Position numbers and translations under genes: made by a program
The notes under the pieces: model-generated
Databases searched by the model: none
Told to the model about the DNA's origin: nothing
The model's input: the letters and a program-made list of their open reading frames with translations, nothing else
Assembly (NCBI GenBank): GCA_027489955.1
Contig: JAIXYZ010000013.1
Location: forward strand, 806,001 to 870,000
Origin: Hyphomicrobiales bacterium
GTDB taxonomy: Bacteria; Pseudomonadota; Alphaproteobacteria; Rhizobiales; Beijerinckiaceae
Direction of reading: 5' to 3'
DNA: 64,000 nucleotides
In this document: positions 1-64,000 of the stretch, piece by piece
Layout of the letters: each line of letters begins with the position of its first letter
How positions within the stretch are numbered: position 1 is the stretch's first letter

Positions 1-561
1 ATCATCTCCGGCGAAATCATCGCCGCCGGCGGCATCCCGCGCTTCGTCGTGGTGACGACCGGGGGGCGGTCGGCCCTCGTCGACGCATACGCGACGTCGA
101 CGCCGATCCGGAAGGGCGACCTGTTACGCATCGACGTCGGCTGCACGGTCAACGGCTATTGGGCGGATACGGCCCGTACCGCCGTATGCGGCGATCCAAG
201 CGACCTTCAGGCCAGCCGCTACGACGCGTTGCTGAAGGGTGAATTGGCCCAGCTCGACATGCTGCGACCGGGCGTGTCCTCGGCGGATCTCTACAACGTG
301 GCGATCGACGTGGTGCGCCAGGGAGCGCTTCCCGCCTACCGGCGCAACCATTGCGGCCACGGGATCGGGCTGGTGGCGCACGAGTATCCGTCCCTCGCGC
401 CCTCCAACCCGGTGGAGATCGTCAAGGACATGGTCCTGTGCGTGGAGACTCCATACTACGAGATCGGCTGGGGCGGGATGATGGTGGAGGACACCGTCAT
501 CGTGACCGAGACCGGCATCGAATACCTGACCTACGCCGACCGATCCCTGCGCAGCTTCTAG
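1..561 (+). CDS. M24 family metallopeptidase (Xaa-Pro peptidase/creatinase fold), 5' end missing
   Basis: The reading frame is open from base 1, so the N-terminal part lies outside the window; what remains is most of the pita-bread catalytic domain. All five expected metal ligands can be seen in order: Asp in RIDVG, Asp in ADTART, His in GHGIGLVAHEYP, Glu in CVETP and Glu in MMVEDTVIV. The family includes Xaa-Pro aminopeptidases, creatinase, ectoine hydrolase and other C-N hydrolases, and substrate cannot be read from this fragment. It ends 30 bases before a PLP enzyme gene that is itself coupled to a RidA gene. That context suggests breakdown of a small amino-acid-like compound rather than general peptide turnover (inference). 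The family call is secure; the function is open. Confidence 0.85.
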   Translation: MISGEIIAAGGIPRFVVVTTGGRSALVDAYATSTPIRKGDLLRIDVGCTVNGYWADTARTAVCGDPSDLQASRYDALLKGELAQLDMLRPGVSSADLYNVAIDVVRQGALPAYRRNHCGHGIGLVAHEYPSLAPSNPVEIVKDMVLCVETPYYEIGWGGMMVEDTVIVTETGIEYLTYADRSLRSF

Positions 562-591
562 CCGCCGATCCCGGTCACGAAGGACAATCCC

Positions 592-1779
592 ATGCGCGAC
601 ATCGACGCGATCCGGGCCGACACGCCCGGGCTGGCCCACCAGACGTTCCTGCTGAGCGCGGGCTCCAGCCTGCCGCCGCGACCCGTCTCGGAGGCCATGA
701 TCGACCACCTGCGGCTCGAGGAGCGGATCGGCGGCTACGCCGCGGCCGACCGCGAGGGCCAGCGCCTTCAGGGGGTCTATACGTCGCTCGCCCGCCTGCT
801 CAATTGCGGTGCGGACGAGATCGCCATCGTCGGGAACGCCACGCTGGCCTGGATGCAGGCCTTCTATTCGTTCTCCTTCGCCCCCGGCGACCGGATCCTC
901 ACCGCCGAGGCCGAATACGCAGCCAATTACGTCGCCTACCTGCAGGTCGCCCGCCGGACCGGCGCCGTGGTCGAGGTCGTGCCCAGCAATGAATACGGCG
1001 AGTTGGACACGTCCGCCCTGGAGCGGATGATCGACGACAGGGTCAAGCTCATCACGGTGACGTGGATCCCGACCAATGGCGGGCTCGTCAACCCGGCCCG
1101 GGAAATCGGCCGCATCGCCCGGCGTCACGGCATTCCCTACCTGCTCGACGCCTGCCAGGCGGTGGGCCAGATGCCCGTCGACGTCGAGGAGATCGGCTGC
1201 GACATGCTGGCGGCCACGGCGCGCAAGTTCCTGCGTGGTCCCCGCGGCATGGGCTTCCTCTATTTCCGCAAGTCGCTGTTCCAGACCATGGAACCGCCGA
1301 TGATCGACCATTTCGCCGCCCCGTGGGTTGCGGCTGACGAGTACCGGCTGCGCGACGACGCCCGCCGGTTCGAGACGTGGGAGAACAATTACGCGGCCCG
1401 GCTGGGGCTGGGCGCCGCGGTGGACTACGCGCTGGACATCGGGCTCGACGCCATCCGAGAGCGCAGCTGGCGGCTGGCCGAGAGGCTGCGGCAGGGCCTG
1501 GCGCAGATCCCGGGCATGGTTGACTGCGATCTGGGGCGCGAGCGCTGCGCCATCGTCAGCTTCCGCATGGACGGCGTGCCGTCGGAAGCGTTCGTGAAGG
1601 CTGCCGCCGGGCGGGGCATCACGATCGGCGTATCCAATCCTGCCAGCACCAGACTGGATTCGGAGGCGCGCGGCCTTCCCGTCATCGTCCGCGCGGCGCC
1701 GCATTACTTCAACGTCGACAGCGAGATCGAGGCGCTTCTCGAAGTCTGCCGCGACGTCGCCGCTGGGAGGGCGTCATGA
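592..1779 (+). CDS. Aminotransferase class V-fold PLP-dependent enzyme
   Basis: A 395-residue fold-type I PLP protein of the class V (cysteine desulfurase/isopenicillin epimerase) branch. Asp186 in LLDACQAVGQ should hold the pyridine nitrogen of PLP, and Lys212 in TARKFLRGPRG should form the Schiff base. There is no conserved Cys loop of the SufS/IscS type near the C-terminus, so sulfur transfer is unlikely. Racemase, lyase or aminotransferase chemistry are all possible. It starts 30 bases after the M24 peptidase gene, and its last four bases (ATGA) contain the start of the RidA gene, so the three are probably one transcript. RidA partners with PLP enzymes that release reactive enamines, which fits a lyase or deaminase role (inference). 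Confidence 0.85.
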   Translation: MRDIDAIRADTPGLAHQTFLLSAGSSLPPRPVSEAMIDHLRLEERIGGYAAADREGQRLQGVYTSLARLLNCGADEIAIVGNATLAWMQAFYSFSFAPGDRILTAEAEYAANYVAYLQVARRTGAVVEVVPSNEYGELDTSALERMIDDRVKLITVTWIPTNGGLVNPAREIGRIARRHGIPYLLDACQAVGQMPVDVEEIGCDMLAATARKFLRGPRGMGFLYFRKSLFQTMEPPMIDHFAAPWVAADEYRLRDDARRFETWENNYAARLGLGAAVDYALDIGLDAIRERSWRLAERLRQGLAQIPGMVDCDLGRERCAIVSFRMDGVPSEAFVKAAAGRGITIGVSNPASTRLDSEARGLPVIVRAAPHYFNVDSEIEALLEVCRDVAAGRAS

Positions 1780-2258
1780 GCGAGACGAGCGTGGTGGAGA
1801 GCCGCCTGCGCGAGGCGGGGATCGTCCTGCCCGGTGCCGCGGCGCCGGTCGCCAATTACGTCGGCGCGGTCCGCTCCGGCCGGAGCCTCACCGTGTCGGG
1901 GCAACTATGTCTGGACGGCGAGGGGAGGCTGGTCGCCCGCGGCCGTCTGGGTGAGCACATCTCGCCTCAGGAGGGGCGCGAGGCGGCGAAGGCCTGCGCG
2001 ATCAACCTTCTTGCGCAGGTGAAGCACGCCGCGGGCAGCCTCGACCGCGTCGTGCGGGTGGTGCGGCTCGGCGGCTTCATCAACGCGGTGCCGGACTTCG
2101 TCGATCTTCCGGCGGTGATGAACGGGGCGTCGGACCTGATGGTCCTCGCCTTCGGGGATGCCGGACGCCATGCGCGCAGCACGATCGGCGTCGCGTCGCT
2201 GCCGCTTGGCGCGGCCGTGGAGGTCGAGGGATTGTTCGAGGTGGACGGCGATGCGTGA
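1776..2258 (+). CDS. RidA family protein (YjgF/YER057c/UK114)
   Basis: A 160-residue RidA-superfamily protein. It has the N-terminal GIVLP segment, the GQL strand, the internal NLLAQVKHAAGSLDRVVRV helix-turn and the closing GVASLPLGAAVEVEGLFEV strand typical of the trimeric barrel. Canonical RidA has an Arg just before the final strand to bind the carboxylate of 2-aminoacrylate. Here the matching stretch reads HARSTIGVASLPLGA, with Arg kept before Ser-Thr. Housekeeping RidA is usually about 125-130 residues; the longer form and the ATGA overlap with the PLP enzyme point to a pathway-specific copy of the Rid1-7 kind. It probably hydrolyses an enamine or imine made by that enzyme. Confidence 0.85.
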   Translation: MSETSVVESRLREAGIVLPGAAAPVANYVGAVRSGRSLTVSGQLCLDGEGRLVARGRLGEHISPQEGREAAKACAINLLAQVKHAAGSLDRVVRVVRLGGFINAVPDFVDLPAVMNGASDLMVLAFGDAGRHARSTIGVASLPLGAAVEVEGLFEVDGDA

Positions 2259-2266
2259 AGTCCGGC

Positions 2267-2290
2267 GGCGGCCCGCGCGTGCGGGCCGCC
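2267..2290. terminator. Bidirectional hairpin between convergent ridA-like and PNPOx-like genes
   Basis: A perfect 10-base-pair stem (GGCGGCCCGC / GCGGGCCGCC) with a GCGT loop sits in the 42-base gap between two genes that point at each other. There is no clear T-run on either strand, so it may work with Rho or simply protect 3' ends. Confidence 0.6.
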
Positions 2291-2300
2291 TTCGGCCGTC

Positions 2301-2786
2301 CTAGCGCAGCGCGACCTTCGCGACCTTGTCGCGGTAATCTTCCTTCGGATCGATGCCGAGCATCATCTTGACGCCCGCCAGCAGCGTCGTCTCGTTCTGC
2401 CAGATTTCCGCGCTCTCCGGATCGAGCCGCAGCAGGACGAGCTTCGGATCGTCCTTGCCGCCCTCGTACCAGGCGGCGACGTAGGGGTTCCAGAGCCGGT
2501 CGATCGTCGCGCGGTCGTTGTCGATCGCCAGGGAGCCGTGGACCGTCGCGAACAGCTTGTGGTTCTTCGCGGTGAACGTGGCGATGGCCCGTCCCGGCCC
2601 GTTCAGCTTCTCGGCGATGCCGTTGTCGCGGGAGGTGAAGAACCAGATCGGCCCGCTCTCGCCCTCGACCTGCGCCGTCATCGGCCGCGCATGGCCGTCC
2701 TCGACCCCGTCGAGACCGAGCATCATGGTCATGTCGTCCTTCAGGTGCTTCCAGAAGTCGTTCTTGAGTTCCTGCGGGTTCGCCAT
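2301..2786 (-). CDS. Pyridoxamine 5'-phosphate oxidase-like general stress protein (split-barrel flavin-binding fold)
   Basis: A 161-residue protein of the PNPOx-like 'general stress protein 26' group. These are split-barrel proteins that bind FMN or a related flavin; the true reaction is mostly unknown. Visible marks are the N-terminal helix (ELKNDFWKHLKDDMTMML), the GPIWFFTSRDNG strand-turn and the WNPYVAAWYEGGKDDPKLVLLRL segment found in this group. The frame is open 30 codons further upstream. The ATG at 2786 was chosen because GAGGAG lies seven bases before it. It is a single gene, convergent with the RidA gene, and its divergent side runs into non-coding sequence. Confidence 0.82.
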   Translation of the reverse strand: MANPQELKNDFWKHLKDDMTMMLGLDGVEDGHARPMTAQVEGESGPIWFFTSRDNGIAEKLNGPGRAIATFTAKNHKLFATVHGSLAIDNDRATIDRLWNPYVAAWYEGGKDDPKLVLLRLDPESAEIWQNETTLLAGVKMMLGIDPKEDYRDKVAKVALR

Positions 2787-2902
2787 CCCGGTCTCCTCGT
2801 GTTGAAGGTGTGACCGGGCAATGCGGGGACGGGGCAGGGAGTTCCGGCCGTCGGGCGAGGCGCGGCCGATTGCCACCAGGGGACGGGGGCTCGCGCTCCG
2901 CC

Positions 2903-4084
2903 TCAGGGCGCGAGCTTCACGCCCTGCCGCACCAGCCTGCGGTCGGACGTGATCGTGCAGCCGTCGACCCTGAGCACGGCGTAGTAGAGCTCCGCCTCAT
3001 CGCCCGTATCGTCGAAGTTGCGTCCCTCCGCCCGTCGGTCGATGAGCGAGGGATACGAGATGAGCGTCCCCGCGCCGCACGGATCGTCGTAGAGCGTCTT
3101 GCCGGCCATCACGAGCCGGGGCGCGCCCCAGCTCTTCAGGTCCCGCGACGTGGCAACGTAGAAGCCGGATACGGGGAAATCCGCGCCGTTCTCCCGCGCC
3201 TGGAAGACCGCGATCCACGCCCCGCTGGGCCGGTGGCGCGTGAGGCTTCCCACGGGCGCGGGGAAGGGCGCGATGGTGCGGCAGGTCTTGAGCGGGTCCG
3301 GCGGCGGCTTTCCATAGGGGTCCGTGAACCGGACCGTGAACCCCGTCCCGTCGAAGGCGCGCCATCCTGCCGGGTCGTGCGGATCGGCGGTACGGAACAG
3401 GCAGGCGCCGCCATCCTGTCCGGTCCACCCCGTGGTGGAGGCGATCATGTAGTACCCGTCCTCTCCGCGCACGATGTTGGACGGGTTGAAGAAGCCCCGG
3501 TGGCGGCCCTGGCCCACCTCCTGGCCGAACGGGAAGGCGGCCACCACAGGCTGGCGCGCCTTGGCGAAGGTCCGCCCGCCGTCCTGCGAGGACAGCGCCA
3601 GCACCACGTTCCACCAGCAGGCCATGTAGTCCTTGAGCGCGCACCGCCCGGGATGGGTGTTGCCCTGGTATTCGTGGTGGGCGAGCGCGGCGATGCGGCG
3701 CCCGTCCTCGGTCCACGTCGCCGCGATCCACGCCCTGTCGTCGTAGGCGCCCGGGTCGGCGCTCCCCGAGCCGCGGAAGACGACCTGGCAGTCCAGCTTC
3801 AGGCTGTCGAAGTCGGCCCCGCGCAGGGCGCGGTTCTCGAAATGCATCGCAAGGAGCGCGATCTGCCCCTTTTCGTCGCGAAAGGCCCGGGCCGGAACGT
3901 CCGGCACGTCATGGCCGTCGCAGGCGTCCAGCGCGGGATCGAAGACCACGCGCGGCGGACCGTCGACCTTGACCGGCGCGGTCGGGGCGGTCTGGCCTGC
4001 GGCCAGCGCGGGCGCGAGCGCGATGAACGCGGCAGCGAGGCGGGCGAGGACCCTTCCTTCGAGGCGGGGCGCGTATATGGTCAT
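2903..4084 (-). CDS. Secreted protein with sialidase-like beta-propeller features, function unknown
   Basis: A 393-residue protein with a signal peptide (basic start, hydrophobic run, ALA-AG cleavage near residue 29), so it should act outside the cytoplasm. It carries at least one Asp-box (SSQDGGRTF), the loop that marks blades of sialidase/neuraminidase-type propellers, plus a second, similar turn, SRDLKSWG. It is rich in Trp, Tyr and Cys, the Cys residues plausibly forming disulfides. The catalytic Arg triad of true sialidases cannot be confirmed by eye, so no enzymatic role is given. The frame is open much further upstream, but that part reads across the opposite-strand NnrU gene, so the ATG at 4084 followed at once by the signal peptide is preferred. 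Its start codon is only 33 bases from the divergent nnrU-like start. Confidence 0.7.
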   Translation of the reverse strand: MTIYAPRLEGRVLARLAAAFIALAPALAAGQTAPTAPVKVDGPPRVVFDPALDACDGHDVPDVPARAFRDEKGQIALLAMHFENRALRGADFDSLKLDCQVVFRGSGSADPGAYDDRAWIAATWTEDGRRIAALAHHEYQGNTHPGRCALKDYMACWWNVVLALSSQDGGRTFAKARQPVVAAFPFGQEVGQGRHRGFFNPSNIVRGEDGYYMIASTTGWTGQDGGACLFRTADPHDPAGWRAFDGTGFTVRFTDPYGKPPPDPLKTCRTIAPFPAPVGSLTRHRPSGAWIAVFQARENGADFPVSGFYVATSRDLKSWGAPRLVMAGKTLYDDPCGAGTLISYPSLIDRRAEGRNFDDTGDEAELYYAVLRVDGCTITSDRRLVRQGVKLAP

Positions 4085-4117
4085 GGCCCGAATGTGGAGC
4101 GAGGGGGCTTCAAAGTC

Positions 4118-4705
4118 ATGCTCATCCTGATCGCCGGATTGGTCCTGTTCCTGGGAACCCATGCCTTCACCATGGCCCGCGAGCCGAGGGCCGCGCTGAT
4201 CGGCCGGATCGGCGCGGGGCCGTACCGGGGATTGTATTCTCTCGTCTCGCTCATCGGCCTCGTCCTGATCGTCTATGGGTTCGGTGCCTACCGCGCGTCC
4301 GGATACGTGCCGCTCTGGAACCCGCCGGTCTGGACGCGGCATCTGGCGCTGACGCTGATGCCCATCTCCTTCGTGCTCCTCGCCGCCTCGCAGACCGGCG
4401 GCCGCATCCGGCGGGCCGTGAAGCACCCGATGCTGGCGGCGGTGAAGATCTGGGCGTTCTCCCACCTTCTGGCCAACGGAGACCTGGGATCGGTACTGCT
4501 GTTCGGCCTGTTCCTCGCCTATGCGGTGGTGGACCGGATCGCGGTCAAGCGCCGTGCGCCTGAAGCCCATGCGCACGAGGAGGTTGTGGTTTCCGGCTGG
4601 CGTGCCGATATTGCGGCCGTCGTCATCGGGCTCGGCCTCTACGTGGCCTTCGCTCTCTGGCTGCATCCCGTTCTCATCGGCGTTCCGGTCATGCCGGGCC
4701 GCTGA
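4118..4705 (+). CDS. NnrU family membrane protein
   Basis: A 195-residue polytopic inner-membrane protein with about five to six hydrophobic segments. It has the family pattern of an N-terminal [11 protein letters not shown] helix, a conserved [17 protein letters not shown] stretch, [20 protein letters not shown] in the middle, and a C-terminal helix. NnrU was first found in denitrification (nitrite/nitric oxide reduction) loci. Stand-alone copies such as this one, with no denitrification gene nearby, are common in Alphaproteobacteria and have no proven role. The start at 4118 puts the initiating Met directly at the first membrane helix. It is followed 16 bases later by panB. Confidence 0.85.
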
Positions 4706-4721
4706 ACACGAAGGACCCGCC

Positions 4722-5549
4722 ATGTCCGTCCAGTCCGATATCCGCCGGCTGACCGCTCCCGACATCCGTGCGCGCAAGGGCGGCGAGCCCGTCGTGGCGC
4801 TGACGTCCTACCATGCGCATACCGCGCGGCTGGCGGACCGGTTCTGCGACGTGCTGCTGGTCGGCGATTCCCTCGGCATGGTCATGCATGGGCTGGAATC
4901 CACCGTCCCCGTCACGTTGGAGATGATGATCCTGCAGGGGCAGGCTGTCGTGCGCGGCTCGCGGCGGGCGCTGGTCGTCGTCGACATGCCCTTCGGCTCG
5001 TACGAGGAAAGCCCCCAGGCGGCGTTCCGCAGCGCGGCCCGGATCATGAAGGAGACGGGCTGCGGCGCGGTGAAGCTCGAGGGCGGCGTGCGCATGGCCG
5101 AGACCATCCGCTTCCTCACCGAGCGCGGCATTCCGGTGATGGGCCATGTCGGCCTGACGCCGCAGGCGATCAACACGCTGGGCTCGTTCAAGGCGCAGGG
5201 CCGCGACATGGCCGAGTGGCCGCTCATCGAGGCCGACGCGCGCGCCGTCTCCGAGGCGGGCGCCTTTGCCGTGGTGGTCGAGGCGGTCGCCGAACCCCTG
5301 GGCGCCAAGATCACCGAGGAGATCGCCGCGCCGACCATCGGCATCGGCGCCTCGGCCCGGTGCGACGGACAGATCCTCGTGCTGGAGGACATGCTCGGCC
5401 TGTCGGAGCGCACGCCCAAGTTCGTGCGCCGCTACGCCGATCTCGGCCCGTTCATCGCCGCGGCCGTCGAGGCCTATGCCCGCGACGTGCGGGCGAGGGC
5501 CTTCCCCGCGCCGGAACAGACCTACGCGATGAAGCAGCAGAAGGCCTGA
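4722..5549 (+). CDS. panB: 3-methyl-2-oxobutanoate hydroxymethyltransferase (ketopantoate hydroxymethyltransferase)
   Basis: PanB transfers a hydroxymethyl group from 5,10-methylene-tetrahydrofolate to 2-oxoisovalerate to make ketopantoate, the first committed step of pantothenate and coenzyme A synthesis. The 275-residue length is typical. Motifs seen: [13 protein letters not shown], the metal-site loop [39 protein letters not shown] and [22 protein letters not shown]. The start at 4722 is 16 bases after the NnrU stop, so the two may be co-transcribed. panC is not in the window. Confidence 0.96.
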
Positions 5550-5658
5550 CGCGCTCGCCATCGGGCGCGTCCTGTGGTACCCGGCCAGCCGGGCTGGCGG
5601 CGCGGCCCGTTGCCGGCCGCCGCCAGACATCCTTCAGTTCCGGAAACCGCGACCGCCG

Positions 5659-6321
5659 ATGACCGATATTTTCAACGAGATCGACGACGAACTCCGCCGC
5701 GACCGCGTGGCCCAGTTCTGGAAGAAGCACGGCCCCAAGGTCGTGGTCGCCGCGATCGTGCTGGTCGTCGCCGTCGCCGGCTGGCGCTATTACGAGTACA
5801 TGGAGCGCCGCACAGCCGAGGCCGCCGCCGCCCGTTACGAGGCTGCGCTGCAGCTCTCGCGCGAGGGCAAGACCGCGGAGGCCGAGGCCGCGTTCTCCGC
5901 CATCGTGACTGACAAGCCCTCCGCCTATCGCGACCTGGCGCGCCTGCGGGCCGCCTCCGAGACGGGCCGCGCGGATGCCATCCGCGGCGCGGCGGCGTTC
6001 GACGCGATCGCGGCCGATCAGGCCGTGCCCCAGGACCTGCGCCAGCTGGCCACCCTGCGCGCCGCGGCCCTGCGGCTGGACGGCGCCGATCCCAAGGCCG
6101 CGGCGTCCACGCTCGAGCCCCTGACCCGCGACGACGTGCCCTGGCGCAATAGCGCGCGCGAACTGCTCGGCCTGGCCGCTCTCAAGGCGGGCGATTACGA
6201 CGGCGCCGGCCGCTGGTTCGATGCCATCGTCACCGATCCGACGGCGCCGCAATCGCTCCGCTCGCGGGTCGAATTGTACCTGGCGCTGGTCAGGAGCGGG
6301 CCCGTCCCCGCCGCGCCATGA
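5659..6321 (+). CDS. Membrane-anchored tetratricopeptide-repeat protein (YfgM-like/TPR_21 group)
   Basis: A 220-residue protein with a short cytoplasmic N-terminus (about 26 residues), one transmembrane helix (roughly residues 27-43) and a long Ala-rich helical C-terminal part with degenerate TPR-like repeats that should face the periplasm. This architecture, placed directly upstream of der, matches the YfgM family. In E. coli YfgM works with the periplasmic chaperone network and the SecYEG-linked protein PpiD. In E. coli bamB lies between yfgM and der; here BamB is absent and der follows after 22 bases. The exact role in this organism is inferred from family and position. Confidence 0.8.
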
Positions 6322-6343
6322 ACCGCACCGCGGGAGCGCCGCG

Positions 6344-7699
6344 ATGAGCGCCGCCAGGACCGTCGTCATCGTCGGCCGCCCCAATGTGGGCAAGTCCACG
6401 CTCTTCAACCGTCTCGTCGGCAAGAAGCTGGCGCTGGTCGACGACCGGCCCGGCGTCACCCGGGACCGGCGCGAGGGCGATGCGCGCCTCGGCGATCTCG
6501 ACTTCGTCATCACGGACACGGCAGGCCTCGAGGAGAGCGCCCGCGAATCCCTGACCGGACGGATGCGCGAGCAGACCGAGACCGCGATCGCGGGCGCGGA
6601 CGTCATCCTGTTCGTCGTGGACGCGCGCGCCGGCCTCCTGCCGGACGACCGGCCCTTCGCCGACCTGTGCCGGCGCTCGGGCAGGCCTGTCGTGCTGGTG
6701 GCCAACAAGGCCGAGGGCCGGGTCGCGACCGCCGGCTTTCTGGAGGCTTACGAGCTCGGGCTCGGGGAGCCGGTCGCCATCTCCGCCGAGCACGGCGAAG
6801 GCATGGCCGACCTTTACGACGCGCTCGCCCTCCATCTTCGCGCGGAAGATGAGGACGCGGACGCAAGCGATTCCGAAGACTCCGAAAAGCCGCTGCGCAT
6901 CGCCGTCGTCGGGCGGCCCAATGCGGGCAAGTCGACCCTGCTGAACGCGATTGTGGGCGAGGACCGGCTCCTCGTCGGCCCCGAAGCCGGCATCACCCGG
7001 GATTCCATCTCGCTCGACTGGGAATGGCGCGGCCGCAAGGTCAAGCTGTTCGACACCGCCGGCATGCGCAAGCGGGCCCGGATCGAGGACAAGCTGGAGA
7101 AACTGTCCGTCGCCGATGGCTTGCGCGCGGTGAAGTTCGCCGAGGTGGTCGTCGTGCTGCTGGACGCCACGATCCCGTTCGAGAAGCAGGACCTGACGAT
7201 CGTCGACCTGATCGAGCGGGAAGGGCGCGCGCTGGTCATCGGCCTCAACAAGTGGGACCTGGTGGCCGACAAGGCCGGCCTGCTCAAGGAACTCCGGGAG
7301 GAGGCCGCGCGGCTGCTGCCGCAGGTCAAGGGCGCCCCAGTGGTTCCGGTTTCGGGGCTGGCGGGCACGGGGATCGACCGGCTGATGGAGGCCATCGTCG
7401 CAGCCGAGCATGTCTGGAACCGCCGGGTGCCGACCGCCACGATCAATCGCTGGCTGGAGGAGACGCTGGCCACCCATCCGCCGCCGGCGGTGTCGGGCCG
7501 GCGGATCAAGATCCGCTACATGACCCAGGTGAAGGCGCGCCCGCCGCATTTCGCCCTGTTCGGCAACCAGCTCGACGAGCTGCCGCGCTCGTACACGCGC
7601 TACCTCGTCAACGGCCTGCGCGAGGCGTTCGACCTGCCCGGCGTGCCGATCCGCCTGTCGCTGCGCGGCGGCAAGAACCCGTTCGACAAGAAGCGGTGA
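6344..7699 (+). CDS. der: Ribosome biogenesis GTPase Der (EngA)
   Basis: A 451-residue tandem-domain GTPase needed for maturation of the 50S ribosomal subunit. Two complete G domains are visible, each with its P-loop (GRPNVGKST near residue 11 and GRPNAGKST near residue 190) and DTAG motif; the second has NKWD. The first domain has NKAE in the G4 place. A short acidic linker ([14 protein letters not shown]) separates the domains, and the C-terminal KH-like domain ends in a basic tail. ATG at 6344 follows a GGGAG-like sequence. Confidence 0.97.
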
Positions 7700-7720
7700 C
7701 CGCGCCGCGCGGCGGGCCGA

Positions 7721-8461
7721 TCAGGCCGGCGCGCGGTGGGAGAACACCTTGTCCTCGGGGAAATCGTAGATCACGCCGGTCTGCGTGAAAGCCGGATCGG
7801 CGAGCGCCACGATTTTCGGAGCGATCTCCTCAGGCGTGCGCAGGGACAGGGGATCCTCGCCCGGCATGGCGGCGGCCCGCATCCTGGTGCGCAGCGGCCC
7901 GGGATTGACCAGGACTGCGCGGATCGGCGTGGTCTCGGTCTCCGCCGCATAGGTCCGCACCAGCGCTTCCAGCGCCGCCTTGGACACGGAGTAGGGGCCC
8001 CAATAGGCGCGGCACTTGTGGGCCGCCGCCGAGGACACGAAGATCGCCCGCCCGGCATCGGACGCACGCAGCAACGGGTCCAGCGAGCGGATCAGGCGCC
8101 AGTTCGCGGTGACGTTGATCGCCATCACGTCGTCCCAGCTCTTCTGGTCGCAATGGCCGAGCGGCGTGATCGGGCCCAGGATGCCCGCATTGCCCACCAG
8201 GATGTCCAGCCGCTGCCAGCGCTCGAAGATCGCCGCGCCGAGCCGGTCGAGGGCGTCATAGTCCTTCAGGTCGACGGGCACGAGCGTCGCGGAACCGCCG
8301 AGCGCCTTGATCTCGTCGTCCAGCTCCTCCAGCCCGCCGACGGTCCGCGCCAGCGCGATGACGTGGGCGCCGGCGCGGGCCAGTTCGAGCGCCGTGGCGC
8401 GGCCGATGCCGCGGGACGCGCCGGTGACGACCGCGACGCGGTCCTTGAGATCGGTCGGCAT
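7721..8461 (-). CDS. SDR family NAD(P)-dependent oxidoreductase
   Basis: A 246-residue classical short-chain dehydrogenase/reductase. The TGASRGIG cofactor loop lies at about residues 15-22, NAG at about 90, the catalytic Ser in FVSSAAA, and Tyr/Lys in GPYSVSKAAL. Classical SDRs of this size act on many alcohols and ketones, and nothing here fixes the substrate. It is 13 bases downstream of purF on the same strand, so it is probably the last gene of that transcript, an arrangement common in Alphaproteobacteria. Metabolic linkage to purine synthesis is not implied. ATG at 8461 has GGGAGG nearby on the opposite side of the start and is the only start that gives a normal N-terminus. Confidence 0.9.
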   Translation of the reverse strand: MPTDLKDRVAVVTGASRGIGRATALELARAGAHVIALARTVGGLEELDDEIKALGGSATLVPVDLKDYDALDRLGAAIFERWQRLDILVGNAGILGPITPLGHCDQKSWDDVMAINVTANWRLIRSLDPLLRASDAGRAIFVSSAAAHKCRAYWGPYSVSKAALEALVRTYAAETETTPIRAVLVNPGPLRTRMRAAAMPGEDPLSLRTPEEIAPKIVALADPAFTQTGVIYDFPEDKVFSHRAPA

Positions 8462-8474
8462 GGGAGGGTTCCGG

Positions 8475-9980
8475 TCAGCCGGCCTCGGCCAGCAGGGAGA
8501 GTTGCTGCTTGGCGGATTCGCCCACCACGTCGGTGAGATGCGTGGGATAGTCGCCGGTGAAGCAATGGTCGGTGAATTGCGGCCGTACGGGATCGCGGCC
8601 CTCGAAGCCCATCGCCTTGTAGATCCCGTCGATCGACAGGAAGGCCAGGCTGTCCGCGCCGATGAAGCGGCGCATGCCTTCCAGGTCCATCGTGGCCGCG
8701 AGCAGCTTGTCCCGGTCGGGCGTGTCGATGCCGTAGAAGTCCGGATGGGTGATCGGCGGGCTCGACACGCGGAAATGCACCTCCGTGGCGCCGGCATCGC
8801 GCATCATCTGCACGATCTTCACCGAGGTCGTGCCGCGCACCAGGCTGTCGTCGACCAGGACGATCCGCTTACCCGCGATCACCGCACGGTTGGCGGAGTG
8901 CTTCATGCGCACGCCGAGCTCGCGCACGGCCTGCGTGGGCTGGATGAAGGTCCGGCCGACATAATGATTGCGGATGATGCCGAGCTCGTAGGGCACGCCG
9001 CTGGCCTGCGAGAAGCCGATGGCCGCGGGCACGCCGGAATCGGGAACCGGGATCACCACGTCCGCCTCGACGGCGGATTCCTGGGCGAGCTGGGCGCCCA
9101 TCCGCTTGCGGACTTCGTAGACGTTGCGCCCGTGGACCACGGAATCGGGGCGGGCGAAATAGATGTATTCGAAGATGCAGGGGCGGGCCTGCACCGGCGG
9201 GAACGGCTTCAGCGATTCCACGCCGTCCTCGGAGATGACGACCACCTCGCCGTTCTCGATGTCGCGCACGAAGCGCGCGCCGATGATGTCGAGGGCGCAG
9301 GTCTCGGACGCCAGGATGTAGTGGCCGTTGAGTTCGCCCAGGACCAGCGGGCGGATGCCGAGCGGATCGCGCGCGCCGATCAGCTTCTTGTTCGTCAGGG
9401 CGACGAGGGAATAGGCGCCTTCCAGCTGGCGGATCGCCTCGACGAAGCGCTCGACGATGCGGGTCTTCCGGCTCTTGGCGACGAGGTGCAGGATCACCTC
9501 GGTGTCCGACGTCGACTGGTAGATCGCGCCCTCGCGGATGAGGTTGCGGCGGATCGTCAGGCCGTTGGTCAGGTTGCCGTTATGGGCGACCGCGAAGCCG
9601 CCGCCCTCCAGCTCGGCGAAGAGCGGCTGCACGTTCCGCAGGATCGTTTCGCCTGTGGTCGAGTAGCGCACATGGCCGATGGCACCGTGGCCAGCCAGCC
9701 GTTCGATCGTGGAGCGCTTGGAGAAATGGTCGCCGACCAGACCCAGCCGGCGCTCGGAATGGAAGCGGCGGCCGTCATAGCAGACGATGCCGGCGGCTTC
9801 CTGGCCCCGGTGCTGCAGGGCGTGCAGGCCCAAAGCCGTGATGGCCGCGGCGTCGGGATGGCCGAAAATGCCGAAGACGCCGCATTCCTCGCGCAGCGTG
9901 TCGCCGTCGAAATCGAGAGGATCGAAGCAGTCCGACTGCGAGGCCTGCGGATGGTCCGCGGGGGCGTTCGGGTCCGTCAT
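8475..9980 (-). CDS. purF: Amidophosphoribosyltransferase
   Basis: PurF catalyses the first committed step of purine synthesis: glutamine plus PRPP gives 5-phosphoribosylamine. It is 501 residues long. The N-terminal part of about 32 residues precedes Cys33 in REECGVFGIFG. Cys33 is the glutaminase nucleophile, so the leader is probably removed as in Bacillus-type enzymes. Other marks are HRGQEAAGI, HNGNLTN, the PRPP-binding loop IVLVDDSLVRGTT and YVGRTFIQPTQ. GGAG lies eight bases before the ATG. The Bacillus-type enzymes often carry an Fe-S cluster bound by four Cys; a full set is not apparent by eye here. Confidence 0.97.
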   Translation of the reverse strand: MTDPNAPADHPQASQSDCFDPLDFDGDTLREECGVFGIFGHPDAAAITALGLHALQHRGQEAAGIVCYDGRRFHSERRLGLVGDHFSKRSTIERLAGHGAIGHVRYSTTGETILRNVQPLFAELEGGGFAVAHNGNLTNGLTIRRNLIREGAIYQSTSDTEVILHLVAKSRKTRIVERFVEAIRQLEGAYSLVALTNKKLIGARDPLGIRPLVLGELNGHYILASETCALDIIGARFVRDIENGEVVVISEDGVESLKPFPPVQARPCIFEYIYFARPDSVVHGRNVYEVRKRMGAQLAQESAVEADVVIPVPDSGVPAAIGFSQASGVPYELGIIRNHYVGRTFIQPTQAVRELGVRMKHSANRAVIAGKRIVLVDDSLVRGTTSVKIVQMMRDAGATEVHFRVSSPPITHPDFYGIDTPDRDKLLAATMDLEGMRRFIGADSLAFLSIDGIYKAMGFEGRDPVRPQFTDHCFTGDYPTHLTDVVGESAKQQLSLLAEAG

Positions 9981-10138
9981 GGTCGTCTCCTCACCGCTGA
10001 GGCGGTCGCCAGGGCCGAGGGCGTGCGGTCATGGTGCGGTGCCACACGCATGTAATGAACGGGCGGCACGATGGAAAGGCGCCATCGCGTCGCTGGGCGC
10101 GGACTTGTCATGCGTCCGCGTCAGGTCTCGCCCGCCGC

Positions 10139-10723
10139 TCAGCTCCGCCGCTGGCCGCCGGGCTGCAGGGACGGGTCCTCGGACGGCGCTTCCGGCGCCG
10201 GCTGGTCCTGCGTCGGCGGCTTAAGCCGGCGCAGGGCGGCCTCGGGGTCGTCGGGCAGCATGGCCAGCAGCTGGTCGCCGCCGGATTGCAGGAAGGAGCG
10301 CGTCTTGGCCGTGCGCGCCCATTCGGGCTGCATTTCGGGCTTCACCAGCCAGTTGAACATCAGGAACCCGACGATGCAGATGAGCACGCCGCGCGCCGCG
10401 CCGTAGAAGAAGCCCAGCGACCGGTCGAGGGCGCCGATCCGCGAGTCCAGCACGAAATCCGACAGGCGGACCGTCAGGAACGACACGACGACCAGCGTCA
10501 CGAGGAAGATCGCGCCGATGGCCACCGCAAGCGCGATCTGCGGGTTCGCGATGTGCTGCTGGACGTAAGGGACAAGGGCCGGGTGCAGCGTGAGCGCCGC
10601 CGCCACCGCCGCCACCCAGGACGCGATGGACAGCACCTCGCGCGTGAAGCCGCGGACGGCTGCGAGCAGGGCCGAGATCAGGATGACGCCGAGAACGACG
10701 AGGTCGAAGATGGATACGGGCAT
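10139..10723 (-). CDS. CvpA family inner-membrane protein
   Basis: A 194-residue protein with four hydrophobic segments (about residues 5-22, 28-45, 62-85 and 103-122) and a Pro/Gln-rich cytoplasmic tail. It shows the family's LDRSLGFFYGAARGVLI motif around residues 98-114. CvpA was named for colicin V production in E. coli and lies upstream of purF there as well as here. The cvpA-purF neighbourhood is conserved but the molecular role is still unclear, with reports of envelope stress and bile tolerance. The gap to purF is 158 bases, so purF may have its own promoter. Confidence 0.9.
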   Translation of the reverse strand: MPVSIFDLVVLGVILISALLAAVRGFTREVLSIASWVAAVAAALTLHPALVPYVQQHIANPQIALAVAIGAIFLVTLVVVSFLTVRLSDFVLDSRIGALDRSLGFFYGAARGVLICIVGFLMFNWLVKPEMQPEWARTAKTRSFLQSGGDQLLAMLPDDPEAALRRLKPPTQDQPAPEAPSEDPSLQPGGQRRS

Positions 10724-10826
10724 GGCTCGCCGGAGGGTGCTCGCGGGCGCGGACGGGTTTTGGACGGCGTCCGGTCGCCCGGCCGGCCGCCACGGGCCCA
10801 GTCTATAGACGCTTGATTGTGGCGCG

Positions 10827-12236
10827 TCACCCGTCCTCGCCGGGCGGGCGGCGCGTTCTCCCGCCCGAAGCGGCGATCCGGGCCACGAGATCGGCGATAT
10901 GGGTCACGGTTTCGACCCTGAGGGGCGCTCCGCCGGCGGTTTCCCGCGCGGCGGGTGGCGCGATCGCCGTGGTGAAGCCGAGCTTTGCCGCCTCCTTGAT
11001 TCGCGCCTCGGCCTGCGTGACCGGGCGGACGGCGCCCGACAGGCCGAGCTCGCCGAAATAGACGGTGCCGGCCGGCAGGGGCGCGCCGACGAGGGAGGAT
11101 ACGAGCGCGGCGGCTGCGGCGAGGTCCGCCGCCGGCTCGGCGATACGCAGGCCGCCGGCCACGTTGAGATAGATGTCGTGCATGCCGAGCTTGACCCCGC
11201 CATGGGTCTCCAGCACGGCGACGATCATGGCCAGCCGGCTCGAATCCCAGCCCACGACGGCGCGGCGCGGCGTGCCGAGGGAGGACGGCGCCACGAGCGC
11301 CTGCATCTCCACGAGCAGGGGGCGGGTGCCCTCCATCCCGGCGAAGACCGCCGTGCCCGGCGCCGCCGCGTCCCGGCCGGCCAGGAACAGGGCGGAGGGG
11401 TTGGGCACCTCGGCCAGGCCCTTGCCGGTCATCTCGAACACGCCGATCTCGTCGGTCGGGCCGAAGCGGTTCTTGGCCGCCCTCAGGATGCGGAAATGGT
11501 GCGCGCCGTCGCCCTCGAACGAGGCGACCGCGTCGACCATGTGCTCGACGACGCGCGGCCCGGCGATCTGCCCGTCCTTTGTCACGTGCCCGACCAGGAT
11601 CACTGCCGTGCCGGATGTCTTGGCGAAGCGGATGAGCGCCTGCGCGGCGCCGCGCACCTGCGTCACCGTGCCCGGCGCGCTCTCCACCGTTTCGGTCCAC
11701 ATCGTCTGGATGGAATCGATGACGGCGAGGCGAGGCGGCGCGCCCTGCGAGAGCGTCGCGACGATGTCCTCCACGTTGGTCTCGGCCGCGAGCTCCACCG
11801 GCGCGCGGGCGAGGCCCAGCCGCTCCGCCCGCAGCCGCACCTGCGCCACCGCCTCCTCGCCGGAAATGTATGCCACCCGGTGCCCGGCATCGGCCAAAGC
11901 GGCGCAGGCCTGCATCAGGAGCGTCGACTTCCCGATGCCGGGATCGCCGCCGATGAGGATGACGGAGCCCTTCACGAAACCCCCGCCGGTGACCCGGTCG
12001 AGCTCGGCGATGCCGCTGGCGACGCGCGGGGCGTCCTCGGCCTGGCCCTCCAGCGATTCCAGCTTGAAGACCCGGCCCTTGCCGCGGGCGGGCCGCGTCG
12101 CGACGGGTCCCGAGATCGCGGGCGAATCCTCCAGCGCGATCGTGTTCCACTCGCCGCAGGCGTCGCACTTGCCCTGCCAGCGCCCATAGGCCGCGCCGCA
12201 ATTCTGGCAGGCGAAGACGGGACCCCGCTTTGCCAT
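10827..12236 (-). CDS. radA: DNA repair protein RadA
   Basis: RadA is a RecA-like ATPase and branch-migration helicase in recombinational repair. It is 469 residues long. The N-terminal C4 zinc finger (CQNCG ... CDACG, residues about 10-27) is intact. The Walker A GGDPGIGKST lies near residue 95, the RadA-specific KNRFG motif is present, and the C-terminal third is the Lon-protease-like P domain (LPAGTVYFGELGLSGAVRPV) without proteolytic function. It lies 39 bases downstream of alr, and cvpA follows after 103 bases. Confidence 0.97.
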   Translation of the reverse strand: MAKRGPVFACQNCGAAYGRWQGKCDACGEWNTIALEDSPAISGPVATRPARGKGRVFKLESLEGQAEDAPRVASGIAELDRVTGGGFVKGSVILIGGDPGIGKSTLLMQACAALADAGHRVAYISGEEAVAQVRLRAERLGLARAPVELAAETNVEDIVATLSQGAPPRLAVIDSIQTMWTETVESAPGTVTQVRGAAQALIRFAKTSGTAVILVGHVTKDGQIAGPRVVEHMVDAVASFEGDGAHHFRILRAAKNRFGPTDEIGVFEMTGKGLAEVPNPSALFLAGRDAAAPGTAVFAGMEGTRPLLVEMQALVAPSSLGTPRRAVVGWDSSRLAMIVAVLETHGGVKLGMHDIYLNVAGGLRIAEPAADLAAAAALVSSLVGAPLPAGTVYFGELGLSGAVRPVTQAEARIKEAAKLGFTTAIAPPAARETAGGAPLRVETVTHIADLVARIAASGGRTRRPPGEDG

Positions 12237-12275
12237 GTCAGGACATCCGAGCCATGTCGGCAGCCGCCGGCGTCA

Positions 12276-13433
12276 TCATGGCTCCAGGTATTCGCGGGCA
12301 TAGCGCGCGCCCAGGCCCGTCAGCACCTCGTATCCGATCGTGCCCGCGCGGGCGCCGACGTCGTCGATGTCCAGCCCTTCGCCGATGAGGGTGACGAGGT
12401 CGCCGCGGCGGATCGCGTGATCGGGCACGTCCGTGACGTCGAGGGTGATGAGGTCCATGGAGACCCGGCCCGCAAAGGGACATCTCACCCCGGCGACGAT
12501 CGCCGCGCCGGCGGGCGTGCCCGCTTGCAGCTTGGCGTCGGTCAGGCTCGCCGCGCGCGGATAGCCGTCGGCATAGCCCGTGCTGATCGTCGCGATGCGG
12601 CGTGGCCCCCGTGCCGTCCACTGGCCGTTATAGCCGACGCGCTCGCCGTCCCCGATCTTCCGCAGCTGGATGATCCGCGCCCGGAGCGTCACGACGGGCT
12701 GCATCGGATTGGGTTCGCCGGGCAGGGGATTGCCGCCGTAGAGCGCATAGCCTGGCCGCACGAGGTCGAGCCCGGGCACCGTGGGGTGGAAGATGCCGGA
12801 GGAATTGGCGATGGAGGCGGGTATGCCGGGAAACAGCTCGCGGAGACCGGCGAACGCGCTCACCTGCCGCCCGGTGGCGTCGTCGGCCCGATCCTCCGCC
12901 GCGGCCAGGTGCGTCATCAGGAGGTCGGGCCGGAAGGAGCCGCCCTCGCGCGCGAGCTCGTGCGCCTCCTCGATGGAGAGGCCGAGGCGGTTCATGGCCG
13001 TGTCCACGTGCAGGGCCGCGCCGGGGCTGTCCCCGGCAATGCCGCAGAAGGCGCGCCATTCCGCGACCTCCTCCAGCGAGCCCAGCACCGGCCGTAGGTT
13101 GAGGCCGCCGAAGACGCCGCACGTCCCGGGCAGCAGCCCGTTCAGCACGTAGATGTCCGCCAGGGGCGCGGCCTCGCGCGCGGCGATCGCCTCGCCGATA
13201 TGGGCGACGAAGAAGGTCCGGCAGCCGGCGGCCGACAGGGCCTCGACGGCCTGCTTCAGGCCCGTCCCATAGGCGTCTGCCTTCACCACGGCGCCGCATT
13301 CGGCGGGAGCGGCGCGCGCCTTCAGCTTGCGCCAGTTGGCGACGAGGGCGCCGAGATCGACGGTCAGGAGGGCACCGGCCTCTTCGGGCGGCGGGCCCAC
13401 GCGCCCGGGAGCATCGTCCTCGAAGTCGGTCAC
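12276..13433 (-). CDS. alr: Alanine racemase
   Basis: Alr interconverts L- and D-alanine for peptidoglycan with PLP. The protein has 385 residues: an N-terminal TIM barrel with the Schiff-base Lys51 in VVKADAYGTG, and a C-terminal beta domain carrying the catalytic Tyr region (STGYADGYPR). It begins with GTG at 13433, one base after the dnaB stop codon, so translation is probably coupled to dnaB. The first 20 residues (acidic, Pro-rich) are less conserved, and a start slightly downstream cannot be excluded. Confidence 0.95.
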   Translation of the reverse strand: MTDFEDDAPGRVGPPPEEAGALLTVDLGALVANWRKLKARAAPAECGAVVKADAYGTGLKQAVEALSAAGCRTFFVAHIGEAIAAREAAPLADIYVLNGLLPGTCGVFGGLNLRPVLGSLEEVAEWRAFCGIAGDSPGAALHVDTAMNRLGLSIEEAHELAREGGSFRPDLLMTHLAAAEDRADDATGRQVSAFAGLRELFPGIPASIANSSGIFHPTVPGLDLVRPGYALYGGNPLPGEPNPMQPVVTLRARIIQLRKIGDGERVGYNGQWTARGPRRIATISTGYADGYPRAASLTDAKLQAGTPAGAAIVAGVRCPFAGRVSMDLITLDVTDVPDHAIRRGDLVTLIGEGLDIDDVGARAGTIGYEVLTGLGARYAREYLEP

Positions 13434-13434
13434 G

Positions 13435-14919
13435 TCACATCCGCTCGGGCAGTTTGTCCTCTTCGGCGAGATTGCCGAAGCGGGTGATGTCCGCCTGGAA
13501 CGCCAGCGGCACGGTGCCGGTCGGTCCGTGACGCTGCTTGCCGATGATGACCTCGGCCTTGCCGTGCGCCTGCTCCATCTCGGTCTGCCACTTGAAGTAC
13601 TCCTCGGTGCCCATCTTGGGCTCCTTGTTCTTCAGGTAGTATTCCTCGCGGAACACGAACATGACCACGTCCGCGTCCTGCTCGATGGACCCGGATTCGC
13701 GCAGGTCCGACAGCTGCGGGCGCTTGTCGTCGCGCTGCTCCACCTGGCGGGACAGCTGGGACAGCGCCACGACCGGGACGGCGAGCTCCTTGGCGAGCGC
13801 CTTCAGGCCGGTCGTGATCTCGGTCAGTTCCTGGACGCGGTTCTCGCCCTTCTTGGACGAGCCGGACAGGAGCTGGAGATAGTCCACGATCAGAAGGTCG
13901 AGGCCCTTCTGCCGCTTGAGCCGCCGCGCGCGGGCGACGAGCTGCGCGATGGAGATGCCGCCGGTCTGGTCGATGTAGAGCGGGACGGTCTGCATCTCCC
14001 GCGCGGCGTCGGTGATCCGGTAGAACTCGTCCTCGCGGATGTCGCCGCGGCGGATCTTGTAGGAGGGCACGCCCGACTGCTCGGCGACGATACGCGTGGC
14101 GAGCTGCTCGGCGGACATTTCCAGCGAGAAGAAACCCACGATGCCGCCATTGACCGTCTTCAGCGTGCCGTCCGGCTGCTTCTCGGCCTGGTAGGCCTTG
14201 GCCACGTTGAAGGCGATGTTGGTGACCAGCGCCGTCTTGCCCATGCCCGGGCGCCCGGCGAGGATCACGAGGTCCGACGATTGCAGGCCGCCCATCATCC
14301 GGTCGAGGTCGGCAAGGCCGGTGGCGATGCCGGACAGGTGGCCGTCCCGGTTGTATGCCGCGGCCGCCATGTCGATGGCCGCGGTCAGGGCGTCCGAGAA
14401 GCGCTGGAAGCCGGAATCGTACCGGCCGGTCTCTGCCAGGCCGAAGAGCTTGCGCTCCGCCTCCTCGATCTGTTCCCGCGGCGAGGAATCGACGTCGGCC
14501 TCGTAGGCCGCGTTGACCATGTCCTCGCCGATCGTGATCAGGTCGCGGCGCACCGCCAGATCGTGGATCGTGCGCCCGTAATCCTCGGCGTTGATGACCG
14601 TGGTCGCCTCGGCGGCAAGACGCGCGAGATATTGCGAGACCGTGATTCCCCCGAGGTCCACCTCCGTGAGGAAGGTCTTGAGCGTGATCGGGTTGGCGAT
14701 CTTGCCCGCGCGGATCAGGCTCGACGTCACCTCGTAGATGCGGCGGTGCAGCTCCTCGGAGAAGTGCCGCGCCTCCAGGAAGTCCGACACGCGGAAGAAG
14801 GCGTCGTTGTTGACCAGGATCGCGCCGAGCAGGGCCTGCTCCGCATCGATATTATGCGGGGCGACCCGGTATTCGGTGGGCTGGTCGAGGCGGGCGACGA
14901 GGGCGGTGCTGTTGGCCAT
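13435..14919 (-). CDS. dnaB: Replicative DNA helicase
   Basis: DnaB is the hexameric fork helicase. The 494-residue protein has an N-terminal helical domain (AEQALLGAILVNN at about residues 27-39) and a RecA-like C-terminal motor. Walker A is LAGRPGMGKTALV, where Gly-Met replaces the more usual Ser-Met. Walker B is LLIVDYLQLL, and the DnaB motif LSQLSRQVEQR is present. No intein is present; inteins are common at this P-loop. It sits between rplI and alr, the usual alphaproteobacterial place. A strong hairpin separates it from rplI, so it probably has its own promoter in the 173 bases upstream. Confidence 0.97.
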   Translation of the reverse strand: MANSTALVARLDQPTEYRVAPHNIDAEQALLGAILVNNDAFFRVSDFLEARHFSEELHRRIYEVTSSLIRAGKIANPITLKTFLTEVDLGGITVSQYLARLAAEATTVINAEDYGRTIHDLAVRRDLITIGEDMVNAAYEADVDSSPREQIEEAERKLFGLAETGRYDSGFQRFSDALTAAIDMAAAAYNRDGHLSGIATGLADLDRMMGGLQSSDLVILAGRPGMGKTALVTNIAFNVAKAYQAEKQPDGTLKTVNGGIVGFFSLEMSAEQLATRIVAEQSGVPSYKIRRGDIREDEFYRITDAAREMQTVPLYIDQTGGISIAQLVARARRLKRQKGLDLLIVDYLQLLSGSSKKGENRVQELTEITTGLKALAKELAVPVVALSQLSRQVEQRDDKRPQLSDLRESGSIEQDADVVMFVFREEYYLKNKEPKMGTEEYFKWQTEMEQAHGKAEVIIGKQRHGPTGTVPLAFQADITRFGNLAEEDKLPERM

Positions 14920-15092
14920 GGCTGTCTTCGATGCGGTCGGGCAGGTCTAGCACGCCGGCCGGCGGGGGGCGTGATCTTCGGATCACGCCGGCGCCGAACC
15001 TGGCAGGCGGCCGGCGCAATCCACGCGACTCACAGGCGCCCTCAATCGGGCGCGCGGCCATGGTCGGATATTCTTGACTCCCCGGCAACAAG

Positions 15093-15117
15093 AAGGGCGC
15101 CCGCGAGGGGCGCCCTT
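15093..15117 (-). terminator. Terminator-like hairpin after rplI
   Basis: A perfect 10-base-pair stem, AAGGGCGCCC on each side of a GCGAG loop. On the minus strand it is followed by CTTGTTG, a weak U-rich tract. It lies 24 bases past the rplI stop and about 170 bases before dnaB, so it should end the rpsF-rpsR-DUF2232-rplI transcript. Confidence 0.75.
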
Positions 15118-15140
15118 GCAAGCGAGCCGGTAGGGCCGGA

Positions 15141-15704
15141 TCAGAGTTCGACGTCGCCGGCCTCGGCGAGGGCAGCGCCCACTTCCAGGCCCAGATCGTC
15201 GAGATTGGTCTCCTCGCGGACGAAGACGTCCTCGCCGCGGGCCTGGCGCTCGGCCTCCTCGGGGCTGCGGGCGACGTTGACCGTCACCGTGACGTCCACC
15301 TCCGGATGCAGGTTCACCGGCACCGCATGCACGCCCAGCGTCTTGATCGGCTGGTTCAGCACGACCTGCTGGCGCGACACGGTGAAGCCGGAGGTGCCCA
15401 GCGCCTCGGCGATGTCGCGGGTCGCGACCGAGCCGTACAGCACGCCCGACTCGCCGGCCTGGCGGATGATCGTGACGGACTGGCCGTCCAGGCTCTCGGC
15501 GACCTTCTGCGCCTCGGACTTCAGCTCGAGGTTGCGGGCCTCGAGCTGGGCGCGCTGCTCGTCGAAGCGCTTCTTGTTGGTCTCGGTGGCGCGCAGCGCC
15601 TTGCCGCGCGGCAGGAGGAAGTTGCGGGCAAAGCCGTCCTTGACGCGGACGGTCTCGCCCATCTGGCCCAGCTTGGCCACGCGCTCGAGCAGAATGACTT
15701 CCAT
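15141..15704 (-). CDS. rplI: 50S ribosomal protein L9
   Basis: L9 binds 23S rRNA near the L1 stalk and helps keep the reading frame. The N-terminal domain ([24 protein letters not shown] region), the long connecting helix (about residues 40-75) and the C-terminal domain are present. At 187 residues it is longer than the 149 of E. coli because of an acidic C-terminal tail ([20 protein letters not shown]), which is normal for Alphaproteobacteria. It lies 40 bases downstream of the DUF2232 gene. Confidence 0.97.
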
Positions 15705-15744
15705 GACGTGTCTCCTTTAGGTGTCCGGTCGATGCCGGGTGTCT

Positions 15745-16689
15745 TCAGTCGGGGATGGACACGGCTTCCGGCCTGCGGGTGAACAGGTCGATGAGGCCGT
15801 AGATGGCGAGGAACGGGATGGGCCAGCCCGCGGTGATCGTCATGATCAGGTAGATCAGGCCCAGGAAGAACGGCCGGCCGGGCTTGCCCCGGGTCCGGTC
15901 GTGGATGGCGGCCAGCGCCTGGAAGGCGAGGGCGCAGATGCCCGCGCCGACGATCCCCTTGCCGAGGATGCCGGGATAGCCGCCGGCGGCCGCCAGCAGC
16001 ATCGCGGCGGCGAAGATGCCGAGCGCGGCCCGCGGCATCTGCGTTGACGGCAGCGGCACCCAGGGCCGCTGCAGCCGGCCGGACACCGCGACGGCCTTGG
16101 CGCCGCCCCACAGATTGCCGACCAGGAGCGGCACGATGGACGCGCCGATCACCACGGGGAAGAAGCCGACCAGGATGTCGATCGCCTCCGCCGGCTCGAT
16201 GCCCTGTCCGAGCACGAGAGGCTGGTCCTGGGGCGTGCCGGTCTGCATGCGCAGGATCGCCTCGACCAGCTGGCGCATCGTGCTGCCATAGGCGGTGAAG
16301 CTCCCCCCGCCGACGGCGAGCGCGCTGGCGAGCGTCATGCCGCCCGCGATCAGGGCGATGCCGAGCAGGATCGTCCCGTTGGAGGGCACCTCGCGCCGCT
16401 CCGGCCCCAGTCGTGTATTGGCAAGCCAGCACATCAGCCAGGCAGGCGCGGCCACGCCGAAGGTGAAGCCGATCGCATAGGCGGGGCCGAGCACGGCCGA
16501 GAGCGCGGCGCCGCCTACGGCGACCGCCAGCAGACCGGTCAGATGGGTCCAGCCCATGCCGGCAATGACGACGGGCAGCGGCGATATGTAAGAGAGGATG
16601 AGGGCGAACGGCGACATCGTCGCGGTAGCCGCGAACAGGAGCGCGGCCGTCAGGCCGGCGCCGATGCCGATCGTAATGGCGTTCGCCAT
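15745..16689 (-). CDS. DUF2232 family multi-spanning membrane protein
   Basis: A 314-residue inner-membrane protein with about eight hydrophobic helices. It starts in the membrane straight away (AITIGIGAGLTAALLFAA) and ends with a short Arg-rich tail. DUF2232 proteins sit between rpsR and rplI in many Alphaproteobacteria and have no proven function. Resemblance to ECF-transporter S components and YybS has been noted for the family, which would suggest solute binding (family-level inference only). The gap from rpsR is 145 bases and to rplI 40 bases. Confidence 0.85.
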   Translation of the reverse strand: MANAITIGIGAGLTAALLFAATATMSPFALILSYISPLPVVIAGMGWTHLTGLLAVAVGGAALSAVLGPAYAIGFTFGVAAPAWLMCWLANTRLGPERREVPSNGTILLGIALIAGGMTLASALAVGGGSFTAYGSTMRQLVEAILRMQTGTPQDQPLVLGQGIEPAEAIDILVGFFPVVIGASIVPLLVGNLWGGAKAVAVSGRLQRPWVPLPSTQMPRAALGIFAAAMLLAAAGGYPGILGKGIVGAGICALAFQALAAIHDRTRGKPGRPFFLGLIYLIMTITAGWPIPFLAIYGLIDLFTRRPEAVSIPD

Positions 16690-16834
16690 GCTCGCTGTCC
16701 CTCTGCTTCGGGCAGGGTTAGGAGCGGATCGATGTCCGCCCCAGCGCGTCCGGCGCAGGCGCCGGACCGGGTCAAGGATGATCGGGACGGCGCGGCGGCC
16801 GCGCCGTCCCGGAGCGTCTTAACGGATCAGCGTC

Positions 16835-17074
16835 TTAGCGGATCATGTAGGGCAGCAGGCCCAGGAAGCGGGCGCGCTTGATCGCCTGGGCGAGCTCGCG
16901 CTGCTTCTTGGCCGATACGGCCGTGATGCGGGACGGCACGATCTTGCCGCGCTCGGAGATATAGCGCGACAGGAGACGGACGTCCTTGTAGTCGATCTTC
17001 GGCGCGTTGGCGCCCGAGAACGGGCAGCTCTTGCGACGGCGGAAGAAGGGGCGGCGGGCGGCTTGAGCGGCCAT
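16835..17074 (-). CDS. rpsR: 30S ribosomal protein S18
   Basis: S18 forms a pair with S6 on the 30S platform. The 79-residue protein has the conserved [26 protein letters not shown] and [20 protein letters not shown] segments. It starts three bases after the rpsF stop, so the two partners are translated from one message in equal amounts. Confidence 0.97.
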
Positions 17075-17077
17075 GGA

Positions 17078-17542
17078 TCAGCCCTCCTGAGCAGGGGTTT
17101 CTTCGCGATCGCGGCGCGGGCCACGATCCGGACGGTCGCCGCGGTCGCGGTCGCCGAAGCGGTTGCCGCCGCCGAAGCCGCGCGGGCCGCCGGGGCCACG
17201 ATCGTCGCGCTCGTCGCGGTCGCGCTTCTGCAGCATCGCGGACGGGCCTTCCTCCAGCGCCTCGACGCGGATGGTGAGGAAGCGCAGGACGTCCTCGCTC
17301 AGGCGCTGCTGGCGCTCGATCTCGGCCAGGGCGGCCGGGGGAGCGTCGATGTTCAGGAGCGTGAAGTGGGCCTTGCGATTCTTCGAGATGCGGTACGCGA
17401 GCGTCTTGACGCCCCAGTACTCGTTCTTCGCGAGCGTGCCGCCGGCAGCCTCGACGATGCCCTTGTACTGCTCGACGAGGGCGTCCACCTGCTGCGACGT
17501 CACATCCTGGCGAGCCAGGAAGACGTGTTCATACAATGCCAT
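17078..17542 (-). CDS. rpsF: 30S ribosomal protein S6
   Basis: S6 (154 residues) has the usual ferredoxin-like fold in the first ~100 residues ([42 protein letters not shown]). The remaining ~45 residues are a low-complexity tail of Arg, Gly and Asp repeats ([31 protein letters not shown]). Such tails are common on alphaproteobacterial S6; in E. coli the tail is shorter and is glutamylated by RimK. It is the first gene of the rpsF-rpsR-DUF2232-rplI transcript. Confidence 0.96.
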
Positions 17543-17849
17543 AACGGGCCTTTCTCATGTTCGGCGTCCACCCGGCGCGGAGCCCTCCGAGCCCGAAGGC
17601 CCGATCGGCAGTTTCGAAGGCGGGAACACGGGACGACGGCTTCGGATGAAACCTGGAAGGGCAAAGCCTCCCCGTCCGTTCAGCCCCCGGCCGGAGCGAA
17701 CGCGCGGTTTCCATACGGGAGAAGGCCCGTGAACGCAAGCAGCCGCGCCCACCCGGGGGCATCGTGTCGCAAGCCCGGACGCGGCCTGGCTTCTGGCGAG
17801 CGGCGCGCGATTGTCCTAAACAACCGGCCTCGAATGCGGGGCCATCGCC
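17543..17849. promoter_or_regulatory. 307-base divergent gap between rpsF and pdxJ; promoters expected, none clearly recognised
   Basis: No gene is apparent here. Both flanking genes start at its edges, so it must hold the promoters and the rpsF leader. On the minus strand just before rpsF there are GC-rich self-pairing stretches (around 17560-17605) where an S6:S18 autoregulatory leader would be expected. I cannot confirm the consensus bulge and CCG element of that leader. No clear -35/-10 pair stands out in this GC-rich sequence. Confidence 0.35.
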
Positions 17850-18605
17850 ATGAACCATCTGCGTCTGGGCGTGAACGTCGACCATGTGGCCACGGTGCGC
17901 AATGCCCGCGGCGGCGCCCATCCCGATCCCGTCCTTGCCGCCCATCTGGCGGTCCGGGGCGGAGCGGACGGCATCACGGCGCATCTGCGTGAGGACCGCC
18001 GCCACATCCGCGACGAGGACATCGCGCGGCTCAAGGCCGAGCTGTCCGTCCCGCTGAACTTCGAGATGGCGGTCACGGAGGAGATGCTCGCCATCGCCGA
18101 GCGCACGCGCCCGCACGCCGCCTGCCTCGTGCCGGAGAAGCGCGAGGAGCGCACCACGGAAGGCGGTCTCGACATCGTCGGCGGCCGGGACCGCCTGGCC
18201 GAACCGATCGCCCGGCTCCGCGAGGCAGGGATCCGTGTCTCGCTGTTCGTCGAGCCCGAGCCCGAGGTCATGGACGCCGCCGTCGCTCTGGGCGCGCCGG
18301 TGGTGGAACTTCATACCGGGACGTATTGCGAGGCCGTCGTGGCGGGCGATGCTCCGGCCATCGCCCGGGAACTCGCCCGCATCCGCCGTGCGGCCTCCCA
18401 CGGCGTGCTGATCGGCCTTGAGATCCATGCCGGCCACGGCCTGAGCCTGGAGAGCGTCCGGCCCGTGGCGGCGCTGCCTGAGATCGCCGAGCTCAATATC
18501 GGCCACTTCCTCATCGGCGAGGCGATCTTCGTCGGCCTGGAGAACGCCGTGAAGGCGATGCGCGCGGCCATGGACGAAGCCCGCGCCGGACGTAAGGGCA
18601 CCTGA
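17850..18605 (+). CDS. pdxJ: Pyridoxine 5'-phosphate synthase
   Basis: PdxJ joins 1-deoxy-D-xylulose 5-phosphate with 3-amino-2-oxopropyl phosphate in the DXP-dependent vitamin B6 pathway. The 251-residue TIM-barrel protein shows the family signatures [66 protein letters not shown] and [14 protein letters not shown]. It heads the plus-strand block leading to acpS and lepB. This position upstream of acpS is widely conserved in proteobacteria. Confidence 0.97.
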
Positions 18606-18624
18606 GCGCCAATTCGCTTGGCGC
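18606..18624 (+). terminator. Small hairpin directly after pdxJ
   Basis: A 7-base-pair stem (GCGCCAA / TTGGCGC) with a TTCGC loop begins at the base after the pdxJ stop codon. No T-run follows, so it may be a weak terminator or attenuator before the aquaporin gene. Confidence 0.35.
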
Positions 18625-18690
18625 GACGACCCGCGAGTGCTTCAAATGCCGTGCCGTTTCGCTGAGGCGGCACACCAAGGGGGCACTCTC

Positions 18691-19392
18691 ATGAATCTCA
18701 CGAAAAAATACGTCGCGGAGGCGGTCGGCACGGCCGTCCTGGTCCTGATCGGCTGCGGCGCCGCGACCATCGGCGCCGGCGGAGCCACCGGCATGACCGT
18801 CAACATCGTCGGCATCGCCTTCGCGTTCGGACTTGCCGTCACGGCCGTGGCGTATGCGCTCGGCTCGATCTCGGGCGCCCATCTCAATCCCGCCGTCACG
18901 CTCGCCTTCGTCGCGTCGGGCCGCCAGCCGGCCTCGGAGGCCGTGGGCTACATCGTCTCGCAATTCGTCGGCGCCATCGTCGGCGCGGGCATCCTACTGC
19001 TGATCCTGAAGGGCAGGGCGAGCGGCTACGACGTCGCGGCCGGGGGGCTCGGGCAGAACGGCTGGGGCCAGGGCTACCTCGGCAATTACGGCCTTCTGAG
19101 CGCCCTCATCGTCGAGGCGCTGGCGACCTTCATCTTCGTGTCGGTGATTCTCGCCGCCACGCGGCCGACGCTCAACCTGCAGGTCGCGGGCCTCATCATC
19201 GGCCTGACCCTGTTTGTCCTGCATTTCCCGTTCGTCAACGTCACCGGCCTGTCGGTGAACCCGGCGCGCAGCCTTGGGCCTGCCGTGTTCGTCGGCGGCA
19301 ACGCGCTCGCCCAGGTCTGGCTGTTCCTGCTGGTCCCGGCGCTCGCGGGCCTTGCCGCCGGCTGGGTCAACCGGGCGGTCGAGGACGCCTGA
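18691..19392 (+). CDS. Aquaporin (MIP family, AqpZ-like)
   Basis: A 233-residue six-helix channel protein with both half-helix motifs intact: HLNPAVT at about residue 65 and SVNPARS near 190. AqpZ-type selectivity residues are mostly conserved: Phe in AFGLAV, His in LHFPF and Arg in NPARS. The fourth position, Thr in E. coli AqpZ, is Leu here (VTGLSVNPARS). Water transport is the likely role. Small neutral solutes cannot be excluded given that change. It lies between pdxJ and acpS, where it is not part of the usual conserved order, so it may be a later insertion. ATG at 18691 follows AAGGGGG. Confidence 0.9.
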   Translation: MNLTKKYVAEAVGTAVLVLIGCGAATIGAGGATGMTVNIVGIAFAFGLAVTAVAYALGSISGAHLNPAVTLAFVASGRQPASEAVGYIVSQFVGAIVGAGILLLILKGRASGYDVAAGGLGQNGWGQGYLGNYGLLSALIVEALATFIFVSVILAATRPTLNLQVAGLIIGLTLFVLHFPFVNVTGLSVNPARSLGPAVFVGGNALAQVWLFLLVPALAGLAAGWVNRAVEDA

Positions 19393-19432
19393 GGGGCTGG
19401 ACGCCCGGAGCCGATGGCGTATGTGACGCTCG

Positions 19433-19843
19433 ATGATCATCGGCATCGGCTCCGACCTCTGCGACATCCGTCGCATCGAGACGGTGCTCGCCCGGCACGG
19501 CGAGCGCTTCCTCAACCGCATCTTCACGCCGCGCGAGCGGGAGAAGGCGCTGAGGCGCTCGACGCCCGGCCCGACGCTCGCGCGGCGTTTCGCCGCCAAG
19601 GAAGCCTGCGCGAAGGCCCTCGGCACTGGCTTGTCCCGCGGCGTCTTCTGGCGGGACATGGAGGTCGTGAACCTCGCCGGCGGCCAGCCGACGATGCGCC
19701 TGACGGGCGGCGCGGCGGCCCGGCTTGCCGCCATCCTGCCGCCCGGGCACGAGGCCGTGCTCCACGTCTCCCTCACCGACGATCCGCCGCTCGCCCAGGC
19801 CTTCGTGGTGATCGAGGCGCGCCCCGTCCGCGCGGGGGCGTGA
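19433..19843 (+). CDS. acpS: Holo-[acyl-carrier-protein] synthase
   Basis: AcpS moves the 4'-phosphopantetheine arm from coenzyme A onto acyl carrier protein. The 136-residue length is normal. The metal-binding Asp lies in [14 protein letters not shown] and the Glu in [16 protein letters not shown], both diagnostic. The order acpS-lepB-rnc-era-recO is conserved in Alphaproteobacteria. ATG at 19433 is 40 bases after the aquaporin stop. Confidence 0.96.
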
Positions 19844-19927
19844 ACCCGGCGCGCGTTGCAGGCGGCAACCGGTTGCGATAGAGGCGGGTTGCGCCGGCCG
19901 TTCGGCGCGAGGACGCGTTTGCGCAGG

Positions 19928-20752
19928 ATGGCGCGCTTGGATTCACATCGCCCCGACGACGTGCGCCGGAAACCCGCCGAAAGCGGCGTCTGGGAGACCG
20001 TGAAGGTCGTCGTCCAGGCGCTGCTGATCGCGCTCGTGGTGCGCACGCTGCTGTTCCAGCCGTTCAACATCCCGACCGGATCGCTGATCCCGACGCTCCT
20101 GATCGGCGACTATCTCTTCGTGTCGAAATACGCCTATGGCTATTCGCGCCATTCGGTGCCGTTCAGCCCGCCGCTGTTCAACGGCCGGATCTGGGCCGCG
20201 GAGCCCAAGCGCGGCGACATCGCCGTGTTCAAGCTGCCCAAGGACGGCTCGACCGACTACATCAAGCGCGTCATCGGCCTGCCGGGCGACCGCATCCAGA
20301 TGATCGACGGCATCCTCCACATCAACGGCCGCGCCGTGAAGCGCGAGCAGGTGGGTACCTACCGGACCACCGATACCTGGGGCAAGGAGACGGCCGCGCC
20401 GATGTACCGGGAGACGCTGCCGGAGGGGCAGACGCATCTCATCATCGAGCAGCAGGGCGATACCGGCTACGGCGACAACACGCAGGTCTACCAGGTGCCG
20501 GCCGGCCATTACTTCATGATGGGCGACAACCGGGACAATTCCGAGGACAGCCGCGCGCTGAATTCTGTCGGCTACGTGCCGTTCGAGAACTTCGTCGGCC
20601 GGGCCGAGATCATCTTCCTGTCCATCGATGGCCGCCAGGTCGTCGAGGGTCCCGGCGGCCAGCGCTTCATCGAGGAGCAGCCGGCTGCGTGGCGCTTCTG
20701 GGAATGGCCCTGGACCATGCGCTGGAACCGCCTGTTCACGACGATCAAGTAG
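19928..20752 (+). CDS. lepB: Signal peptidase I
   Basis: LepB cleaves signal peptides at the periplasmic face of the inner membrane. From the ATG at 19928 the protein has 274 residues with one N-terminal membrane helix (VVVQALLIALVVRTLLF). An earlier in-frame ATG at 19856 would add an Arg-rich stretch that looks non-coding. The Ser-Lys dyad is present: Ser in IPTGSLIPTL and Lys in DYIKRVIGLPGD. Box B is atypical, with Thr and Leu in place of the usual SGSM residues. MGDNRDNSEDSR near the C-terminus is the conserved box E. It is two bases from rnc. Confidence 0.95.
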   Translation: MARLDSHRPDDVRRKPAESGVWETVKVVVQALLIALVVRTLLFQPFNIPTGSLIPTLLIGDYLFVSKYAYGYSRHSVPFSPPLFNGRIWAAEPKRGDIAVFKLPKDGSTDYIKRVIGLPGDRIQMIDGILHINGRAVKREQVGTYRTTDTWGKETAAPMYRETLPEGQTHLIIEQQGDTGYGDNTQVYQVPAGHYFMMGDNRDNSEDSRALNSVGYVPFENFVGRAEIIFLSIDGRQVVEGPGGQRFIEEQPAAWRFWEWPWTMRWNRLFTTIK

Positions 20753-20754
20753 CG

Positions 20755-21462
20755 ATGGCGCGCCGCCCCAAGCCGGACGTGCAGGCCCTGGAAGCGGCCA
20801 TCGGCCACGCCTTCGCCGATCGCGCGCTGCTGACCTGCGCGCTCACCCATGTCAGCGCCCTGTCCTCGCAGGAGGGGCGCACCGGCAGCTACCAGCGGCT
20901 GGAATTCCTGGGCGACCGGGTGCTCGGGCTTGCGATCTGCGACCTGTTGGTGGCGCGCTTCCCCGCCGCCGCCGAGGGCGAGCTGTCGCGCCGGCTCGCC
21001 GACCTCGTCCGCCGGGAGACCTGCGCCGACGTGGCGGAAGCCTGGGGCGTGGGCGCCCATCTGCGGCTGGGCGGCGGCTACGGTGCCCTCGGCGGACGGC
21101 GGAACCGGGCCGTGCTCGCCGATGTCTGCGAGGCCATTGTTGGTGCGGTGTTCCTCGATTCCGACTTTCCGACCGCCAAGGCTATTGTTGCCAGGGCCTT
21201 TGGCGAGCGGATGGAAAGCGCCTCCGGCCCGCGGCGCGACGCCAAGACGACGCTGCAGGAATGGGCGCAGGGACAGGGCCGTCCGGCGCCGGTCTACCGC
21301 GAGGTCGGCAGGTCCGGGCCGGACCATGCGCCGTCCTTCCGGATCGCGGTCGAGGTCGATGGCGTCGAGCCCGCCGACGCCTTGGGCGCATCCAAGCGGC
21401 TGGCCGAGCAGGCCGCGGCCGAAACCATGCTGAGGCGCGAAGGGGTCTGGACCGATGAGTGA
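20755..21462 (+). CDS. rnc: Ribonuclease III
   Basis: RNase III cuts double-stranded RNA in rRNA processing and mRNA regulation. The 235-residue protein has the catalytic signature RLEFLGDRVLGL (residues about 45-56), the second acidic cluster DVCEAIVGAVFLD, and a C-terminal double-stranded RNA-binding domain (TTLQEWAQGQGRPAPVYRE to the end). ATG at 20755 is two bases past the lepB stop. The gene ends inside era (8-base overlap), so rnc and era are translationally coupled, as in E. coli. Confidence 0.97.
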   Translation: MARRPKPDVQALEAAIGHAFADRALLTCALTHVSALSSQEGRTGSYQRLEFLGDRVLGLAICDLLVARFPAAAEGELSRRLADLVRRETCADVAEAWGVGAHLRLGGGYGALGGRRNRAVLADVCEAIVGAVFLDSDFPTAKAIVARAFGERMESASGPRRDAKTTLQEWAQGQGRPAPVYREVGRSGPDHAPSFRIAVEVDGVEPADALGASKRLAEQAAAETMLRREGVWTDE

Positions 21463-22372
21463 AGAGACCGCGCCCGTCGCGATCCGTTGCGGGTTCGTCG
21501 CGCTGATCGGCGCGCCCAATGCCGGCAAGTCGACGCTGATGAACGCCCTCGTGGGGGCCAAGGTGTCCATCGTCTCGCGCAAGGTGCAGACCACGCGGAT
21601 GCAGGTGCGCGGCATCGCGCTTTCGGGCGCCGCCCAGATCGTCTTCGTCGACACGCCGGGGATCTTCCAGCCCAAGCGTCGCCTCGATCGGGCGATGGTC
21701 ACGTCCGCCTGGGGGGGCGCCGGGGACGCCGACGTCGTCTGCCTGCTGATCGACGTGCGCAAGGGGCTGGACGAGGAGAACGAGGCCATCCTGGGCAAGC
21801 TGCCGGAACTGCGCCAGCGCAAGGTCCTCATCTTGAACAAGATCGACACCGTGCCGCGGGACTCGTTGCTTGCCCTGGCGGCCGATCTCAATGCGCGCCT
21901 TGCCTTCGACGAGACCTTCATGATCTCGGCGCTGAACGCCGACGGCACCCAGCGTCTGCTGGAGAAACTCGGCACGATGATGCCAGAGGGGCCGTGGCTC
22001 TATCCGGAGGACCAGGTGTCGGACGCGCCGTTGCGGCTGCTCGCCTCCGAGATCACGCGGGAGAAGCTCTATGAGCGGCTCCATCAGGAACTGCCCTACC
22101 AGTCCACGGTGGAGACCGAGCTCTGGGAGGAGAAGCCCGACGGATCGGTGCGCATCGAGCAGACGATCTATGTCGAGCGCGACACGCAGAAGAAGATCGT
22201 GCTCGGCAAGGGCGGGCAGACGATCAAGGCGATCGGCCAGGCGGCCCGCGCCGAGATCGCCGAAATCGCGGAGGCCAAGGTCCACCTCTTCCTGTTCGTA
22301 AAAGTCCGCGAGGACTGGGAGAACGATCCAGAGCGTTACCGCATGATGGGCCTGGACTTTCCCAAGGGGTAG
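21455..22372 (+). CDS. era: GTPase Era
   Basis: Era binds the 3' end of 16S rRNA and checks 30S maturation. It is 305 residues long, with G1 GAPNAGKST (residues about 18-26), G3 DTPG, G4 NKID and a C-terminal KH domain with IVLGKGGQTIKAIG. It starts eight bases before the rnc stop. Downstream, the usual next gene recO is displaced by a VapBC pair. Confidence 0.97.
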   Translation: MSEETAPVAIRCGFVALIGAPNAGKSTLMNALVGAKVSIVSRKVQTTRMQVRGIALSGAAQIVFVDTPGIFQPKRRLDRAMVTSAWGGAGDADVVCLLIDVRKGLDEENEAILGKLPELRQRKVLILNKIDTVPRDSLLALAADLNARLAFDETFMISALNADGTQRLLEKLGTMMPEGPWLYPEDQVSDAPLRLLASEITREKLYERLHQELPYQSTVETELWEEKPDGSVRIEQTIYVERDTQKKIVLGKGGQTIKAIGQAARAEIAEIAEAKVHLFLFVKVREDWENDPERYRMMGLDFPKG

Positions 22373-22390
22373 CGAACGAAGGCCGAGATG

Positions 22391-22411
22391 GTATATACAA
22401 GGCGTATATAC
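22391..22411 (+). promoter_or_regulatory. Twin palindromic operator of the vapBC genes
   Basis: Two copies of the self-complementary octamer GTATATAC (22391-22398 and 22404-22411) are separated by AAGGC, so their centres are 13 bases apart. They end 13 bases before the vapB ATG and stand out as AT-rich in a GC-rich region. This is the expected layout for a VapB dimer or VapBC complex operator overlapping its own promoter (inference). Confidence 0.65.
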
Positions 22412-22424
22412 ACGGAGCCTTTCC

Positions 22425-22655
22425 ATGGTTCGATCGACGGTCTTCAAGACGAACAGGACCCAGGCGGTCCGGCTGCCCAAGTCTGTCGCGCTTCCCGACA
22501 CGGTTCGGGAGGTCGAGATCACTCGATCCGGCAACAGCCTCGTGATCAGTCCCGCGGGACAGGGCTGGCAGGAATTCTTCGCCACGCATCGACTTGGCGA
22601 TGATTTTCCCGCAGACCGCGAGCAGCCCGCCGACCAGGATCGGATCGGCTTTTGA
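22425..22655 (+). CDS. vapB: VapB-type antitoxin (AbrB/SpoVT fold)
   Basis: A 76-residue antitoxin of the VapB/VagC kind. Residues about 5-45 form the swapped-hairpin DNA-binding domain (VFKTNRTQAVRLPKSV then VEITRSGNSLVISPAG). The C-terminal acidic, flexible part (FPADREQPADQDR) should wrap and block the toxin. It should also repress its own operon at the twin GTATATAC site just upstream. Its stop codon overlaps the vapC start (TTGA). Confidence 0.88.
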   Translation: MVRSTVFKTNRTQAVRLPKSVALPDTVREVEITRSGNSLVISPAGQGWQEFFATHRLGDDFPADREQPADQDRIGF

Positions 22656-23071
22656 CCATCTCCTACCTGCTCGACACGGACATCTGCATATTCCTGTTGC
22701 GGGGCACGCAGCCCGCCTGCCAGTCCCGGTTCATGACGAATGCTGAGAGGACCGCGCTATCAACCGTGACCGTCGGCGAGCTTCTGTTCGGCGTCGAGCG
22801 CTCCGTTCGCAGGGACGAGAACAGGCTCACCGTCGAGCGCTTTTGTGACCGAATGGTGCTCCTGCCGTTTGAGCGCAGCGCGGCGGCTCACTTTGCGGAC
22901 ATCCGCGCCCGGCTGAGAGAAGCGGGCGCCTCGATCGGTCCTTACGACGCCATGATCGCCGCCCAGGCGCGAAGCGCCGGGCTTGTGCTGGTTACCAACA
23001 ATGTTCGCGAATTCGCTCGCGTGCCGGGCTTGAAGGTCGAGAACTGGGTTGGTGACCCATCGACGGCGTGA
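22652..23071 (+). CDS. vapC: VapC-type PIN-domain ribonuclease toxin
   Basis: A 139-residue PIN-domain endoribonuclease. The acidic metal-binding residues are all visible: Asp8 in YLLDTDICIFLL, Glu43 in VGELLFGVE, and Asp99 in GPYDAMIAA, followed by VTNNVREFARV. Known VapC toxins cut initiator tRNA or other structured RNA and stop translation; the target here is unknown. Translation begins at TTG (22652), which shares bases with the vapB stop. This weak, coupled start should keep toxin below antitoxin. The intact active site suggests a working module. Confidence 0.9.
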   Translation: MTISYLLDTDICIFLLRGTQPACQSRFMTNAERTALSTVTVGELLFGVERSVRRDENRLTVERFCDRMVLLPFERSAAAHFADIRARLREAGASIGPYDAMIAAQARSAGLVLVTNNVREFARVPGLKVENWVGDPSTA

Positions 23072-23074
23072 ATC

Positions 23075-23818
23075 ATGGAATGGCGTGACGACGGCATCAT
23101 CCTCGGGGTTCGCCGGCACGGCGAGGCCAGCGTGCTTCTGGAGGTGATGACGCGGGGGCACGGGCGCCATCTCGGTCTCGTCCGGGGCGGACGCTCCCGC
23201 CGGCTTCAGCCGGCGCTGCAGCCGGGAAACGGCGTGGCGCTGGTCTGGCGGGCGCGTCTGGACGAGCATCTGGGCACCTATGCTGTGGAGCCGCTGGCGA
23301 TGCGCGCCGCCCGCTTCATGGACAGCCCGGCCGCGCTCTACGCCCTCGCCAATGCCGCCGCGCTCCTGCGCTTCCTGCCCGAGCGGGATCCGCACGAGGG
23401 CCTGTACGAGGCGCTGACCGTACTGGCCGATCATCTGCACGAGCCGGTGCTGGCTGCGGCCCTCACCGTTCGCTTCGAGCTCGCGATGCTCTGCGAGCTC
23501 GGCTTCGGTCTGGACCTGACAGCCTGCGCCGCGACCGGCGTGACCTCCGGCCTCGCCTATGTTTCGCCGAAGTCGGGGAGGGCGGTCTCGCAGGCCGCCG
23601 GCGAACCCTATCGCGACCGGCTTCTGCCGCTGCCGGCCTTCCTGCGCCGCGCGAACGAGCCGCTGGAGCCCGGCTTGCCCGCGATCCGCGACGGGTTCCG
23701 CCTCACCGGGGCTTTCCTCGAGCGGGATGTCTACGGGCCGCGCGGTCTTCCTCTGCCCGATGTCCGCCACCGCCTCGTGGAGGCTGCGCTGAAGGCAGCG
23801 GGCGAAACGAGCGGTTGA
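23075..23818 (+). CDS. recO: DNA repair protein RecO
   Basis: RecO helps RecR and RecF load RecA onto single-stranded DNA covered by SSB. The 247-residue protein has the N-terminal OB fold (DDGIILGVRRHGEASVLLEVMTRGHGR) and a helical C-terminal domain ending in RHRLVEAALKA. It shows CELGFGLDLTACAATG but no complete four-Cys zinc site of the Deinococcus type. It starts only three bases after the vapC stop, so transcription from the vapBC promoter may carry into recO. Confidence 0.93.
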   Translation: MEWRDDGIILGVRRHGEASVLLEVMTRGHGRHLGLVRGGRSRRLQPALQPGNGVALVWRARLDEHLGTYAVEPLAMRAARFMDSPAALYALANAAALLRFLPERDPHEGLYEALTVLADHLHEPVLAAALTVRFELAMLCELGFGLDLTACAATGVTSGLAYVSPKSGRAVSQAAGEPYRDRLLPLPAFLRRANEPLEPGLPAIRDGFRLTGAFLERDVYGPRGLPLPDVRHRLVEAALKAAGETSG

Positions 23819-23903
23819 TGCGCGCTTGCCGCCGCTTGCGGGTGACGGCGGCGTCCGCTAGCCCTCGGGGTCGGCCGCGACGGCCGGAATCGGGACGAAC
23901 AGC

Positions 23904-26147
23904 GTGGGAAAACCGGTCGATCCGCCAGCGGGCGATCACGTCGAGAACGTCGACCTGAAGGCGGCGCTCGAGGAGCGTTACCTCGCCTATGCGCTGTCGA
24001 CCATCATGCACCGGGCGCTTCCCGACGCCCGCGACGGGCTCAAGCCCGTCCACCGGCGCATCCTCTACGGCATGCAGCAGCTGCGGCTGAACCCCGGCGC
24101 GCCGTTCAAGAAGTCCGCCAAGGTCGTCGGCGACGTGATGGGTCAGTTCCACCCGCACGGCGACCAGGCCATCTACGATGCGCTCGTCCGCCTGGCGCAG
24201 GATTTCGCCCAGCGCTACCCGCTGGTGGAGGGGCAGGGGAACTTCGGCAATATCGACGGCGACAGCGCCGCGGCCTATCGCTACACCGAGGCGCGCATGA
24301 CCGAGGTCGCGCGGCTCCTGCTCGACGGCATCGACGAGGACGCGGTCGACTTCCGGCCCACCTACGACGATTCCAGCGAGGAGCCGGTCGTCCTCCCCGC
24401 CGCCTTCCCGAACCTGCTCGCCAACGGCTCGCAGGGCATCGCCGTCGGCATGGCGACCTCGATCCCGCCCCACAACGCGGCGGAGCTCTGCGACGCGGCG
24501 CTCTACCTCATCAAGGAGCCGTCGGCGACGACCGACCAGCTCCTGAACTTCGTGCCGGGTCCGGATTTCCCGACCGGCGGCATCCTGGTGGAGCCCAAGG
24601 CCTCCATCGGCGAGGCCTACCGCACGGGGCGCGGCTCGTTCCGCCTGCGCGCGCGCTGGCACAAGGAGGATCTGGGGCGCGGCACGTGGAGCGTCGTCGT
24701 CACGGAAATCCCCTACGGCGTCGCCAAGAGCCGGCTCATCGAGAAGATCGCGGAATTGCTGCAGGAGCGGAAGCTGCCCCTGCTGGGCGATGTCAGGGAC
24801 GAGTCCGCCGAGGATGTTCGGGTTGTGCTGGAGCCCAAGTCCCGCGCCGTCGACGCGGCCATCCTGATGGAATCGCTGTTCCGGCTGACCGAGCTGGAGG
24901 CGCGCGTCCCGCTCAATCTCAACGTCCTGACGTCGGGCCAGGTGCCGAAGGTGCTCAGCCTCGCCGAGGCGCTGCGCGAATGGCTGGACCATCGCAGAGA
25001 TGTGCTGCTGCGCCGGTCGCGCTTCCGGCTGGGCGAGATCGAGCGGCGGCTGGAAATCCTGAACGGGCTGCTGATCGTCTATCTCGATCTGGACCGCGTC
25101 ATCCGGATCATCCGCGAGGAGGACGAGCCCAAGCCGGAGCTGATGAAGGCGTTCGGGCTCACAGACGTGCAGGCCGAGGCGATCCTCAACACCCGGCTGC
25201 GCTCGCTGCGCAAGCTGGAGGAGATGGAGCTCAAGCGCGAACTGGACTCCCTCACCACCGAGAAGGCGCAGATCGAGGGCCTGCTCGCCGCGTCTGAGAC
25301 CCAGTGGAAGACGATCGCGTGGCAGATCCGGGAGGTCCGGAAGGCCTTCAGCCCGGAAACCGCCATCGGCCGGCGTCGCACGAGCTTCGCCGACGCGCCC
25401 GATACGGCCGGCATCGACCTGACCGAGGCGATGGTCGAGCGCGAGCCGATCACGGTCGTCGTGTCCAGGAAAAGCTGGATCCGCGCCATGAAGGGGCACG
25501 TGGCGGACGTTTCCACGCTGCAGTTCAAGGGTGACGACGGGCTCAAGCTCGCCTTCCACACCGAAACCACCGCGAAGATCCTGATCCTGTCCTCAAACGG
25601 CAAGGTGTTCACGCTCGATGCGTCGCGCCTGCCCGGGGGCAGGGGCTTCGGCGATCCGGTCCGCCTGATGGTCGACCTGGACGACGGCGCCGAGATCGTC
25701 ACCGCCTTCCCCTACAAGGCCGGCGTAAAACTGCTCCTGGCCTCGACGGACGGGCGCGGCTTCGTGGCACAAGCGGACGACGTCGTGGCCAATACCCGCA
25801 AGGGCCGGCAGGTCCTGAACGTGGATGCGGGACAGTCCGCGCTGCTCTGCATCGAGGTTGCCGGCGACCACGTGGCCACGATCGGCCAGAACCGGAAGCT
25901 GCTGGCCTTCCCGCTCGACCAGATGCCCGAGATGGGCCGCGGCAAGGGCGTCAGGCTGCAGAAGTTCAAGGATGGCGGCCTGTCCGACGCCAAGACCTTC
26001 GCTCTCGCCGACGGGCTCACCTGGCTGGATACGTCCGGCCGGACCTGGACGGTCGGACCAGAGGAGCTGAAGGACTGGCTCGGAAACCGCGCCGAGGCCG
26101 GGCGCCTGCCGCCCAAGGGCTTCCCCAAGAACAACCGGTTCGGTTGA
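23904..26147 (+). CDS. parC: DNA topoisomerase IV subunit A
   Basis: ParC cuts and rejoins DNA to unlink daughter chromosomes. The GTG at 23904 gives 747 residues. The breakage-rejoining core contains [18 protein letters not shown], the catalytic Tyr127 in [11 protein letters not shown], and the GyrA-like tower and coiled coil. The C-terminal part is a short propeller with weak blade motifs. The lack of a GyrA box and the modest length support ParC over GyrA. At the position equal to E. coli Ser80 there is Gln88 (GDQAIYD), with Asp92 at the Glu84 position. parE is not in the window. Confidence 0.94.
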
Positions 26148-26150
26148 GGC

Positions 26151-26900
26151 TTACGGGGTCGCGCGGGTCCAGCCGTCGGGCATGAGCCTCTCCTGCGGCT
26201 GGTAGCGGGCCTTGTAGGCCATCTTCGCCGAACCCTTCACCCAGTATCCCAGATAGAGATAAGGCAGGCCGAGCGCGCGGCAGCGGGAGATGTGGTCGAG
26301 GATGAGGAACGTCCCCGGGCTCCGGTCCGCCAGGGCGGGATCGTAGAAGGAATAGACCATCGACAGGCCGTCACCGAGCGTGTCGGTCAGCGCGACCGCC
26401 ACCAGCTCGCCTTCGCCGCGCCCGGTGAAGCGGCTGTCCGGCCCGCGCCGCCGATAGGCGATGATCTGGGTCTGGACGTGGCTGTCCTCGACCATCATCG
26501 CGTAGTCCAGCACCGTCATGTCGACCATGCCGCCCTCGGCATGGCGCGCGTCGATATAGCGGCGGAAGAGGGAATATTGCTCGGACGTGGGGCTGTTGGG
26601 CAAGACCTCGCCGATGAGGTCCTCGTTCTGCCGCCAGACGCGGCGGAAGGTGCGCCCGGGGCGGAATTCGTCCACGATGACGCGGGTGGATATGCAGGCG
26701 CGGCATCCGTCGCAGGCGGGCCTGTAGGCGATGGTCTGCGAGCGGCGGAAGCCGCCATGGGTCAGGACGTCGTTGAGTTCCGGCGCCCGCCGGCCAATGA
26801 GGTGCGTGAAGACCTTCCGCTCCTCGCGGCCGGGCAGGTACGGGCACGGCGACGGCGCCGTGAGGTAGAATTGCGGGGCGTCGCGCGGCTGGCTGGTCAA
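26151..26900 (-). CDS. bpt: Aspartate/glutamate leucyltransferase (leucyl/phenylalanyl-type N-end rule enzyme, Bpt)
   Basis: Bpt transfers Leu from Leu-tRNA to proteins with N-terminal Asp or Glu, marking them for ClpS-ClpAP. The 249-residue protein shows [28 protein letters not shown] and [18 protein letters not shown], the core of the arginyl/leucyl transferase C-terminal family. The start is TTG at 26900: AAGGAG lies seven bases before it, inside the longer frame that opens at 26927, and the resulting [13 protein letters not shown]-terminus matches the family. It lies 74 bases after the RDD gene and ends three bases from the parC stop. Confidence 0.92.
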
Positions 26901-26907
26901 GCGGGCG

Positions 26908-26913
26908 CTCCTT
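26908..26913 (-). promoter_or_regulatory. Shine-Dalgarno AAGGAG that fixes the TTG start of bpt
   Basis: On the minus strand AAGGAG is followed after seven bases by TTG at 26900. No such site precedes the ATG at 26927, which lies upstream of this motif. The shorter TTG-initiated protein is therefore favoured. Confidence 0.75.
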
Positions 26914-26974
26914 GGCGCCCGTCCCATTCGCGGGCGCCGATCGTCAGGATAGCACCGGCCATGCCCGCCTCAAG

Positions 26975-27454
26975 TCACCTCGCGTTGATCACGACGTAGT
27001 CCACCACGAGATCGTGGCCCATGCGCCGGTCGCGGCGGGCGAAGCCGATCAGGATGTCGACGAAGAGCAGCAGGGCCGTGGTTGCGGCCACGTAGAACAG
27101 CAAAGCGTGGATGGCGGCGCCGATCATGTCCGGCGCACGTCCCGACGAGGTGACGACCTTGAGGCCCATCATCCGCATGCCCAGCGTGGACTGCCTGGAG
27201 CCGCCCACCGTGATCGCGCTGTAGAGCACGCCCGAGCCGGCCAGGAGCGGGAAGAGGAACCAGCCGAGCCCCAGCGTCAGCACGCCCAGGATGAGGATCA
27301 CGAACCACAGGATACCAGTGAAGATCAGGATCATCACCAGGTCGATGGCATAGGCGATCAGGCGCGACCACAGCACGCCGGAATAGGACCGGTCGTTGGC
27401 GGGCGTCAGGATCTGCGGCTCCTGCCGCGTGCCGATGGGGTCAGTGGAGCTCAT
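26975..27454 (-). CDS. RDD family membrane protein
   Basis: A 159-residue inner-membrane protein with three hydrophobic helices. The family's Arg-Asp pair is visible as RLIAYAIDLVMI near residue 30. The middle part has GSRQSTLGMRMMGLKVV, also typical of RDD proteins. Family members are mostly uncharacterised; a few act as ion antiporters. Its ATG overlaps the ilvA stop by four bases (ATGA), so it is translated from the hemB-livH-ilvA message. Confidence 0.85.
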   Translation of the reverse strand: MSSTDPIGTRQEPQILTPANDRSYSGVLWSRLIAYAIDLVMILIFTGILWFVILILGVLTLGLGWFLFPLLAGSGVLYSAITVGGSRQSTLGMRMMGLKVVTSSGRAPDMIGAAIHALLFYVAATTALLLFVDILIGFARRDRRMGHDLVVDYVVINAR

Positions 27455-28709
27455 TGTGTCCTTCCGCCTTGCGAGACGTCGCGATGGTCCCGGGCGTCGA
27501 TGCGGCGCGGCGCGAGGCCGTCATCCGCCAGAGCCCGGAGGATGGCATGGGAATGGTCGGCGTCGCGCGTCTCGATCGTCAGGTCGACCGAGACGCCCTT
27601 GGCCGGAACGTCCAGGAACAGCCGGCCGTGGCTGACCTCCAGGATGTTGGCGCCCAGTTCGCCGAGCCGCGACGCGATCCGCCCGAGCAGGCCCGGACGG
27701 TCGCTCGTGGTAATGCGGAACGAGACGATCCGTTCCTCGCGCTCCAGCTCGCGGATCATGACGGCCGACAGCAGCCGCGCGTCGATATTGCCGCCGCACA
27801 GGACGAGCCCGACGCGCCGGCCCCGGAACCGATCGGGCTGCGCGAGCATGGCGGCAAGGCCCGCAGCGCCCGCGCCTTCCGCCAGGCTGCGGTGATAGGC
27901 GGCGAACGCATAGACCGCCCGCTCCACCAGCGGCTCCGAAACGAGGACGATGTCCTTCACCAGCCGCTCGACGACGGGCAGGGTGAGCCGGCCGACGGTC
28001 TTGACCGCGATGCCCTCCGCCAAGGTGGGGCCGCCGATAGGCGCGTCCTCGCCGCGGATCGCGTTGGTGAACGAGGGATAGAGCGCGGCCTCCACGCCGA
28101 TGATCTCGATGTCCGGCCGCAGCGCCTTGGCGGCCACCGCCATGCCGGAGCACAGCCCGCCCCCGCCGATGGGGATGACCAGCACCTCCAGGGCCGGGTC
28201 GTCCGCCAGCATTTCCAGCGCGATCGTGCCCTGGCCCGCCATGACGGCGGCGTCGTCGTAGGGGTGGACGAAGACGAGGCCGTCCTGCGCAGCGATCTCG
28301 TTGGCCCGGGAGGCGGATTCGGCCAGTGTCTCGCCGTGCAGCACGACTCGCGCGCCGTGGGAGCGCGTGTTCTCGACCTTCACCAGCGGCGTGTCCTGCG
28401 GCATGACGATGGTGGCTGGACATCCCAACCGCCGGGCATGATAGGCGACCGCCTGCGCATGGTTGCCCGCCGACATGGCGATGACGCCCCGCGCCCGCTC
28501 CGATGCGGGCAGAGACAGCAGCATGTTGGCCGCGCCCCGTTCCTTGAAGGATGCGGTGGCCTGCATCGTCTCGTGCTTCACGATGACGGTTGCGCCGGTC
28601 AGGTCCGACAGGCGCGGCGCCACCGTCTGCGGCGTGCGCAGAACGTGCCCCGCAATGGTGCGGGCGGCGGCCTCGACGGCGGCGAGATCGATGGCGAAGG
28701 GGCCTGATG

Positions 28710-28713
<4 letters not shown>
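27451..28713 (-). CDS. ilvA: Threonine ammonia-lyase (threonine dehydratase) with ACT domain
   Basis: This fold-type II PLP enzyme turns threonine into 2-oxobutanoate and ammonia, the entry to isoleucine. The 420-residue protein has the Schiff-base Lys57 in ATASFKERGA, the phosphate loop IPIGGGGLCSG and the C-terminal GLVLCGGNID. A single ACT-like domain follows at about residues 335-410 (SFRITTSDRPGLLGRIASRLGELG). The biosynthetic E. coli IlvA is about 514 residues with two regulatory ACT-like domains, so this is the shorter form. Either biosynthetic or catabolic use is possible. Both its start and stop overlap its neighbours by four bases. Confidence 0.92.
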
Positions 28714-31072
<2,359 letters not shown>

Positions 31073-31184
31073 TTATCACACGCCTCGCGCGGTCGAAAGC
31101 GCACGCCGCGCCCGCGCGGTGCCGCAGGTTGACGCTGCAGGACCGTTGGGGGAAGGCTCCGGCCTTTCCCGCGGGAGGCGCACG

Positions 31185-32264
31185 ATGACCGACGAGGCCA
31201 CGACCGGACAGACGCAGGATATCGTCTGCGAACGCCGCGGCGCGGCCGGGTTCGTCGTGCTCAATCGCCCCAAGGCGCTGAACGCGCTGAACCATCCCAT
31301 GGTGAAGGGTCTCGCCGCGGCGCTGGATGCCTGGGAGCACGACCCCGCCGTCACCCGCATCGTCGTCACCGGAGCGGGCGACCGGGCGTTCTGCGCCGGC
31401 GGCGACATCCGCCTGGTCACCGAGCAGTGCAAGGCGGGCAGGGCGGACGAGGCGCTGGCCTTCTGGGCGGACGAGTACCGCCTGAACGTGCGCATCAAGC
31501 GCTATCCCAAGCCGTATGTCTCCCTCATCGACGGCATCGTCATGGGCGGCGGCGTCGGCGTGTCGCTCCACGGCTCCCACGTCGTCGGCACGCAGAAATA
31601 CCTGTTCGCCATGCCGGAAGTGGGGATCGGCTTCTTTCCGGACGTCGGCGGCTCCTATGCGCTCCCCCGGCTGCCGGGGCGGACGGGGACGTGGCTCGCG
31701 CTCACCGGCGAGCGGATCGGTCTCGCCGATGCGGCCGGGCTCGGCCTCGTGACCCATTGCGTGGCGTCCGATGATCTGCCCGCCCTGCGCGACGCGCTGT
31801 GCGAGGGCGTGCCGGTGGACGAGGCGCTTGCGGCCCGCCGGCTCGATCCCGGCCCGTCGCCCGCGCTGGCCGACCGCCCGGTGATCGACCGCTGCTTCGA
31901 CGGCGGCACCGTGCCCGACATCATGGCTGCCCTGGAGCGCGCCGCTCCGGACAGCCCGCTCGCTGAGCGGGCGCTCGCGGCGATGCGCGCGAAGTCTCCC
32001 ACCTCCCAGGCCATCGCGCTGGAGCAGATGCGCCGGGGTGCCGCGATGGATTTCGAATCGGCCATGGCGATGGAGATGCGCATCGTCTCCCGGATCGTGG
32101 AGGGCCACGACTTCTTCGAGGGCGTGCGCGCCGTCATCGTCGACAAGGACCAGAAGCCGGTCTGGCGTCCCGACCGGATCGACGCGGTCGACGCCGCCGC
32201 CATCGCGCGCTATTTCGAGCCGCTGCCGCCGCACCGGGAACTGTTCGCGGCCGCCGGAGGATGA
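31185..32264 (+). CDS. Enoyl-CoA hydratase/isomerase family protein, 3-hydroxyisobutyryl-CoA hydrolase-like
   Basis: A 359-residue crotonase-fold protein. The oxyanion loops are FCAGGDIR (about residue 68) and DGIVMGGGVGVSLHG. The acidic pair lies in MPEVGIGFFPDVGGSYALPR. The C-terminal extension with FDGGTVPDIMAALE and DFFEGVRAVIVDKDQKPVWRP is characteristic of 3-hydroxyisobutyryl-CoA hydrolases of valine breakdown. Simple enoyl-CoA hydratases are about 260 residues. No other valine-catabolism gene is next to it. ATG at 31185 has GGGAGG ten bases upstream. It faces away from hemB across a 145-base gap and is followed by a DUF6163 gene after one base. Confidence 0.88.
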   Translation: MTDEATTGQTQDIVCERRGAAGFVVLNRPKALNALNHPMVKGLAAALDAWEHDPAVTRIVVTGAGDRAFCAGGDIRLVTEQCKAGRADEALAFWADEYRLNVRIKRYPKPYVSLIDGIVMGGGVGVSLHGSHVVGTQKYLFAMPEVGIGFFPDVGGSYALPRLPGRTGTWLALTGERIGLADAAGLGLVTHCVASDDLPALRDALCEGVPVDEALAARRLDPGPSPALADRPVIDRCFDGGTVPDIMAALERAAPDSPLAERALAAMRAKSPTSQAIALEQMRRGAAMDFESAMAMEMRIVSRIVEGHDFFEGVRAVIVDKDQKPVWRPDRIDAVDAAAIARYFEPLPPHRELFAAAGG

Positions 32265-32265
32265 A

Positions 32266-32670
32266 GTGAGCCGCACCCAGTCAGGCCAGGCGCCCGTCGA
32301 CACCCGCCGCCGCCGCGTCCGCTGGGGCATGGTGCTGGTCTGGTTCCTGCGCATCCTGGCGATGCTCTGGATCGCCAAGGGGCTGATGTCCTGGGCTCTG
32401 CTGCTGGGCGGAGGCTTCGAGGGACGCACCACCGCCTTCCAGACGACCGTGATCTACTTCGCCCTGATCGACATCATCGCCGGCGTCGGCCTGTGGCTGA
32501 CGTCGACCTGGGGCGGCGTGCTGTGGATCCTTGCCGTGATGAGCCACATCATCCTTGGCGCCTTCTTCCCCCGCGTGGTCGTGCTGGGCACTCCCGCGAT
32601 GATGGCGCAACTGGCTTTGGTCTTCGCTTACCTTACCGTTTCATGGCTGGCGTCCCGGGAAGAAACCTGA
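32266..32670 (+). CDS. DUF6163 family small membrane protein
   Basis: A 134-residue protein with a basic N-terminus (DTRRRRVRW) and about four transmembrane helices. It uses GTG at 32266, one base after the end of the hydrolase gene, so the two are probably co-translated. The family is recognised only by overall pattern, with no known function. The downstream 194 bases are AT-rich and non-coding. Confidence 0.75.
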   Translation: MSRTQSGQAPVDTRRRRVRWGMVLVWFLRILAMLWIAKGLMSWALLLGGGFEGRTTAFQTTVIYFALIDIIAGVGLWLTSTWGGVLWILAVMSHIILGAFFPRVVVLGTPAMMAQLALVFAYLTVSWLASREET

Positions 32671-32694
32671 CGCCGCCGGAAGGTTCATCGTTAC

Positions 32695-32864
32695 CGGCCG
32701 TTTAGGTAAAGATAATTCGAATTCGGTTTTGATTAACGCCAATCAGGAAACCTTTGATTCACATCGATATTTAAACTCGTTTTCATCGGTGGAACGCTAT
32801 CGTCCTCCTCACATTCAGACCGGACATGAATCCGGCGAGGCAAATAAAACAGGCGAGGCGTACG
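32695..32864 (+). promoter_or_regulatory. AT-rich upstream region of the ldtR-like gene
   Basis: This is the clearest drop in G+C within the window. It contains the palindrome AATTCGAATT (32714-32723) and the inverted repeat TGATT-N6-AATCA (32730-32745) inside TTGATTAACG. No single -35/-10 pair is convincing. It most likely holds the ldtR promoter and regulator-binding sites. Confidence 0.5.
32729..32738 (+). promoter_or_regulatory. TTGATTAACG element upstream of ldtR
   Basis: The 10-base sequence TTGATTAACG occurs here and again upstream of the L,D-transpeptidase gene at 33560-33569. Repetition before a regulator and its predicted target suggests a binding site, perhaps for LdtR itself (inference). 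Confidence 0.4.
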
Positions 32865-33374
32865 ATGAAGACTGCAGCGAAGACTGTCGATACTCAGGCT
32901 CCGGTCGTCGAAACCGAGATCAAGCCGCTCTATCTCGAGGCTCTGACGCTGGTCGAGCGGCTGCACCGCCGGCTTCTCGACGTGATCAAGGACGAGTTCG
33001 AGCGGCGCGGCCGGGACGACGTGAACAGCGTGCAGGCGCTGCTCCTGTACAATATCGGCGACAAGGAGCTCACCGCCAGCGAGCTGCGCACCCGCGGCTA
33101 CTATCTGGGCTCCAACGTCTCCTACAACGTCAAGAAGCTGGTCGAGATGGGCTATCTCCATCACGCCCGCTCGCGCATCGACCGCCGCTCGGTCCGCATC
33201 AGCCTGACCGACAAGGGCCGGCAGGTGCACGAGATCGTGAACCGGCTCTACGAGAAGCACATCCGCACCGTGGAGCCGATCGGCGGCATCTCCATGGACG
33301 ACTTCAAGCGCCTCAACCAGGCTCTCGTCCGCCTGGAGCGCTACTGGACCGACCAGATCCGCTACCGCCTCTGA
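32865..33374 (+). CDS. ldtR: MarR-family transcriptional regulator, LdtR-like
   Basis: A 169-residue winged-helix protein of the MarR superfamily: helices around IKPLYLEALTLVERLHRR, the recognition region ELRTRGYYLGSNVSYNVKKL, and the wing HARSRIDRRSVRISLTDKG. It closely resembles LdtR, described in Liberibacter and Sinorhizobium as a regulator of an L,D-transpeptidase gene (ldtP) and of osmotic tolerance. The next gene here is an L,D-transpeptidase, which supports the name. The ATG at 32865 is preferred over one 13 codons upstream because GGCGAGG precedes it. Confidence 0.85.
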   Translation: MKTAAKTVDTQAPVVETEIKPLYLEALTLVERLHRRLLDVIKDEFERRGRDDVNSVQALLLYNIGDKELTASELRTRGYYLGSNVSYNVKKLVEMGYLHHARSRIDRRSVRISLTDKGRQVHEIVNRLYEKHIRTVEPIGGISMDDFKRLNQALVRLERYWTDQIRYRL

Positions 33375-33410
33375 TCGTCCGGATCCATCAAGTCCGCTAC
33401 AGGCTTCACG

Positions 33411-33436
33411 CCCCGGATCGCCCCCGCGATCCGGGG
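33411..33436 (+). terminator. Hairpin after the ldtR-like gene
   Basis: An 11-base-pair perfect stem (CCCCGGATCGC / GCGATCCGGGG) with a CCCC loop, starting 37 bases after the stop codon. It lacks a T-run but would separate ldtR from ldtP transcription. Confidence 0.5.
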
Positions 33437-33559
33437 TGCCGCCGTCTGCAGGGGAGGGCAGTGCTGCATCCCGGCCACACAGGCCTGCCATGCGGCCTTC
33501 GCGCTTCGGTTCGGCGCTCCGCTGCCTTAAATCGGCCCGACTGTTGGCCTTCCTCACGG

Positions 33560-33569
33560 TTGATTAACG
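33560..33569 (+). promoter_or_regulatory. TTGATTAACG element upstream of the L,D-transpeptidase gene
   Basis: Second copy of the 10-base element seen before ldtR, here 90 bases before the chosen ATG of the L,D-transpeptidase gene. This is a plausible LdtR site (inference). Confidence 0.4.
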
Positions 33570-33658
33570 GTGTTCCTTCAGGTTTGGGGAAGGAACCCGG
33601 CTGGGGATGAATGCGCCGTCGCGGCGCGCCTGCCGACAAGCTGGATAGTGGATCGACG

Positions 33659-34927
33659 ATGGTTTCGCGCAACTTCGCCTCTGGCCTGACCCGCCGCAGC
33701 TTCGCGCTGGGCTCCCTTGCCGTCTCGGCCGCCGCGCTCATGGCTGGCCGCGCGATGGCAGCCCCCGGCGACTTCATCGGCGGCTCGGCCGAATGGGTCC
33801 AGTCTTACGATGCGTCCGCGGGCATGCGCGTGTCGCGTTCGTTCGTGCCTGTGCTCTCGCCGCAGACGCTGGCGGCGACCGAGCAGGCGATCGAGCAATA
33901 TCGCCAGCTTGCGGCCCAGGGCGGCTGGCGGCCGCTGGCCGGCGGCGAGCGCCTGCGGGTGGGCGTGCGCAGCCCCGCGGTCGTCGCGCTGCGCCAGCGC
34001 CTGATCGTGTCCGGCGACATGGACCCGGCCGCCGGTGCCTCCCAGGTCTACGATTCCTACGTCGAGGGCGCCGTGCGCCGCTTCCAGACGCGCCACGGCC
34101 TCAACGCCACGGGCTCGATCAACAGCGCCACGCTGGCCGCACTCAACGTGCCCGCCGACGTGCGCCTGCGCCAGCTCGAGATCAACATCGTCCGGCTGCG
34201 CTCCTATTCGGGCAATCTCGGTCAGCGCTACGTCGTGGCGAACATCCCGGCCGCACTGGTGGAGACCGTCGAGAACGACGTCGTCGCCACCCGCCACGCC
34301 GCCGGCGTCGGCAAGATCGACCGGCAGTCCCCGATCCTCCAGACGCGCATTCCGGAGGTGAACTTCAACCCGACCTGGACCGTGCCGGCCTCGATCATCA
34401 AGAAGGACCTCATCCCCAAGATGCGGGTCGAGCCGACCTACCTGACCGAGAACCGCATCCGGATCATCGCAAACGGCCAGGAGATCGCGCCCTCGTCGGT
34501 GAACTGGAACTCCGACGAGGCCACCCGCTACACGTTCCGGCAGGACCCGGGCGGCGAGTTCAACTCGCTCGGCTTCGTGCGCATCAACATCCCGAGCCCG
34601 CACGGCGTCTACATGCACGACACGCCGGCCAAGGGCATCTTCGGCGACGATTTCCGCTTTGTGTCGTCGGGCTGCATCCGCGTGCAGAACGTGCGCGACT
34701 ACATCACCTGGCTGCTCAAGGACACGCCCGGCTGGGACCGCGAACACATCGACCGGGTGCTTCAGTCCGGCGAGCGAATCGACGCGCGGCTCTCGTCCCC
34801 CGTGCCGGTCTACTGGGTCTACATCACCGCCTGGGCCGGTCCCGACGGGGTCATCCAGTTCCGCGACGACATCTACGGCAAGGACGGGCTGGGCCGGACC
34901 CCGGTCGCCCAGGCCGAGACCGATTGA
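33659..34927 (+). CDS. ldtP: L,D-transpeptidase (YkuD/YcbB type) with peptidoglycan-binding domain, probable LdtP
   Basis: A 422-residue exported cell-wall enzyme that makes 3-3 cross-links or attaches proteins to peptidoglycan. The N-terminus carries a twin-arginine-like signal (TRRSFALG, residues 11-18, then a hydrophobic stretch and AMAAPG). A peptidoglycan-binding domain follows (SPAVVALRQRL ... AVRRFQTRHGLNATG). The YkuD catalytic domain ends with HGVYMHDTPAKGIFG and the nucleophile Cys339 in SSGCIRVQN. The start at 33659 puts the twin Arg near the N-terminus; an upstream ATG at 33611 would add 16 residues. It lies directly downstream of the LdtR-like gene. Confidence 0.92.
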   Translation: MVSRNFASGLTRRSFALGSLAVSAAALMAGRAMAAPGDFIGGSAEWVQSYDASAGMRVSRSFVPVLSPQTLAATEQAIEQYRQLAAQGGWRPLAGGERLRVGVRSPAVVALRQRLIVSGDMDPAAGASQVYDSYVEGAVRRFQTRHGLNATGSINSATLAALNVPADVRLRQLEINIVRLRSYSGNLGQRYVVANIPAALVETVENDVVATRHAAGVGKIDRQSPILQTRIPEVNFNPTWTVPASIIKKDLIPKMRVEPTYLTENRIRIIANGQEIAPSSVNWNSDEATRYTFRQDPGGEFNSLGFVRINIPSPHGVYMHDTPAKGIFGDDFRFVSSGCIRVQNVRDYITWLLKDTPGWDREHIDRVLQSGERIDARLSSPVPVYWVYITAWAGPDGVIQFRDDIYGKDGLGRTPVAQAETD

Positions 34928-34950
34928 CGCGACTGCCTCGCGCAAAACCC

Positions 34951-34978
34951 CGAAAGCCCGCCGCGAGGCGGGCTTTCG
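34951..34978 (+). terminator. Terminator hairpin after ldtP
   Basis: A 12-base-pair perfect stem (CGAAAGCCCGCC / GGCGGGCTTTCG) with a GCGA loop, 23 bases past the stop codon. The T-run is weak (CCGTTT). Confidence 0.75.
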
Positions 34979-35120
34979 CCGTTTGGGATGCGCGCTCTTC
35001 GGTTGGCTGGCGATGCCGCGCGTGATAAGCGGACCCCGCAACATCTAGGCGGGTCCGTGCCGACCGCGCACTAAAGGTGCCCGCCGTTCCGCGACAGACC
35101 CACGAACGACGAGGCCGGCC

Positions 35121-36422
35121 ATGACCGCGAGCGAAGCCAGCAACCATCTTTCCAACAGCTTCTTCTCCGCCGGGCTGGCCGATGCCGATCCGGAGATCGC
35201 CCGCGCCATCGACCTGGAGCTCAACCGCCAGCGCGACGAGATCGAGCTGATCGCCTCGGAGAACATCGTTTCCCGCGCCGTGCTCGAGGCGCAGGGCTCG
35301 GTGATGACGAACAAGTACGCGGAAGGCTATCCGGGCCGGCGCTATTACGGCGGCTGCCAGTTCGTGGACATCGCCGAGAAGCTCGCCATCGAGCGCGCCT
35401 GCCGCCTGTTCGACGCCAGGTTCGCGAACGTCCAGCCCAATTCCGGCAGCCAGGCCAACCAGGCGGTGTTCATGGCGCTCATGAAGCCGGGCGACACGTT
35501 CATGGGCCTGGACCTTGCGGCCGGCGGCCACCTGACCCACGGCGCGCCGCCGAACATGTCGGGCAAGTGGTTCAACGTCGTCAGCTACGGCGTCTGCGTC
35601 GTCGACCAGAAGATCGACATGGATGCCGTCGAGCGCCTGGCGATCGAGAACAAGCCCAAGCTGATCATCGCCGGCGGCTCGGCCTATGCCCGCCATTGGG
35701 ACTTCGCCCGGTTCCGCGAGATCGCGGACAAGGTCGGCGCGTATTTCCTGGTCGACATGGCTCATTTCGCCGGCCTGGTGGCGGGCGGCGCGCATCCCTC
35801 GCCGTTCCCCCACGCCCATGTCGCGACCTCGACGACGCACAAGACCCTGCGCGGTCCGCGCGGCGGCCTGATCCTCACCAACGACGAGGAACTGGCCAAG
35901 AAGATCAATTCCGCGATCTTCCCCGGCCTCCAGGGTGGCCCGCTGATGCACGTGATCGCCGCCAAGGCGGTGGCGTTCGGCGAGGCGCTGCGTCCGGAGT
36001 TCAAGATCTACGCCCGCGCCGTGGTGGAGAACGCCAAGGCCCTCGCCGAGACCATCCGCGCAGGCGGCTACGACATCGTCACCGGCGGCACGGACAACCA
36101 TCTCATGCTGGTCGACCTGCGGCCCAAGAAGCTGACCGGCAAGGCCGCCGAGGCGGCCCTCGGCCGGGCGCACATCACCTGCAACAAGAACGGCGTGCCG
36201 TTCGACCCCGAGAAGCCGTTCGTCACGTCCGGCATCCGGCTCGGCACCCCGGCGGCCACCTCGCGCGGGTTCGGCGTCGCGGAGTTCAAGAAGGTCGGCG
36301 AACTCATCGTCGAGGTCCTGGACGGGCTCGCGGCCAACGGCGAGGAGGGCAATGCCGAGGTCGAGGCCTCGGTGAAGGCCCGCGCGCACGAGCTGACGCG
36401 CCGCTTCCCGATCTACGGCTGA
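35121..36422 (+). CDS. glyA: Serine hydroxymethyltransferase
   Basis: GlyA interconverts serine and glycine and supplies one-carbon units to folate. The 433-residue PLP enzyme has [11 protein letters not shown], the tetrahydrofolate and PLP loops [12 protein letters not shown] and [10 protein letters not shown], and the Schiff-base Lys in [15 protein letters not shown] weak inverted repeat (CGGACCC at 35030-35036 with GGGTCCG at 35051-35057) lies in its leader. It heads the plus-strand cluster glyA-nrdR-ribD-ribE-ribH-nusB-thiL. Confidence 0.97.
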
Positions 36423-36441
36423 CGCGGCCGGAGGGCGGGGC

Positions 36442-36942
36442 ATGCGCTGTCCGTATTGCGGGTCGCTCGACACCCAGGTGAAGGATTCCCGTCCCTCCGA
36501 CGACCATTCCACCATCCGCCGCCGCCGCATCTGTCCCGATTGCGGCGGCCGCTTCACCACGTTCGAGCGCGTCCAGCTGCGGGAGCTGACCGTGGTCAAG
36601 CGATCGGGCCGGCGCACCCCGTTCGACCGCGACAAGCTCATGCGGTCGGTCGAGGTCGCCCTGCGCAAGCGGCCCGTGGAGCCCGACCGCATCGAGCGCA
36701 TGGTCAACGGCATCGTCCGCCAGCTGGAGAGCTCGGGCGAGAGTGAGGTGGCCAGCGAGGCCATCGGCGAGCTCATCATGGAAGGGCTGCGCAGCCTCGA
36801 CGGCGTCGCCTATGTCCGCTTCGCCTCGGTCTACCGCAACTTCCGCGAGACCAAGGACTTCGAGGCCCTGATCGGCGAGCTGGCGGCCGACGAGCCCGCC
36901 GTCCCGGTGACGGCTGCGCGGGACCCCGGCACCAAGGGATGA
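36442..36942 (+). CDS. nrdR: Transcriptional repressor NrdR
   Basis: NrdR senses ATP/dATP and represses ribonucleotide reductase genes. The 166-residue protein has the N-terminal zinc ribbon (CPYCG ... [14 protein letters not shown]) with the basic RRRR stretch, followed by an ATP-cone domain ([20 protein letters not shown] and [11 protein letters not shown]). It sits 19 bases after glyA and overlaps ribD by four bases. Confidence 0.97.
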
Positions 36943-38060
36943 AAGGCGCCGACGAGCGTTTCATGCGCCATGCCCTCGCCTTGGGCCGGCGCGGCGCGGG
37001 CTCCACCTGGCCCAATCCATCCGTCGGCGCGGTCGTGGTGCGCGAAACCGCGGACGGCCCGCTCGTCGTCGGCACGGGCTGGACGCAGGCGGGCGGTCGC
37101 CCCCATGCCGAGCCCGTGGCGCTCGAGGAGGCGGGCCTGGCTGCCGTCGGGGCCACCCTCTACGTGACGCTCGAACCCTGTTCCCACCGCACCGTCCGCG
37201 GCGGCACGCCATGCGTCGAGCACACGATCCTGTCCGGCGTCGCCCGCGTGGTCTCGGCCATGGACGACCCCAACCCGAGGATCGCCGGCCTCGGCCACGC
37301 GCTGCTGCGCTCGGCGGGCGTGAAGGTCACCGCCGGTGTTCTTGCTGCGGAAGTGGCCCGCGACCTGCGCGGGCACATCATGCGCGTCACCAAGGGGCGT
37401 CCCGCCGTCACGCTCAAGATCGCCCGCACCGCCGACGGCTATGCTGGCGGCCCCGGCGGACGCAGGATTGCGGTCTCGTGCCCCGAGGCCGGCCGCTGGG
37501 TGCATCTGGAGCGCGCGCGCCACGACGCGATCATGCTGGGCATTGGCTCGATCCTGGCCGACGATCCCCTGCTGACGGTCCGCCTGCCGGGGCTGGAGCA
37601 CCTATCCCCGGTACGCGTCGTGCTCGACAGCCGCCTCCAGCTCGATCCCGGGTCGCAGCTCGTGCGCACCGCGCGGCAGGTGCCTGTCTGGGTGATCGCT
37701 GCGGAGGATGCGCCGGTCGCGCCGGAAGCCGCCCTGGTGAAGGCGGGGGTCGAGGTCATGCGCGTTCCGGCCGACGCCGCCGGCCGCGCCGATCTTTCCG
37801 AAGCCCTGCATCTGCTGGGCGCGCGGGGCATCACGCGGGTCTATGCCGAGGGCGGCCCTGCGGTGGGGGAGGCGCTCGCCATGCAGGGCCTCGCTGACGA
37901 GATCGTGCTTTCCGTCTCGCCCGTCGCCTTGGGCGAGCCCGGCGTGCCCGCCATCCGCCCCGGCCTTTCCGCTGCCATCGGCGATGGGCTCCGCTATCGT
38001 CTTGCCGAGACGTTCGCGGTCGGGCACGACCGCTTCGAGCGCTACGAAAGGGTCCCCTGA
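36939..38060 (+). CDS. ribD: Bifunctional diaminohydroxyphosphoribosylaminopyrimidine deaminase / 5-amino-6-(5-phosphoribosylamino)uracil reductase
   Basis: RibD carries out the second and third steps of the pyrimidine branch of riboflavin synthesis. The 373-residue protein has an N-terminal deaminase domain with the zinc signature (HAEP, then [13 protein letters not shown]) and a C-terminal NADPH-dependent reductase domain ([50 protein letters not shown]). Its start overlaps nrdR (ATGA) and its end overlaps ribE by one base. Confidence 0.96.
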
Positions 38061-38695
38061 TGTTCACCGGCCTGGTCACCGATGTGGGGCAGATCGCGTC
38101 CGTGTCCGGCGCGGACCGGCTGCGCCGCGTGCGCATCGAGAGCCATTACGATCCCGCGACGATCGAGCTGGGCGCGTCCATCGCCTGCGCCGGCGTCTGC
38201 CTGACGGTCGTCGGCTTCGGCCCGGGCGCCTCGGGAGCCTGGTTCGAGATCGACGCCGCCAACGAGACCCTCGAGAAGACCACCGCGAAGGATTGGCGGC
38301 CCGGCACGCGGCTGAACCTGGAGCGTTCGCTGAAGGTGGGGGACGAGCTCGGCGGGCACATCGTCTCAGGCCACGTGGATGGCCTTGCCACGATCACCGA
38401 CCGCAAGGATGTCACCGGCGACGCGGGCCCCTGGGGGCCTTCCACGCGCTTCGTCGTGCGTGTCCCGCGCCAGCTCGCGCGGTTCATCGCGGTCAAGGGC
38501 TCTGTCTGCCTGGACGGCACGTCCCTGACGGTCAACGAGGTCGAGGGGGACCTGTTCTCCGTCCTGCTCATCCCCCATACGCTCGCCGTCACCACCTGGG
38601 GCGAGCGCCGGGCCGGCGACCGGGTCAATCTGGAGATCGACCTGATGGCGCGTTATGCCGCACGCCTTGCCGAGGCGGCCGCAAGCGGCTACTGA
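38060..38695 (+). CDS. ribE: Riboflavin synthase (alpha chain)
   Basis: This enzyme joins two 6,7-dimethyl-8-ribityllumazine molecules to give riboflavin. The 211-residue protein is a tandem repeat of two lumazine-binding domains, each beginning near [10 protein letters not shown] and [11 protein letters not shown] respectively; the conserved [12 protein letters not shown] and [13 protein letters not shown] motifs are seen. It shares one base with ribD. In many related genomes ribBA (GTP cyclohydrolase II / DHBP synthase) follows. Here only 35 bases separate it from ribH. Confidence 0.96.
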
Positions 38696-38730
38696 CGCGC
38701 GCTCCCGCACCGTTACCGGATCCGTTCCCG

Positions 38731-39231
38731 ATGGCCGCACCCCGGCAATCCCAGACCAGCGCCGCCCGCACGCCCGAGGCGATCGGCGACCTGCGCGCGC
38801 TCATTGTCGAGGCCCGCTTCTACGACGACCTCGCCGACGAGCTGCTTTCCGGCGCCCGCGAGGCCCTGTCCCGGTATCGCGCCAGCGTCGACGTCCTGAC
38901 CGTCGACGGCGCCCTGGAAATCCCCGCCACCGTGGCGATCGCGCTGGATGCTGCCTCGGAACGCGGCGCGCCCTACGACATCGTGGTGACGCTGGGCTGC
39001 GTCGTGCGCGGCGAGACGGGCCATTACGACATCGTCGCCGGCGAGAGCGCCCGCGCGCTCATGGACCTGTCGGTCGCCCGCAAGCTCGCCCTCGGCAACG
39101 GCATCCTCACCGTCGAGAACGACGCGCAGGCCTGGGCGCGGGCGCGCCGCTCCGAGATGAACAAGGGCGCCGGCGCCGTCGAGGCCGCCATCGCCGTCCT
39201 TGCCATCCGCCGCGCGCTGGGAGCCGCCTGA
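38731..39231 (+). CDS. ribH: 6,7-dimethyl-8-ribityllumazine synthase
   Basis: RibH makes the direct precursor of riboflavin. The 166-residue protein has the expected [15 protein letters not shown], the GALEIPA loop, the catalytic [18 protein letters not shown] and the closing [11 protein letters not shown]. The N-terminal ~18 residues (Ser/Thr/Ala/Arg-rich) are probably disordered. Its stop codon directly abuts the nusB ATG. Confidence 0.95.
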
Positions 39232-39696
39232 ATGGCTCGTGGCGAGAAGCGCAGCGCTGCCCGGCTGGCCGCCGTGCAGGCGCTCTACCAGATGGATCTG
39301 TCCGGCAAGGGCGTGATGGAATCCATCGGCGAGTTCGAGACGTTCTGGATCGGCCGCGAGGTGGACGGCGTGCCCGCGCGCCCGGCCGAGGAGGCCTATT
39401 TCCGCGATATCCTCGCCGGCGTCGTCCGCGAGCAGGTGCCGATCGACCGCAAGGTCGACGACGCGCTCAAGACTGGCTGGCCGCTGACGCGCATCGATAC
39501 CGTGCTGCGGGCGATCCTGCGCGCCGGCGTGTACGAGCTCGGCTACAGGCGGGACGTGCCGGCCAAGGTCGTGATCTCCGAATACATCGACGTCGCCAAC
39601 GCCTTCTTCGACGGCGACGAGCCGCGCCTGGTCAACGGCGTGCTGGACGCGGTCGCCCGCGAGGCCCGGCCCGACGAACTCGACGCCCGGCGCTGA
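39232..39696 (+). CDS. nusB: Transcription antitermination factor NusB
   Basis: NusB binds boxA RNA with S10 (NusE) during rRNA transcription. The 154-residue helical protein has the N-terminal arginine-rich RSAARLAAVQALYQMDLSG and the C-terminal RAILRAGVYELGYRRDVPAKVVISEYIDVANAFF that define the family. It starts immediately after the ribH stop codon. Confidence 0.96.
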   Translation: MARGEKRSAARLAAVQALYQMDLSGKGVMESIGEFETFWIGREVDGVPARPAEEAYFRDILAGVVREQVPIDRKVDDALKTGWPLTRIDTVLRAILRAGVYELGYRRDVPAKVVISEYIDVANAFFDGDEPRLVNGVLDAVAREARPDELDARR

Positions 39697-39738
39697 GCGT
39701 TTGATACTGGGCGCCCGATTCCGCCCGGACATCCGCCC

Positions 39739-40725
39739 TTGAGCTCTGGCCCGTCAGCCGAGGAATTCCTGATTGCCCGCCACTTCGCCTCCTGGGCGGG
39801 GGAGGGCTCCCACGGCCTGAAGGACGATGCCGCGCTCCTGCGCCCGAAATCCGGCTGGGACCTCGTCCTGACGGCCGACGCGGTCGTTGGCGGGGTTCAC
39901 TTCCGGATGGAGGACCCCGCGGCGTCAGTCGGCCGCAAGGCGCTCGCCGTCAACCTGTCGGACCTCGCGGCCAAGGGCGCCGACCCGGTGGCGTTCCTGC
40001 TGACAATCGCGCTCCCGCCAGACCTGCCGGCCGGCTGGCTGGGCGAATTCGCGGGCGGCCTGCGCGCGATGGCCGAAGGCTCGAACTGCAGGCTCCTGGG
40101 CGGCGACACGACGAAGACCGCGGGGCCGCCCGTCATCGCCGTCACAGCCATCGGCCAGGTACCCGCCGAACGCATGGTCACGCGCCTGACGGCAAGGCCC
40201 GGCGACGTCGTGGCGGTCAGCGGTACGATAGGCGACGGCGCGCTCGGGCTTCTGGTCCTGGAGGGCCGCGAAGCCATCGCATCCCTCGATGCAGGCCATC
40301 GGGAACGTCTTGCCGCCCGCTACCGCGAGCCGGAGCCGCGCCTGGCCCTCGCCGCCGCGGTGCGGGACCATGCCTCCGCCGCGATGGACGTCTCCGACGG
40401 CCTCGTCGGGGACCTCGCGCGCCTGCTGCGCGCCTCGGGAGTGGGGGGCGAGCTCGAACTGGCGCAGGTTCCGCTGTCGGACGCCGCCCGCGCCGCCATC
40501 GCGCTCGACCCGTCGCTGCTGGAGGCGGCGATGACCGGCGGCGACGACTACGAGATCCTGCTGGCGCTTCCTCCGGACCGGTTCGACGCGCTCGCGCTGG
40601 CCGCCCGCGCCGCCGGGGTCGAGGTCGCGCGCATCGGGACCGTGCGTGAAGGCGAGGGGCTGGTCTGCAGGGACGGGGAGGGGCGGGACGTCTCCTTCGC
40701 CCGCGATTCGTTCAGCCACTTCTGA
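39739..40725 (+). CDS. thiL: Thiamine-monophosphate kinase
   Basis: ThiL phosphorylates thiamine monophosphate to the active diphosphate. The 328-residue protein shows GLKDDAALL, the ADAVVGGVHF loop, NLSDLAAKGADPVAFLL, GGDTTKTAGP, MDVSDGLVGDLARLL and TGGDDYEILLAL, all typical of the AIR synthase-like ATP-binding superfamily. The start appears to be TTG at 39739, since no ATG or GTG fits the conserved N-terminus. The Shine-Dalgarno is weak. Confidence 0.94.
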   Translation: MSSGPSAEEFLIARHFASWAGEGSHGLKDDAALLRPKSGWDLVLTADAVVGGVHFRMEDPAASVGRKALAVNLSDLAAKGADPVAFLLTIALPPDLPAGWLGEFAGGLRAMAEGSNCRLLGGDTTKTAGPPVIAVTAIGQVPAERMVTRLTARPGDVVAVSGTIGDGALGLLVLEGREAIASLDAGHRERLAARYREPEPRLALAAAVRDHASAAMDVSDGLVGDLARLLRASGVGGELELAQVPLSDAARAAIALDPSLLEAAMTGGDDYEILLALPPDRFDALALAARAAGVEVARIGTVREGEGLVCRDGEGRDVSFARDSFSHF

Positions 40726-40910
40726 TTCCGCCGCCGCCGGAAACCCGGTGCCTGTGCGGAAGTTCGGCCGAATCTTAAGTCGCGTTTGCGATTTGGCCGA
40801 AACTTTGGCAGGACTTCCGCCACTTCCGGCCATTGGAGCCAGCGAGGACCGCCGGTCAGCGGCGGCGACGCTCCGACATGCCGGTTCGGGGATTTGAAAA
40901 GGGAACGTTC

Positions 40911-43064
40911 ATGACGCCTATGACCCTCATCATCATCGGCGGGCTTCTGTCGATCGCGTATGGCTTCTGGGCCATCAGCGACGTCATGAAGCGCGACGCC
41001 GGCAGCCAGAGGATGCAGGAGATCGCCGGAGCCGTCGCGGAAGGCGCTCAGGCCTACCTCAAGCGCCAGTACCTGACGATCGCCATCGTCGGCGCCGTCC
41101 TGTTCGTGGCGCTGCTCTATCTCGGCTGGCCCGTCGCCATCGGCTTCGCCATCGGCGCGGTGCTGTCCGGCGCCGCCGGCTTCATCGGCATGAACGTCTC
41201 GGTCCGCGCCAACGTGCGCACCGCCCAGGCCGCCTCCCAGTCCCTCGCGCAGGGTCTGGACGTCGCCTTCAAGGCGGGCGCGGTCACCGGCATGCTGGTC
41301 GCCGGCCTCGCCCTGCTCGGCGTCGCGGTCTACTACGCGATCCTGACCGGCCCGATGGGCCTTTCCCCGTCCAGCCGCACCGTCATCGACGCGCTCGTCG
41401 CGCTCGGCTTCGGCGCTTCGCTGATCTCGATCTTCGCCCGTCTGGGCGGCGGCATCTTCACCAAGGGCGCCGACGTCGGCGCCGACCTCGTCGGCAAGGT
41501 CGAGGCGGGTATCCCCGAGGACGATCCGCGCAACCCGGCGACCATCGCCGACAACGTGGGTGACAATGTCGGCGACTGCGCCGGCATGGCCGCCGACCTG
41601 TTCGAGACCTATGCCGTGACGCTCGTCGCCACGATGGTCCTCGCCGCGATCTTCTTCGCCGGCCAGGCCACGCTCGGCTCCATGATGATCTACCCGATGG
41701 CGATCGGCGCGGCCTGCATCGTCACCTCGATCATCGGCACGTTCTTCGTGCGCCTGGGCGCTAACAACTCGATCATGGGCGCGCTCTACAAGGGCTTCAT
41801 CGCCACCGGCGTGCTCTCGGTAGGCGCCGTCGCCATCGTCAACTGGCTGGTCTTCGGCGGCTTCGCCACCCGCTTCACGACGACCCAGGGCGTGACCTTC
41901 ACCTCCGGCGCGCTCTTCTGGTGCGCGGTCGTGGGCCTTGCGGTCACGGCGCTGATCGTCGTGATCACCGAGTACTATACCGGCACAGGCAAGCGCCCGG
42001 TCGTGTCCATCGCCCAGGCTTCCGTCACCGGCCACGGCACGAACGTGATCCAGGGCCTCGCGGTCTCGCTGGAATCGACGGCGCTGCCGACGATCGTCAT
42101 CGTCGCCGGCATCATCGTCACCTACTCGCTGGCTGGCCTGTTCGGCATCGCCATCGCCACGACGGCCATGCTGGCGGTCGCGGGCGTCGTGGTCGCGCTG
42201 GACGCCTTCGGCCCGGTCACCGACAACGCCGGCGGCATCGCCGAGATGGCGGGCCTCCCCAAGGAGGTCCGCAAGTCGACGGACGCGCTCGACGCCGTCG
42301 GCAACACCACCAAGGCGGTCACCAAGGGCTACGCGATCGGCTCCGCCGGTCTGGGCGCGCTGGTGCTGTTCGCCGCCTATACCTCGGACCTGAACTACTT
42401 CATCGCCGAGGCCAACCGGGCGGGCTCGACCACGTTCCAGTACTTCAAGGGCGTGAGCGTCGACTTCTCCCTGGCCAATCCGTACGTGGTCGTCGGCCTG
42501 CTCTTCGGCGGCCTCATCCCGTACCTGTTCGGCGGCATGGGCATGACCGCCGTCGGCAAGGCCGCCGGCTCCGTGGTGGAGGAAGTCCGCCGCCAGTTCC
42601 GCGAGAAGCCGGGCATCATGGCCGGCACCGAGCGTCCGGACTATGCCCGCGCGGTCGACCTGCTGACCAAGTCGGCCATCAAGGAGATGGTGGTTCCCTC
42701 GCTCCTGCCGGTGCTCGCCCCGATCGTGACGTTCTTCGTCATCAACGCGGTGGCCGGCAAGAACCAGGCCTTCGCGGCCGTCGGCGCCATGCTGCTCGGC
42801 GTGATCGTCACGGGCCTCTTCGTCGCCATCTCGATGACCTCGGGCGGCGGCGCGTGGGACAATGCGAAGAAGTCCTTCGAGGACGGCTTCGTGGACAAGG
42901 ACGGCGTGACCCACCTCAAGGGCTCGGAGGCTCACAAGGCCTCCGTCACCGGCGACACCGTCGGCGACCCCTACAAGGACACGGCCGGCCCGGCAGTGAA
43001 TCCGGCGATCAAGATCACCAACATCATCGCCCTGCTGTTGCTCGCGGTCCTCGCCCACGGCTGA
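40911..43064 (+). CDS. hppA: Membrane-bound K+-independent H+-translocating pyrophosphatase
   Basis: HppA pumps protons across the inner (or acidocalcisome) membrane by hydrolysing pyrophosphate. The 717-residue protein has about 16 hydrophobic segments, the pyrophosphate-binding [20 protein letters not shown] around residue 180, and the acidic [18 protein letters not shown] at 215-232. Residues 464-469 read GNTTKA: Lys468 is the signature of the K+-independent subfamily (Ala in the K+-dependent one). It follows thiL by 185 bases, with its own terminator downstream, so it is probably transcribed alone. Confidence 0.97.
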
Positions 43065-43091
43065 GGACACGGACCACCGGCTGAAATCCTG

Positions 43092-43120
43092 CAAACCCCG
43101 CGGCCCAGCCGCGGGGTTTG
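43092..43120 (+). terminator. Strong hairpin terminator after hppA
   Basis: A perfect 13-base-pair stem (CAAACCCCGCGGC / GCCGCGGGGTTTG) with a three-base loop, 27 bases after the stop codon, followed by TGCTTCC. Confidence 0.8.
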
Positions 43121-43173
43121 TGCTTCCGGGCTCCGGCTTGCTATGCCCGGCACAGACGCCGGAGCGCTCGCCC

Positions 43174-43815
43174 ATGTACCAGCCGCCGCATTTCCGGGAA
43201 GACCGCCTCGAGGTCATGCACGACCTGATCGAGGCGCACCCGCTCGGCCTCCTGATCACCGCCGATCCTTCGGGGCCGGTCGCGGACCCGGTGCCGTTCC
43301 TGATCGACCGCACAAGCGGCGAGGCCGGCACGCTGCGCGCGCATCTCTCCCGCGCCAACCCGCAGGCGCGCGCGGACCGCGACGGCTTGCCCTGCCTCGT
43401 CGTGTTCCAGGGCGCGCAGGCCTATATCACGCCGTCCTGGTACGAGACCAAGCGCGAGACCGGCAAGGTCGTGCCCACCTGGAACTACGTCATCGTGCAG
43501 GCCAGGGGCACGCTGCGCATCCGCGACGACGCGGCCTGGCTGGGCCGGCAGATCCGCGACCTGACCCTGCGCCACGAGGCTCCCCGGGCCGAGCCGTGGG
43601 CGGTCGACGACGCGCCGGAAGCCTTCGTCGCCGCGCAGGTGCGGGGCATCGTCGGCATCGAGATCGAGATCGCGTCCATCGACGGCAAGTGGAAGGTCAG
43701 CCAGAACCGCCCGATGGCCGACCGCGAGGGCGTCGCGCAGGGATTGGCGGGCGAGCCGGACGGGGAGGCGATGCGCACGCTCGTGCGCCGCCGGGGCGGG
43801 CTCGACCAGGGCTGA
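43174..43815 (+). CDS. PaiB-like FMN-binding negative transcriptional regulator family protein
   Basis: A 213-residue split-barrel protein of the PaiB family: it begins MYQPPHFREDR, has LITADPSGPVADPVPFLID, the YITPSWYETKRETGKVVPTWNY block that binds flavin, and the C-terminal IEIASIDGKWKVSQNR. Bacillus PaiB represses sporulation and protease genes together with PaiA. In proteobacteria the family is common, but a regulatory role has seldom been tested and an FMN-linked activity is equally likely. It is a single gene with terminators on both sides. Confidence 0.88.
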   Translation: MYQPPHFREDRLEVMHDLIEAHPLGLLITADPSGPVADPVPFLIDRTSGEAGTLRAHLSRANPQARADRDGLPCLVVFQGAQAYITPSWYETKRETGKVVPTWNYVIVQARGTLRIRDDAAWLGRQIRDLTLRHEAPRAEPWAVDDAPEAFVAAQVRGIVGIEIEIASIDGKWKVSQNRPMADREGVAQGLAGEPDGEAMRTLVRRRGGLDQG

Positions 43816-43830
43816 ACACCGGCATGAAAA

Positions 43831-43852
43831 GCCCGGCGGGGTGCCGCCGGGC
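43831..43852. terminator. Bidirectional terminator between paiB-like gene and bamE
   Basis: A 9-base-pair stem (GCCCGGCGG / CCGCCGGGC) with a GGTG loop, flanked by AAAA on one side and CTT on the other, in the 68-base gap between convergent genes. Confidence 0.7.
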
Positions 43853-43883
43853 CTTGGTCGTCAGGGCCGTGATCGGGCCTCGC

Positions 43884-44336
43884 TCAGACCCCGAACGGGT
43901 TGAACGAGCCCAGGCCGCGGAACAGGTTGCGCACGAAGCTCTGGTCGGCGCCGCCGGTCGGCGTCGTGCGGCTGATGAAGTCGAACACCACGCCGTCCTG
44001 CAGGCCGTAATTGGCCACGCGCTCCACCTTGAAGTTCTTGTTGAAATAGACCGCCACGACCCGCTGGTCGGTGATCTTCTCGTTCATGAACTTGAACTTC
44101 TGCTCGGCCGTCTGGCTGATGTAGTAGAAGGTCTTGTTGCCGACGGTGGACACGGTGGACGGCGTGCCCATCACCTGCAGGACGCGCTGGACGTCCGTGC
44201 CGGGCTTGAGCTCGGTGAGGGCCGCTTCGTCGAGGATGTAGCCGCGCGGCGTCACCTCGCCGACCTGGCAGCCGCCGAGCCCGAGCGCCACCGCGACGGC
44301 GGCGATGCGAACGGAGCGGGACAGGGCGAAGATCAT
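43884..44336 (-). CDS. bamE: Outer membrane protein assembly factor BamE (SmpA/OmlA lipoprotein)
   Basis: BamE is the small lipoprotein of the BAM complex that inserts beta-barrel proteins into the outer membrane. The 150-residue protein has a lipobox (LGGC, Cys23), then the SmpA/OmlA domain: LTELKPGTDVQRVLQVMGTPST, FYYISQ and VVAVYFNKNFKVERV. The C-terminal tail (FVRNLFRGLGSFNPFGV) is typical of alphaproteobacterial forms. GGAG lies five bases before its ATG. It is divergent from the cytochrome bc1 chaperone gene. Confidence 0.95.
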   Translation of the reverse strand: MIFALSRSVRIAAVAVALGLGGCQVGEVTPRGYILDEAALTELKPGTDVQRVLQVMGTPSTVSTVGNKTFYYISQTAEQKFKFMNEKITDQRVVAVYFNKNFKVERVANYGLQDGVVFDFISRTTPTGGADQSFVRNLFRGLGSFNPFGV

Positions 44337-44474
44337 GGATTCTCCTGATCACAGGCGGGGGCGCGCGCATGGGTCCCACGGAAAGGCCTTGCGCCCGCCG
44401 ATGCGGATGCCGTAACCCGCGACCATGACTTTGGCAAGGCAGCCGATCGCCACGATCCGGCGGAGGGCATCGTA

Positions 44475-45011
44475 ATGCTGGGCCTGTTCGGCAGGCGCCG
44501 CGCCGACGCGGTGATCGAGGCGCTCTATCAGAGGATCGCCGCCGGCTCGCGGCAGGTGCCCCTGTATCTGAGGTTCGGCGTGCCCGATACCGCCGAGGGA
44601 CGCTTCGAGGCGCTGACCCTTCATGCCGTGCTCGTCCTGCGCCGGCTGAAGGCCCTGCCGCCGCCGGCCGAGGACGTGGCGCAGGACCTCGTGGACCTCC
44701 TGTTCCGCGAGCTCGACCGGGCGCTGCGGGAACTCGGCGTCGGGGATCTATCCGTGGGCAAGCGCATCAAGAAGCTGGCCAAGGCGTTCTACGGCCGCGC
44801 CGCGGCCTATGAAGGCGCGCTGGATACGGGCGATCCGGAGCAGGTCGCCCTGGCGCTGGGCCGAAACGCGCTGGATCGCGACGAGCCGGCAGACCCTGAA
44901 TTCGCCCGGTATGTGATCGCCTGCGACCGGCGGCTGTCGGCCCTTTCGCTCGATGAGATCCTGACAGGGTCCAAGCTCTTCGACCGCCTCGAAACGGAGA
45001 CTGCGGCATGA
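44475..45011 (+). CDS. Ubiquinol-cytochrome c chaperone family protein
   Basis: A 178-residue helical protein of the Ubiq_cyt_C_chap family (Cbp3/UQCC1 homologues). In mitochondria these proteins help cytochrome b assemble into complex III. The family core is visible as PLYLRFGVPDTAEGRFEALTLHAVLVLRRL and GDLSVGKRIKKLAKAFYGRAAAYEGAL. Bacterial members occur mainly in Alphaproteobacteria, next to a DUF177 gene as here. The bc1 genes themselves are not in the window. GGAGG precedes the ATG, and the end overlaps the DUF177 gene by four bases. Confidence 0.9.
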   Translation: MLGLFGRRRADAVIEALYQRIAAGSRQVPLYLRFGVPDTAEGRFEALTLHAVLVLRRLKALPPPAEDVAQDLVDLLFRELDRALRELGVGDLSVGKRIKKLAKAFYGRAAAYEGALDTGDPEQVALALGRNALDRDEPADPEFARYVIACDRRLSALSLDEILTGSKLFDRLETETAA

Positions 45012-45523
45012 GCCCGAAGCCTGCCTTCTCCCGCCCGCTGCCCGTCTCGGAGATTTCCGATGGCGGCATCCGCCGCTCCATCGCCGCGACTCCGGCCGAG
45101 TGCGAGGCCCTCGCGAAGGAGCTGCGCCTGCCGTCGATAGGCAAGCTGGAGGCAAAGCTCTCGATCCTCCCGCGCGGGCGGCGCATCACCGTCACCGGCG
45201 AGATCGATGCGATCGTCACGCAGGTCTGCGTCGTCAGCCTGGAGCCGTTCGAGGCGCCGATCCGCGAGCCGGTCGAGATCGTCTTCTCTGAGACGCCGGA
45301 GCAGGCCGCGAGCGCCGATCCTGACGAGGAACTGCCCGATCCGGTCGTCGGCGGGGCCATCGATCTGGGCGCCGTGGCGGCCGAGTTCCTGGCGCTGTCC
45401 CTCGATCCCCATCCCCGCAAGCCGGGCGTCAGCTTCGACCAGCCCGGCGGCGAGGAGGAGGCGGCCCGCATTTCCCCCTTCGCCGCGCTGCGCGGCCTGA
45501 AGCCCGGGGACGGCAAGCCCTGA
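45008..45523 (+). CDS. YceD/DUF177 family protein
   Basis: A 171-residue protein of the YceD family, which in many bacteria lies near rpmF-plsX and has been linked to 23S rRNA accumulation. Family features are GRRITVTGEIDAIVTQVCVVSLEPFEAPI in the middle and the C-terminal DLGAVAAEFLALSLDPHPRKPGV. The paired Cys of the zinc-binding members is reduced to a single Cys (TQVCVVS). It is translationally coupled to the bc1 chaperone gene and lies 96 bases upstream of plsX; rpmF is missing from this position. Confidence 0.88.
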   Translation: MSPKPAFSRPLPVSEISDGGIRRSIAATPAECEALAKELRLPSIGKLEAKLSILPRGRRITVTGEIDAIVTQVCVVSLEPFEAPIREPVEIVFSETPEQAASADPDEELPDPVVGGAIDLGAVAAEFLALSLDPHPRKPGVSFDQPGGEEEAARISPFAALRGLKPGDGKP

Positions 45524-45619
45524 GCGGCGCCCAGAAACCGGTTGCGGGCGCGGGGGCAGCCGCTATTGTCCGCAGCCCAATGGGGCGGGGGCTCCCGTGA
45601 AGCGGAACGATCCGACGCG

Positions 45620-46654
45620 ATGAAGCGTGCAGTCACCATTTCGCTCGACGCCATGGGCGGAGACCACGGTCCGGCGGTCGTCCTTGCCGGCGCGGCCATG
45701 TCGCTCGCGCGCGATCCCAATGCCCGCTTCATCCTGTATGGCAACAGCGCCGCGGTGGAGCCCGTGCTCTCCGGCCTGCCGGCCCTGCGCGAGGCGTCGG
45801 AGTTCCGGCACACGGACGTCGCCGTGCGCATGGACGACAAGCCGAGCCAGGCCCTGCGCATGGGGCGGCGCGTATCGTCCATGTGGCTGGCCATCGAGGC
45901 GGTGAAGAAGGGCGAGGCGGACGTCGCCGTCTCCGCCGGCAATACCGGTGCCCTCATGGCCATGGCCAAGTTCTGCCTGCGCACGATGGCCCATATCGAG
46001 CGCCCCGCCATCGCCGCGCTCTGGCCGACCGTGCGCGGCCGCTCGGTCGTGCTGGATGTCGGCGCGACGATCGGCGCCGATGCCCAGCATCTGGTGGACC
46101 TCGCGATCATGGGCGCGGCCATGGCGCGCACGGTCCTGGGCGTGACCAAGCCCACCGTCGGCCTGCTCAATGTCGGCGTGGAGGAGATCAAGGGCGTGGA
46201 GGCGGTCAAGGAGGCCGGCCGCGTCCTGCGCGAGGCGTCCATGCCGGGTCTCGACTATCACGGCTTCGTGGAAGGCGACGACCTCGGCAAGGGCACCGTC
46301 GACGTCGTGGTCACCGAGGGGTTCGCCGGCAACATCGCGCTGAAGACCGCCGAGGGCACCGCCAAGCAGATCGCGGGATATCTGCGCGCCGAGATGGGCA
46401 GAACGCTCATGGACAAGATCGGCTACCTGCTGGCGAAGCGGGCTTTTTCGGCGCTGAAGGCCCGGATGGATCCGCGCACCGTGAACGGCGGCGTGTTCCT
46501 CGGCCTTGACGGCATCGTCATCAAGAGCCATGGCGGTACGGACGCCGAGGGCTTCTCCGCGGCTGTCGATCTGGCGAGGGACATGGCGCGCCACGATCTG
46601 ATGAGCAAGATCCGCGACATGCTCGAACACACGCCGGCACCGGCGACGCCTTGA
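45620..46654 (+). CDS. plsX: Phosphate acyltransferase PlsX
   Basis: PlsX turns acyl-ACP into acyl-phosphate for glycerolipid synthesis. The 344-residue protein begins [19 protein letters not shown] and has [40 protein letters not shown] and the C-terminal [18 protein letters not shown], all diagnostic. The start at 45620 gives the conserved N-terminus directly. fabH follows after 19 bases. Confidence 0.97.
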
Positions 46655-46673
46655 AGAACGGCGCTCCACGATC

Positions 46674-47657
46674 ATGAACAGACCCACAATCCGCTCCGTC
46701 GTCCGGGGCACCGGCTCCTGCCTGCCCGCCCGCGTCGTCGGCAACGACGAAATCGCCGGCAAGGTCGAGACCTCGGACGAATGGATCGCCCAGCGCACCG
46801 GCATCCGCCGGCGCCACATCGCGGGCCCGGACGAGACGACGTCCACGCTCGGCCTTGCCGCCGCCCGCGCCGCGCTCGCCGATGCGGGGCTCGAGGCCGA
46901 GGACATCGACCTCATCGTCGTCGCCACCGCCACGCCGGACTACACGTTCCCCTCCGTCGCGACGCAGATCCAGGCCGGGCTCGGCATCACCCGCGGCGTC
47001 GCCTTCGACGTGGCGGCCGTCTGCTCCGGCTTCGTCTTCGCACTCGCCACGGCGGAGAAGTTCATCGCCTCCGGCTCCCACAGCCGGGCGCTCGTCATCG
47101 GCGCCGAGACCTTCTCGCGCATCCTCGACTGGAACGACCGCACCACCTGCGTGCTGTTCGGAGACGGCGCGGGCGCGGTCGTGATCGAGGCGGCGGAGGG
47201 CACGGGGACGATTGCCGATCGCGGCGTCCTGACCTCGCACCTGCGCTCGGACGGGCGTCACCGCACCAAGCTCTACGTCGATGGCGGGCCGTCCACCACC
47301 GGCACGGCCGGCCACCTGAGGATGGAGGGGCGCGAGGTCTTCCGCCACGCGGTCGGCATGATCACCGACGTGATCGAGGACGCCTTCGCCGCCACCGGCC
47401 TCACTGCCGATGACGTGAAGTGGTTCGTGCCGCACCAGGCCAACAAGCGGATCATCGACGCCAGCGCCGAGAAGCTCGGCATCGCGCCCGAAAAGGTCGT
47501 GATCACCGTCCAGGACCACGGCAACACGTCCGCCGCGTCCATTCCGCTCGCCCTCGACGAGGCGCGCCGCGACGGCCGCATCCGGCAGGGTGACCTCGTG
47601 CTCATCGAAGCGATGGGCGGCGGCTTCACCTGGGGCAGCGCGCTCATCCGCTGGTAG
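46674..47657 (+). CDS. fabH: 3-oxoacyl-[acyl-carrier-protein] synthase III
   Basis: FabH starts fatty acid synthesis by condensing acetyl-CoA with malonyl-ACP. The 327-residue thiolase-fold protein has the full catalytic triad: Cys117 in [13 protein letters not shown], His254 in [12 protein letters not shown] and Asn284 in [11 protein letters not shown], plus the C-terminal [13 protein letters not shown]. It follows plsX by 19 bases, and ihfA lies 106 bases downstream. Confidence 0.97.
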
Positions 47658-47763
47658 AAGGCGGCCGCCTGATTCGCGGCCCCCTCATTGACCGCGACCG
47701 GCGCTGCGATTAGCAGTAGAAATCATAACGATAGCGCTTGCGAGGCAATCGCGAGGGGGCGAG

Positions 47764-48078
47764 ATGGCAGGACGAACGGTTACCCGGGCGGACCTTGCGG
47801 AAGCGGTCTACCAGAAGGTCGGGCTGTCGCGGACCGAGTCCGCCGCCCTCGTGGAAGCCGTCCTGTCGGAAATGTGCGACAGCCTGGCCCGCGGCGAGAT
47901 GGTCAAGCTCTCGTCCTTCGGCTCCTTCATCGTCCGCGAGAAGGGCGAGCGCATCGGCCGCAACCCGAAGACGGGCGTCGAGGTGCCGATCGAGCCCCGC
48001 CGCGTCATGGTGTTCAAGCCGTCCAACGTCATGAAGGCCCGCATCAACGGGCAGGACATGGCCGACGAAGCCGAGTGA
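47764..48078 (+). CDS. ihfA: Integration host factor subunit alpha
   Basis: IHF bends DNA sharply in recombination, replication and transcription. The 104-residue subunit has the DNA-binding arm around [23 protein letters not shown], with the Pro that intercalates at the bend, and the alpha-type start [28 protein letters not shown] precedes the ATG. The order plsX-fabH-ihfA-merR is standard in Alphaproteobacteria. Confidence 0.96.
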
Positions 48079-48134
48079 CCCGGCCGCCGCGGACCGCTAG
48101 CCTCCTGATCATCGTCCCTTGAGTCGGAGGCGGC

Positions 48135-48689
48135 ATGGACAAGGCGCCGGATGCATTCCGCACGATCAGCGAAGTCGCCGAGGACCTGGACCTTCCCCAG
48201 CATGTCCTGCGCTTCTGGGAGACGCGCTTCTCGCAGATCAAGCCGCTGAAGCGCGGCGGCGGGCGCCGCTACTACCGGCCCGACGACATCGACCTGCTGC
48301 GCGGCATCCGCCATCTCCTCTACGGAGAGGGTTACACGATCAAAGGCGTGCAGCGGATCTTCAAGGACGAGGGCGTCAAGTTCGTTCAGGCCGCGTGGCG
48401 GGAAGGCGCTCCCGCGCCGCGCACGCGCCCGGAGGCCGAGCCTGCAGGGCAGGAGAGCGCGCCGCCCTCCATGCCGCTGGCAGAGCCGCCGCACCAGCCG
48501 CCCGCGCAAGCCATCCACCGGCCCGCGCCGCCTCCGCCGGCCTACCGGCCCGAGGTGCCGCTCGCGACGACGATGTCAGCCGTCACGGACGTCCGGCGCC
48601 TTCAGGCCGCGCTCTATGAACTGGACGAGTGCAGGCGTGTCCTGGCGGCCGCGCGGGACCCCGAGGGGGACCGCGGCCGGGCCGCCTGA
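48135..48689 (+). CDS. MerR family transcriptional regulator
   Basis: A 184-residue protein. Residues about 8-75 form the winged-helix MerR domain ([23 protein letters not shown], then [33 protein letters not shown]). The following ~70 residues are Pro/Ala-rich, and a short C-terminal helix ([23 protein letters not shown]) probably forms the dimer. There is no Cys set for metal sensing. This MerR type sits next to ihfA in most Alphaproteobacteria, with no established signal. Confidence 0.92.
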
Positions 48690-48693
48690 CGGG

Positions 48694-48792
48694 TCAGGCG
48701 TCGCGGGCTTCCAGCGCGCACACGGCGAGGAATGCCGCCGCCGCCGCGAGGAACCAGCTGAGGCTGCCGACAGCTTGGATGAGGATGTCCAT
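48694..48792 (-). CDS. Possible 32-residue single-pass membrane peptide
   Basis: A short open frame, ATG to TGA, convergent with the merR-type gene. The predicted peptide starts MDILIQAVGS, has a hydrophobic Ala/Leu/Phe/Val stretch that could span the membrane (LSWFLAAAAAFLAVCAL) and ends in a short polar tail (EARDA). GGAG lies about ten bases before the ATG. Its stop codon and that of the merR-type gene lie in a mirrored 8-base inverted repeat. I recognise no family. It may be chance, but a polar end on a hydrophobic run with a plausible ribosome site is worth recording. Confidence 0.4.
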   Translation of the reverse strand: MDILIQAVGSLSWFLAAAAAFLAVCALEARDA

Positions 48793-48873
48793 GGCGGGAT
48801 AACTCCGGGTCGCTCTGCCTTTCGCAATGCGCGAAAGCCGTCCCGGTTCCCGCCTCCGGTCGAAATTTTGCCG

Positions 48874-49194
48874 TCAGATCGCCGCGTTCTGACCAAGCCC
48901 CAACTTCGCCTCGTCGAGCACCTCGTCGTCGGCCGGGATCGCAAGGTCGGCCGGCGGCGGAAGCTCCATCGTTCCGGCCAGCAGCCTGTCGGCCGTATTG
49001 CGCCGGAAATAGGTATGGATGGCGATGCAGCGTGCGGCGACGGCGGGCGCGGTGCCCAGGCGCTCGGCCACGTCACGCACGGTGATGCGCTGCCCGCCCG
49101 ACGCCGCGACGGTCGCGACGATGGCGGAGAACAGGACGTTGCTGGGCGGAGTGGCGTGGGCGGGGTCGACGATGCTCGAACGGTCGTACGTCAT
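48874..49194 (-). CDS. Hypothetical protein with a possible helix-turn-helix
   Basis: A 106-residue protein I cannot assign to a family. The middle part (ITVRDVAERLGTAPAVAARCIAIHTYFRR) has the spacing of a helix-turn-helix. The C-terminal 35 residues are acidic and Pro-rich (ELPPPADLAIPADDEVLDE). It has normal codon use for the region. It lies between the small convergent ORF and the SRAP gene, in a segment between merR and tRNA-Pro that varies among relatives (inference). Confidence 0.55.
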   Translation of the reverse strand: MTYDRSSIVDPAHATPPSNVLFSAIVATVAASGGQRITVRDVAERLGTAPAVAARCIAIHTYFRRNTADRLLAGTMELPPPADLAIPADDEVLDEAKLGLGQNAAI

Positions 49195-49382
49195 GGCCCG
49201 AAAACCTCCGGCGGTCTCGCCGTTGGCGCGGCTGCCGCACTTTGATTGAACGCCTCGCGGTCCATGCGGATCGTAGCGCCCGGCACGATAGCCAGGCGCA
49301 TTCGCAGGACCGGCGAAGCGGCATGACCCAACGCGCCGCCCGCCATGCGGGTTTCAATCGCGGCCGGTGAATTTTTCGTTGC

Positions 49383-50048
49383 TCAGAAGAGCGTCGGCGC
49401 ACCGGCGCGGAGATCCCGCCCGATCTCGATAAGCGCGCCGTCTGGAAGCGGCCGCTGCAGAGCGCGCGCCTCCGTCCACGGCGCCGTAAGCCATGTCTCG
49501 ATCTCGTCGCTCGTCCGCAGGATGACAGGCATCGCCTTTGGGTGGATGGCCGCGACCTCGGCATTGGGCTCGCACGTGGCGAAGGCGAAGACGTCCGCCG
49601 TCACCGGCCCCTCCTTGACCTTGCGCGTGCCGGTATGGGTCGTCCAGATGCCGGCGAAGGCCGCGAGCGGCCGGTCCTCGCCCAACGCAAACCAGACCGG
49701 CACTTTCCGGCCGGACGCGTCGGTGCCGTATTCGGAGAACGCGTCGAACGGCACGACGCAGCGATGGGCGGGGCCGAGCCAGGCGCGCCAGTGGGGCGAA
49801 GCCGTGTTGCGCACGTTCGTGATGCCGGGATCGGCCTTCCGGCCCTTCAGAAGGAAGGAAGGCGAGGGCATGCCCCACCGTGCCATGGCGAGCTCGCGCA
49901 CCCCGTCCACGCCGTTGCGCACGATCGGTGCCGGATAGTCGGGGTAGATCTCCGGCATCGGGGGCAGGTTGCCGGCAAGGTCGCGCAGCACGCGCGCCAT
50001 CTCCCGGATCGCCTGCTGGCCCTTGGTGAGGCTGTAAAGATTGCACAT
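49383..50048 (-). CDS. SOS response-associated peptidase family protein (SRAP; YedK/HMCES-like)
   Basis: SRAP proteins form a stable thiazolidine bond with abasic sites in single-stranded DNA and so shield them. The 221-residue protein shows the four key features: Cys2 right after the initiating Met (MCNLYS), Asn78 in ITNVRNTAS, Glu106 in FDAFSEYG and His169 in AIHPKAMPVIL. Cys2 becomes the N-terminal nucleophile after Met removal, so the start must be at 50048; the open frame runs further upstream but would bury Cys2. No LexA-type box of the alphaproteobacterial kind is clear upstream. Confidence 0.93.
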   Translation of the reverse strand: MCNLYSLTKGQQAIREMARVLRDLAGNLPPMPEIYPDYPAPIVRNGVDGVRELAMARWGMPSPSFLLKGRKADPGITNVRNTASPHWRAWLGPAHRCVVPFDAFSEYGTDASGRKVPVWFALGEDRPLAAFAGIWTTHTGTRKVKEGPVTADVFAFATCEPNAEVAAIHPKAMPVILRTSDEIETWLTAPWTEARALQRPLPDGALIEIGRDLRAGAPTLF

Positions 50049-50110
50049 GGCCTTGCGAGCCGGACGGCGCGAGGGGAGCCGGCGCCCTCGTGGCCACGGA
50101 GATAAGGAAA

Positions 50111-50188
50111 TGGTCGGAGCGGCGGGATTCGAACCCACGACCCCTAGTCCCCCAGACTAGTGCGCTAACCGGGCTGCGCTACGCTCCG
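50111..50188 (-). tRNA. tRNA-Pro (anticodon GGG)
   Basis: On the minus strand the sequence folds as a full cloverleaf: acceptor CGGAGCG pairs with CGCTCCG, the anticodon stem-loop is CTAGT-CTGGGGG-ACTAG with anticodon GGG, the T arm contains GGTTCGAATCC, and the 3' CCA is encoded. It reads Pro codons CCC/CCU. It follows the merR region, a place where this tRNA is often found in Alphaproteobacteria. Confidence 0.97.
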
Positions 50189-50308
50189 ACGCGGGCCTTA
50201 TAGAAGGTCGCCTCCCGGGGCGCAATCGCCCGCTTGGGCAGTTAAGCAAATGGCGAGGGCCGCAGGCCTAGGATGCCGCCGCTTCCTCCTGAAGACGGCT
50301 TTTCGTCC

Positions 50309-51541
50309 ATGCATGTCATCATCATCCTCGACCATGCCCACGTGAATGGCGGGCAGGCCAAGGTCGCGCTCGACAGCGCCGTCGGGCTGCGCCGCCGGGG
50401 GCACCGGGTCACGGTCTTCGCGGCGGTTGGCCCGGTCGATCCGTCGCTCGCGCAGGCGGGCGTCGAGGTCGTCTACCTCGGTCAGTCGGACGTGCATTCC
50501 ACGGGCTCCAAGCTCGCCTTCGCGGTCCAGGCCCTGTGGAACGTGGAGGCGGCCGCAGCGCTCCGGCGCCTGCTCGACGGGTGCGATCCGGCGGACACGA
50601 TGATCCATGTCCATGGCTGGGCGAAGGCCCTCTCGCCCGCCATCGGCCGGCCCATCGCCGCCTCCGGCCTGCCGAGCGTCTACACGATGCACGAGTTCTT
50701 CCTCGTGTGCCCCAATGGCGGGTTCTACATCTATCCGCGCCAGGAGGTGTGCCGGCTCGCTCCCATGTCTGCGGCCTGCATCGCCACCAATTGCGATTCG
50801 CGGTCCTATCCGCGCAAGGCCTGGCGCGTTGCCCGTCAGTTCGGGCTGAACCATGTGAGCCGCCTGAAGGACGCCGCGCGCCACGTCATCACGATAAGCC
50901 GTCTGCAATATGACGTCACCCACCCCTACATGCCGGCCGACACCGTCTGGCATCGGGTCGACAACCCGATCGACGCGGACGATCCGGGGCCGAAGGCGCC
51001 GGGCGCCGCAGGGCCTTTCCTGTATGTCGGGCGTCTCTCCCCCGAAAAGGGCGTGCACCTGTTCCTGGAAGCCGCCCGGCGCCTGGGGATCGAGGCGCAT
51101 GTGGCGGGCGACGGGCCGAGTGCGGAGGAACTGCGCGCCGCCTATCCGCAGGCACGGTTCCTCGGCTGGAAGAACGGCGCCGAGGTCCGCGCGCTCATGC
51201 GTGAGGCGCGCGCGCTGGTGTTCCCGTCCGTCTGGTACGAGGGCCAGCCGCTCACCGTTTACGAGGCGCTCGCCATGGGAACGCCCGTGATCGTCAGCGA
51301 CGCCTGCGCCGGGCGCGAGGCTGTCGAGCACGGCGTCACCGGCCTGCATTTCCCCAGCCAGAACGTGGACGGCCTGGCGGCCGCCTTGGCGCGGCTGTCG
51401 GATGACGATGTGGCGCGGGAGATGGGGCAGGCGGCCTACGCGCGCTACTGGGCGCGGCCGCTCTCCCTCGAGCGGTATCTGGACCGGCTCGAGGAGGTCT
51501 ACGCCGCGGTGCGCGCGGGACTTCCCGCGGCGGCCGGATAG
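50309..51541 (+). CDS. Glycosyltransferase family 4 protein (exopolysaccharide)
   Basis: A 410-residue retaining GT-B glycosyltransferase. The N-terminal Rossmann domain has HVNGGQAKVALDSAVGLRRRGH. The C-terminal domain has FLYVGRLSPEKGVHLFLEAA, the nucleotide-sugar loop VFPSVWYEGQPLTVYEALAMGTPVI and EAVEHGVTGLHF. The middle has several Cys (VCPNGGFY, EVCRL, AACIATNC), a pattern seen in some GT4 enzymes. The start at 50309 gives a compact N-terminus (MHVIIILDHAH); an in-frame ATG at 50273 would add 12 residues. It likely adds one sugar to the lipid-linked repeat unit. Its last 43 bases overlap the convergent polymerase gene. Confidence 0.88.
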   Translation: MHVIIILDHAHVNGGQAKVALDSAVGLRRRGHRVTVFAAVGPVDPSLAQAGVEVVYLGQSDVHSTGSKLAFAVQALWNVEAAAALRRLLDGCDPADTMIHVHGWAKALSPAIGRPIAASGLPSVYTMHEFFLVCPNGGFYIYPRQEVCRLAPMSAACIATNCDSRSYPRKAWRVARQFGLNHVSRLKDAARHVITISRLQYDVTHPYMPADTVWHRVDNPIDADDPGPKAPGAAGPFLYVGRLSPEKGVHLFLEAARRLGIEAHVAGDGPSAEELRAAYPQARFLGWKNGAEVRALMREARALVFPSVWYEGQPLTVYEALAMGTPVIVSDACAGREAVEHGVTGLHFPSQNVDGLAAALARLSDDDVAREMGQAAYARYWARPLSLERYLDRLEEVYAAVRAGLPAAAG

Positions 51542-52800
51542 CGGGCCCGCCCCGCGCGAACCTCTCCGTCTAGCCAGATCCGCCGCGCCGCTTCCAGGCC
51601 CCAGACCATGCCGATCAGCATGTAGACGTGGCGCCAATGGTCGATGTCGATCTGCAGCGCCTGCAGGAAGAACATCATCAGCGCCGGCCACGCCACCTGC
51701 GCCAGCGGCCGGAACGGGGAGGGCGACAGGCACAGCCGGAAGCCCACCCAGGCCGAGGCGAGCGCCAGCCCGATGAAGGCGAACCCGCCCATCCAGCCGT
51801 AGGATGCGAAGGCGTTGATGTACGAATTGTGCGGGTCCAGATCGAAATAGACCCGGAAGCGCAAGGGGCCGAGCCCGTTGGGCGCCTCCAGCAGCATGGG
51901 AAGCGAGCGGAGCTGGTTTCCGAAGCGGCCGGTCTCGCCCTCGTCGTAGTCCTGCGTCACCGTCGCGCGCTTGGCGAAGATCTCGCCGACTTCCGGGATC
52001 GAGATGAGCGCGGCGACCGCCAGCGACGCGGCGGTGAGCGTGACGGCGCCCAGAAGCACGATCCGCCGGCGCGTCCGCCCGCGTCCGGCGGTGATGAAGG
52101 TCAGCAGGATCATCGTGAAGGACGAGACGATCGTTCCGCCCCAGGAGCCCCGGGAGAACGACAGGAGGATGCCCGACAGGATGACGAGCAGCATGAGGAA
52201 GGCGAGGATCGGCCGGCGCGTCCGCCCCGTCAGCAGCCCGTGCATGAGGTAGAGCGCGCCGGGCGTGAGGAAGGAGCCGAACACGTTCGGATCCTTGAAC
52301 GTGCCGGAGGCCCGGTCGTACATCGAGAACGTCTCGCCAAGCCCCGCAATGTCGAAATAGCCGATGATGCCGCAGATCGCGGTGAAGACGCAGCTCACCG
52401 CATAGGCGCGGAAGGCCAGCGTCATGCGCGCCACCGTGTCCTCGCGGAAGAACAGCGCGAAGAACACCGAGGTGATGGCAAGGTACAGCGACTGCACCAT
52501 GAACGTCACCGACAGCGGCTCGTCGAAGTAGGGGATCAGGCTGATGAAGCCGCCCAGGTTGTAGAAGAGCAGCAGCGTCACGGGCACCAGGTGGTACACC
52601 GAGATGCGCAAGCCGATCATGAACCAGATGAGCAGCGTCAGCGGTGCCAGGAGGTCGTAGGGCGAGGGCTCGATGAAAGCCCAGGACGCGAAGAAGATGA
52701 AGAGCGCGAACAGCCCGTAGCCGATCTTCGTCGCAACGAGCCGAAGGGGGACATGCGCCAGTCCCCCGGTGCGGCCGACGCTGTCGGCGGCGGAGCTCAA
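51499..52800 (-). CDS. O-antigen polymerase/ligase-like multi-spanning protein (Wzy/WaaL fold)
   Basis: A 433-residue inner-membrane protein with about ten to twelve helices. A large periplasmic loop contains the RASGTFKDPNVFGSF region, and a second conserved spot is LDPHNSYINAFASYGWMGG, both typical of Wzy_C polymerases and WaaL ligases. It probably joins repeat units of the exopolysaccharide made by this locus. The start is TTG at 52800, sharing TTGA with the stop of the sugar-phosphate transferase gene, so it is translationally coupled. The frame is open far upstream, but that part lies over the transferase gene. Confidence 0.85.
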   Translation of the reverse strand: MSSAADSVGRTGGLAHVPLRLVATKIGYGLFALFIFFASWAFIEPSPYDLLAPLTLLIWFMIGLRISVYHLVPVTLLLFYNLGGFISLIPYFDEPLSVTFMVQSLYLAITSVFFALFFREDTVARMTLAFRAYAVSCVFTAICGIIGYFDIAGLGETFSMYDRASGTFKDPNVFGSFLTPGALYLMHGLLTGRTRRPILAFLMLLVILSGILLSFSRGSWGGTIVSSFTMILLTFITAGRGRTRRRIVLLGAVTLTAASLAVAALISIPEVGEIFAKRATVTQDYDEGETGRFGNQLRSLPMLLEAPNGLGPLRFRVYFDLDPHNSYINAFASYGWMGGFAFIGLALASAWVGFRLCLSPSPFRPLAQVAWPALMMFFLQALQIDIDHWRHVYMLIGMVWGLEAARRIWLDGEVRAGRARYPAAAGSPARTAA

Positions 52801-54311
52801 TAGGCGCTCTCGGTCTTGAGCAGCGCGAAGGGCGTGGCGACCACGATGTAGAGGTCGAACAGGACGGACCAGTTCTCGATGTAGAACAGGTCGTGCTCCA
52901 CCCGCTTCTGGATCTTCTCCTCGGTGTCGGTCTCGCCGCGCCAGCCGTTGATCTGCGCCCAGCCGGTGATGCCGGGCTTCACCTTGTGGCGGGCGAAGTA
53001 GCCATCCACGACTTCGTCGTAGAGCCGGCTCTCGGCCTTGGCGTGGACCGCGTGGGGGCGCGGGCCGACCAGCGAAAGGTCGCCCTTGAACACCACGTTG
53101 AAGAGCTGCGGCAGCTCGTCGATGGATGTCTTGCGGATGAAGCGGCCGACGCGCGTGACACGGGGATCGCCCTTCGTCACGAGCTTGGACGCGGTCGCGT
53201 CCGACTTGTCGGCATACATCGAGCGGAACTTGAAGACCTCGATCAGCTCGTTGTTGAAGCCGTAGCGCCGCTGCCGGAAGAAGACGGGGCCGGGGCTGTC
53301 GAGCTTCACCGCGATGGCGGTCGCGACGAGGATCGGCGAAACGAGGATGAGCAGGAGCGTGCCCACCACCTTGTCGAAGACCCACTTGGCGACGACGTCC
53401 CAGTCGGCGATGGGCCGGTCGAACACGTCCAGGACCGGGACGTTGCCGAGATAGGAGTAGGCGCGGGGGCGCAGCCGCAGCCGACTCGTATGCGCCGACA
53501 GCCGGATATCGGTGGGCAGGACCCACAGCTTGCGCAGCATCTGGAGGATGCGCGATTCCGCAGAGATCGGCAGCGTGAAGACGATCAGATCGACCTTGGT
53601 TCGCCTGGCGAACTCGACGAGATCGTCCACTGTGCCGAGCTTGGGGTAGCCGGCGACGCGCTCGGGCGAGCGCTCGTCGTCGCGGTCGTCGAAGATGCCG
53701 CAGATATGCAGGCCGTGGTGGTCCTCGCCGTCCAGCGCCTTCAGGAAGGTCTCTCCGGCCTCACCGCCGCCGACGATCGCCGTGCGCCGGTCGAGACGGC
53801 CGGCCTTGGCGAGCCGGCGGACCTGGATCGTCACGACGGCCCGCGCCGCCACCAGGCACATGCCGCCTCCGACGAACCAGCCGAGCAGCCAGACGCGGGA
53901 GAACGCATCGCCGATCTTGGCGAAGAACAGCATGGCGAGCGCCATGCAGAACACCATCGTCCAGCCGCCGACCACGCGAACGAGCTGGGGAATGACCTGC
54001 CGCAGCGTGCCGATGCCGTAGAGACCGAGCGCCTGGAACACGAGGGTCGTCAGGCCGCCCACGATGAGGATGCCACCGACATAGCCGGTGCCGAGATCGT
54101 TGATGCCCAGATACGTGAAATGCACCGCATAGCCGGTCGCCATCACGAGCAGGAACTCGATGGCCCGCACGATGCCGCTCAGCACCACGGGCGAGAGGGC
54201 GGGGGTGACATCCTCCGCGGCGGCACGCTCGGCCGCCGGCGACAGCCGGCGCGCCGGACCGGGCTGGCCGGAAGGCGTCTTCATCAGGTCGCGAACGTCA
54301 TAGGCCGTCAT
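52797..54311 (-). CDS. Undecaprenyl-phosphate glucose phosphotransferase-type initiating enzyme
   Basis: This polyprenyl-phosphate sugar-1-phosphate transferase starts repeat-unit synthesis. The 504-residue protein has four or five N-terminal helices, a CoA-binding-like middle domain (VGGGEAGETFLKALDG, about residue 180) and a C-terminal bacterial sugar transferase domain with GFNNELIEVFKFRSMY, TRVGRFIRKTSIDELPQLFNV, LVGPRPHAV and GITGWAQINGWRGET. The size and domains match the WcaJ/ExoY-like group that uses UDP-glucose or UDP-galactose; the exact sugar is not certain. Confidence 0.92.
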   Translation of the reverse strand: MTAYDVRDLMKTPSGQPGPARRLSPAAERAAAEDVTPALSPVVLSGIVRAIEFLLVMATGYAVHFTYLGINDLGTGYVGGILIVGGLTTLVFQALGLYGIGTLRQVIPQLVRVVGGWTMVFCMALAMLFFAKIGDAFSRVWLLGWFVGGGMCLVAARAVVTIQVRRLAKAGRLDRRTAIVGGGEAGETFLKALDGEDHHGLHICGIFDDRDDERSPERVAGYPKLGTVDDLVEFARRTKVDLIVFTLPISAESRILQMLRKLWVLPTDIRLSAHTSRLRLRPRAYSYLGNVPVLDVFDRPIADWDVVAKWVFDKVVGTLLLILVSPILVATAIAVKLDSPGPVFFRQRRYGFNNELIEVFKFRSMYADKSDATASKLVTKGDPRVTRVGRFIRKTSIDELPQLFNVVFKGDLSLVGPRPHAVHAKAESRLYDEVVDGYFARHKVKPGITGWAQINGWRGETDTEEKIQKRVEHDLFYIENWSVLFDLYIVVATPFALLKTESAY

Positions 54312-54427
54312 GGATGCGGGTCCGGACTTGCGGCGAGGCGCTGCTGGGCGCCCTCGATCGGCGTTGCGGGTGCAACCTTAAGGGGCAAGGGTCACGGAAG
54401 GTTTAACCGGACGCTCGAATGCGATGT

Positions 54428-55555
54428 TCAGCGCCGCGCCGCCATGGCGGTCGCGTAGCCCTCGAGCACCCCGTCGACCATGGCCTTCAGCGAGAAGTTC
54501 CGGCCGACGAAGTCCGCCAGCTGCGCCGCGCGCTGCCGCAAGTCGGCCTCATCCGCTTTCAGCGCGTCCGACAGGGCCGCGGCCAGCGCGTCCGCATCGT
54601 CGGGCGGGATCAGCCTGTCGCCGAACGGGCCGAAGATTTCCGGGATGCCGCCGGCATGCGTGGACACCAACGGTTGCGCCGCAGCGGCCGCCTCCAGGAT
54701 GACATAGGGCAGGGATTCGGCGCGCGAGGGCACGACCATGATCCGCGCCCTGGCGAGCGCCGCCCGGATCGGGCCGGGTCCATCGAACGTGACCTGGGAG
54801 GTCAGGCCGAGCGCCTCGGCGCGCTGCTTGAGCGCCGCTTCCTCGGGGCCGGAACCGACGAGGAGCAGGCTCGGGCTGCTGTTCTCCCGCGCCCTGAGGA
54901 TGACGAGCGCCTCCAGCAGCGTGTCGATGCCCTTGGCGAAGCGGAGTTCGCCCAGATAGAGCAGGTCGAACGGGTCCTGCATCGGCGTGATGGGCACGAG
55001 CTCGTGCTCGTAGATGCCGTTGTGGACCACGCGGACCGGAACGTCCGTCTCGCCGACCGCCTCGCGCAGGCGATTCGCGATGAACGCGCTCTCGCACATG
55101 AAGAGGTCCGTTCGCCGCGCCATCAGGCGCTCGACGCCCATGTAGACGCGGTGCGCCGTGGAGCCGGGGAAGTAATTGAAGCTGCCGCCGTGGGGCGTGT
55201 AGATGCGCACTGGCCGCCCGATGCCGCCCAGGCATCCGGCCGCGCGGGCATAGACGCCGCCCTTGGACCCGTGACCGTGCAGCACGTCCGGGCGCAGCGC
55301 CTTGCAATGGGCCCGCAGGTCCATCAACGCGCGGATATCGCCGAAGCCCGGATTGCGGGCGATGGGAATGCGCTTCAGGCCCAGCGTGAGCCTGGGCTCC
55401 AGTTCCGCCAGCGCGGCGTCGGAGCGAGGCCCGCCCGTGGTCGAGTCGCAGAAGATGCCGACGTCGTGGCCCCGCGCGATCTGCTCGCGGGCGAGATCGA
55501 GCACGTGGCGGAACAGGCCGCCCAGCGGGGCGCGGAAGACGTGGATGATGCGCAA
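54428..55555 (-). CDS. Glycosyltransferase family 4 protein (exopolysaccharide)
   Basis: A 375-residue GT-B enzyme: FRAPLGGLFRHVLDLAREQIARGHDV at the N-terminus, YTPHGGSFNYFPGS in the acceptor region, LLYLGELRFAKGIDTLLEAL opening the C-terminal domain, and the donor-binding VPSRAESLPYVILEAAAAAQPLV with STHAGGIPEI. The LHGHGSKGGVYAR stretch is typical of enzymes in polysaccharide loci. It lies 34 bases after the Wza-like gene and 116 bases before the initiating transferase gene, all in the same direction. Confidence 0.9.
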   Translation of the reverse strand: MRIIHVFRAPLGGLFRHVLDLAREQIARGHDVGIFCDSTTGGPRSDAALAELEPRLTLGLKRIPIARNPGFGDIRALMDLRAHCKALRPDVLHGHGSKGGVYARAAGCLGGIGRPVRIYTPHGGSFNYFPGSTAHRVYMGVERLMARRTDLFMCESAFIANRLREAVGETDVPVRVVHNGIYEHELVPITPMQDPFDLLYLGELRFAKGIDTLLEALVILRARENSSPSLLLVGSGPEEAALKQRAEALGLTSQVTFDGPGPIRAALARARIMVVPSRAESLPYVILEAAAAAQPLVSTHAGGIPEIFGPFGDRLIPPDDADALAAALSDALKADEADLRQRAAQLADFVGRNFSLKAMVDGVLEGYATAMAARR

Positions 55556-55589
55556 TGGGTCCTCCGCCTGCTGCGTCCGCCGGCTGCGT

Positions 55590-56168
55590 TCAGAACCAGC
55601 GTTCCCGGATCACGATCGTGTCTCCGGGACGCACGGGGGTTTCGATCGGCACGCGCACCGTGACCGTGCGGCCGGAGACGGTCCGCGTCACCTCGGCGTA
55701 GCGCTGGTCGCCGCGGGGCGAGAACCCGCCCGCGATGGCGACCGCCTTCTGCACCGTGATGCCGTTCACGAACGGATACTGGCCGGACGTCGTGACCTCG
55801 CCGAGAATGAAGAACGGACGGTAAGTATCGACGTCGACGGTGACTTTCGGCTCGCGAATAAAGCCCGACCGCAGCCGGCCCTCGATGGCCCGCGCCAGAT
55901 CCTGCGTGGTCGTGCCGGCGGCCGCCACCTGGCCGACGAGCGGCATGGCGATGCGGCCGGTGCCGTCCACCGTGTAGATATTGGAGAGGTTGTCCTGGCC
56001 GAACACGATGACCCGGAGCTTGTCGCCGCTGCCCAGGCGATAGGGCGCCTGGGCGGAGGCGGCGAATTCCGGCGGGGGCGCATGACCCGCGCAGGCAGCC
56101 AGCGTCGCGGCCGTGAGGGCGGCGCAGATGAGGCGCGTCAGCGGACGTGGGACTCGGCGTGTCGGCAT
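55590..56168 (-). CDS. Polysaccharide biosynthesis/export lipoprotein (Wza/KpsD-like, short form)
   Basis: A 192-residue outer-membrane auxiliary protein. It has a lipoprotein signal (LAAC, Cys26), a Poly_export domain (YRLGSGDKLRVIVFGQDNLSNIYTVD and the following 60 residues) and one SLBB domain (FILGEVTTSGQYPFVNGITVQKAVAIAGG). E. coli Wza is about 380 residues with more domains; this short type lacks the C-terminal helix that forms the outer-membrane pore, so another protein may complete the channel. The ATG at 56168 is preferred to one 11 codons upstream because the signal peptide then begins normally. Confidence 0.92.
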   Translation of the reverse strand: MPTRRVPRPLTRLICAALTAATLAACAGHAPPPEFAASAQAPYRLGSGDKLRVIVFGQDNLSNIYTVDGTGRIAMPLVGQVAAAGTTTQDLARAIEGRLRSGFIREPKVTVDVDTYRPFFILGEVTTSGQYPFVNGITVQKAVAIAGGFSPRGDQRYAEVTRTVSGRTVTVRVPIETPVRPGDTIVIRERWF

Positions 56169-56281
56169 CGTGGATTTTGGATAGGGCAGGATGGTTAACA
56201 AGACTTGAGCGCGCGCAAGGCCCCGGCTTAACGGCCCGGAAACCTTAATGAGGTGTGATGGCCCCGATCATGGAGCGTTCA

Positions 56282-58306
56282 ATGAACAGGGCTGCGATTC
56301 CCGCCGCGGAGACCGACGTGCCCGCAGGCGAGATCGATCTTGGCCGGATCATCCGCGCCGTCCGCGCCAGGTGGCGGTGGATCGCCGGTCCGGTGGCCGT
56401 CGCCTTCGTGCTGAGCTTCCTCGCCGTCAACCTGATGACGCCGCGCTACACCGCGGAGGCCCGTCTGCTGCTGGAGAGCCGGGACAGCTATTTCACGCGC
56501 CCGACCGCCGAGCAGAGGGACGGGGCCCTCATCGATTCGGAGGCCGTCGCCAGCCAGGTGCAGGTCATCATGTCCCGCGATCTGGCGCGGGACGCCATCC
56601 GCAAGCTTAACCTGGTGGGCAATCCCGAGTTCGATCCGCTCGTCAACGGCGTCGGCCCGCTTCGCCGCTTCCTCATGCTGATCGGCGTCTCGCGCAACAC
56701 GGTCGAGGGTCCGCCGGAAGACCGCATCTTCGAATCGTTCTTCGACGCGCTGCTCGTCTATCCGGCCGGCAAGTCGCGCGTGGTCGTCATCGAGTTCAAG
56801 TCCCGCGATCCCGATCTGGCCGCCCGCGCCGCCAACATGGTCGCCGAGCTCTACCTGGAGCGCCAGGAGGGCGCCAAGAAGGAGACCGCCCGCAGCGCCT
56901 CCGCCTGGCTGTCGAGCACGATCGAGCCGCTGCGCCAGCGCGTCGCCGAGGCGGAGCGCAAGGTCGAGGACTTCCGCTCCAATGCCGGGTTGTTCGCCGC
57001 CGGCAACAACACGATGCTGAACACGCAGCAGATGGCCGACCTGTCCGGCCAGCTCGCCACGGCCCGCGCCGCCCAGGCCGATTCCCAGGCCAAGGCCCAG
57101 CTCATCCGCGAGCTGATCCGCTCCAACCGCACGATCGAGATCCCGGACGTCGCAAACAACGAGCTGATCCGCAGGCTGGTGGAGCAGCGCGCCTCCCTGC
57201 GCTCGCAGCTGGCGCTGGAACTGCGCACGCTGCTGCCGGAACATCCCCGCATCAAGGAGCTGAACGCCCAGCTCGCCGACGTCGACCGGGAGCTGCGCGC
57301 CGCCGCGGAGCGCACGGTTCGAACGCTGGAGGCCGAGGCGCGGATCGCGGGCGCCCGCGTGGAGAGCCTGACGGTCGCGCTCGACGCGCAGAAGCGTCAG
57401 GTCGCCCTGTCCAACGAGAGCGAGGTCCAGCTCCGGGCCCTCGAGCGCGAGGCCAAGACCCAGCGCGACCAGCTCGAATCGTACCTGGCCAAGTATCGAG
57501 AGGCGACCGCCCGCGATACCGAGAACGCCATGCCCGCAGACGGGCGCATCGTCTCGCGCGCCATCGCGCCGCAGCAGCCGTCCTTCCCCAAGAAGACGCC
57601 GATCATCGTGCTCGCGACCATCGCGGCTTTCGTTCTGTCCCTGGGCGGTGTCGTGGCGGCCGAACTGCTGGCGGCGCCCGTCGTCGTGGCGGCGTCCGCG
57701 ACCCCGCGCGTCGAGCCGTCGCCGGTCGCTGCCGCCATCCCGGCTGCGCCGCCACGCCCGGTGATCGCCGGTCCGGCAGAGGCCGACATCCGGGCGCGCC
57801 TGGCCCAGGTTCCCGTCACGGGCCGCGGCCGCCGCGTCCTTGTCGTCGCGCCGCCCGACGAGGGCAGGCTCAAGGCCGCGCTGGACGCCGTCGCGACCGG
57901 ACAGCGCGCGGTCGCCATCGAGACCCATGGGGCTCCCGTCACGGACGGCGAGCCCGACTGGGGCTTCACAGATCTCATCGCCGGCGACGCCTCCTTCGTG
58001 GAGGTCATCGTCCGGGAGCGGGGCTCGCGCCTTCACACGATCCCGCTCGGCACAGGCCCTGCCGCCGACATCGCCGAGGATGTCGAATCGGTCGAGGTGG
58101 CGCTGACGGCGCTCGAACAGACCTACGACCTCGTGCTGGTGGCGGTGACGCCGGACAATGCGCGGCTCCTGGCGCCGGTCTTCACGGGCCGGGTCGACAA
58201 CGTGCTCGTCGCGCGCAGCTGCGCTGCCGCCGTGGAGCCTCTCGGCCTCGACGCTGGCGCGGCGGTGCGCGTGGATATCCTGGACGAGCCGCTTCTGGCG
58301 GCGTGA
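56282..58306 (+). CDS. Wzz/GumC-type polysaccharide co-polymerase with degenerate C-terminal kinase-like domain
   Basis: A 674-residue inner-membrane protein. A Wzz domain with the first membrane helix (residues about 33-50) is followed by a long periplasmic coiled coil (LRQRVAEAERKVEDFRSNAG and later LRALEREAKTQRDQLESYLAKYREA), a second helix near 440-463, and a Pro/Ala linker. The final ~170 residues resemble the BY-kinase Rossmann fold (GRRVLVVAPPDEGRLKAAL). In the P-loop place there is PPDEGRLKA, with no GKS/T, so ATP binding is unlikely. It sets chain length and connects with the Wza-like gene that diverges from it. GTG/ATG at 56255/56258 are possible upstream starts; 56282 has GGAG six bases before it. 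Confidence 0.88.
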   Translation: MNRAAIPAAETDVPAGEIDLGRIIRAVRARWRWIAGPVAVAFVLSFLAVNLMTPRYTAEARLLLESRDSYFTRPTAEQRDGALIDSEAVASQVQVIMSRDLARDAIRKLNLVGNPEFDPLVNGVGPLRRFLMLIGVSRNTVEGPPEDRIFESFFDALLVYPAGKSRVVVIEFKSRDPDLAARAANMVAELYLERQEGAKKETARSASAWLSSTIEPLRQRVAEAERKVEDFRSNAGLFAAGNNTMLNTQQMADLSGQLATARAAQADSQAKAQLIRELIRSNRTIEIPDVANNELIRRLVEQRASLRSQLALELRTLLPEHPRIKELNAQLADVDRELRAAAERTVRTLEAEARIAGARVESLTVALDAQKRQVALSNESEVQLRALEREAKTQRDQLESYLAKYREATARDTENAMPADGRIVSRAIAPQQPSFPKKTPIIVLATIAAFVLSLGGVVAAELLAAPVVVAASATPRVEPSPVAAAIPAAPPRPVIAGPAEADIRARLAQVPVTGRGRRVLVVAPPDEGRLKAALDAVATGQRAVAIETHGAPVTDGEPDWGFTDLIAGDASFVEVIVRERGSRLHTIPLGTGPAADIAEDVESVEVALTALEQTYDLVLVAVTPDNARLLAPVFTGRVDNVLVARSCAAAVEPLGLDAGAAVRVDILDEPLLAA

Positions 58307-58309
58307 GGC

Positions 58310-59494
58310 TCAGGCTTCGGCCGCCCGGCGCCGGATCCGCTTCAGCAGCGCCATCGCCATGGGCGAGCGCTTGGCGCGGCGCTTTGCGGCCACCCCGGCG
58401 CGGAGCGCGAGCGCCACGGCCTGGCCCGCTGCGGTCACCGCATGCACCGTGTCGGTGACGGGTTCGACCGCTTCGCAGAACGTGTCCTTGTAGCGCGCTT
58501 CGCCGATGCCGAGATCGAAGACCTTGAGGCCCGCGCGCCCGTAATGGGCGATGACGTCCATGAGCAGGAGGTCGCCCGGGCTCGCGCGGAAGAATTGCGG
58601 CGCCATGTCGAACGCGTTGAACATGCCGCAGAACCGGTCGCCATGGACCGAGCCGGCGAAGGTGGCGACGAAATGGTCGCCCACCGCCAGCCCGTGAAGG
58701 TCGATGGCGGCGTCCCCGTCGGGACCCGGCCGCACGGCCCTGTGCAGGAATGCCCGGGTTGCGGGATCGGCGAACGGGTCGGCGACGCCGATTTCCCGCA
58801 TGCGCTCCGCCTTCTGCGCGTAGAACGCGTTCAGGATTGCATCGCGTTCGGCTTCCGAACGGGCCGCCACGTGGCGAACGGGTCCCAGCGCGTCGAGGCG
58901 GTTGCGCTTCTGCTTCAGCTTCTTGCGCGTATCCCGGCTCAGGACGCGGTGGAGCGTGACGTCGGGCTCCGCGTCGAGGAAGAGCTTGTAGGCCTGGCTC
59001 GGGCTCGGCGCCGAGGACACGAGCGCCAGCGGGTTGGTCGTGCCCGCCCAGCCCAGCGGCTGGTTGCGCAGGATGAACAGGTCGACGCCGCCGAGTGCCC
59101 GCCCGGCCTCCGCCAGGAAGCGTTTGGCCTGGGCGGGACAGCCCGGCATGCAGCCCCGTGCCGGCAGGATCGGCATCTGGAAATTCGCGTGCTTGCCCCC
59201 GGGCATGGTCGCGATGCGCAGCCCCATGCGGCGCGATACGATCATCGGGGCCGCGAGCTGGACCCGCCCCTGGCCGTCGCGGGCGACGACGAGCTGCGGC
59301 GCGCTGCCGTCCGGCAGGGAGCCGCAATAGGCGGCGATCCATGCCCGCCGCTGGTACGGCGTCATGATCGCGTCCGCTTCCAGGGCAAGCCACAGCGCCG
59401 CTGAGGCGTTCCAGTCGAGCGCCGTCACGGTCATGTCGGCGAAGGCTTCGTGCCTCGCGTCGGCCTCGGCGTCGATGGCGGTCATGTCGGTCAC
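58310..59494 (-). CDS. GNAT-fold acyltransferase of the FemAB/CelD(BcsL)-like group
   Basis: A 394-residue protein made of two GNAT-type halves. The second half carries the family pattern ADPFADPATRAFLHRAV, ATFAGSVHGDRFCGMFNAFD, SPGDLLLMDVIAHYGRAGLKVFDLGIGEARYKDTF. Proteins of this group sit in exopolysaccharide and cellulose loci and are thought to acetylate or otherwise acylate sugars; this has rarely been shown directly. A basic C-terminal tail follows. It ends three bases from the stop of the Wzz-type gene and faces away from the deacetylase gene. Met4 and Met21 are possible shorter starts. Confidence 0.85.
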   Translation of the reverse strand: MTDMTAIDAEADARHEAFADMTVTALDWNASAALWLALEADAIMTPYQRRAWIAAYCGSLPDGSAPQLVVARDGQGRVQLAAPMIVSRRMGLRIATMPGGKHANFQMPILPARGCMPGCPAQAKRFLAEAGRALGGVDLFILRNQPLGWAGTTNPLALVSSAPSPSQAYKLFLDAEPDVTLHRVLSRDTRKKLKQKRNRLDALGPVRHVAARSEAERDAILNAFYAQKAERMREIGVADPFADPATRAFLHRAVRPGPDGDAAIDLHGLAVGDHFVATFAGSVHGDRFCGMFNAFDMAPQFFRASPGDLLLMDVIAHYGRAGLKVFDLGIGEARYKDTFCEAVEPVTDTVHAVTAAGQAVALALRAGVAAKRRAKRSPMAMALLKRIRRRAAEA

Positions 59495-59607
59495 GCGCTG
59501 CGTCCCTCGCGGTCGTCAGCGCGGCACGCTACGGGACAAGCCTTAACTCCCTATTGTCGCGGCGGACGGATAATGTGGCGTCCCGCTGATCCCGAAGGCA
59601 GGCATCC

Positions 59608-60660
59608 TTGGCGCTGCGCCACCGCATCATCCAGCTCGGCTTCGACGTCCTGACCGCCACCGGAGCGGCGAGGGCGCTGCGGCCGCTCGCCCGCGGCCGC
59701 GGCATCATCTTCACGCTTCACCGGGTGCGGCCCGCGCGCCCGTCGGGGTTCCAGCCCAACGCCCTGCTGGAGATCGAGCCCGCTTTCCTCGACCGGGTGC
59801 TGCACCGGCTCGCGGAGGAGGGGTTCAAGGTCGTATCCCTCGCCGAGGCGGCCGCGATCCTGCGCGAGGATCGGCCCGGTCCACCCTTCGCCGTCCTGAC
59901 CTTCGACGACGGCTATCGGGACAATGTCGACCATGCCCAGCCTGTCCTGGAGCGCCACGGCGCGCCATGGACGATGTTCGTCACCACCGGCTTCGCCGAC
60001 GCCACGGCCCGGCTGTGGTGGCTGGAACTGGAGGAGGCCGTCCGTCTCCTGCCGCGCATCGAGCTCGACCTTCCGCAGGCCCAGCTGTCGCTTTCCGCGC
60101 AGACCGACGACGAGAAGCGCGCCGCGTTCGACGCGGCCTATGCCGCGCTGCGCGCCCTGCCGGAACCCGCCATGCGCGAGGCGATCGCGGCGCTCGCCGC
60201 ACGGGCCGGCATCGACCCGCTGGCCTTCGCCCGCGACCACTGCCTGCGATGGGACGAGTTGCGGGCGCTCGCCGCGCGGCCGGGCGTGTCCATCGGCGCC
60301 CATACCCTGACCCATCCGATGCTGGCCAAGCACGACGACGCGTTCGTGCGCGCCGAATTGCGGGACGGCCGGAGCCGCATCGAGGCCGAGCTCGGCCGGC
60401 CAGTCACGCACCTGGCCTATCCCGTGGGCGATCCGACATCGGCCGGAGCGCGCGAATTCGCCCTGGCCGCGGAGGCGGGATACGAGGTGGCGGTGACGAC
60501 CCGTCCCGGCCATGTGTTTGCCGGGCATGCGCGCCACCTGCTGGCCCTGCCGCGCGTGTCGCTCAACGGGCTGTTCCAGACCGACGCCGCCTTGACGGCC
60601 ATGCTGGACGGACTGCCCTTCCTGATCTGGAACCGGGGTCGACGGCTCGACGTCGCGTGA
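59608..60660 (+). CDS. Polysaccharide deacetylase (NodB homology domain)
   Basis: A 350-residue carbohydrate esterase family 4-type enzyme. The metal triad is present: Asp in TFDDGYRDN (about residue 95) and the two His of HTLTHPML. The catalytic Asp pair and the arginine-side loop (HLAYPVGDPTSAGAREFA) follow the usual order. There is no signal peptide, so it may act on lipid-linked or cytoplasmic sugars, as in some EPS loci, or be held at the membrane. Translation appears to begin at TTG (59608), as no ATG or GTG occurs before the conserved sequence. Confidence 0.88.
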   Translation: MALRHRIIQLGFDVLTATGAARALRPLARGRGIIFTLHRVRPARPSGFQPNALLEIEPAFLDRVLHRLAEEGFKVVSLAEAAAILREDRPGPPFAVLTFDDGYRDNVDHAQPVLERHGAPWTMFVTTGFADATARLWWLELEEAVRLLPRIELDLPQAQLSLSAQTDDEKRAAFDAAYAALRALPEPAMREAIAALAARAGIDPLAFARDHCLRWDELRALAARPGVSIGAHTLTHPMLAKHDDAFVRAELRDGRSRIEAELGRPVTHLAYPVGDPTSAGAREFALAAEAGYEVAVTTRPGHVFAGHARHLLALPRVSLNGLFQTDAALTAMLDGLPFLIWNRGRRLDVA

Positions 60661-60667
60661 CGGGCGC

Positions 60668-60880
60668 CTAGCGCGGCGCGTCGGGCCGCTCCATCCAGCG
60701 GATCAGCGGCATCAGGGGGATGATCCACCCGATGCCCAGCACGGCGTAGATGACCATCTGCGCGAGCTTGGGTAGTTCGGTCACGCGCCCCTGAACGATC
60801 GCCATCGTCACCAGCGCGTAGACGCAGACGAACACGACCATCGCGACGGCTCCGACGAATTTCCGGGTGCGGCGGGTCAT
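60668..60880 (-). CDS. DUF2842 family small membrane protein
   Basis: A 70-residue protein with two transmembrane helices (about residues 9-29 and 40-60) and a basic N-terminus (MTRRTRKFVG). The C-terminus PLIRWMERPD is a family mark. DUF2842 genes lie beside ctaA in many Alphaproteobacteria, on the opposite strand as here. Its function is unknown; a link to cytochrome oxidase assembly is only suggested by this neighbourhood. Confidence 0.82.
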   Translation of the reverse strand: MTRRTRKFVGAVAMVVFVCVYALVTMAIVQGRVTELPKLAQMVIYAVLGIGWIIPLMPLIRWMERPDAPR

Positions 60881-60989
60881 GGGCGGATCGGGTCCGGGTG
60901 CGGCGGTGCGGCTCGTTGTGAGCCGCGCCCGACCGCACTATGTCTCGCCGTGCCGCCGGTCAAGCGCGGCCGTGGAGCAGGGTTGTCGC

Positions 60990-62048
60990 ATGGCGGACAT
61001 CGCCGCAACGTCGATCGCAGCCGCACCGGCGCGCAGCCGCACCGGCTTCCTCAAGGGCTGGCTCCTGCTGACCCTGGTCCTCGTCGCGATCATGGTGACG
61101 ATCGGTGGCGCGACGCGGCTGACCGGTTCCGGCCTGTCCATCACGGAATGGCGCCCCATCACCGGCGCCATCCCGCCGCTGTCGGAAGCGGCCTGGCTTG
61201 TCGAATTCGAGAAATACCGGCAGATCCCGCAATACCAGCTGCTCAACAAGGGCATGTCGCTGGCGGAATTCCAGTTCATCTACTGGTGGGAATGGGGCCA
61301 CCGGCAGCTCGGCCGCCTGATCGGGCTCGTCTACCTCGCGGGCTTCCTCTACGTGGCCGCCCGCCGCCTCGCGAGCCCGGCCTTCACGCTGGTTCTGTTC
61401 GGGATGGGCCTGCTGCTCGCCCTCCAGGGGCTCGTCGGCTGGATCATGGTGGCCTCGGGCCTGGAGCCCGGCATGACGGCCGTCGCCCCCGTGAAGCTCA
61501 CGCTCCACCTCACATTCGCCTGCCTGTTCTTCGCTTCGCTCGTTGCCGCTCTGGCGCATCTGGGCACGTTCGGCGGGCGCATTCCCGCCGCGACCGGATT
61601 GCGCGCCGCGGCCTGGGCGCTCGTCGCGCTCGTCTTCGTGCAGATCGGCCTCGGCGGCCTCGTCGCAGGCTCCAAGGCCGGCTTCACGTACAACACCTGG
61701 CCGCTGATGGACGGCCTGCTCGTGCCGCCGGCGCAGGTTCTCTGGAGCGTGACGCCGCTCTGGGAGAACCTCGTCGACAACCATGCCCTGGTGCAGTTCA
61801 ACCACCGCGTCGGCGCCTACCTGCTCCTTGCCGCCGCGGTCGGTCTGGCGGTTTTCGCCGCTCGCCGCGCGCCTGAGGCCGCCGCCTCGGCCCGCCATCT
61901 GGCGCTCGCCGTCGGCGCCCAGGGGCTGCTCGGCATCGTGACGCTGCTGCTCGTCGTGCCGCTCTGGGCGGGCCTGGCGCACCAGGCCTTCGCGCTTGCC
62001 GTGCTCGGCCTGGCGGTCAGCCTCGCGTGGCGTCTATCCGCGCGTTGA
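60990..62048 (+). CDS. ctaA: Haem A synthase (COX15/CtaA)
   Basis: CtaA oxidises haem O to haem A for aa3-type cytochrome oxidase. The 352-residue protein has eight transmembrane helices. The conserved His residues are visible in WWEWGHRQLGRLIG, PVKLTLHLTFAC, LVQFNHRVGAYLL and GLAHQAFAL, and the DNHALVQ and TYNTWPLMDG loops are typical. No Cys pair like that of Bacillus CtaA is present, matching the alphaproteobacterial type. ATG at 60990 gives a short cytoplasmic N-terminus. Its last 32 bases overlap the convergent transporter gene. Confidence 0.95.
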   Translation: MADIAATSIAAAPARSRTGFLKGWLLLTLVLVAIMVTIGGATRLTGSGLSITEWRPITGAIPPLSEAAWLVEFEKYRQIPQYQLLNKGMSLAEFQFIYWWEWGHRQLGRLIGLVYLAGFLYVAARRLASPAFTLVLFGMGLLLALQGLVGWIMVASGLEPGMTAVAPVKLTLHLTFACLFFASLVAALAHLGTFGGRIPAATGLRAAAWALVALVFVQIGLGGLVAGSKAGFTYNTWPLMDGLLVPPAQVLWSVTPLWENLVDNHALVQFNHRVGAYLLLAAAVGLAVFAARRAPEAAASARHLALAVGAQGLLGIVTLLLVVPLWAGLAHQAFALAVLGLAVSLAWRLSAR

Positions 62049-63369
62049 TCGCCGCCAGCGCCGCCCCGTCGAGGGGGAAACGCCACATCAGCGCGATGGC
62101 CGCGGCCTTCAGCGCCAAGGGCACGCCCGCATAGAGCACCGCCAGCGTCGTGAGCCCGCGCTCGGTCACGATGCCCGCGCCCGGGTCGAAGCCCGCCGCG
62201 CCAAGGACGGGGAACGCGATCCCCACCGCCAGCGCCAGTGCCAGCTTGGTCGCCAGCGACCACAGCCCGAAATAGAGGCCGGCACGCTCGGCGCCCGTCT
62301 CGGCGGTGTCCACGTCGATGACGTCGGCCTGGATGGAGGGCGGCAGCACCACGTCCGCGCCGAGGGCAAGCCCGGTCAGGACGCAGACGACGGCAAAGCC
62401 GGCAAGGTCGCCCTTGCCGAGGGCGAGCGCGAGCCCGAACGTGGCGGTGGCGAGGATCATGCCCGCGCACCAGGCCCGGTGCTTGGACGTGCGGCGCGCG
62501 AGCCAGAGCCAGAACGGCACGCCCGCCACCCCGCACAGGAAGTACAGGACGAGGAACGGCCCGGCCGCGTCCGGCGCGCCGAGCCGGTCGCCGACGAAGG
62601 CCAGGAACAGCGTCGCCGGCAGGCCGTTGGCCAGCCCGTTGACGAGGAACGCCGCCAGCAGCCGCGCGAAAGGCCGGTTGCGCGCCAGCGCCTGCCATCC
62701 GGCCTTGAAGGTGAGGGCCGGGGCCGCGCGCCGGGCGGGCGGCTCCGGGACCGCGCTGACGGCGACGAGCGCGGCCAGCGGCAGGCCGATGCCGAAGAGC
62801 ACGGCGAACCCGGTGAGCGCGGCGCGCGAGCCCTCGACGCCCAGGGCGGGGAGGGCTGCGGGCACGATCAGCGCGAGCAGCGTGCCGACGACCGTGAAAC
62901 TCTCGCGGAAGGCCGCCACGCGCGTGCGCCCCGCATAGGAGCGGGACAGTTCCGCCCCCCAGGCCTGATAGGGCACCTGCGCAGCCGTCCAGGCCAGGGA
63001 CAGCGCGGTCGCACCCAGGAGCAGATAGAGCGCGCCGGGCCGCTCGGGCGGCATGAAGACGAAGGCGGCGGCTGCCGCCAGGGGCAGCGCCGACAGCGCC
63101 ATCCACAATCTCCGCCGTCCGAAGGCGGGCCGGTAGCGATCCGCCAGCCACCCCGCGGCGGGGTCGCTGATGGCATCGACGATGCGCACGACCAGCAGCA
63201 CCGTGCCGACGACCGCGATCGGAATACCGGCCTCGCGGGCGTAGAAGTCCGGCACCATCACGTAAAAGGGCAGCGTCAGGATCGCCAGCGGCAGCGCCGG
63301 GCCGGCATAGGCGAGCAGCCGCAGCCAGTGCAGCTCGCCCGCCCGTTCGCTGGTCGATGGGCCGGTCAC
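62017..63369 (-). CDS. MFS transporter of the glycoside-pentoside-hexuronide (GPH/MFS_2) type
   Basis: A 450-residue transporter with twelve helices. The GPH-like marks are the N-terminal LLAYAGPALPLAILTLPFYV, DAISDPAAGWLADRYRPAFGRRRLWM (loop 2-3, with the Asp and Arg pattern) and VPYQAWGAELSRSYAGRTRVAAFRE. In Alphaproteobacteria such genes accompany cyclopropane fatty acid synthase clusters, so its cargo may be lipid-related rather than a sugar (inference). It starts with GTG at 63369, overlapping the synthase stop (GTGA). Confidence 0.88.
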   Translation of the reverse strand: MTGPSTSERAGELHWLRLLAYAGPALPLAILTLPFYVMVPDFYAREAGIPIAVVGTVLLVVRIVDAISDPAAGWLADRYRPAFGRRRLWMALSALPLAAAAAFVFMPPERPGALYLLLGATALSLAWTAAQVPYQAWGAELSRSYAGRTRVAAFRESFTVVGTLLALIVPAALPALGVEGSRAALTGFAVLFGIGLPLAALVAVSAVPEPPARRAAPALTFKAGWQALARNRPFARLLAAFLVNGLANGLPATLFLAFVGDRLGAPDAAGPFLVLYFLCGVAGVPFWLWLARRTSKHRAWCAGMILATATFGLALALGKGDLAGFAVVCVLTGLALGADVVLPPSIQADVIDVDTAETGAERAGLYFGLWSLATKLALALAVGIAFPVLGAAGFDPGAGIVTERGLTTLAVLYAGVPLALKAAAIALMWRFPLDGAALAAINARIDATRG

Positions 63370-64000
63370 GCCTTGGCGAAGACCATCTGGCGCACGTCGA
63401 TGTTCCCGGACCGGAACCCGGCCTCGCAATAGGCGAGATAGTATTCCCACATCCGCCGGAAGCGCTCGTCGAAGCCGAGCGGCGTCAGGTTGGGCCAGGC
63501 CGCGCGGAACCGGTCGCGCCAGACCTTGAGCGTCTCGGCATAGTCGAGCCCGAAGATCTTCTCGTGGGCGAGGGGCAGTCCTGCCTTCTCGCCCAGGCCC
63601 TTGAGGATCGAGGGGCTCGGCAGCATGCCGCCCGGGAAGATGTAGTGGCGGATGAAATCCAGCTCTCGGCGGTAATTGGGAAAGAGCCCGTCCTGGATCG
63701 TGATGACCTGGACGCCGGCGCGGCCGCCGTCCTTCAGCCGGTCGCGCAGCTGGGCGAAGTAGGTCTCCCAATATTCCTCGCCCACGGCCTCGAACATCTC
63801 GATGGAGACGATCCGGTCGTAAAGGCCGCGCTCGTCGCGATAGTCGAGGAGCTTGATTTCCACCTTGTCCGACAGGCCGCGCTCGGCCATGCGCCTGACC
63901 GCGTAATCGTGCTGCTCGCGGGAGATTGTCAGCCCGGTCACCCGGCAGCCGATCTCCGCGGCGGCGAATTCCGCGAAGCCGCCCCAGCCGCAGCCGATTT
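63366..64000 (-). CDS. Cyclopropane-fatty-acyl-phospholipid synthase family methyltransferase, 5' end missing
   Basis: The frame is open to the window edge, so only the C-terminal ~210 residues are present. The SAM-binding motif IGCGWGGFAEFAA lies right at the edge, followed by VTGLTISREQHDYA, EIKLLDYRDERGLYDRIVSIEMFEAVG and HYIFPGGMLPS. The YCEAGFRSGNIDVRQM end is characteristic of CFA synthase. It adds a methylene group from SAM across double bonds of membrane lipids. It is coupled to the transporter gene by a 4-base overlap. Confidence 0.92.
   Translation of the reverse strand, partial: IGCGWGGFAEFAAAEIGCRVTGLTISREQHDYAVRRMAERGLSDKVEIKLLDYRDERGLYDRIVSIEMFEAVGEEYWETYFAQLRDRLKDGGRAGVQVITIQDGLFPNYRRELDFIRHYIFPGGMLPSPSILKGLGEKAGLPLAHEKIFGLDYAETLKVWRDRFRAAWPNLTPLGFDERFRRMWEYYLAYCEAGFRSGNIDVRQMVFAKA

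Follow-up and report, generated by a model that had tools for sequence, protein, structure and literature searches.

A conserved candidate LdtR operator upstream of ldtR and a separate promoter module upstream of ldtP in Hyphomicrobiales

Introduction

The LdtR proteins of 'Candidatus Liberibacter asiaticus' and Sinorhizobium meliloti are described as activators of both ldtR and ldtP, and in gel shifts the Liberibacter and Sinorhizobium proteins bind their own ldtR promoters (PMC3999280). The site before ldtP in 'Ca. L. asiaticus', ATATTCCTTGTATTTTAA, was delimited there by DNase I footprinting; a second site has been proposed in Liberibacter and its ldtR promoter is bound as well, in which it is like the arrangement described below (PMC3999280). 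In S. meliloti, where the two genes are paired as in the DNA studied here, the ldtR and ldtP promoters are both bound by LdtRSmc in gel shifts (PMC3999280), and stronger LdtR binding has been reported before ldtP than before ldtR. Work on Liberibacter has also treated LdtR as a global regulator and as a target for chemicals; there, a search of the A/T-rich genome with a motif drawn from few A/T-rich sites returned 235 genes (PMC5481520). Among the matches listed for LdtR and SMc01768 in the literature, largely outside subscription journals, we found no paper defining the operator described below.

Here we analyse a window of 64,000 nucleotides from a Hyphomicrobiales bacterium of the family Beijerinckiaceae (assembly GCA_027489955.1, contig JAIXYZ010000013.1, positions 806,001 to 870,000), which contains an ldtR-ldtP pair. 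A first-pass annotation had noticed the ten-letter word TTGATTAACG before both genes and proposed it as the LdtR box. Comparison with related loci directs attention to another element, a 20-bp repeat before ldtR. Like the Liberibacter footprint site, it would belong with the same regulator family, that site being an A/T-rich repeat upstream of the -35 whose ends matter most for binding (PMC3999280). The two differ in sequence and in length (18 bp in Liberibacter, 20 bp here) and also in place, since the Liberibacter site was mapped before ldtP, whereas the conserved operator here lies before ldtR and is unrecognisable before ldtP in most loci.

Loci and matrices

The comparison covered 135 ldtR loci (52 to 100% LdtR identity, 131 distinct upstream sequences), 80 of which are the best 80 of 586 confirmed loci and therefore lean to the relatives of the window. 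Removal of near-duplicates and of loci with less than 50% identity or less than 150 bp upstream left 121 ldtR promoters, and 79 ldtP promoters were reduced to 70 by dropping near-duplicates and those below 54% identity or 250 bits. The gene order of the window was found at 78 of the 135 ldtR loci within the DNA examined, giving 78 ldtR-ldtP gaps with 75 distinct sequences; 66 gaps were scored with the ldtR-box matrix, those outside 100-900 bp being left out. One Rhizobiaceae-type sequence was counted twice (L159, L252). The ldtR-box matrix was trained on 120 promoters that it scores, without that of the window and with its sister genus member (L013) dropped as redundant, and the Rhizobiaceae-type matrix on the promoters that it finds (50 of 50), which makes the matrix counts dependent on their training sets. 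Independence does hold for the spacing tests on loci fetched later, though the two sets have genera in common. The four relatives taken to have ldtP but no LdtR gave no LdtR match better than 1e-6.

Results

The gene pair

The two genes are as follows.

32865..33374, + strand: ldtR, MarR-family regulator of 169 aa, assigned by its domains and NCBIfam NF047395
33659..34927, + strand: ldtP, L,D-transpeptidase of 422 aa with YkuD and PG_binding_1 domains

Both had been recognised in the first-pass annotation, and both assignments hold: the LdtR-like regulator matches NCBIfam NF047395 over residues 13-169 at 283.9 bits, above the curated cut-off of 250, and the gene downstream has the YkuD and PG_binding_1 domains of an L,D-transpeptidase. 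In several relatives ldtP stands away from ldtR. The solved structures that were compared with LdtR were of distant MarR relatives only, and LdtR was not found in the 10 genomes of up to 2.0 Mb that were searched.

A conserved operator before ldtR

Across the relatives, a 20-bp imperfect inverted repeat, ATTYAC-N8-KTAAAC, is conserved before ldtR at the predicted -35 position, often with a second box 25 bp upstream of the first. The spacing within the box is sharply defined: among the 121 nonredundant ldtR promoters, 55 have ATTYA-Nk-TAAA with k=10 and no more than 4 have it with any other k up to 20. With k=21 there were 11 of 121, and the reversed sequences used as a control showed a peak too, at k=17 (13 of 121). 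In 69 held-out promoters, fetched after the pattern had been defined, k=10 was found in 35 and other values from 4 to 16 in at most 2. The distance between boxes was equally constant: the 23 box pairs of the first set are spaced 25 bp, as in the window, and so were 16 of 16 pairs in the held-out promoters.

The profile of 107 promoters reads gTaAAc-N4-gATTcAtccTGttgtTTAAaCtg.TtTTcAt..g...c..cTA..tT. The downstream box (box 2) is a general feature: by the matrix trained on them, 108 of 121 promoters lie above 9 bits and 13 at 9 or below, whereas shuffles pass 9 bits in 0.7% of cases and far-upstream segments in 1.7%. The upstream box (box 1) occurs in a minority of promoters: 38% of the 107 promoters reach a score of 1.9 at exactly -25, compared with 0.03% at other offsets. 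In 52 promoters with LdtR identity of at least 75%, complementary pairs out of 6 came to 3.62 for box 1 and 3.04 for box 2 against an offset mean of 1.54, and at least 5 pairs were complementary in 40% of box 1 positions versus 0.6% overall, making box 1 the more symmetric. Where it is present, the left half of the upstream box is mostly ATTCAC (17/52) or ATTTAC (8/52), not ATTAAC. Four ldtR promoters without a high-scoring box were noted (L022 in genome G004, L029 in G054, L129 and L131); the last two are Phreatobacter loci, in which a diverged element may replace the box.

Rhizobiaceae-type ldtR promoters contain GTTAA-N8-TTTAA, which occurred in 42 of 50 at one spacing and in none at others; among these 50, 30 loci had been fetched after the pattern had been seen, and the strict pair was present in 24 of them. 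The sequence at the place of the ldtR box is TGTTAAGcCTG..gTTTAAGTcGAATTTTA. This set includes Liberibacter crescens (L234, an exact match to four published primers). A published S. meliloti primer matches the ldtP starts of L225 and L232, and these two loci read GTTAAGGCTGCGGTTTAAG before ldtR; S. meliloti itself was not identified among the loci compared. Rhizobiaceae-type ldtR boxes from 11 loci aligned only modestly with a 45-nt probe that contains the Liberibacter footprint, with shuffle P between 0.0005 and 0.17.

The strict box pattern is near-unique in genomes with LdtR. Eighteen relatives with LdtR gave 24 exact matches versus 18 for the reversed control pattern, and 15 of the 24 lay in the ldtR promoters of 11 genomes, a strict match at ldtR being absent in the other 7 of the 18. 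In six genomes without a strong LdtR match the strict pattern occurred 7 times, with 5 of the occurrences in a single genome, versus 3 for the control. An LdtR paralogue with 55% identity (L052, G018) keeps box 2 in its own promoter at -101, with a score of 19.0. The near-uniqueness makes autoregulation by LdtR the likeliest function of the box, and together with the Rhizobiaceae reach and the box 2 of the paralogue it points to LdtR autoregulation.

The ldtR promoter of the window

In the window, the promoter is composed of these elements.

32732..32751, + strand: decayed upstream box (operator box 1), ATTAAC-N8-GGAAAC, at a distance of exactly 25 bp from box 2; matrix score 1.9
32757..32776, + strand: operator box 2, ATTCACATCGATATTTAAAC, intact; matrix score 25.1
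32780..32786, + strand: TTTTCAT, conserved in the profile of 107 promoters and located between -35 and -10
32797..32802, + strand: predicted -10 of ldtR, CTATCG, placed by a conserved TA that lies 40-41 bp downstream of where box 2 begins

Box 2 scores 20 bits higher than any other position of the window under a matrix from whose training the window's own promoter was excluded, and is the sole exact match to ATTYABN8KTAAAC in its own genome. Among far-upstream positions, 9 in 100,000 score at least as high as box 1 (1.9). The predicted -10 lies one base further than the conserved TA. TTTTCAT is strongly conserved across ldtR promoters, and its Rhizobiaceae-type counterpart is GAATTTTA, in 46 of 50.

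The ten-letter word shared by the two upstream regions

The elements on which the first-pass annotation had built its proposal are placed as follows.

32729..32738, + strand: copy 1 of TTGATTAACG, exact match, upstream of ldtR
33560..33569, + strand: copy 2 of TTGATTAACG, upstream of ldtP; its conserved part is TTAAC at 33564-33568
32730..32745, no strand assigned: TGATT-N6-AATCA repeat of the earlier annotation, broken in a sister genus member

Both copies stand where they had been placed and are the only ones in the 3.13 Mb genome (2 forward, 0 reverse); a scan of the window allowing up to one mismatch returned the same number of matches, both exact. Copy 1 does overlap the TGATT-N6-AATCA repeat, and it is the left arm of the decayed box 1, in register with box 2. 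The conserved dyad differs from this repeat and sits elsewhere, and the sister genus member L013 has TTGATTAACGCCAAACA in place of the repeat. The expectation of an LdtR box before ldtR was thus partly right, as a conserved box is there with copy 1 as the left arm of a decayed one, but the decamer is not that box.

The decamer had also been called rare by chance. A first-order Markov model from the window predicts about 0.4 copies per genome; in shuffled windows, matches with up to one mismatch averaged 0.54 and 11 of 100 shuffles reached 2. The word was picked post hoc: 9 of 77 loci have some 10-mer common to the ldtR and ldtP upstream regions, and 142 of 1521 mispaired control regions (9.3%) do as well, which makes the shared word a coincidence at chance level. 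The earlier annotation had itself named lack of conservation in relatives as grounds against its proposal, and the decamer is not conserved: it occurs before ldtR at 2 of 135 loci, those of the window genome and the sister genus member, and before ldtP in 1 of 78 gaps, that of the window genome. In the sister genus member, copy 1 is preserved in full and copy 2 differs at one base. On these counts the decamer was rejected as a conserved box common to ldtR and ldtP, and from the sequences compared the identity of the two words looks like a coincidence.

The ldtP promoter

Copy 2 lies downstream of a conserved block.

33524..33537, + strand: conserved ldtP upstream block GCCTTAAATCGGCC, GCC-N8-GCC-like, in 46 of 70 ldtP promoters

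Of the 70 nonredundant ldtP promoters, 46 have the block, and it occurred in none of the 131 far segments or the 135 ldtR promoters; the pattern was composed after part of the promoters it counts had been viewed. In 11 genomes searched, the strict block gave 12 matches, 6 of them before ldtP, and 11 for the control. It is also seen before ldtP where this gene does not adjoin ldtR. TTAAC occurs in 40 of 70 ldtP promoters versus 3 of 131 far segments. Where the word follows the block by no more than 60 bp, as in 30 promoters, 26 have the two 30-32 bp apart and four, among them that of the window, 38-42 bp apart. The 11-bp direct repeat of the GCC-N8-GCC block might, we presume, suit a response regulator.

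Four relatives of the same family have ldtP and no LdtR (L063, L065, L068 and L070, in genomes G030, G032, G024 and G006, 99-100% complete) and are natural controls for features that need LdtR. Three of these keep the GCC block without TTAAC and the fourth keeps TTAAC. Since the block is kept in genomes without LdtR, it is independent of LdtR. TTAAC precedes ldtP in 1 of these 4 genomes versus 39 of 66 others (Fisher P 0.31), and so the word may depend on LdtR.

The ldtR-box matrix raised 2 of 66 ldtR-ldtP gaps above 9 bits, a background level, against 108 of 121 ldtR promoters. In the window, copy 2 scores 3.7, the fourth best of all positions, which leaves room for a weak LdtR site there. 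For the Rhizobiaceae type, 4 of 49 ldtP gaps exceed 5 bits versus 1.5% of shuffles, a small excess, and the strict half-site pair at the ldtR spacing was found in 0 of 49; TGTTAA, the left arm of the Rhizobiaceae-type ldtR box, is in 33 of 49. The gaps with a site like the ldtR box are those of L257, L265, L266 and L276, lineages in which sequence similarity suggests that LdtR may control ldtP. TTAAC is common before ldtP in both families (40/70, and 31/49 for the Rhizobiaceae type), yet these do not share the left half of their ldtR box (TTCA versus TTAA), which argues against one binder for the two sites. A conserved LdtR box before ldtP was rejected on the 2 of 66 gaps, the 4 of 49 Rhizobiaceae-type gaps and the 1 of 78 gaps with the decamer.

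Discussion

Sequence, conservation, spacing and near-uniqueness set the operator apart, and we infer LdtR to be its binder: the region before ldtR is probably an autoregulatory operator-promoter bound by LdtR, with copy 2 belonging to a separate ldtP module. A MarR-type LdtR dimer would bind the pseudo-palindromic box ATTYAC-N8-KTAAAC, the right arm of which would overlap the -35 position of a promoter that appears to lack a good -35 element. In many species the dimer could also occupy another box of this kind, at a distance of exactly 25 bp upstream. The bound protein would set the transcription of ldtR, more likely by activation, judging from the reports on Liberibacter and Sinorhizobium. 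Box 2 (32757-32776) would be the intact operator of the window genome and box 1 (32732-32751) a decayed one whose left arm is copy 1; copy 2 (33560-33569) would overlap the TTAAC of a different ldtP promoter module, downstream of the GCC-N8-GCC block. The published stronger binding before ldtP counts against the autoregulatory reading of the box, given that the box is missing before ldtP in most loci.

Very probably, then, TTGATTAACG is not itself the LdtR box of this lineage, a site that would let LdtR control ldtR and ldtP jointly by binding at each copy. That reading could draw on the position of the sole two genome copies before precisely these genes, their retention in the sister genus member (one exact, one with a single mismatch), the fourth-ranking score of 3.7 at ldtP and the lower frequency of TTAAC in the four LdtR-less genomes, which is not significant; but 2 of 135 and 1 of 78 loci have the decamer, shared 10-mers occur at the mispaired rate, and the copies make poor boxes (1.9 and 3.7) where box 2, which has no decamer, scores 25.1. 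It is also unlikely, if slightly less so, that another regulator binds the boxes and controls ldtR while LdtR does not bind. The core promoter around the boxes is conserved too, as such a reading would allow, yet more sites would be expected if the regulator served several genes, and in genomes with LdtR the strict box outside ldtR promoters does not exceed the reversed control. In addition, the ldtR paralogue keeps the box, and a 20-bp dyad would suit a MarR dimer. LdtR binding to its own promoter is reported from two species (PMC3999280).

A somewhat better chance, though still a low one, attaches to copy 2 being a CtrA-type half-site in the ldtP promoter, linking the transpeptidase to the cell cycle. 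This is conceivable because CtrA motifs including TTAACCAT are predicted before several Agrobacterium L,D-transpeptidase genes (PMC11527210), and the likeness consists in the TTAAC word before a transpeptidase gene, conserved here in 40 of 70 promoters. The Agrobacterium motif is itself a computed prediction as published (PMC11527210), and the window reads TTAACGGT instead; TTAACCAT is not in the ldtP promoter of the window and is in 6 of 70 ldtP promoters of relatives, and TTAA-N7-TTAA is likewise not in that of the window and is in 0 of 70. Hardly any weight can be given to the reading in which methylation-dependent control explains the conservation of the boxes, their GATTC serving as a CcrM methylation site (GANTC). 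Box 2 of the window does contain GATTC, but GANTC is in box 2 of 50 of 107 promoters and in box 1 of 18 of 107, counts on which CcrM sites were rejected as the cause of box conservation, and the spacing is kept where GANTC is lost, e.g., in several Methylobacterium loci.

Returning to the autoregulatory operator, a broader proposal is offered tentatively, as possible rather than probable: LdtR might be mainly a single-target autoregulator with an operator of its own across most Hyphomicrobiales, rather than a direct co-regulator of ldtP, with ldtP driven by a different factor reading GCC-N8-GCC at a near-fixed distance from TTAAC. The 20-bp operator, obtained from conservation in other Hyphomicrobiales, provides a sharper LdtR motif. 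It puts in question the direct control of ldtP through the same motif, and it predicts that autoregulation is an old role of LdtR.
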